Positions 1 through 23,620 of a stretch of DNA of 23,620 nucleotides are shown piece by piece. How positions within the stretch are numbered: the first letter of the stretch is position 1; each line of letters begins with the position of its first letter. The stretch spans positions 1 to 23,620 of IMG/VR virus record IMGVR_UViG_3300018080_002270, one strand, 5' to 3'. The position numbers and the translations under genes were made by a program. The stretch is from a virus. The notes under the pieces were generated by a model that saw nothing but the letters and a program-made list of their open reading frames with translations, had not been told where the DNA came from and did no database searches.

Positions 1-1
1 A

Positions 2-1021
2 AACGAGCTAAATCTAGATGTAGCTTTATTTGTTTTGGGTCAAGGCGTAATGCTACAAGACCCAAGAGAAAGAGAAACAATGTTAAAAATGCTAAATTCA
101 TCTAGGTCATACGATCCACATGCTCCATGTTTGAAAATATGGCATCAAAATGACTTGGGCCCAAGAATTGGAGTTGGGGACTATTATGTGTTTCCATTTT
201 TTGAAGCAGATAAATTGCATAATTTTGAAGTCCGGGGTTTAAACCACACCACTGGAGTCTTCACTGCATCAAAATGGGGCAAAAAAGTTTTAGAAGACAA
301 TGGAGTAAAAGTTCCAGTTTTTGTTGCTCCTTTAGGTGTAAACACTAAGATTTTTAATAATGAAGAATCCCTGAAAATTAAGACAGATAAATATGTATTT
401 TTGCATGTTGGTAAGTGGGAAAAAAGAAAAGGCCAAGATTTCCTACTACAAGCATTCGAGAAAGCATTTAGTCCTGACGATAATGTAGAACTGTGGCTAG
501 TACCCCATAATCCATTTTTAAGTCCACAAGAAACAAATCAGTGGCTGAATTTAGTAAATAATAATGCATTGTCGGACAAAATTAAGGTTTATAATAGATT
601 ACCTACGCAACAAGATCTTGCTGAAGTAATGAGAGAATCTGATTGTGGTATATTCATGAGTAGAGCAGAAGGATGGAATAATGAAATTCCAGAAATGATG
701 GCCTTAAATAAGCCCATTATTACAACCAATTATTCTGCACATACAGAATACTGCAATAAGGACAATAGTTTTCTAGTAGAAATTAATGAAACTGAAGTTG
801 CTAATGACGGAAAATGGTTTCATGGATTTGGAAACTGGGCAAAACTTGGGAAAGAACAACTAGAACAAACTGTAGAACACATGAAATTTGTGTATAATAA
901 TAAAGTTAGATCTAATGAAAAAGGATTGGAAACAGCACAATACTATTCTTGGTTGAATACGGCTTCTATTATCAACAATACTTTAACAGACAGAAAGAGT
1001 TATAACAATGCCACTGCCTAA
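2..1021 (+). CDS. Glycosyltransferase family 4 (GT-B fold), 5' partial
   Basis: The reading frame is open to the left edge, so the true start lies upstream; 339 codons are visible. GT4 enzymes move a sugar from an activated nucleotide donor to an acceptor in the cytoplasm. The C-terminal donor-binding half shows the family signature GKWEKRKGQDFLLQAF (from about base 410) and the E-x7-E type region AEGWNNEIPEMMALNKPII (about bases 665-720), where the two Glu contact the nucleotide sugar. The N-terminal half includes the usual linker phrase FVAPLGVNTKIF. The gene overlaps the next one by 14 bases and leads a block of probable virion genes, so glycosylation of virion proteins or of the host surface are both possible. 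The acceptor cannot be told from sequence. The family call is firm. Confidence 0.88.
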   Translation, partial: NELNLDVALFVLGQGVMLQDPRERETMLKMLNSSRSYDPHAPCLKIWHQNDLGPRIGVGDYYVFPFFEADKLHNFEVRGLNHTTGVFTASKWGKKVLEDNGVKVPVFVAPLGVNTKIFNNEESLKIKTDKYVFLHVGKWEKRKGQDFLLQAFEKAFSPDDNVELWLVPHNPFLSPQETNQWLNLVNNNALSDKIKVYNRLPTQQDLAEVMRESDCGIFMSRAEGWNNEIPEMMALNKPIITTNYSAHTEYCNKDNSFLVEINETEVANDGKWFHGFGNWAKLGKEQLEQTVEHMKFVYNNKVRSNEKGLETAQYYSWLNTASIINNTLTDRKSYNNATA

Positions 1022-1637
1022 ACGAGGAAACAAGGAGAATAAAAAAGATTTTATGACAAGGTGCATGGGAGACTCAAAAATGGCAAAGGAATTTCCTGAT
1101 TCTGGTCAAAGATATGCTGTATGCATGGGGCAAAGCAAATCTTCTCTGTTAGAACAGGTATGTGATATTATTGAGGAAAACAGTTTGGGTAACACTGAAG
1201 AAATTACTCCATATAATTTTATTATCCCAGACAATAGTATGTATGTAGATTTTAAAGAAGACACAGAAGAAGTTTCAGTTAATTCTATTGCTTCTTTTAT
1301 TTACAAAGATCCACATACAGATGAGTTATTTTATTTTAGTTCAAAAGCTAATCATTATAGAGATAATATTCAACTAGAATATGTATCAGAAGCAGCGGAA
1401 TATCAAGGAAGAAAAGTAACTTTAAATAAACCATTTAGAACTCCAGATGGGCCTAAAAAATTTAGTGTCTATGTCAAGAATGAAAAAGGAAATGTTGTTA
1501 AAGTAAATTTTGGTGATCCTAATATGGAAATCAAAAAGGATGACCCAGCAAGGCGTCGTAGTTTTCGTGCTAGGCATAAATGCGATAGTCCTGGGCCAAA
1601 ATGGAAAGCCAGATATTGGTCATGTAAAAAATGGTAG
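1008..1637 (+). CDS. Probable phage head-associated protein with N- and C-terminal Cys-pair motifs
   Basis: 209 residues. The first 42 residues hold a motif with Cys19 and Cys39 (RCMGDSKMAKEFP, then QRYAVCMGQ). The last 30 hold a basic motif with Cys192 and Cys206 (SFRARHKCDSPGPKWKARYW, then SC). From memory, both motifs recur at the ends of capsid-assembly or prohead-protease proteins of marine phages; here they flank about 110 residues with no recognised domain. No serine-protease signature is visible. Four Cys in two terminal pairs could form a zinc site, which is inference. It overlaps the glycosyltransferase stop by 14 bases and the next start by 7 bases, so it is translationally coupled. 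A structural or assembly role is likely; the exact function is unknown. Confidence 0.6.
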   Translation: MPLPKRGNKENKKDFMTRCMGDSKMAKEFPDSGQRYAVCMGQSKSSLLEQVCDIIEENSLGNTEEITPYNFIIPDNSMYVDFKEDTEEVSVNSIASFIYKDPHTDELFYFSSKANHYRDNIQLEYVSEAAEYQGRKVTLNKPFRTPDGPKKFSVYVKNEKGNVVKVNFGDPNMEIKKDDPARRRSFRARHKCDSPGPKWKARYWSCKKW

Positions 1638-1879
1638 AAAAACTAATAGACCAATGTGAAGATCATTTAAAAAATAATAACATGACTTATGTTGAACATT
1701 TTAAATTTGCTTCTTTGCATGGCTATCTATGTATTAAAGCTGGATTCTTCCTTTGCGTTCATAGTATCTTTCCTTGTTTTTTTCAGAAAGCAGGAAGTAG
1801 ATTGGTTCATAAGCTAGAACAAGTATTTATTGAAAGGGAAAATGAGATAAATGAACTTAAACCGGATACTTCTGCATGA
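1631..1879 (+). CDS. Small DUF6356-like membrane-associated protein
   Basis: 82 residues. Residues 31-51 are strongly hydrophobic with several Cys and aromatics, followed by GSR at 55-57 and an amphipathic tail. The layout (short helix ending in an H-x-K/H segment, hydrophobic centre, then a GSR-x-x motif) resembles the bacterial DUF6356 family as I remember it, which has no known function. It overlaps the preceding gene by 7 bases, and its stop lies 29 bases inside the phosphatase gene, so these genes are co-translated. It may anchor or assist the neighbouring phosphatase at the membrane, but that rests only on proximity. The assignment is tentative; that it is a gene is supported by frame continuity and tight packing. 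Confidence 0.45.
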   Translation: MVEKLIDQCEDHLKNNNMTYVEHFKFASLHGYLCIKAGFFLCVHSIFPCFFQKAGSRLVHKLEQVFIERENEINELKPDTSA

Positions 1880-2507
1880 AAAAATTCAGAACTTAACATA
1901 CGATACTGTGTTTACAGAAAAACCTATGAGTAATCTCGTAGATTTTGATTACAAAAAAATATTAGACCCACCACCAGGAAATACTAGTTCACAGACAGAA
2001 AAAGAATTACAAATAGTTTCATACGCCACATTACATAGAAATAATAAAGACGTCGTTTTGATTGATAGAATGGATGTGGATATGGATGGATATTATATCA
2101 ATTTTCTGAATGATCAGAAATTATATTATCCAAAAAGATATATAGACCTGTTTTATGATATCGTAGAACCAGTATTAATGAATACAAAAAGTTTTTGGAA
2201 TAGACCAAGACCATCTCAACTTGCAAAATTATACGACATACCTATTAGAGTTATAGTTACAGATACTATACATACAGCATCCTATCCTTCTGGACATACG
2301 GTGTATAGTAAATTGGTATCGAATATTCTTTCGGATATTTACCCACAATATTCAAAAAGTTTCGATAAAATAGCACAAAAAACAGCAGAAGCAAGAGTAA
2401 AACAAGGTGTTCATTATCCTAGTGACAATGCGGCTTCCATAAAATTTAGTAACTACATATACAATAAACTAGAGCCAAAACTAAGGAAGTATTATGACAA
2501 TTCATAG
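1851..2507 (+). CDS. PAP2-superfamily phosphatase (soluble type)
   Basis: 218 residues. All three motifs of the PAP2/vanadium haloperoxidase superfamily are present: K-x6-RP with Lys113 and Arg120-Pro121; PSGH at 146-149; and R-x5-H-x3-D with Arg182, His188 (the expected phosphohistidine residue) and Asp192. The usual Ser before Arg182 is Ala. Family members hydrolyse phosphate monoesters or lipid phosphates such as phosphatidate or undecaprenyl pyrophosphate. No 20-residue hydrophobic segment is visible, so it looks soluble, like class A acid phosphatases, rather than the six-TM lipid phosphatases. No signal peptide is evident. The start at 1851 overlaps the previous gene by 29 bases; Met26 (base 1926) is an alternative. 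Such an enzyme is unusual in a phage and its substrate is unknown. Confidence 0.82.
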   Translation: MNLNRILLHEKIQNLTYDTVFTEKPMSNLVDFDYKKILDPPPGNTSSQTEKELQIVSYATLHRNNKDVVLIDRMDVDMDGYYINFLNDQKLYYPKRYIDLFYDIVEPVLMNTKSFWNRPRPSQLAKLYDIPIRVIVTDTIHTASYPSGHTVYSKLVSNILSDIYPQYSKSFDKIAQKTAEARVKQGVHYPSDNAASIKFSNYIYNKLEPKLRKYYDNS

Positions 2508-3300
2508 AGTACATGATGAAGGTGGGAATTTTTATATCCGTAAAGATGGATCAAATTTCTATTTGTATAGCGAAGGAGCAGGACCGGGAGGTACTCCAGG
2601 GTTGGTTAGAAATTTTTCATATCAAGGAGATAGTGATTTTGTTTGTAGTTCAACTACAGCTATTAATTTTAATTGGAATGCCCCATTAGATGACGGAGGA
2701 AGCCCAATTACTGGATATTCTTTAAGAAGAATAGCGACAGTATCAAATCCAGCTAGTACGACTAGCTTATATTATGGAGATCCAGATACAATATTAGATT
2801 TCTTTTATTCTCCTTGTGGTGGTGGAAATACTGGAAGTAATCCTATAACAGTAGGTAATGTTACAAGCCTTGAGATTGAAGATTGGTCGTGTGGCGTTTA
2901 CAGTTTTCAAATTGCTGCAATAAATGCTAATGGAACAGGAAACTATACGCCTATTGAACTTGATGGTGTCATGGGGGTATTATATCTAGGATGGACAGAT
3001 GTTGGTGCAGATAATATTGAAGTTAGTGTCGGAGCATCAACAATTGATGTTACATACATTTCTGATAATGAGGATTGTACTGGATTTGATAACTACCAAA
3101 ATACTAGTGGTACCTTATACTCTTACGAAGGCTCGGTTGTTTCAACATATAGTTCTTATTCTCCAGGAACTTTAACATTCACTAGACCATCAACAGGATG
3201 GTATTATATTGGTAATGTAATTGAAACATGGACAAACTATAGCACAAATTGCGAAGTGCGTAAAGATGGTTGCTTCCCTAGGCGGTTCTATGTATCATAA
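2494..3300 (+). CDS. Fn3-like virion/adhesin protein, paralog A
   Basis: 268 residues, rich in Gly, Ser, Thr, Tyr and Asn, as in phage fibre or decoration proteins. Residues 1-28 form a short module (IHRVHDEGG, then paired aromatic-rich strands) also found at the N-terminus of the next gene. Residues 50-80 match the start of a fibronectin type III domain (INFNWNAPLDDGGSPITGYS). A C-terminal beta-rich half ends with TRPSTGWYYIGNVIETW and several Cys. AAGGAAG precedes the ATG, which overlaps the phosphatase stop by 14 bases. With its neighbour it looks like a tandem duplication that diverged. A surface-exposed virion role, such as host binding or head decoration, is inference; no chaperone or trimerisation motif was recognised. 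Confidence 0.6.
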   Translation: MTIHRVHDEGGNFYIRKDGSNFYLYSEGAGPGGTPGLVRNFSYQGDSDFVCSSTTAINFNWNAPLDDGGSPITGYSLRRIATVSNPASTTSLYYGDPDTILDFFYSPCGGGNTGSNPITVGNVTSLEIEDWSCGVYSFQIAAINANGTGNYTPIELDGVMGVLYLGWTDVGADNIEVSVGASTIDVTYISDNEDCTGFDNYQNTSGTLYSYEGSVVSTYSSYSPGTLTFTRPSTGWYYIGNVIETWTNYSTNCEVRKDGCFPRRFYVS

Positions 3301-3325
3301 CCTTAATTATAAAGAGCATTAAATA

Positions 3326-4783
3326 ATGAAAATACACAGAGTTTATGAAGAAAATGGAAGAATTTATTTAGAAGAAACCAATAATTCTCTATATATTAAT
3401 ACAGAATCTACTTCAGGAATAGAACCAGTATTTTCTGGTGCTCCTCTACCTCCTAGTGGATTTAGATTAAGTTTAAACGCTCTTAGTCTTAATAGAGCGG
3501 CTTCTCCAACTTGTGAAGGAAATGGAGATCCAGATGAATTAAGAATAACATTTAGTTGGAATATTAATGATCAGGTTAATGATCCAATACACTGGTATGC
3601 TATTAGGAGAGTACCAACAGCATTTATTGGCGTTGATGACACGCCAGATGGATATCCGTCTGGAATGAACGGACAATATGGATTAGTTGTTTCTGGGGTA
3701 GTAAGTGGCGCATTAGAGTATGTTACTAATTTTGAGCCATATAAGGTAGATACTCTTACAGGAACCGGAGATAGTGTTGTTGCTGTAACCAACTATGATG
3801 CTTCAGATAGTTTTTATCAGTATGGCTTTAATAATTACGGGAATACTCCTAGATATACTAATGGATTGGGTATAACCAGTATAACTTTTAGTAGTGGAGA
3901 AAGTCCTAAAATTACCTTTAGAGATAATACTGAAAAATCTAGATTTAGAAACTTAGGGGGGGTAAGCGGCCCTCCTATGAGGCTAGTTGGCGCAACCGGC
4001 AGTATGGGTGATTATAGTTTTGCTTGGAATGGAACCTCTGGAGAATGGGATCTTTCTACATCAAATATTACTAGCGAAACAGCAACATCTATAACCTATT
4101 CGGCTATGGAATCCGGGGCTTTATCTGACTTACTTAGTGATTTAGAACAAAGAGGAACTGATAATCAGTGGCTTTATATTCAATTAACCGACGATAGTGA
4201 TTTTACAGGTTTTTATTTTAATGAGACATGTGTTTTTCCAACGGACATTGAAAGTCCTCTAATATTACGACGCGATTCTCTGATTGAAGATACAGGGGAA
4301 TATAGAATTGCTGTTCAAGACTATAATTGTGGTCATTTTGGGTTTCAAATTCTAGCACTAAATCCTTCTGGACAAAGCACTCCGGAATATACAGGAATTG
4401 CACAGATGACCGAAGAGACATATTCATGGGTCATTAAAGAAGCCACAGATGCTCGTATCTTTGATAGTGGAGGAACAGACTTTGGTATTAGATATGGAGG
4501 GTCGAACGGCTTTGATGGGTATTTTGTGGTTCCGAGTGGGTATGTTTCTTTTATGTTATATGCATCTGGGTTCATTTATGACGACCAAGATAACTTGATA
4601 ACAACAGCTACAAGTACAACTTCAGGTGGTACTGGAGGAGTCATTAATATGACCAGGCCAGCACAAGGTTGGTACTATGCTGTAGTACAGGAACAATGGA
4701 GAGTTACAGGAGGAACAGGCGAATATCTTCCAACTATAAATTCTGTAAGATGTGGTGACAATTATCAATATGTTATCAATTAA
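3326..4783 (+). CDS. Fn3-like virion/adhesin protein, paralog B (longer)
   Basis: 485 residues. The N-terminus (IHRVYEENG, then a two-strand segment) matches that of the preceding protein. A Trp-containing Fn3-like strand (ITFSWNIND) follows near residue 75. A long insertion of about 200 residues has no counterpart in paralog A. After it, DYNCGHFGFQILALNPSG corresponds to DWSCGVYSFQIAAINANG of paralog A, and the end TRPAQGWYYAVVQEQWR corresponds to its TRPSTGWYYIGNVIETW. The two genes therefore share both ends and differ in the middle, as expected if the insertion is a variable exposed domain. A 7-G run lies in this insertion. AAGAG precedes the start after a 25-base gap. The exact virion position is unknown. 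Confidence 0.6.
   Translation: MKIHRVYEENGRIYLEETNNSLYINTESTSGIEPVFSGAPLPPSGFRLSLNALSLNRAASPTCEGNGDPDELRITFSWNINDQVNDPIHWYAIRRVPTAFIGVDDTPDGYPSGMNGQYGLVVSGVVSGALEYVTNFEPYKVDTLTGTGDSVVAVTNYDASDSFYQYGFNNYGNTPRYTNGLGITSITFSSGESPKITFRDNTEKSRFRNLGGVSGPPMRLVGATGSMGDYSFAWNGTSGEWDLSTSNITSETATSITYSAMESGALSDLLSDLEQRGTDNQWLYIQLTDDSDFTGFYFNETCVFPTDIESPLILRRDSLIEDTGEYRIAVQDYNCGHFGFQILALNPSGQSTPEYTGIAQMTEETYSWVIKEATDARIFDSGGTDFGIRYGGSNGFDGYFVVPSGYVSFMLYASGFIYDDQDNLITTATSTTSGGTGGVINMTRPAQGWYYAVVQEQWRVTGGTGEYLPTINSVRCGDNYQYVIN
3956..3962 (+). repeat. Homopolymeric G7 tract inside adhesin-like gene
   Basis: Seven consecutive G bases in a strongly AT-rich genome, in frame as Gly-Gly-Val within the variable central insertion of the longer Fn3-like protein. 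A one-base slip would truncate the protein. The frame is intact in this sequence. Confidence 0.9.
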
Positions 4784-4799
4784 TTATAAGAGGCAATAA

Positions 4800-5729
4800 A
4801 TGAGACATCATGAAATCCTAAAAGGTATAGAAAAATCTTTACAAACTAAATCATATGACAATAGATTAGAATATGATAGAAAAAGAATGTATTTTCCATC
4901 TCCAGTAGCAGAAGATGACAAAATGATGGTATCTCCAAAAGAAATGGAAAATGAAACTCCAGAACAAGAAATGATGGAGTATAAAGAAGATTTTTACAAT
5001 ATGAGTGTTGGTTCTATAAGAGCTATAATGAGAAATGCACAAAATATTCTAGAAAATCTTGAGAATCCACAGGTCAAGGAAAACTTGACAGAAAGCTGGT
5101 TACAGGGTAAAATAGCAATAACTGAGGACTACATGAGAACAATCCATGATTTTCTAATGTATGTCTCAGAGGCTGCCGATACTATTAAAGCAGCAGATAA
5201 ACCTGGATTATGGGAAAACATTCGAAGAAAAAAAGAACGCGAAGGCAAAAACTACAAACCCGCAAAACCTGGAGATCCAGACCGTCCAACTCCAGAACAA
5301 CTCAAAAGGGCTCAGTCTTTTGAAAAATCAGAAGCAGATAAACCTGGACCAAAAGACCCAAGGAGAACTCCCGCGCCAAAAAAAGATCAAAAAAGAGGAT
5401 CTGATAAAAATAAGCCAGATAGTGCTAAAAACCCAAGTGGAAAAATTACATTCAGCAAAGAAGTAACCGAACAGCTTTCTAATAAAGTTGCAGAACATAA
5501 TAAGAAAGGAAAAGGATCAAAAGCTACTTTAGGTATGTTAAAAGCAGTATATCGTCGTGGTGCTGGTGCTTATTCTACAAGTCATGCACCGAAGATGAGT
5601 CGTCATGGATGGGCAATTGCTAGAGTTAATGCTTTCCTAACACTACTAAGAACTGGAAAGCCAGCTAATTCTGCTTATACCCAAGATAACGACTTGCTGC
5701 CTAAAGGACACCCTAGAAAAGCTAAATAA
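4800..5729 (+). CDS. Probable head-assembly protein with DUF5824-like C-terminus
   Basis: 309 residues in three parts. Residues about 60-125 form a helical region including WLQGKIAITEDYMRTIHDFL, a pattern I recall from capsid-associated proteins of marine T4-like phages. Residues about 135-215 are a charged Lys/Pro/Asp-rich linker with no predicted fold. Residues about 223-308 match the DUF5824-type phage domain (RRGAGAYSTSH, MSRHGWAIARVNAFL, TQDNDLLPKGHP). AAGAGG lies 6 bases upstream of the ATG. It ends the first module and is followed by a 53-base gap before the sigma gene. A virion or assembly role is inferred from context and motif company; no enzyme site is visible. A possible promoter-like element lies inside it (5085-5113). 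Confidence 0.55.
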   Translation: MRHHEILKGIEKSLQTKSYDNRLEYDRKRMYFPSPVAEDDKMMVSPKEMENETPEQEMMEYKEDFYNMSVGSIRAIMRNAQNILENLENPQVKENLTESWLQGKIAITEDYMRTIHDFLMYVSEAADTIKAADKPGLWENIRRKKEREGKNYKPAKPGDPDRPTPEQLKRAQSFEKSEADKPGPKDPRRTPAPKKDQKRGSDKNKPDSAKNPSGKITFSKEVTEQLSNKVAEHNKKGKGSKATLGMLKAVYRRGAGAYSTSHAPKMSRHGWAIARVNAFLTLLRTGKPANSAYTQDNDLLPKGHPRKAK

Positions 5730-5782
5730 TTTTTGGATGATTTGGATTAGGATTTTTAATTTTTAAGGAACTAGGAGAGGAT

Positions 5783-6445
5783 ATGTCTGTACAAATTGAG
5801 GGAATTGGTAAGCAAAAGATTAAGTATCGAGACCATAAAGAAGTAGATTTCTATTGTCTTTCAGAATACCTAACACTTGCTAAAAAGTCTATTTCTAAAT
5901 TTGCTAATACATTTTATAATGGACTAGCAAGGAAAATGCTAAAAGACGAAGATGCTATTAGCAATGTAGCATATTGTCTAATGCTTGCAGATTGGAGATA
6001 TGACGAAGACTATCAAAATAAAAATGATAGGCAAAAGAAAACTAAATACTCATACCGCAATCAATGTGCCATCTGGGCTATCCAAAGTTATATCACAAAG
6101 AACTACAACAAAAAAATTTCTTCCAAGCATAAAGTTTATTCGTTAGACTATAAGATTGATGAAGAAAGCAATAATACTTCATACGATTATATTCCTGACT
6201 CAAAGAGTATAAATCCATTGGAAGATATCTTACAAAAAGAAGAGAAAACAGAACTAAGAAATTTTCTAGAAAATCTGTTTGAAGAAAACTCCCTATCTGA
6301 AAAACAAAAAGAGTATATCAAACTGTATTATTATGAAGACTATACTTTTGAGGAAATTGGAAAAAAGTTTGGGCTAACAAGAGAAGCGATCAGACAATCA
6401 ATCAAAAAAGCTCTTTTGAAGATTAAGGAGGCTTCATATGTTTGA
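5783..6445 (+). CDS. Phage sigma-70-family factor (late-type, gp55-like)
   Basis: 220 residues. It would bind host RNA polymerase core and redirect it to phage promoters. A region-2-like segment spans about residues 43-110, with YSYRNQCAIWAIQSYITK corresponding to the Trp-rich promoter-melting helix of region 2. A clear region 4 spans about 170-215 (LSEKQKEYIKLYYYEDYTFE, EEIGKKFGLTREAIRQ), whose helix-turn-helix would read a -35 box. Regions 1 and 3 are not evident, which fits small phage or ECF-like factors. T4 gp55 is similar in size, but T4 late promoters lack a -35, so the strong region 4 here is a difference. AGGAG lies 5 bases before the ATG. It overlaps the next gene by 8 bases and heads a coupled operon. 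Confidence 0.8.
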   Translation: MSVQIEGIGKQKIKYRDHKEVDFYCLSEYLTLAKKSISKFANTFYNGLARKMLKDEDAISNVAYCLMLADWRYDEDYQNKNDRQKKTKYSYRNQCAIWAIQSYITKNYNKKISSKHKVYSLDYKIDEESNNTSYDYIPDSKSINPLEDILQKEEKTELRNFLENLFEENSLSEKQKEYIKLYYYEDYTFEEIGKKFGLTREAIRQSIKKALLKIKEASYV

Positions 6446-6830
6446 TATTAATATTCATATTGTAATTTTTACAACAGACATACAGAACAACAAAAAATAT
6501 GTTTTGTCTACAAACAAAGATCATATTAATTTACCACAAATGAAAGTAGATCAAGACAAAAAGAAAAATATTGATCAATCCATATGTGAATTTGTTAGGC
6601 AAAAATATTTATTTCTAAGCGACTATGAGATTTTGCCACAGTTTGTGTCTTTTCATTCTGAAAATTTATCTCAAAAAGAAAATAGCATAGATATGGTATA
6701 TGGCAGCATTGTTCCTTTTGACTGTCAAAAAAATGATGAAGACTGCTATTGGATAGAATTTAATATTGCAGACCCTGAGAATTCAGAAGAATCCTATTTG
6801 ATGATGAATGTAATTAGGAGTTTAACATAA
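6438..6830 (+). CDS. Possible degenerate Nudix-fold protein
   Basis: 130 residues. The N-terminal strand and hairpin (INIHIVIFTTDIQNNKKYVL), then LPQM at about 32-35 and a helix IDQSICEFVRQK at about 45-56, follow the order and spacing of a Nudix hydrolase: beta hairpin, LPGG, then the RE-x-x-EE helix. The catalytic box is not conserved: GG is replaced, and only one Glu (Glu51) sits near where RELLEE is expected. If the fold is right, the protein cannot hydrolyse nucleoside diphosphates in the usual way and may bind a ligand or partner. A strong Shine-Dalgarno AAGGAGG (6425-6431) precedes the ATG, within the sigma gene end. The fold call is speculative; that it is a gene is well supported. 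Confidence 0.4.
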   Translation: MFDINIHIVIFTTDIQNNKKYVLSTNKDHINLPQMKVDQDKKKNIDQSICEFVRQKYLFLSDYEILPQFVSFHSENLSQKENSIDMVYGSIVPFDCQKNDEDCYWIEFNIADPENSEESYLMMNVIRSLT

Positions 6831-7228
6831 TGTTTAATTTATTCAAAAAAAGAAATAATCCTGATGTTAACTTAAAATCTACAGATAATTTTGAGATTAG
6901 CATGGAAGAAAACACTATTATGTTCTGTGTTGACGACAGTGACGAAGTAACAATAAAAATAAGTGCTCAAAACTTAGAGAAAAAAGATGCTAAAAAATTT
7001 GCTGAAGTTCTATGCTATATAGAACATGGATTATATAGATCAATGATATTGAAAATGCTGCAAGACATGGCTGTTGAAGATCCAGATCGACAAGATTTTA
7101 TTAGTGAATTAATTTTGTTTTGGTCCCAATATATTGACACATACAAAGATTTGACTTATAATAAAGATGGCCCAGTAGTTCCACCAACAAAGTTTTCTAT
7201 GTTAGTTAATCATTCGGAAGCAAAATAA
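6830..7228 (+). CDS. Conserved-looking phage orphan protein upstream of ClpP-like gene
   Basis: 132 residues, no recognised domain. A basic N-terminus (NLFKKRNN) is followed by two short strands ending near residue 45, a helix-rich middle (KFAEVLCYIEHGLYRSMILK), and a C-terminal FISELILFWSQY segment. It starts on the last base of the previous stop codon and ends on the first base of the next start, with AGGAG (6816-6820) upstream, so expression is tightly coupled. From memory, similar proteins with a FAE-x-L-x-x-I core sit beside ClpP-like genes in marine phages, but I cannot verify this. A perfect sigma-70 promoter is embedded near its 3' end (7134-7162). Function unknown. Confidence 0.5.
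   Translation: MFNLFKKRNNPDVNLKSTDNFEISMEENTIMFCVDDSDEVTIKISAQNLEKKDAKKFAEVLCYIEHGLYRSMILKMLQDMAVEDPDRQDFISELILFWSQYIDTYKDLTYNKDGPVVPPTKFSMLVNHSEAK
7134..7162 (+). promoter_or_regulatory. Perfect sigma-70 consensus promoter inside a coding region
   Basis: TTGACA (7134-7139), a 17-base spacer, and TATAAT (7157-7162), all at full consensus. Transcription would start near 7169, about 58 bases before the ATG at 7228, and would serve the acidic orphan, ClpP-like and DeoC-like genes independently of the sigma gene. It lies within the preceding coding sequence, so it could be chance, but an exact match with an exact spacer is rare. Confidence 0.55.
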
Positions 7229-7629
7229 TGCAAGAACCATTAATCGTATGGGAAAAATGGATAGATCCTTTTGGTCAAGCTTTGGAGGAAGCTAAATGGA
7301 CAGATTACGAAAATGAAATTGATACTATCGACGATATTGAGTACATTGATGACGATGAAATGGAAATGAGACCCATTAAAGCAATTGCCACACCAATGGG
7401 TATTATTCCATATAACGAATTAACAGCACCTTCTAGTCTTTTTAATTTTTGGGTTGGTCATTCGAATTTCGATATCAATAAGAAAATTGCTAATATAATT
7501 GAAAAATCTGAAGGAGTAGAAATACTAGATATTTTTACTAGGTATCGTTTCAGAATTGGAATTGGTAAATGTTTTAACGATAGTGAAACTATGAAATTAA
7601 TCAATGATAAAATTTATAGAGAATTTTAA
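7228..7629 (+). CDS. Acidic orphan protein coupled to ClpP-like protease
   Basis: 133 residues in two parts. Residues about 18-48 are very acidic (IDTIDDIEYIDDDEMEM). Residues about 50-130 form a compact domain with FNFWVGHSNFDI (72-83) and VEILDIFTRYRFRIGIGK (97-114), which looks conserved but is not a family I can name. It begins on the last base of the preceding stop and its last base begins the ClpP-like ATG, so the two should be made together. Such coupling suggests an adaptor, inhibitor or substrate of the protease, but this is inference. No membrane segment, no catalytic motif. GGAAG precedes the start, and the promoter at 7134-7162 would read directly into it. Confidence 0.5.
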   Translation: MQEPLIVWEKWIDPFGQALEEAKWTDYENEIDTIDDIEYIDDDEMEMRPIKAIATPMGIIPYNELTAPSSLFNFWVGHSNFDINKKIANIIEKSEGVEILDIFTRYRFRIGIGKCFNDSETMKLINDKIYREF

Positions 7630-8285
7630 TGAATGTTAAACATAGCGATACATTATCAGATTTCCATGATTATGGAGCAAACGTAAAAACCAGAGAGGTA
7701 TTTTTACAAAATTATCCAGATAATGGAGAAAATCCTGGTATTGATTATAGAACAGCTAACAATTTCATTAAAAATATTCGTGCTTTAGATTTAGCTTCCA
7801 ATAAAGATATTCTGGTTCATCTTTACAGTATTGGAGGAGAGTGGAATGATTGTATGGCTATGTATGATGCTATAAATTTCTGCAAATCAAAAATCACAAT
7901 GATATCATACGGACAAGCTGAATCTGCTAGCAGTATAGTCCTCCAAGCTGCATCAACCAGATTATTGATGCCAAAATCTTATTTTATGTGTCATTATGGA
8001 ACTAGCGGCTATTCTGGTCAATATGTAAATGTTCATAATTGGAATGATTTTGAAAAAAAATATGTAACAGAAATTATGATAGACATTTATGCTAATAGAT
8101 GTATTAGGGGCGCTTACTTCAAAGAAAAAAATTATACCATAGATCAAGTTAAAAAATACCTACATAAACGGTTTAAACAAGGGGATTGGTATATAAATCC
8201 TGAAGATGCTGTACACTATGGATTTGCTGACGGTGTATTAGGAAGTAGAAAATATCCTAATTTAGACTGTCTTATAAATAACTAA
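7629..8285 (+). CDS. ClpP-family serine protease
   Basis: 218 residues, about the length of ClpP. The fold landmarks are in order: ILVHLYSIGGEWNDCMAMYD (61-80, the family's GG loop and following helix); GQAESAS (95-101) with nucleophile Ser99; MPKSYFMCHYG (114-124) with His122; and QGDWYINPEDAVHYGFAD (184-201) with Asp186. Ser, His and Asp sit close to their E. coli ClpP positions (97, 122, 171), so the protein is probably active. ClpP forms tetradecamers fed by AAA+ unfoldases; no unfoldase gene is in the window, so it may use the host ClpX or ClpA, act alone, or serve as a head-maturation protease as ClpP-fold enzymes do in some phages. No propeptide is evident. Coupled to the upstream acidic orphan. 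Confidence 0.85.
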   Translation: MNVKHSDTLSDFHDYGANVKTREVFLQNYPDNGENPGIDYRTANNFIKNIRALDLASNKDILVHLYSIGGEWNDCMAMYDAINFCKSKITMISYGQAESASSIVLQAASTRLLMPKSYFMCHYGTSGYSGQYVNVHNWNDFEKKYVTEIMIDIYANRCIRGAYFKEKNYTIDQVKKYLHKRFKQGDWYINPEDAVHYGFADGVLGSRKYPNLDCLINN

Positions 8286-8290
8286 GGTGG
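8284..8290 (+). promoter_or_regulatory. Ribosome binding site fixing the DeoC-like start
   Basis: AAGGTGG lies 8 bases before the ATG at 8299. A GTG at 8287 in the same frame overlaps this site and has no site of its own, so ATG 8299 is the better start. Confidence 0.75.
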
Positions 8291-8298
8291 ACCCCTTA

Positions 8299-8958
8299 AT
8301 GTATGTTGACTTTGCTATCATTGACACAGACAATGAAGACAAAAAAGTTAAAGAGACAATATGTTCTGCTTTGAAGTATAATGTCAACAGTATAACAGTA
8401 CCATATTATCTACTTAAATCTTGCAAACCAATACTTAAAAATTCTAATACAGATTTAAGTTGTTTAGTAGATTTTCCTCTTGGTATTTCTGATGGCAAAA
8501 CAAGATGCTACGCTGTAGAACAGGCAATTTCTTGTGGAGCGAATAGTATTGATATTAGTATGCCTCAAAATTTAGCTGCTAATAGAAAATACGAAAAAAT
8601 TAGAGAAGACATTAGAAATATTAGAACGATATGTTCAGACAACATAAAAATCAAATATATTCTTGAGTATAGATCTTTTGATCATAGATGTCTTAAAAAA
8701 ATATGTTCTATATTTGATGATTACAAAGTGGAATTTGCTACTCCTTCAAGTGGATTTTTTATAGATAATTTAGCAGATAATCTGATCGCATCCTCTTTTC
8801 TGCATGAAAACTCTAAAGAAATTCGTGTGATAGCAACAGGAAATGCTTGGACAGAGAACCATTTTTCAATTCTATATAAGTCTGGTGTTTATGGATTTAG
8901 AACATTTAATATAGAGTCTTTAAAGAATTTTAAAAAATTCATAGCCACAATTACTTAA
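8299..8958 (+). CDS. DeoC-fold (deoxyribose-phosphate aldolase-like) protein lacking both catalytic lysines
   Basis: 219 residues from ATG 8299. The TIM-barrel order of DERA is clear: DFPLG (58-62), a helix ending in CGANSIDISMP (79-89) matching the DERA GADEIDMVINIG strand with Asp85 kept, IKYILEY (118-124) matching VKVIIETGY, then FATPSSGF (146-153) and RVIATGN (176-182). In active enzymes these last two read FVKTSTGF and KVKASGG, and their Lys residues form and support the Schiff base. Here they are Thr148 and Ile178. The usual aldolase reaction (deoxyribose-5-phosphate to glyceraldehyde-3-phosphate and acetaldehyde) is therefore not expected. It may bind a sugar phosphate or catalyse something else. 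Last gene of the sigma/ClpP operon. Fold confident, function unknown. Confidence 0.75.
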   Translation: MYVDFAIIDTDNEDKKVKETICSALKYNVNSITVPYYLLKSCKPILKNSNTDLSCLVDFPLGISDGKTRCYAVEQAISCGANSIDISMPQNLAANRKYEKIREDIRNIRTICSDNIKIKYILEYRSFDHRCLKKICSIFDDYKVEFATPSSGFFIDNLADNLIASSFLHENSKEIRVIATGNAWTENHFSILYKSGVYGFRTFNIESLKNFKKFIATIT

Positions 8959-9012
8959 TTGGTGTATTCTCTGGTATAAGCTCATAATCTCAAACTTAAA
9001 TAGGAGAAATAA

Positions 9013-9585
9013 ATGGCTACCGCACAAGTAGATGGCAACGCAGTTACAGCAACATCAACATCAAATAATGGTGGTGTTATGAAAGCCAATGGAGGCAATG
9101 TAACCGGCTCTCCATTAAATACTAATCCAACAGCAAATCCAGATTTAGGAGTTTTTGCTTCTACAGTAGTAAGTGGAGTTAATACAGACGCCGCTATTTC
9201 TGGAGCAGAATTTGCTCATAATCATGTTAGACCGTTATCATTTTTAGTAACAGAAGAACTTGCTGGAGTAGCAAATACAGCACTCAAGAGTCCTGCTGAC
9301 AATAACGAACTTGTTCGTAATCCAGCACCTTGGGAAGTTATGCGCACTCGCAGACTTACCACTGCTATTAGAGAAGGTAAATTCAATTTTTATACTGGAG
9401 CATTTGAGTCAGGTTATCCTGTAACAGAAGTTGACCTATGGTGGGACGTCGCTGCTGACACTGGAGTGTCTGGCGTACCTGACACAGCAGCAACTCCTAC
9501 ACAAGATATTCCAGGTTATCTTAACTACCTATACGGTGCTCCAAATCCATCTGGAGATCAATATAAAGCTAGAACAACTTGGTAA
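9013..9585 (+). CDS. Probable virion structural protein
   Basis: 190 residues, Ala/Thr/Asn/Gly-rich with almost no Lys in the first 60 residues and no Cys, typical of abundant virion proteins. The N-terminal third looks disordered. A conserved-looking middle (VMRTRRLTTAIREGKFNFYT) and an end of the form YKARTTW resemble small capsid-associated proteins of marine phages as I recall them. The gene stands alone: a 54-base leader with TAGGAGA 5 bases or so before the ATG, and an intrinsic terminator 36 bases after the stop. This isolation suggests separate, probably high and late, expression. No enzyme motif. Head decoration or tail protein are both possible. Confidence 0.5.
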   Translation: MATAQVDGNAVTATSTSNNGGVMKANGGNVTGSPLNTNPTANPDLGVFASTVVSGVNTDAAISGAEFAHNHVRPLSFLVTEELAGVANTALKSPADNNELVRNPAPWEVMRTRRLTTAIREGKFNFYTGAFESGYPVTEVDLWWDVAADTGVSGVPDTAATPTQDIPGYLNYLYGAPNPSGDQYKARTTW

Positions 9586-9620
9586 TCTAATAACATAAAA
9601 TAACAAGTATTTTTTACACT

Positions 9621-9666
9621 TTAAAGAGCCATTCTACTTTTAGGGTATTATGGCTTTTTAATTATC
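9621..9666 (+). terminator. Intrinsic terminator after the virion gene
   Basis: A 12-bp stem, 9621-9632 against 9650-9661, with one G-T pair and a 17-base loop. The 3' arm itself contains the T run (CTTTTTAATT). It ends the single-gene unit and precedes the membrane-protein operon. The rest of the 103-base gap holds no convincing promoter. Confidence 0.65.
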
Positions 9667-9688
9667 TTGCTAACATTGGAGACAAAAA

Positions 9689-10024
9689 ATGGTTTTATTT
9701 GCTGACGAAACAATTTTTAGTTTTTGGCAAAATATAGCAACTACTGCTATCGGTGTAATAATAACATTAGTAGCCTTTTGGGCTGGTGTTATTAGACATA
9801 TGGCAACCAAACAAGATGTATGTGAAATGATTAAAACAAGAAGTCCATATGTTCATGACAGAAATTATATTATGGAAAGATTAGCGGTTAATAAAGAAAT
9901 GCAAATAGAGCTATCGAATGCTTTACAAAGAAATAGCGAAGTAATGAACGATCTCAAAATACAGATAGCTACATTAGCTAAAACTCTAGAAACAGTAGAA
10001 TATAGATTAATAAAAGGGGAATAA
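9689..10024 (+). CDS. Single-TM coiled-coil protein (inner-spanin-like topology)
   Basis: 111 residues. One hydrophobic segment at about 13-35 (TTAIGVIITLVAFWAGVI) is followed by a soluble, heptad-rich helix from about 65 to 108 (ELSNALQRNSEVMNDLKIQI). N-terminal anchor plus coiled coil is the layout of phage inner-membrane spanins, but tail tape or chaperone membrane proteins can look the same and there is no nested Rz1-like lipoprotein. GGAGA lies 6 bases before the ATG. It is the first gene after the terminator and begins a run of small envelope proteins ending at 14001. The spanin idea is inference from topology and from the holin-like gene two positions on. Confidence 0.55.
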   Translation: MVLFADETIFSFWQNIATTAIGVIITLVAFWAGVIRHMATKQDVCEMIKTRSPYVHDRNYIMERLAVNKEMQIELSNALQRNSEVMNDLKIQIATLAKTLETVEYRLIKGE

Positions 10025-10026
10025 TT

Positions 10027-10266
10027 ATGGCAACAGCAATTCATTTGGCTAAAAGTGGAGAACTTATTAATAATTGTTTAACTGTTGTTGGTTTGCCTCC
10101 AACTGGCCCCTTTGATGGAAGTCCTAACTATAAATTAAGTTTGCCAGAATGTTTAGTTAGTTCTGAACAAACCGCATATGTTACGGGAGTATGGGGTAGT
10201 GGCCTAGAAAATCAATTTGATAACAATTATTTCTGTTGCAGTCCAATTGATGGCGGGAGTGCCTAA
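10027..10266 (+). CDS. Small Cys-containing protein of unknown function
   Basis: 79 residues. No membrane segment and no recognised domain. It has four Cys (18, 42, 69, 70) and a Gly/Pro-rich centre (GLPPTGPFDGSPNY). A strong AAAGGGGA site lies just upstream and only 2 bases separate it from the preceding stop, which supports a real gene. Its composition suits a small secreted or virion protein, but no signal peptide is present. It sits between the coiled-coil membrane protein and the holin-like protein. Confidence 0.4.
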   Translation: MATAIHLAKSGELINNCLTVVGLPPTGPFDGSPNYKLSLPECLVSSEQTAYVTGVWGSGLENQFDNNYFCCSPIDGGSA

Positions 10267-10283
10267 CATAAATGGAGACAATT

Positions 10284-10619
10284 ATGAAGCCAAATTACAA
10301 AACTAGTGAATTTTGGTTTACTGTTGTCAGTTTTATTATTAGTGGATTGTATTTACTAGGTTTGATTAACGATTTTGATCAAAAAGAAGAACTTATTTCA
10401 GATGTTACTCACGGAGTTGAAAGTATAATTTTGCTTTCTGGTCAATTTGGAATATTATATAGATACATACAAACTAGAAACGAACAAAAGAAAAGTCAAG
10501 CTGATTTGGAATTAGCTAAACAAGTTGCTATACAAGTGGAACTAGAACTAGAAAAAAGAAAAAAGGAAAATAATGAACAGTCAAGAATTGATAACACAGG
10601 AAGTACAGAAATTAATTGA
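10284..10619 (+). CDS. Two-TM holin-like protein
   Basis: 111 residues from ATG 10284, chosen because GGAG (10274-10277) sits at proper distance from it, while the in-frame ATG at 10272 overlaps that site. The start YKTSEFWFTVVSFIISG resembles a common phage holin-like family with a K-T-x-E-F-W opening. Hydrophobic segments at about 9-28 and 46-62 are joined by an acidic turn, then comes a long charged coiled-coil tail (about 65-97). Holins oligomerise in the inner membrane to trigger lysis. The coiled-coil tail is longer than usual. The last 47 bases overlap the next gene. A holin role is likely but not proven, since no standard endolysin is adjacent. Confidence 0.55.
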   Translation: MKPNYKTSEFWFTVVSFIISGLYLLGLINDFDQKEELISDVTHGVESIILLSGQFGILYRYIQTRNEQKKSQADLELAKQVAIQVELELEKRKKENNEQSRIDNTGSTEIN

Positions 10620-10965
10620 AACAGTTAAAGCAAGTCTCTCTGATATGAAAAGGATTGCTTTATCAGAAGCATGGAGAATATTACAATTAGCAGTATCTAC
10701 GGTAATACAAATTATAGAAGCTATTGGACGAGATTTAAGTAGTCCAGACAAAAAGAAACTGGCTATGGATTTACTTAGCAATTTCTATGACAAAGTATTT
10801 TTAATTGTAGATGTTCCAGTTGTTCCAAACTTTTTAGAGCCAGTAATACATAGATATGTCAAAGCATTTTTGATGCTACTTGTTAGTTCAACAATTGATA
10901 GTATGGTTACTGTTTTTAGAAACACAGGAGTATTTGAACCTAAAAAATCATCAGTAGAGGTATAA
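10573..10965 (+). CDS. Helical membrane-associated protein of unknown function
   Basis: 130 residues, largely helical. An amphipathic N-terminal region (1-50) is followed by a stretch rich in hydrophobics (LLSNFYDKVFLIVDVPVVP and AFLMLLVSSTIDSMVTVF) that may lie in or on the membrane. No family recognised. It overlaps the holin-like gene by 47 bases in another frame, an unusually long overlap for this genome; AAGGAA just before the ATG supports the start. The next gene starts 2 bases after its stop. A helper or antiholin role in the cassette is conceivable but rests on position only. Confidence 0.45.
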   Translation: MNSQELITQEVQKLIETVKASLSDMKRIALSEAWRILQLAVSTVIQIIEAIGRDLSSPDKKKLAMDLLSNFYDKVFLIVDVPVVPNFLEPVIHRYVKAFLMLLVSSTIDSMVTVFRNTGVFEPKKSSVEV

Positions 10966-10967
10966 AA

Positions 10968-11399
10968 ATGAATTACACACAAAGTTTTGAAGAATTTTCC
11001 GCAGGATTAGGCCCAACAGATTTAGCATTATATGCTGGTGTAGGCGTTGTTTTATTTGTATTGTTTAAGGACCAAATGAGCCCAGTACAAAAATTTCTTT
11101 TAGATCTATTCAACAGGGCAAAAGATACTGTTGTCGATTTAACTAAACCGGACCCAAATACCCCTGTGCCTGCTCCAGTAGCACCTGTTCCTGGCCCAGT
11201 TCCGGTTACTCCTCCAGCACCTCCGGTCTTGGTAAGACCAGAAAATGACCCAAATAAAGTTTTTTTTGAAATGGTTGCCTCATGGAAAAATACAAGAGAT
11301 TTAGCGGTAAAACATGGTTGTGAAGAAGCAGTAAAGTCTCTCGATGATACATTCCAATATCTTGCCCCAACAGTATGCGAAGGAGAAAATAATGAATAA
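10968..11399 (+). CDS. Anchored protein with TonB-like proline-rich spacer
   Basis: 143 residues: a short hydrophobic anchor at about 19-34, an amphipathic helix to about 58, then a segment (61-86) where about half of the residues are Pro in Pro-Val/Pro-Ala repeats, then a helical C-terminal domain (94-139) with Cys118 and Cys137. The layout is like TonB, where a rigid Pro-rich arm spans the periplasm, but no TonB C-terminal box was seen. The arm could place the C-terminal domain away from the membrane. AGAGGT precedes the start. It overlaps the next gene by 8 bases. Function unknown. Confidence 0.5.
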   Translation: MNYTQSFEEFSAGLGPTDLALYAGVGVVLFVLFKDQMSPVQKFLLDLFNRAKDTVVDLTKPDPNTPVPAPVAPVPGPVPVTPPAPPVLVRPENDPNKVFFEMVASWKNTRDLAVKHGCEEAVKSLDDTFQYLAPTVCEGENNE

Positions 11400-11922
11400 A
11401 AATGTTGTATTACTTATAGGAGCTGTATTAATAGCTGTTGGTGTTTTTAAACCAGACCTATCTAATTTTTTCCCTGGTAATGGAGGAGGTAATACTGTGG
11501 TAGTACCATCAGTAGAATTTGCCGAACCAACTGATCCCAATCTAATGGCTTCAGCACTAAAAGTTGCAGATGCTTTAAAAGTTGGAGAAAACCATAAAGC
11601 AGATGGTTTAGCACTGGCAAATCTTTATCACGATATTGCTAGACTTATAGAGCTAGATGGAGATAACGAAATTGTTAAAACCACAACAGAAGTTGCTGAA
11701 GTTAATAGTGTTGCTGGCAGACTAATGAATCTTCAACTTAGAGGCCAATATCCAGATTTAGCAAAAGCAGCAAAATCTCTTGTTGTAAATGCTCTTAATG
11801 GAAATGCTGATCCAAAAGAAGAATCAGAAGTTGATGTTGCTGTACTCAATGCAGAGTCACGATCTGTTGCAGTTACGGCTTTTGATGCATTAGCGTGGGG
11901 TTGTTTTGAAGGGAGTAAATAA
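11392..11922 (+). CDS. N-anchored helical envelope protein
   Basis: 176 residues from ATG 11392, chosen because AAGGAG (11380-11385) is 6 bases upstream; a longer in-frame start at 11344 has no site and would begin inside the previous domain. A single hydrophobic N-terminal segment (4-19) has no signal-peptidase or lipobox site and probably serves as anchor. The remainder is soluble and helix-rich with alternating Ala/Glu/Asn (for example ALKVADALKVGENHKADG). No family recognised. It ends one base into the cysteine peptidase start, so these two are translationally coupled and may act together, for instance as anchor or inhibitor and enzyme. Confidence 0.5.
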   Translation: MNKNVVLLIGAVLIAVGVFKPDLSNFFPGNGGGNTVVVPSVEFAEPTDPNLMASALKVADALKVGENHKADGLALANLYHDIARLIELDGDNEIVKTTTEVAEVNSVAGRLMNLQLRGQYPDLAKAAKSLVVNALNGNADPKEESEVDVAVLNAESRSVAVTAFDALAWGCFEGSK

Positions 11923-12851
11923 TGCCTAGACTATCGCCTGATCAATTATTAGACCAATACCGTAGAGGTCTTCTAGGAGCTATTTGGGAAGAGCATGTAT
12001 TTGAAGAATTATTGGATATGTCTAAGTATCCATATTTTGGAGATGGTGCTTCTAGAATCGTAGGCAGTGGTAAAGATAAATTATCTCTTCCTTTTAAAGC
12101 TGTATTGGATTTTGATAAGAAAGCATATACAGAACGACAAACTACAGGGGATTGTGTAAGTCACTCAACTCGCAATGCTGTAGATTTAAGTCGTGCCGTA
12201 GAAATTGCAGTAAAAGGAGAAAGAGAAGGATGGCACGCTCGTAGTGCTACAGAAGCTATTTATGGGGCTCGTGGTCATGGTGGTCAAGGAATGAGTTGTT
12301 CTAGAGCAGCAACTTTTGTTAGTAAAACAGGAGGTATTTTACTTCGCAAGAATTATCCTGGTATTGCCGATTTTAGTAAATACAACGGAAATTTAGGAGC
12401 CGGTTGGGGAGGCAGAGGTCTTCCAGATAAAGTTATAGATGAGGCAGAAAAACATCAGGTTCAAACTGTATCACTTGTAAGAACTGTAGAAGAAGCCAGA
12501 GATGCTCTTGCTAATGGATATGGAATAAGTGTATGCTCAGGATATGGATTTTCTAATAAAAGAGACTCTAAAGGTATAGCTAGAAAAAGTGGTTCATGGG
12601 CACATGCGATGGCATGGGTGGCTTGTGATGATACCCACGAAAGATTTAAAGAAACATTATTTCTAGTTCAAAATAGTTGGGGTAAATGGAATAGCGGTCC
12701 TAAAGTACACGACCAACCAGACGGAAGTTTTTGGATCAGAGAAAAAGATGCTGCTGGAATGTTAAGCGGGAACGGAGCCTATGCTTTTAGTAATGTAAAT
12801 GGATTTCCTCCACAAAAACTCTCAGATTTGGGATTTGTCGATTACCTATAA
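11922..12851 (+). CDS. Papain-fold (C1-like) cysteine peptidase
   Basis: 309 residues. The full papain catalytic set is visible: Gln73 (oxyanion hole) and nucleophile Cys78 in QTTGDCVSHS, His228 in GSWAHAMAWV, and Asn251 in VQNSWGKW. Residues 1-65 would act as a propeptide-like or binding region. No signal peptide or membrane segment is present, so it is either cytoplasmic or released through a holin. C1 enzymes hydrolyse peptide bonds; papain-like folds are also used by amidases that cleave murein peptides. It is the largest gene in the small-membrane-protein operon and no other wall hydrolase is seen. GGGAG precedes the start and the stop overlaps a strong ribosome site of the next gene. 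Enzyme class confident, target unknown. Confidence 0.85.
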   Translation: MPRLSPDQLLDQYRRGLLGAIWEEHVFEELLDMSKYPYFGDGASRIVGSGKDKLSLPFKAVLDFDKKAYTERQTTGDCVSHSTRNAVDLSRAVEIAVKGEREGWHARSATEAIYGARGHGGQGMSCSRAATFVSKTGGILLRKNYPGIADFSKYNGNLGAGWGGRGLPDKVIDEAEKHQVQTVSLVRTVEEARDALANGYGISVCSGYGFSNKRDSKGIARKSGSWAHAMAWVACDDTHERFKETLFLVQNSWGKWNSGPKVHDQPDGSFWIREKDAAGMLSGNGAYAFSNVNGFPPQKLSDLGFVDYL

Positions 12852-12857
12852 AGGAGG
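12851..12857 (+). promoter_or_regulatory. Full-consensus Shine-Dalgarno site
   Basis: AAGGAGG begins on the last base of the peptidase stop codon and lies 4 bases before ATG 12862. It decides the start of the next gene against a longer in-frame ATG at 12799 that lies inside the peptidase gene. Confidence 0.8.
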
Positions 12858-12861
12858 ACAT

Positions 12862-13047
12862 ATGAAAATATTAGACAAGATGGCTTTCAATAGATTGGTT
12901 GCTATTATAGCAAACTTCGTACTAAATGTTATTAAGTTATTTGCTCCTAAAGCAGTAGAAGATATTGAAGTTCCAGAAGTTACGCCAGACAGAAGAAAAA
13001 TATTCCCAATATTTAGGAGAAAGAAAAAAGATGAAAATTCCAATTAG
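12862..13047 (+). CDS. 61-residue small membrane-associated protein
   Basis: 61 residues. A hydrophobic helix at about 11-28 (RLVAIIANFVLNVIKLFA) is followed by an acidic turn and a strongly basic tail (FRRKKKDENSN). No family recognised. The start is set by the full Shine-Dalgarno at 12851-12857, so high translation is expected. The last 17 bases overlap the next gene. A helix plus basic tail fits a peripheral or single-pass inner-membrane protein with its tail in the cytoplasm. Confidence 0.55.
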   Translation: MKILDKMAFNRLVAIIANFVLNVIKLFAPKAVEDIEVPEVTPDRRKIFPIFRRKKKDENSN

Positions 13048-13357
13048 TATTTTAGCTTTTGCTTTTATGGGAGGAATCATGTTTAATGATTTTCAGCCGT
13101 CTTCAACTAGTGCTGTCAGTATTATTGGAGGAGTTCTAAAAGCTAGACATTCTGTAAAAGAAGACGTAAAATACCCTCGTAAAGACTGTCCAGTATGTAA
13201 AGGAAAAGGATGGTATATTAGTGGTGATGGGATAGAAAAAGTAGATTGTGGATATTGTGAACCAGCAAAAGAAGAACCACCAGAAGAAACTGAAGAACAA
13301 TTTAATGATCCTCCATTAGTTCCCGTAAAACCAAATACTTTTTATTTAAGGAAATAA
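13031..13357 (+). CDS. Membrane-anchored single DnaJ-type zinc finger protein
   Basis: 108 residues from ATG 13031, with AGGAG at 13015-13019; a longer in-frame ATG at 12965 lies deep in the previous gene. Residues 3-17 are hydrophobic (signal peptide or anchor; no lipobox Cys). Residues 53-76 read CPVCKGKGW ... CGYC, matching one CxxCxGxG repeat of the DnaJ central domain plus a closing CxxC, so Cys53, Cys56, Cys73 and Cys76 should bind one zinc. The tail (79-108) is Pro/Glu-rich. There is no J-domain. Such fingers bind unfolded protein or act as small redox/zinc knuckles. If exported, a zinc finger in the periplasm would be unusual. Function unknown. Confidence 0.55.
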   Translation: MKIPISILAFAFMGGIMFNDFQPSSTSAVSIIGGVLKARHSVKEDVKYPRKDCPVCKGKGWYISGDGIEKVDCGYCEPAKEEPPEETEEQFNDPPLVPVKPNTFYLRK

Positions 13358-13358
13358 G

Positions 13359-13757
13359 ATGCCAGCATTAATCATAGAAGAATTAGCTAAAGAAATTTAT
13401 GATAAAACATTATCTAAAGTTAAAGAGAAAGACAGATATGGAATTGATCCTATAACTATTATTATGATTATTGCCATCATGGTAAATGTTATTAGAGTTA
13501 TACAAGAATGCAACAAAAATAAAACAACAAAACTATCAACTGGAGAAAAAACAGAATTTTTTAGCACAGATGTAAAATTTAGGTCTTTTAATCATAGTTT
13601 TTTGACCAGAATGAGACTAAGAAAAATTTTGAAAAATCAACTAACAAAAGACCAATATAAAGTATATGGTGACGCTATGTTGCAAACTTTGTTAGAGGTA
13701 GGAAAAACAGTCAAGGAAGAACAGGTATCAGCCCTTCTGGAGTATAAACATGTTTAG
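13359..13757 (+). CDS. Single-TM protein of unknown function
   Basis: 132 residues. A charged N-terminal helix (1-28) precedes one hydrophobic segment at about 31-48 (PITIIMIIAIMVNVIRVI), then a basic, soluble C-terminal region with RSFNHSFLTRMRLRKILK and a helix ending EEQVSALLEY. No domain recognised. AAGGAA lies a few bases before the ATG and only one base separates it from the previous stop; it overlaps the next gene by 8 bases. Topology would put both sizeable soluble parts on opposite membrane faces. Confidence 0.5.
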   Translation: MPALIIEELAKEIYDKTLSKVKEKDRYGIDPITIIMIIAIMVNVIRVIQECNKNKTTKLSTGEKTEFFSTDVKFRSFNHSFLTRMRLRKILKNQLTKDQYKVYGDAMLQTLLEVGKTVKEEQVSALLEYKHV

Positions 13758-14001
13758 TATATTAGTATGGTGTGTATATGGAATTTTTGTTGGATCTATA
13801 GCCAAAAGCATAATCCCTGGAGAAGAAAATTTTGGCTTCATTAAAACAGTAGTACTGGGAGTAGCCGGATCTTATATGGGCGGCGCTATTATGTATCTAT
13901 TAGGCCAGTACGATGCCGTTTCTCCAGCCGGACTATTTATGGGGGTTTTAGGGTCTTGTCTAGCTTTAATTCTTTACAATAAAATGCTAGAAAATAAGTA
14001 G
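13750..14001 (+). CDS. GlsB/YeaQ/YmgE-family small membrane protein
   Basis: 83 residues with three hydrophobic helices. The family pattern is recognisable: GIFVGSIAKSIIPGEENFGF (11-30) matches the G-x-x-A-x-x-I-x-PG ... G-F signature, then VVLGVAGSYMGG (34-45), and GLFMGVLGSCLALILYNKM (61-79) matches the terminal G-x-x-G-A-x-x-L-x-x-Y helix. In bacteria these proteins are linked to envelope stress (also called transglycosylase-associated), with no proven activity. Presence in a phage operon beside a holin-like protein suggests a role in envelope change during infection. GGAG lies upstream of the start. It is the last gene before the strong terminator. Confidence 0.72.
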   Translation: MFSILVWCVYGIFVGSIAKSIIPGEENFGFIKTVVLGVAGSYMGGAIMYLLGQYDAVSPAGLFMGVLGSCLALILYNKMLENK

Positions 14002-14026
14002 TCTATTTTTTTTACCAAACTTACAG

Positions 14027-14059
14027 CAAGCCTATTTGAAAAGATAGGCTTGTTTTTTT
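14027..14059 (+). terminator. Strong intrinsic terminator
   Basis: A perfect 9-bp stem CAAGCCTAT (14027-14035) with ATAGGCTTG (14044-14052), 8-base loop, then seven T (14053-14059). It ends the membrane-protein operon 25 bases after the last stop and insulates the promoter that starts one base later. Confidence 0.88.
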
Positions 14060-14060
14060 A

Positions 14061-14089
14061 TTGACACACCGGGCAGAATAGGCTATAAT
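14061..14089 (+). promoter_or_regulatory. Perfect sigma-70 consensus promoter for the replication module
   Basis: TTGACA (14061-14066), 17-base spacer, TATAAT (14084-14089), in a true intergenic region directly after a terminator. The expected start is near 14096, leaving a leader of about 30 bases to ATG 14128. The full consensus suggests early transcription by host RNA polymerase with its main sigma factor. The spacer end repeats ATAGGCT (14078-14084), also present in the terminator's 3' arm. Confidence 0.85.
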
Positions 14090-14127
14090 ACAAAACCTAA
14101 ACACAGAACAAGTCTGCAAGGTGTACT

Positions 14128-14277
14128 ATGATATTAGTATTTTACTATTTAGCACTAGCTTTAGATTTCTACAATTTGATAATGGGTCAACATATGCAAA
14201 ATAATCTATTTGCAACTTCTACATCTATCGGCCTATTATACTTAATTTCTGCAAATACCAAAAAGGACAGGAGATAA
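14128..14277 (+). CDS. 49-residue membrane peptide, first gene of the RNR transcript
   Basis: A short ORF starting MILVFYYLALALDFYN and ending NTKKDRR, read from ATG 14128 with AAGGTG (14118-14123) 4 bases upstream. Residues about 2-18 and 33-41 are hydrophobic, giving one long or two short membrane helices, with a basic tail. Its stop TAA ends one base before the ATG of the ribonucleotide reductase, whose own AGGAG (14269-14273) lies inside this ORF's last codons, so it may couple translation. It directly follows the strong promoter. No homolog is recalled; it could be an early host-membrane effector or simply a leader peptide. Confidence 0.55.
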   Translation: MILVFYYLALALDFYNLIMGQHMQNNLFATSTSIGLLYLISANTKKDRR

Positions 14278-14278
14278 T

Positions 14279-16474
14279 ATGTCTGCACTTCAAGAATTAC
14301 AAAATTATACATTTGTTAGTAAATATGCCCGATGGATCGAAAGCAAACAAAGAAGAGAAACATGGAAAGAGGCTGTTGAAAGAGTCAAAGGTATGATGCT
14401 AACTAAATATGGAGATTTTGGAATCAATGAAGATATTGAATGGGCATATGATTTAATGTATAAGAAAAAAGTTCTTGGTAGTCAAAGAGCTTTACAGTTT
14501 GGCGGCGAACCTATTCTAAAAAGACATGCCAAGATCTATAACTGCACAAGTTCATATTGTGATCGTTTAAGATTTTTTCAAGAATGTTTTTGGCTTTTAC
14601 TGTGTGGTAGTGGCACTGGCTTTAGTGTTCAAAAACATCATGTCGCAAAATTGCCAAAATTGCAACACGATGCAAAGAAAGGTAGCGGGGTGAAACATGT
14701 TATCGAAGATAGTATCGAAGGTTGGGCAGATGCTCTGGGTGTTCTTCTGTCTTCTTATTTTGACAGACCTGCTGATCCATCTTTTGCTGGATTTGCCAAT
14801 CAACATGTAGTATTTGATTATTCTCAAATTAGAGAAAAAGGCGCTCCTTTAAGTTCCGGAGTGGGAAAAGCTCCGGGTTATGAACCTCTTGCCAATGGTC
14901 TCGAAAAAATTAGATCTTTATTAGATAGGTGCATTGCCAATGGACAAGAGAAATTGCGACCAATTGATGCTTATGATATTGTTATGCATAGTAGTGATGC
15001 TGTATTGTCGGGTGGCGTTCGTCGTTCCGCCTCATTAGCATTATTTAGCCCAGATGATGAAGAAATGGCTAAGGCTAAAACAGGTAATTGGTTCATTGAT
15101 AATCCACAAAGAGCAAGAAGCAATAACTCAGCACTCTTGCTAAAAAATGAAACAACCTATGAACAGTTTGCTGCTCTCATGGAGAGCGTAAAAGAGTTTG
15201 GAGAGCCTGGATTTATCTGGAGTGAGTCAAAGGACATGATTTTTAATCCGTGCGTAGAAATCGGTATGTGGCCTGTTGACGAGACTACAGGAGAGTCTGG
15301 ATGGCAAGGATGTAATCTTTCAACTATTAATTGTTCTTCTTTAGCAGACGAAGAAGATTTTTATGAGAGATGTCGTGCTGCTGCTATTATTGGAACCTTA
15401 CAAGCAGGATTTACTGACTTAGAATACCTTGGTTCGGTAAGTAAGAATATTTTTGATAGAGAAGCATTGCTTGGTGTTTCGCTTACAGGAATGATGGAAA
15501 AACCAGATTTAGTACTAAGCGACAAGGTATTAAAGAAAGGTGCTGGAATCGCTGTAAAAACCAATAGAGAATTCGCAGATAAGATTAATATTAATCAAGC
15601 GGCAAGAGTTACTTGTTTAAAACCAGAAGGAACTTCTAGTTCTATGCTTGGTACTAGTTCAGGTATTCATCCCCATCATGCCAAACGATATATCCGTCAT
15701 GTTCAGGCAAATGTTCTTGAAGCACCATATGGATATTTCAAAAGTTATAATCCACAAGCATGTGAGAAAAGTTCGTGGTCGGCAAATGATACTGATGAAG
15801 TTATAAAGTTTCCTATTGAAGTACCAGATGGATCAAAATTAAAGAATCAACTTCCAGCAGTTGAAATGCTCGATGTTGTTAAAAATACTCAAATTCATTG
15901 GGTTAATTCTGGTAAGAACAAAGAACTTTGTACTCAACAATTTTTGAGTCATAATGTCAGCAACACAGTTACAGTTAAGCCAGACGAATGGGAAGATGTA
16001 ACAAAGTTTATCTATAAGAATCGTCAGTATTATGCCGGTATTAGTCTTATACCACAAAGTGGAGACAAAGATTATCCACAAGCTCCATTTACCACTGTAT
16101 ATACTTGTAGAGAAATTGTGAAAGAATACGGAGATGCTTCATTATGGTGTTCTGGTCTTATCGAGCTAGCTCTTCAAAACTTTAATAATAATCTATGGGC
16201 AGCTTGTGATTACGTTATATTAAACCAATCTAAAGAAGGAGATGATGATAACAAGCTTAGGTTTGTGACTAAAATGAAGAATTTTGCTGGTAAATATTTT
16301 GAAGGAGATGTTAGACGTTTAACATATTGTATGAAAGATGTTTATAATTGGAAAGTTTATTGCGATCTTAAAGATAGTTTTAAGAAAGTTGATTATACTC
16401 AATTATCAGAAAGCGAGGACAACACCACAGGCATAGAAGAAGTTAGTTGTGCTGGCGGCGCTTGTTTAATCTAA
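14279..16474 (+). CDS. nrdJ: Class II (adenosylcobalamin-dependent) ribonucleoside-triphosphate reductase
   Basis: 731 residues, near the 739 of the Lactobacillus leichmannii monomeric enzyme. It reduces ribonucleotides to deoxyribonucleotides for phage DNA synthesis, using coenzyme B12 to make a thiyl radical. Seen: NCTSSY with Cys89 (first redox Cys); LLLCGSGTGFSVQ (107-118); VLSGGVRRSASLALF (242-256); the active site NPCVE with Asn323, radical Cys325 and Glu327; GCNLST with Cys345 (second redox Cys); and a C-terminal CAGGAC pair, Cys724 and Cys729, that re-reduces the active site. No intein and no frame break. AGGAG at 14269-14273 sets the start. No cobalamin riboswitch fits in the short leader. 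It depends on host B12, common in aquatic phages. Confidence 0.95.
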   Translation: MSALQELQNYTFVSKYARWIESKQRRETWKEAVERVKGMMLTKYGDFGINEDIEWAYDLMYKKKVLGSQRALQFGGEPILKRHAKIYNCTSSYCDRLRFFQECFWLLLCGSGTGFSVQKHHVAKLPKLQHDAKKGSGVKHVIEDSIEGWADALGVLLSSYFDRPADPSFAGFANQHVVFDYSQIREKGAPLSSGVGKAPGYEPLANGLEKIRSLLDRCIANGQEKLRPIDAYDIVMHSSDAVLSGGVRRSASLALFSPDDEEMAKAKTGNWFIDNPQRARSNNSALLLKNETTYEQFAALMESVKEFGEPGFIWSESKDMIFNPCVEIGMWPVDETTGESGWQGCNLSTINCSSLADEEDFYERCRAAAIIGTLQAGFTDLEYLGSVSKNIFDREALLGVSLTGMMEKPDLVLSDKVLKKGAGIAVKTNREFADKININQAARVTCLKPEGTSSSMLGTSSGIHPHHAKRYIRHVQANVLEAPYGYFKSYNPQACEKSSWSANDTDEVIKFPIEVPDGSKLKNQLPAVEMLDVVKNTQIHWVNSGKNKELCTQQFLSHNVSNTVTVKPDEWEDVTKFIYKNRQYYAGISLIPQSGDKDYPQAPFTTVYTCREIVKEYGDASLWCSGLIELALQNFNNNLWAACDYVILNQSKEGDDDNKLRFVTKMKNFAGKYFEGDVRRLTYCMKDVYNWKVYCDLKDSFKKVDYTQLSESEDNTTGIEEVSCAGGACLI

Positions 16475-16498
16475 AATTTATAATCGAAAGGTATCAAC

Positions 16499-17233
16499 TT
16501 GAGAAAAAAGAAAACAACAACAGATAAAAAACCTAAGTTTATTGATATCACTAAAAGTATTATGCCAGAAATATCTGAAATCAAACACAAAAACAGATTA
16601 ATTGCTAGAAGCGAAAATCAAAAAGATTTTATTAGATCTATGATAGAAAACGATGTGGTTTTTTGTCAGGGTTTAGCAGGGTCTGGAAAGACTCATATAG
16701 CAATTGGTATGGCTATAGAATGGCTTCTTAAAGATAAGATCGGCAAAATAGTTATTACTAGACCTGTGGTAGAAGCTGGTGAAAAAATCGGGTTTTTACC
16801 TGGATCAGCAGAAGAGAAAATCCATCCTTATTTAATACCTATTCTTGATGAGATTAATCATTTTATTTGTATGGCAGATTATGCGAGACTTAAAAATGAA
16901 AATAGAATAGAGATTGTTCCTCTAGGACTTATGAGAGGAAGAAATTTTCATGATGCTTTTATTGTGGCCGATGAATGTCAAAATGCTACTTACGAGCAAT
17001 TAAAGATGCTTATTACCAGAATTGGAATGGATAGTAAGATGGTATTGACAGGAGATGCTGCACAAAGCGACTTGAACAAGCATATGAAAGGGGGATTTAT
17101 AAAACTTATGGAAAGATTGGCAGATGTTGAAGGTGTCGGTCTTTCTTTTTTAGAAGCATGTGATATAGTAAGAAATCCGATCATAGGCAAGATTCTAGAT
17201 AAATTAGAAGAATATGAAAACAAACCATACTAA
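16499..17233 (+). CDS. phoH: PhoH-like P-loop ATPase
   Basis: 244 residues, starting at TTG 16499: GAAAGG (16486-16491) is well spaced for it, whereas the first in-frame ATG (Met22) has no site. Walker A is GLAGSGKT (58-65), followed by VITRPVVEAGEKIGFLPGS (85-103), the PhoH signature region, and Walker B FIVADECQN (154-162), then LTGDAAQSDL. PhoH proteins bind and hydrolyse ATP and are thought to act on RNA or in phosphate stress; in phages the role is unsettled although the gene is very common in marine ones. It follows the reductase by 24 bases and overlaps the HNH gene by 20 bases. Confidence 0.92.
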   Translation: MRKKKTTTDKKPKFIDITKSIMPEISEIKHKNRLIARSENQKDFIRSMIENDVVFCQGLAGSGKTHIAIGMAIEWLLKDKIGKIVITRPVVEAGEKIGFLPGSAEEKIHPYLIPILDEINHFICMADYARLKNENRIEIVPLGLMRGRNFHDAFIVADECQNATYEQLKMLITRIGMDSKMVLTGDAAQSDLNKHMKGGFIKLMERLADVEGVGLSFLEACDIVRNPIIGKILDKLEEYENKPY

Positions 17234-17768
17234 ATGTTTATTACTAAATGTAGATTATACTCCAGCCTGTCTAATAAATTGGAAAAGAGCTATAGTCTGG
17301 TATTTCAAATACAACAATAATAATAAGTATGGTATAGATATCATAGATTTCTATAAAAATGATTATATTCATGGGGTTAGTCAAAATTTTCCTATACCTG
17401 CTGTAGCCAAAACTAAAAGATACTTTAATTTTGGTTCTGATGTTGTAACATTTTCTCGCAAAAATATTTTTGTGCGAGATAGTTATACATGTCAATATTG
17501 CGGTAAAAAATTTGAATATAATAAATTAACTTATGATCATGTAGTACCTAAGTCTGCCTATGGTCCTACAACATGGACTAATATAGTGACTGCTTGTGTG
17601 CCTTGTAATTCAGCTAAAGGAAACAGAACTCCTAAACAAGCAAATATGCCGTTATTAAAACAACCAATAAAACCCGAAAAAAGACTAAGATACTTGCCAA
17701 TTTTCGACTATCTGGCTACTATAAACAATGTTCCAGAGGAATGGAGACTGTACCTACCGGAGTATTAG
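17214..17768 (+). CDS. HNH endonuclease
   Basis: 184 residues. The HNH domain lies at about 86-140: RDSYTCQYCGKKF with Cys93 and Cys96, TYDHVVPKS with Asp108-His109 (catalytic His), the conserved Asn123 in WTNIVTAC, and Cys128/Cys131 closing the structural zinc site. The N-terminus LLLNVDYTPACLINWKRAIV is typical of a stand-alone HNH family also found in bacterial chromosomes, not of homing enzymes. It would nick or cut DNA in the cytoplasm. It starts inside the phoH 3' end. A repair, packaging or host-DNA-degradation role cannot be separated from sequence. A homing role is less likely since no intron or split gene is nearby. Confidence 0.88.
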   Translation: MKTNHTKCLLLNVDYTPACLINWKRAIVWYFKYNNNNKYGIDIIDFYKNDYIHGVSQNFPIPAVAKTKRYFNFGSDVVTFSRKNIFVRDSYTCQYCGKKFEYNKLTYDHVVPKSAYGPTTWTNIVTACVPCNSAKGNRTPKQANMPLLKQPIKPEKRLRYLPIFDYLATINNVPEEWRLYLPEY

Positions 17769-17769
17769 A

Positions 17770-18111
17770 ATGCCAGAGTATACCTATAAGTGCGAAGAAT
17801 GCAATTCTACATTCGCTGTAGTCTGTAGCATATCGGAATATAAGGACCATCCTAAATGTTGTTGTGGATCAAAAAAGACAACTAGAAAGTATGCCGAAGA
17901 TTGTTTAACTATTAATGGAAGTGTTAGGCTCGGTGATAACGAATTAAAAACATTAGGAGATTTAGCCAAAAGAAATACAGAGAGAATGAGCGACGACGAA
18001 AAACAAGCTATATGGGCCAAGAACAATGCATATAAGGAAAACCCTCCAGATAAACCATTGCCGAAGGGTATGTCACGACTAAAAAAACAACCAAAAATGA
18101 AATGGACTTAA
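17770..18111 (+). CDS. FmdB-type zinc ribbon protein
   Basis: 113 residues from ATG 17770, with GGAG at 17759-17762; a longer in-frame ATG at 17728 lies inside the HNH gene. The N-terminal PEYTYKCEECNSTF with Cys8/Cys11, then KCCCGS (Cys30-Cys32), matches the FmdB/CxxC_CxxC putative regulatory zinc ribbon. Residues 50-113 are charged and helical, then Pro/Lys-rich. Such proteins are presumed to regulate by nucleic-acid or protein contact. It starts one base after the HNH stop. Confidence 0.7.
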   Translation: MPEYTYKCEECNSTFAVVCSISEYKDHPKCCCGSKKTTRKYAEDCLTINGSVRLGDNELKTLGDLAKRNTERMSDDEKQAIWAKNNAYKENPPDKPLPKGMSRLKKQPKMKWT

Positions 18112-18112
18112 T

Positions 18113-18523
18113 ATGAGAGATAATTTTAATGTAGATTCATGTATTTACAAACCTAATAACGGATCTATTGAAACAGCAGGTTCTTCAGCAGACGAAGACA
18201 AATTCTACACTGTATTAGGACAACAAGAATTTATTGATCCTGATGGTTATTCCAGAGTAACAGAAAAATCAGATCATATTTATGCTAAAGCAATTAATAC
18301 AGAAGGTGAAACTAAATACTTTGTCAAATGCAATAGATATGGTAAATTATTTAATCCTTCTGGAATGTTTACAGAAGGTAACCATAAGAGATTTAATAAA
18401 ATGATTGGTGCTAGTGAGTTTAATTTTAAAAGAGTTAATCTAAGAATTTTTGAACTATATACAAGTTTTTTGAAAACCAAAAATGTAGCATGGCTAAATA
18501 ATGCAGAAAGGGAGATGACTTAA
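18113..18523 (+). CDS. Conserved-looking phage protein of unknown function
   Basis: 136 residues, no domain recognised. It has an acidic N-terminal third, a strand-rich centre (YFVKCNRYGKLFNPSGMF) and a helical end (LYTSFLKTKNVAWLNNAERE). From memory, similar centres and AWLNNAERE ends occur in proteins of T4-like marine phages, but no function is attached. One base separates it from the previous stop and it shares one base with the next start, so it is part of the replication operon. Confidence 0.45.
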   Translation: MRDNFNVDSCIYKPNNGSIETAGSSADEDKFYTVLGQQEFIDPDGYSRVTEKSDHIYAKAINTEGETKYFVKCNRYGKLFNPSGMFTEGNHKRFNKMIGASEFNFKRVNLRIFELYTSFLKTKNVAWLNNAEREMT

Positions 18524-18813
18524 TGGGATTTAAAGTTAGTAAAACTAAAGAATATGCTGTTTTGTATTTACACAGAACTACAGGAATGTCAGTCAATGCT
18601 GTTGCTGACGCATTAGATATTGCGGTTTCTACAGTAGAGAAGGTGTTAGAGGACAATCCTGTATCAAACGCAAATGATAACTTTATTCATGAAACTAATG
18701 AAAAAAGAACAAGAAATGTTGCTATTATGACAAAGGACGGATCAACTAGCGGAGATTCAATAAAAGCAGGATCTGCTGAAAGACGAGAAACTATCTTTAA
18801 GCCTCGTGGATAA
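18523..18813 (+). CDS. Small helix-turn-helix DNA-binding protein
   Basis: 96 residues. Residues about 10-43 form a helix-turn-helix (EYAVLYLHRTTGMSVNAVAD then IAVSTVEKVLED) like those that read DNA in transcription factors and small terminase subunits. The C-terminal half has a pattern NVAIMTKDGS and ends in IFKPRG. GGGAG lies 9 bases or so upstream. Possible roles are a phage transcription regulator or an accessory to replication; it is too short and too far from a large terminase gene to call it a terminase subunit. Confidence 0.55.
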   Translation: MGFKVSKTKEYAVLYLHRTTGMSVNAVADALDIAVSTVEKVLEDNPVSNANDNFIHETNEKRTRNVAIMTKDGSTSGDSIKAGSAERRETIFKPRG

Positions 18814-19232
18814 TGTCAGAAAAATACTTATCTAAATATTCTAATGGGAAAGAGATTACTGCTGCCCAGTATATCACAGAGATAATCTGTGAGCACTGGG
18901 CCAAGCAGAATCAACAGGATTTGCATTATAGGTTTTGGTCAACTAGCGAGAAGTGGCAAAAACATTATAAAGGACAAATTTCTACGGCCAATAAATTGGT
19001 CAAAAAATATAATGCTAAAGCAATAATCAAAGCATTAAATGATCCTAAAGCATCTAGAATTTATTCCTTGCGTGCTCCTCATCTTCCTGCTATCATAGAG
19101 CGATACGAAAAGATATTGGAAGAGCAAAAAGAAGAGTTGACCAAAAATTTTGAGAGGAAAGAGAATGCTAAGTTTGAAAAAAATAGGTCAAAGAAAAACA
19201 TTATTTCTAAATTAAAGGATCTAGATGACTAA
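18813..19232 (+). CDS. Unknown charged helical protein upstream of recA-like gene
   Basis: 139 residues. A folded N-terminal part (YITEIICEHWAKQNQ, then HYRFWSTSEKWQKHYKGQIS) includes four Trp; a middle KYNAKAIIKALNDPKASRIY is followed by a long Lys/Glu coiled-coil tail (95-139). No family recognised. Basic charge and operon position between an HTH protein and the recombinase suggest nucleic-acid contact, for instance a helicase-loader-like role, but no motif proves it. It shares one base with the previous stop and overlaps the recombinase start by 8 bases. A strong RNA stem-loop is embedded in its 5' part. Confidence 0.45.
   Translation: MSEKYLSKYSNGKEITAAQYITEIICEHWAKQNQQDLHYRFWSTSEKWQKHYKGQISTANKLVKKYNAKAIIKALNDPKASRIYSLRAPHLPAIIERYEKILEEQKEELTKNFERKENAKFEKNRSKKNIISKLKDLDD
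18864..18901 (+). other. Compound 14-bp stem-loop within a coding region
   Basis: Outer stem GCCCAGT (18864-18870) pairs with ACTGGGC (18895-18901). Inner stem TCACAGA (18874-18880) pairs with TCTGTGA (18886-18892). They are separated by a 3/2-base internal loop and capped by a 5-base loop. All 14 pairs are Watson-Crick. It begins 51 bases after the start codon of the unknown gene at 18813. No T run follows, so it is not a terminator. Confidence 0.7.
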
Positions 19233-20247
19233 TACTATAGAAAAAGATATCACTAAAACTTTTGGTGATAATATCATTTTAACTGGGAATTCCATTATTG
19301 ATTCCAAAAATGTGATCATTCCAGTTAGTCCAGTATTGGATATTCTTTTAAATGGAGGAGTACCAGAAGGAAGCTTTGTAGTTTTAACTGGACAGCCTAA
19401 ATGTGGCAAAACAACGACCTCTCTGTATTTAGCTGCCACGGCACAAGACCCAAAATACGGTCATGACTCTTTTAAAGATGGAAGAGAAGTGTACTACCTT
19501 AACATTGAAGGTAGATTGAAGAAAAGAGACCTAGAAGGTATTCCACATCTTAATCCAGAAAAATTTCATGTGATCGGATCTCAGCAGGGCAAAATTCTTC
19601 ATGCCGAAGAGTATCTTCAGATAGGAGAAAAGATTATTAATGAAGTTCCTGGTTCTGTTGTTATCATAGACAGCTATTCTGCACTATGTACAGAAGCAGA
19701 GATCACAAGCGACATGAGTAAAATGCAACGGGCGGACGGAGCAAAGTTACTTGCTAAATTTTGTAGAAAGGTGGCTAATGTTATTCCTGTTAATAAAAAT
19801 ATTGTTATTGGTATTACTCATTTGATGGGTAATCCAACTGGATATGGTGCAGAATTTAAAGAAAAGTCTGGGCAAGCTATCGCATATCAAACAGATATTA
19901 AACTAAGAGCAAAGAAATTTAGTCCTTGGACTATAGGAAGCGACACAACACCTGTGGGTCAAGAAGTAGAATGGCAAGTAGTATGCTCTGCGTTAGGCGC
20001 TCCCGGTGCTACGATGACTAGTTATATCAGATATGGTCAAGGTATTGACAAATATACTGAAATAGCACAACTAGCATCAGATTTTGGTATCATAAACAAA
20101 GCAGGAGCATGGTTTACAATGACTCATTTAGAAGACAAGCCTAAATTCCAGGGATTAGAAAAGGTTAAAAAATATATTGCAGAGAACCCAGAGGTTTATG
20201 ACGATTTAGTAAAGCAAGTTAAAGAAATGATGGGGGTCAAATGTTAG
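19225..20247 (+). CDS. UvsX/RecA-family recombinase
   Basis: 340 residues. It would coat single-stranded DNA and drive strand exchange in recombination-dependent replication and repair. The N-terminal region ends in SPVLDILLNGGVPEGSFVVL, the usual opening of RecA-type ATPases; Walker A is GQPKCGKT (56-63), Walker B VVIID (145-149). GITHLMGNPTGYGAEFKEKS and GQAIAYQTDIKLRAKK match the loop 2 and following strand, and IAQLASDFGIINKAGAWF (about 290) matches the RecA C-terminal KAGAWY region. Length is near T4 UvsX (391) and RecA (about 350). AAGG precedes the start. The next gene overlaps it by 7 bases. Confidence 0.88.
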   Translation: MTNTIEKDITKTFGDNIILTGNSIIDSKNVIIPVSPVLDILLNGGVPEGSFVVLTGQPKCGKTTTSLYLAATAQDPKYGHDSFKDGREVYYLNIEGRLKKRDLEGIPHLNPEKFHVIGSQQGKILHAEEYLQIGEKIINEVPGSVVIIDSYSALCTEAEITSDMSKMQRADGAKLLAKFCRKVANVIPVNKNIVIGITHLMGNPTGYGAEFKEKSGQAIAYQTDIKLRAKKFSPWTIGSDTTPVGQEVEWQVVCSALGAPGATMTSYIRYGQGIDKYTEIAQLASDFGIINKAGAWFTMTHLEDKPKFQGLEKVKKYIAENPEVYDDLVKQVKEMMGVKC

Positions 20248-20645
20248 TAAAAGATTTAGACGGCAATAATCATAATTGGTTACTTACGGGGAATACAGCA
20301 TATGGCACTGCAAATAAATCAGAACTGCATTTACGAGCCAGAGCATTATTAAAAGAAGAGTATCCGACACTACAATTACTAGAAGAAGTATCTATTCCAT
20401 TGCGTAAAGGTGTTACTCTATATATGGATTTTTATTTGCCATTAAAAAAGATTTGCGTAGAAGTCCACGGAGAACAGCACTATAAGTTTATTCCTTTTTA
20501 TCATTCAAACATGGTTGCTTTTGTCAAAGCAAAAAAAAGAGACTTAGAAAAGAAGGAATGGTGCGAACAAAACGAAATTAGACATATAGTTTTCCCTTTT
20601 GATGGAACTGATGCCGAATGGAGAGATATTTTGCATGAAGACTAA
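20241..20645 (+). CDS. PD-(D/E)XK-fold nuclease, Vsr-like
   Basis: 134 residues. It has a conserved Glu28 in a helix (SELHLRARALLKEEYP), a strand Asp63 (YMDFYL), then VEVHGEQHY with Glu74, His76 and His80, and a final RDLEKKEWCEQNEIRHIVFP, which follows the RD-x-x-K ... G-x-x-V-x-R-F pattern of Vsr-type and related endonucleases. These residues form a metal-dependent nuclease core. It lies between the recombinase and a UvsY-like candidate, with 7- and 11-base overlaps, so it may process recombination intermediates or be a stand-alone homing-type nuclease that settled in the operon. GGGGGT precedes the ATG. Confidence 0.65.
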   Translation: MLVKDLDGNNHNWLLTGNTAYGTANKSELHLRARALLKEEYPTLQLLEEVSIPLRKGVTLYMDFYLPLKKICVEVHGEQHYKFIPFYHSNMVAFVKAKKRDLEKKEWCEQNEIRHIVFPFDGTDAEWRDILHED

Positions 20646-21117
20646 AGAAGAAGTCCAATATTGGGACAATATTCTTGATGAATACGAAAAAGGCATTGGG
20701 ATGCCTGTTTATTCAGAAAGTGCGTTTCAAGAAATAGAGCTACAAGAATATTTGACTATGAATCGAGACTCAATAGAAAAATTGAGTCCAGAAGACTGTG
20801 CTCAAATTTCTATGAGATTGGGTCAATTTGCTTTTCATATCCAGCGAACTATTAATAGAGAGCAAGCTAGACATAACTGGGCAGAAGAAAGTGTTAAAGA
20901 AGTCATAGCAAACGAACTCAATAATTACAAAGGATATGGCTATGTAGAAAAAAGCTACCAAGCTATTGCCGGAAATGAAAAAGCTTCAGCATTAAATAAA
21001 ATTAAAAAATACGCAAAACAAAGAATGGACAGGCTCGGTTTTCTAGCAAACAATCTTAAAAATTTGTCAGACATTCTATTATCTATACAAAGAACAAAGG
21101 TGAAGCATGGGACTTGA
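20635..21117 (+). CDS. UvsY-like recombination mediator candidate
   Basis: 160 residues from ATG 20635, with GGAGAG (20620-20625) upstream; a longer in-frame ATG at 20599 lies inside the nuclease gene. It is all-helical. A helix pair (ISMRLGQFAFHIQRTINREQ and ARHNWAEESVKEVIANEL) is followed by KKYAKQRMDRLGFLANNLKN and a closing LSDILLSIQRTK. T4 UvsY has the same order: helices around residue 30-60, a central basic part, then a long helix ending with residues that repeat an I-x-x-RGF-x-I pattern. UvsY loads UvsX on SSB-coated DNA. Similarity is in pattern and position, not in clear identity, so the call is tentative. Confidence 0.4.
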   Translation: MKTKEEVQYWDNILDEYEKGIGMPVYSESAFQEIELQEYLTMNRDSIEKLSPEDCAQISMRLGQFAFHIQRTINREQARHNWAEESVKEVIANELNNYKGYGYVEKSYQAIAGNEKASALNKIKKYAKQRMDRLGFLANNLKNLSDILLSIQRTKVKHGT

Positions 21118-21478
21118 AAAAGAAGACATAATGGCATTGATCGCTATTTTGCAAAAAGGCTTGACAGACGAAGAATCTGATGTAGAATACGAAGAACCAA
21201 AGACACAAAAGAAATCTAGAGGTAGACCAAAGAAATCTTCAAAGAAAGAACAAAAGCTAAACAAATTCGATAGTATGCCAGAAAAAAATATGCATAAAAA
21301 GGATACTATCATTGATAAAAAATTATGGGGCAAAAATAAGCCAACTGAAAGAACTAGAAATTTTCAGACTATAAGTGTTAGATGCAGAATTTGTGGAAAG
21401 ACAGAAGATGTAAATCCTTCTTTGGTTGATAGTCCAGAGAGGTACAAGTGTAATAGATGTGCAACAGCTTCAGGTTAA
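21107..21478 (+). CDS. AT-hook plus zinc-ribbon protein
   Basis: 123 residues. An N-terminal helix (1-20) and acidic stretch precede a basic segment with RGRPKK (38-43), the core of an AT-hook that binds the minor groove of A/T-rich DNA. A linker of Lys-rich sequence leads to a C-terminal zinc ribbon with Cys93/Cys96 and Cys115/Cys118 (RCRICGKT ... YKCNRC). The pair of DNA-binding elements fits a small transcription or replication accessory. AAGGTG precedes the ATG; it overlaps the previous gene by 11 bases and the helicase follows after 3 bases. Confidence 0.65.
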   Translation: MGLEKEDIMALIAILQKGLTDEESDVEYEEPKTQKKSRGRPKKSSKKEQKLNKFDSMPEKNMHKKDTIIDKKLWGKNKPTERTRNFQTISVRCRICGKTEDVNPSLVDSPERYKCNRCATASG

Positions 21479-21481
21479 AAT

Positions 21482-22927
21482 ATGTTAAACGATCCATCGG
21501 CAGAAAGAGCGGTATTGGCTGGTATTTTTTCTTACGGAGAAAATGCATATTTAGAAGTTTCAGATATTATTACAGAATCTACATTTACTATTGATAGTAA
21601 TGTTATTATCTATAAATGTCTTAAACATTTGTGTGACAAAAATTCCGAAGTTGATATTGCCTCTGTATACTCGGTTGCAGAAGAATTAGGTGTCTCCACT
21701 ATCTTGCAAAAAAAGCAAGAAGCACAACATCTAAGAGCAATTGTAGATTTTCCTGTAAGTTTTTCTAATCTTAGAAAGTTTGCCGGCAAAATCAGAAAGC
21801 TAGAAATAGCAAGACTTTTAAGAAAGCAACTGGAGTTAGCCCAAGATAAACTATTAGATATCAATGGTTCTGAAACCATAGGATCAATTCTTGCTGTAGC
21901 AGAAGACACGGTTTTTAATTTCACTAATCTGCTTAATGACAACGACGAAGCTCCTCATCATATTGCTAGCGACCTAGAAGAATATATTAAGGAACTAGAA
22001 GAAAATCCTATTGATCAAGTTGGTGTTCCTACTGGATTTCCGATTTATGATCATGCTATAGGTGGAGGATTAAGAAAAGGCACAGTTAATGTTATTGGAG
22101 CAAGGCCCAAGACAGGTAAAACTTTATTATCTGACAATATGGGATATCATATAGCTTCCCAAGGAATTCCTGTACTAAATATGGACACAGAAATGGCTAA
22201 ACAAGACCATATTCATAGAGTCTTGGCGATGATGACAGAAACAGAAATCAATGATATTGAAACTGGTAAATTTGTAGATAACCCGGATAAAAATACAAAG
22301 ATTCAAAATGCTGTACAAAAACTTAAAAATACCAACATATTCTACAAAAGTATTGCCGGTAAACCATTTGAAGACCAATTGAGTATTATGAAAAGATGGC
22401 TTGTGAAAGAAGTTGGATTAAATGACGACGGAACAGCAAAAGATTGCGTTATCTTTTATGATTATCTAAAGTTGATGGACACAGCAGGAATGAGTCAAGA
22501 CCTTAAAGAATATCAGGTCTTAGGCTTTATGATGACGCAGTTGCACAATTTTGCGGTCAAGTTTAAAGTTCCTATAGTAGCCTTCATCCAACTAAATAGA
22601 GACGGCATAACGAAAGAAAGCACAGACTCAGCGAGCGGCTCTGATAGAATTATCTGGTTGTGTTCTAATTTCACAATCTTTAAGAGAAAGAGCGACGAAG
22701 AAATAGCAGAAGACGGAGCAACAAACGGAAATAGAAAATTAGTTCCTCTAATCGCTAGACATGGAGGAGGTTTGGACGACAACGACTATATTAATTGCAA
22801 TATGAAGGGTTGGTGTGCAAAAATTACAGAAGGTAAAACTAGATTAGAATTGGTTAATAATACTCAAGACAAAGACGAAGGATTTATTGTTGATGAAAAC
22901 GATGAAGAAATCATCCCGTTCAATTGA
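21482..22927 (+). CDS. Replicative DNA helicase (DnaB family)
   Basis: 481 residues, typical for DnaB. It unwinds DNA 5' to 3' at the fork as a hexamer. The N-terminal helical domain (1-150) starts with DPSAERAVLAGIFS, the DnaB opening. The RecA-like domain begins with VPTGFPIYDHAIGGGLRKG (182-200), Walker A GARPKTGKT (206-214), then MDTEMAKQDHIHRVLAM (234-250). Walker B appears as CVIFYDYLKLM. The motif with LNRDG follows IVAFIQ, and a Gly-rich RHGGGLDD precedes the end. The neighbour order recombinase-mediator-helicase-primase is that of a T4-type replisome. Its last 35 bases overlap the primase. Confidence 0.93.
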   Translation: MLNDPSAERAVLAGIFSYGENAYLEVSDIITESTFTIDSNVIIYKCLKHLCDKNSEVDIASVYSVAEELGVSTILQKKQEAQHLRAIVDFPVSFSNLRKFAGKIRKLEIARLLRKQLELAQDKLLDINGSETIGSILAVAEDTVFNFTNLLNDNDEAPHHIASDLEEYIKELEENPIDQVGVPTGFPIYDHAIGGGLRKGTVNVIGARPKTGKTLLSDNMGYHIASQGIPVLNMDTEMAKQDHIHRVLAMMTETEINDIETGKFVDNPDKNTKIQNAVQKLKNTNIFYKSIAGKPFEDQLSIMKRWLVKEVGLNDDGTAKDCVIFYDYLKLMDTAGMSQDLKEYQVLGFMMTQLHNFAVKFKVPIVAFIQLNRDGITKESTDSASGSDRIIWLCSNFTIFKRKSDEEIAEDGATNGNRKLVPLIARHGGGLDDNDYINCNMKGWCAKITEGKTRLELVNNTQDKDEGFIVDENDEEIIPFN

Positions 22928-23620
22928 TCAAACAAAACTGAAAATTTTGTGTGATATAGCTTGTGATGATATAGATTCTCTATTAGAGTATTTTGATATT
23001 GAATTTAAAAATAATGGCAAAATGATCACCATGTCTTGTCCGATTCATGGCGGCGACAATCCCTCTGCTGTTAATTTATACCCAGAAGGAGAAACATATA
23101 GAGGCAATTGGAAATGCAGAACACACAATTGTGAAAAATATTTCAAGTCTTCTATTATAGGTTTTGTTAGAGGGGTTTTAAGTCATCAAAAATATAATTG
23201 GGAAAAATCTGGGGATAGATTTGTTAGTTTTCAAGAAGCATTAGATTTTCTAACTAATTTTACAAATAAAGACCTTAGCAATATTCATGTTTCTAATTCT
23301 GATAGAAATAAACAAAGCTTTACAAGCGTCATTAATTATGTTAATAAAAAACAGGCTGAAATAGAATCTAAAGTTACAAGACAACATGCGCTAAATTCTT
23401 TAGATATTCCATCTCAATATTTCGTAGATAGAGGATATTCAACAGAAATATTAAATAAATATGACGTAGGTCTTTGTAATAATCCTAAAAAGCCTATGTA
23501 TTCTAGAGCTGTTGTTCCTGTGTATGATAATGATCACAAATATTTAATTGGCTCTTCTGGAAGAAGTATATTTCCTTGTTGTAAAGACTGTGGTGCATAT
23601 CACAATCCAAATACCTCATG
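22893..23620 (+). CDS. DnaG-type DNA primase, 3' partial
   Basis: 242 codons are visible before the window ends; no stop is met. It would make RNA primers for the helicase's lagging strand. A zinc-binding domain has Cys49/His52 in CPIHGGDNPSA and Cys75/Cys80 in WKCRTHNC, the CHCC pattern of primases. FVDRGYSTEILNKYDVGLC then matches the DnaG N-terminal catalytic segment (L-x-x-RG-x-x-x-E-x-I-x-x-F-x-x-G), followed by VVPVYDNDHKYLIGSSGRSI, the strand that leads into the catalytic TOPRIM part, which lies beyond the window. Met at 22893 is preferred because AAGGA (22878-22882) is 10 bases upstream; ATG 22902 is in the same frame. Confidence 0.85.
   Translation, partial: MKTMKKSSRSIDQTKLKILCDIACDDIDSLLEYFDIEFKNNGKMITMSCPIHGGDNPSAVNLYPEGETYRGNWKCRTHNCEKYFKSSIIGFVRGVLSHQKYNWEKSGDRFVSFQEALDFLTNFTNKDLSNIHVSNSDRNKQSFTSVINYVNKKQAEIESKVTRQHALNSLDIPSQYFVDRGYSTEILNKYDVGLCNNPKKPMYSRAVVPVYDNDHKYLIGSSGRSIFPCCKDCGAYHNPNTS

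Follow-up and report, generated by a model that had tools for sequence, protein, structure and literature searches.

Eleven open reading frames on the plus strand lie end to end at positions 9689-14001 of the window, by which we mean the whole 23,620-nucleotide stretch of viral DNA analyzed here, and they belong to a block that is kept in fixed order across hundreds of uncultured phages. We lean toward the interpretation, based on sequence comparison, that this block serves host lysis in a large group of planctomycete phages and that a papain-like protease, not a standard peptidoglycan hydrolase, would be its effector. Three roles were put forward in the sequence-only reading: a new kind of lysis machine, superinfection exclusion, or remodeling of the envelope. 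Among these, lysis is favored because the block is conserved, a short form of it resides beside terminase genes, homologs carry export signals, and a recognized peptidoglycan hydrolase was not found; the other two are less favored candidates. No relevant paper was found on planctomycete phage lysis or on C1 endolysins, and neither the block itself nor the exit of planctomycete phages from the cell is described in any paper found or represented by a cultured phage in the collection searched.

Organization and conservation of the block

Genes are numbered by their order within the window, such that gene 14 begins at 9689 and gene 24 at 13750. An intrinsic terminator on the same strand precedes the block at 9621-9666 (fold 9612-9668, -16.7 kcal/mol, z -5.3, followed by a T-run), and another with a 13-bp stem follows it at 14025-14059 (fold 14018-14060, -17.3 kcal/mol, z -5.4). 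Directly behind this closing terminator is a perfect sigma-70 consensus promoter for the next plus-strand unit (14061-14089; TTGACA-17-TATAAT, 12/12). The proposal that the block sits between two terminators therefore holds in the window, where both fold strongly, but it does not carry over to relatives. A hairpin with a T-run follows gene 24 in just 6 of 30 loci, so terminators were rejected as a general boundary, and a promoter matching at least 10 of 12 consensus positions within 170 bases 3′ of gene 24 occurs in 13 of 30.

By a 19-residue hydropathy scan, membrane segments are present in 7 of the 11 block genes (14, 16, 18, 19, 21, 23, and 24) compared to 2 of the 28 other genes in the window (Fisher p = 0.0006). 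Genes 17 and 22 are borderline, with a segment present in approximately half and a third of their respective relatives. The earlier estimate of at least eight hydrophobic proteins is thus a fair one, and it was also correct that a papain-like (C1-like) cysteine peptidase, encoded by gene 20 (11922-12851), is the sole enzyme of the block.

Genes 17-18-19-20 are adjacent, overlapping or nearly so, in essentially all non-redundant relatives, and are followed by 22-23-24. Spacing stays within 60 bp for 17-18 and 18-19 in 48 of 48 loci each and for 19-20 in 47 of 48. Scattering of the genes, the outcome that would have spoken against a unit, did not appear. A conserved unit therefore does exist, but with boundaries other than those first drawn: the ancient core is 17-18-19-20-22, and genes 14, 16, 21, 23, and 24 are additions in large phages. 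The large phages also have fiber and glycosyltransferase genes inserted at fixed gaps in the block.

Gene 14 (9689-10024; 111 aa) encodes one N-terminal transmembrane (TM) segment followed by a coiled coil. Of 38 non-redundant loci with sufficient sequence, 30 contain it, and the segment is present in 40 of 40 relatives. Charges are negative before the segment and positive after it, which suggests an N-out/C-in orientation and a coil that is probably cytoplasmic, unlike that of an inner-membrane spanin; the spanin-like label given to this protein is thus left without support. Gene 15 (10027-10266; 79 aa) is small, soluble, and variable, being recognized in 4 of 80 loci, with its position often taken by other small open reading frames. 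The TM scan and sequences indicate that gene 16 (10284-10619) encodes a small holin-like membrane protein with a charged tail, although its resemblance to holins is one of size and hydrophobicity only; many relatives have a C-terminal helix-hairpin-helix domain (HHH_3 E 1.9e-17 in L012).

Among the core genes, gene 17 (10573-10965; 37 of 38 loci) specifies an amphipathic or hydrophobic helical protein with a homolog in prophages G358 and G140 and, by inspection, in L104. The gene 18 product (10968-11399; 37 of 38 loci) has an N-terminal TM segment, a variable linker, and a short conserved helical C-terminus, and equivalents are located immediately 5′ of gene 19 in L103, L104, and G358. Its Pro-rich part differs among relatives, which leaves the suggested TonB-like identity without support. 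Gene 19 (11392-11922; 36 of 38 loci) encodes an N-anchored all-helical domain that is predicted to be periplasmic (model pLDDT 84), and several homologs are predicted from sequence to be lipoproteins. A fold search of the PDB gave no match below E 0.8, and thus an inhibitor- or pro-domain-like role for this protein is unsupported. Gene 22 (13031-13357; 44 of 47 loci) encodes an N-terminal hydrophobic, signal-like segment and a zinc-ribbon motif (CPxCxGxGW...GDG...CxYC). The same motif occurs with a lipobox in L103, L104, L114, and L116, and several prophage homologs are predicted lipoproteins.

The remaining proteins are a 61-aa product with a short amphipathic helix and a basic tail (gene 21, 12862-13047; 38 of 47 loci), a single-TM protein with a basic C-terminal domain (gene 23, 13359-13757; 46 of 47 loci, with TM in 71 of 71 relatives), and a three-TM protein of the GlsB/YeaQ type (gene 24, 13750-14001; 43 of 47 loci). 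The last passes the cut-off for GlsB/YeaQ/YmgE (PF04226) with 31 bits versus 25.3.

The peptidase and its distribution

Gene 20 has 271 relatives in viral contigs. Its putative catalytic residues are Gln73, Cys78, His228, and Asn251, an order that is the same as in C1-type papain-like peptidases. The first three are invariant in 16 of 16 diverse homologs aligned, and the fourth position is Asn in 12 and Gln in 3, with one sequence truncated. A gene 20 profile matches PDB 4d59 (E 0.0009). The structural model (mean pLDDT 62.5) has 96 fold matches in the PDB at E <= 0.001, including xylellain and cathepsins, and all 50 of those listed are of the papain type. PF00112 is matched by 6 of 14 members (best relative, E 0.0079) and not by the window peptidase, for which single-sequence searches of PDB, Pfam, and PHROGs returned nothing; family C1 was reached only with profiles. 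Three different family members had no match in the cultured-phage collection. Several phages also have catalytically dead, enlarged gene 20 paralogs downstream.

The peptidases of large phages, including that of the window, have no export signal. An N-terminal TM segment is present on seven homologs, and because several prophage peptidases are anchored in this manner, they are predicted to act outside the inner membrane.

A shorter form of the block (17, 18, 19, the peptidase, and 22) is present in Planctomycetota genomes, mostly in prophages. Excluding the query genomes, the peptidase cassette was found in 14 of 391 sampled Planctomycetota and in 0 of 394 Bacteroidota. A Flavobacteriales MAG contig with 68% identity (L102) was considered as a host clue and set aside as a probable mis-binning, since the other 394 sampled Bacteroidota genomes have no match. 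In six Planctomycetota contexts (G358, G140, G352, G213, G392, and L104), the cassette is just upstream of TerL, as assigned by PHROGs for the first five. The window itself lacks this terminase neighbor, as do L103, G302, and G340; in these last three, the cassette lies between capsid (capsid/cement) and tail genes. A holin-like protein is encoded 5′ of the cassette in G213, G171, and G408, and the clusters in G171 and G380 have no phage genes nearby.

Among records of at least 150 kb selected by terminase, 6 of 7 have the full peptidase. DUF1501, a planctomycete-rich family, was found in 6 of 16 related phages, and a search of 16 records for a tail sheath (contractile tail) found none. Amidase_2 and Phage_lysozyme were absent from 16 phages, as were NlpC/P60, CHAP, and SLT from 27. 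Pfam scans of G007 and four prophages had no endolysin family among the matches listed; they covered proteins other than the 5382-aa and 3031-aa proteins of G007 and some prophage structural open reading frames. In two of these scans, 3 of 28 and 2 of 27 families were outside those listed, and in the third, 38 unlisted families were covered by inspection and one further scan. The missing standard hydrolase is surprising because planctomycetes have lysozyme-sensitive peptidoglycan (PMC4432640), and an unrecognized peptidoglycan hydrolase could exist in these phages.

A possible route to lysis and its alternatives

In planctomycete prophages, the cassette is often located where phages keep cell-bursting genes, which makes a previously undescribed, protease-based mode of lysis a candidate function. 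Gene 16, and possibly 24, 23, and 17, would encode small inner-membrane proteins that act as holin-like disruptors. The peptidase, lacking its own export signal here, would be released into the periplasm, whereas several prophage homologs would be exported by their own N-terminal anchors. There it might encounter its helical partner 19, tethered to the membrane, as well as protein 22, which carries a signal and a zinc ribbon, and then cut peptide bonds of the envelope, whether in proteins of the wall, in linkers between wall and membrane, or in the peptides of peptidoglycan, such that the cell bursts. When the genes act, whether any of the proteins is a holin, what the peptidase cuts, and that the cell is lysed are inferred, and the periplasmic address of the homologs is predicted. 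In favor of lysis, we count the conserved order and coupling, core status, TerL position, holin-like neighbors, anchored peptidases, and 19/22 lipoproteins, along with the Planctomycetota bias, DUF1501, the papain fold, and the failure to find a canonical endolysin. Counted against it are the lysozyme-sensitive peptidoglycan of planctomycetes, the three cassettes between capsid and tail genes, the two without nearby phage genes, the tail-fiber genes inside the block of large phages, and the window peptidase without an export signal.

Perhaps the tethered complex and its peptidase instead act on the infected cell by trimming its receptors or surface proteins, which would keep other phages from adsorbing or progeny from sticking to debris. 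Periplasmic lipoproteins with an exported protease would suit such remodeling or exclusion, as would the further protease genes of these phages (exported trypsin-like and others), the nearby glycosyltransferase and fiber genes, and the G171 and G380 cassettes outside recognizable phage regions. However, genes for exclusion tend to be accessory and patchy in occurrence, whereas the present set belongs to the core and, in several prophages unrelated to one another, lies upstream of the terminase; we consider this explanation rather unlikely. Somewhat more doubtful still is a virion-associated module, in which the peptidase and its small companions would be built into the virion or injected from it, digesting the envelope at entry. 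Although the inserted fiber genes, the dead peptidase paralogs, and the position of the L103, G302, and G340 cassettes are consistent with this idea, one would not expect virion parts to have homologs with lipoboxes and N-terminal anchors, PHROGs gave no confident structural match for any block protein, and the head and tail genes of G007 are elsewhere on the opposite strand. It is very improbable that the peptidase serves head maturation, host take-over, or another intracellular role with membrane proteins adjacent by chance. The absence of an export signal in large phages would agree with it, but a ClpP-type head-protease homolog is already encoded at 7629-8285, homologs are membrane anchored, and the gene is coupled with 17-19 in 48 loci.

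Returning to lysis, we speculate, with less assurance than for the module as a whole, that Planctomycetota phages lyse their hosts via a dedicated periplasmic papain-like protease complex, tethered by a helical anchor, that replaces a peptidoglycan-cutting endolysin, and that the cassettes in chromosomes away from phage genes are possibly a release or secretion device. Whether the planctomycete wall is proteinaceous or contains peptidoglycan has long been disputed (PMC3422733, PMC4432640), and a phage enzyme evolved to break this wall would be a direct probe of it. If the effector is a protease, then the definition of an endolysin is widened. The module also marks host range, linking a large uncultured phage group (several >150 kb) to Planctomycetota.

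Comparison with known systems

The lambda-type lysis cassette, with its holin, endolysin, and spanins upstream of the terminase, shares with this block small membrane proteins, one hydrolase, lipoproteins, and, in several prophages, a terminase neighbor. In contrast, the hydrolase here is a papain-like protease with no recognized peptidoglycan hydrolase alongside, the helical or anchored partners 17 and 19 and zinc-ribbon protein 22 have no lambda counterpart, and there is no convincing spanin pair, with lipoproteins occurring among 19 and 22 homologs. SAR endolysins such as P1 Lyz have an N-terminal anchor, similar to the membrane segment on several prophage peptidases, but the peptidases here differ in fold and chemistry and the anchor is absent in the window's phage.

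NlpC/P60 and CHAP endopeptidases, which are used as endolysins, belong to the papain-like superfamily and employ cysteine catalysis. However, no such match was found in any related phage record searched, and gene 20 has the classical Gln-Cys-His-Asn order. The bacterial papain-like protease xylellain (PDB 3ois) is the top fold match of the medium-confidence gene 20 model, at 14% identity and a TM-score of about 0.4 to 0.5. By sequence profile, the best match is Cwp84 of Clostridioides difficile (PDB 4d59), a C1A peptidase that is cellular rather than phage encoded and whose alignment extends over no more than the C-terminal half of the domain, but which is associated with the cell surface.

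Conservation of the block

Counted along the window, genes 14 to 24 of this 23.6-kb virus record lie on the plus strand, with starts at 9689, 10027, 10284, 10573, 10968, 11392, 11922, 12862, 13031, 13359 and 13750, and the last gene ends at 14001. Folding gives a terminator at each end of the block (z about -5.3 apiece), and a perfect sigma-70 promoter at 14061 starts the unit that follows. Membrane segments are found in 7 of the 11 block genes versus 2 of the 28 remaining window genes (p = 0.0006), and the block's single enzyme is the papain-like cysteine peptidase encoded by gene 20. Outside the block, the window also carries a PAP2-type phosphatase gene (1851-2507; E 4.5e-6, slightly below the Pfam cut-off) and a DeoC/LacD-like aldolase (8299-8958; weak match, E 0.003), which is unusual for a phage and is kept in syntenic relatives. 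Two adjoining fibre-like genes (2494-3300 and 3326-4783) share the N-terminal motif IHRVY-E-G and occur in only 1 of 80 loci.

Relatives of the peptidase are present in 271 viral-contig stretches, on contigs up to 230 kb, of which 80 (68-93% identity) were retained; none was found among 50,697 cultured phage records. The sequence-only reading had proposed a terminator-bounded operon of envelope proteins with a peptidase, and the gene order proves to be conserved rather than scattered across 51 non-redundant loci, including the window, assembled from profile searches and gene order. Among loci with 4 kb or more sequenced on the side concerned, genes 17, 18 and 19 occur in 37, 37 and 36 of 38 loci, and genes 22, 23 and 24 in 44, 46 and 43 of 47. 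Genes 14 (30/38), 16 (27/38) and 21 (38/47) are also frequent. Genes 17 to 20 are coupled, with gaps of at most 60 bp, and overlaps in most cases, at 17-18 and 18-19 (each 48 of 48 loci) and at 19-20 (47 of 48). Inserted genes appear at fixed gaps (14/16, 20/21, 22/23 and after 24), and among the ones read are genes for tail-fibre, Mtd_N and lectin-like proteins, along with glycosyltransferases, proteases and enzymes of sugar-nucleotide metabolism.

To avoid the circularity of peptidase-based selection, records were also chosen independently by terminase. A full-length peptidase is encoded in six of the seven such records of at least 150 kb, and therefore it is a core gene. In two shorter records, only the degenerate paralog, close to a contig end, was seen.

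The peptidase and its partners

Gln73, Cys78 and His228 are invariant across 16 peptidase homologs, down to 24% identity, and Asn251 is conserved in 12 of them, with Gln in 3. Profile searches match Cwp84 of C. difficile (E 0.0009) and, weakly, cathepsins; Pfam C1 weakly matches some relatives only. The AlphaFold model (pLDDT 62.5, pTM 0.73) has 96 PDB matches at E <= 0.001, and the 50 matches listed are all papain-type enzymes. Seven prophage homologs carry an N-terminal membrane segment, absent from the window form, that would place them outside the inner membrane. The gene 19 model is confident and all-helical (pLDDT 84) and has no match in the PDB; several of its homologs are lipoproteins.

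Enlarged peptidase paralogs (580-750 aa) lie 3' of the block in some phages (L004:5012-6778, L008:9495-11528, L018:13765-15864, L060:15263-17002, L066:3778-6030 and L080:13489-15678). All six aligned have Ser, Gly or Ala in place of the catalytic Cys; they are probably inactive and perhaps structural. Many gene 16 relatives have a C-terminal helix-hairpin-helix domain that window gene 16 lacks (L012:8169-8651, HHH_3, E 1.9e-17). A domain of this DNA-binding type is not what one would expect of a holin, which this small membrane protein otherwise resembles.

Related phages and their hosts

In the large related phage G007 (186,823 bases), head and tail genes share one strand and the block lies on the opposite one; its TerL is at 12251 (PHROG 2, E 6e-21). 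A search of 16 records for a tail sheath gave no hit, and none of the candidates for portal, capsid and tail tube matches a PHROG; the group is thus deeply diverged and probably siphovirus-like. With the 5382-aa ORF that stands in tape-measure position (G007 coordinate 38003; L084:3 onwards), the tail would be very long. These phages seem commonly to carry several proteases: subtilases and exported trypsin-like enzymes, some of them next to or inside the block, were seen at L105:8454-9398, L005:3511-5895, L012:11085-11936 and L089:15478-16233.

A bacterial genome scan gave three Planctomycetota contigs with the peptidase (40-42% identity) and one Flavobacteriales MAG contig, probably mis-binned, holding a phage with the full block (68% identity). 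In a wider sample, 15 of 392 Planctomycetota versus 1 of 395 Bacteroidota genomes encode it; with one query genome per phylum removed, the counts are 14/391 versus 0/394 (p = 5e-5). DUF1501, a family abundant in planctomycetes, is present in 6 of 16 large phage records, and the gene is full-length in stretches L145 (G007), L143 (G002), L144 (G001) and L146 (G004). Given this enrichment and the DUF1501 genes, the hosts are probably Planctomycetota.

The cassette in Planctomycetota genomes is shorter than the phage block. Contigs L103 and L104 carry 18, 19, 20 and a lipoprotein with the gene 22 zinc-ribbon motif, and L104 also has 17. Genome G358, with G140 similar, reads 17, 18-like, 19, 20, small anchored protein, exported thioredoxin, TerL; G352 reads 18-like, 19, 20, TerL; and G213 reads holin-like protein, PKD lipoprotein, anchored peptidase, two small exported or anchored proteins, TerL, portal. 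TerL also follows the cassette in G392, and capsid or cement and tail genes flank it in G302, G340 and L103. TerL and portal were identified by PHROGs, except the L104 TerL, read by eye. No phage genes were recognised near the chromosomal cassettes of G171 (L131/L132) and G380 (L135/L136), which may be lysis or secretion cassettes that have been domesticated. Near the one in G171 lies a gene resembling gene 24 (GlsB/YeaQ).

Proposed role and comparison with known cassettes

The best-supported reading is that the block is a lysis module. Its gene set and order, active site, fold, genomic position and the predicted address of the homologs are observed; function, substrate and timing we infer. 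Block membrane proteins would open the inner membrane, the peptidase would then gain the periplasm, where the anchored partner 19 may hold it, and it would cleave envelope proteins or peptide links. Thioredoxins, present in some cassettes and in G007, might, speculatively, keep its catalytic cysteine reduced. Planctomycete peptidoglycan exists and is broken by lysozyme (PMC4432640), and older work describes the wall as proteinaceous and SDS-resistant (PMC3422733); thus, wall-protein and peptidoglycan-peptide substrates are both conceivable.

Searches for another lysin found no Amidase_2 or Phage_lysozyme in 16 records, no NlpC/P60 or SLT in 27 records, and no CHAP in those 27 or in five host genomes. 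Among the families listed, Pfam revealed no endolysin family in most G007 proteins (the 5382-aa and 3031-aa proteins excepted) or in four prophages (some structural ORFs excepted); two of the scans listed 25 of 28 and 25 of 27 families, and 38 families beyond the listing of a third were covered by inspection and a further scan. As these searches turned up no recognised peptidoglycan hydrolase, we do not class the block as a canonical lysis cassette. Our literature search found no paper describing a cassette of this kind. Among known systems, the phage lysis cassette is nevertheless the closest kind.
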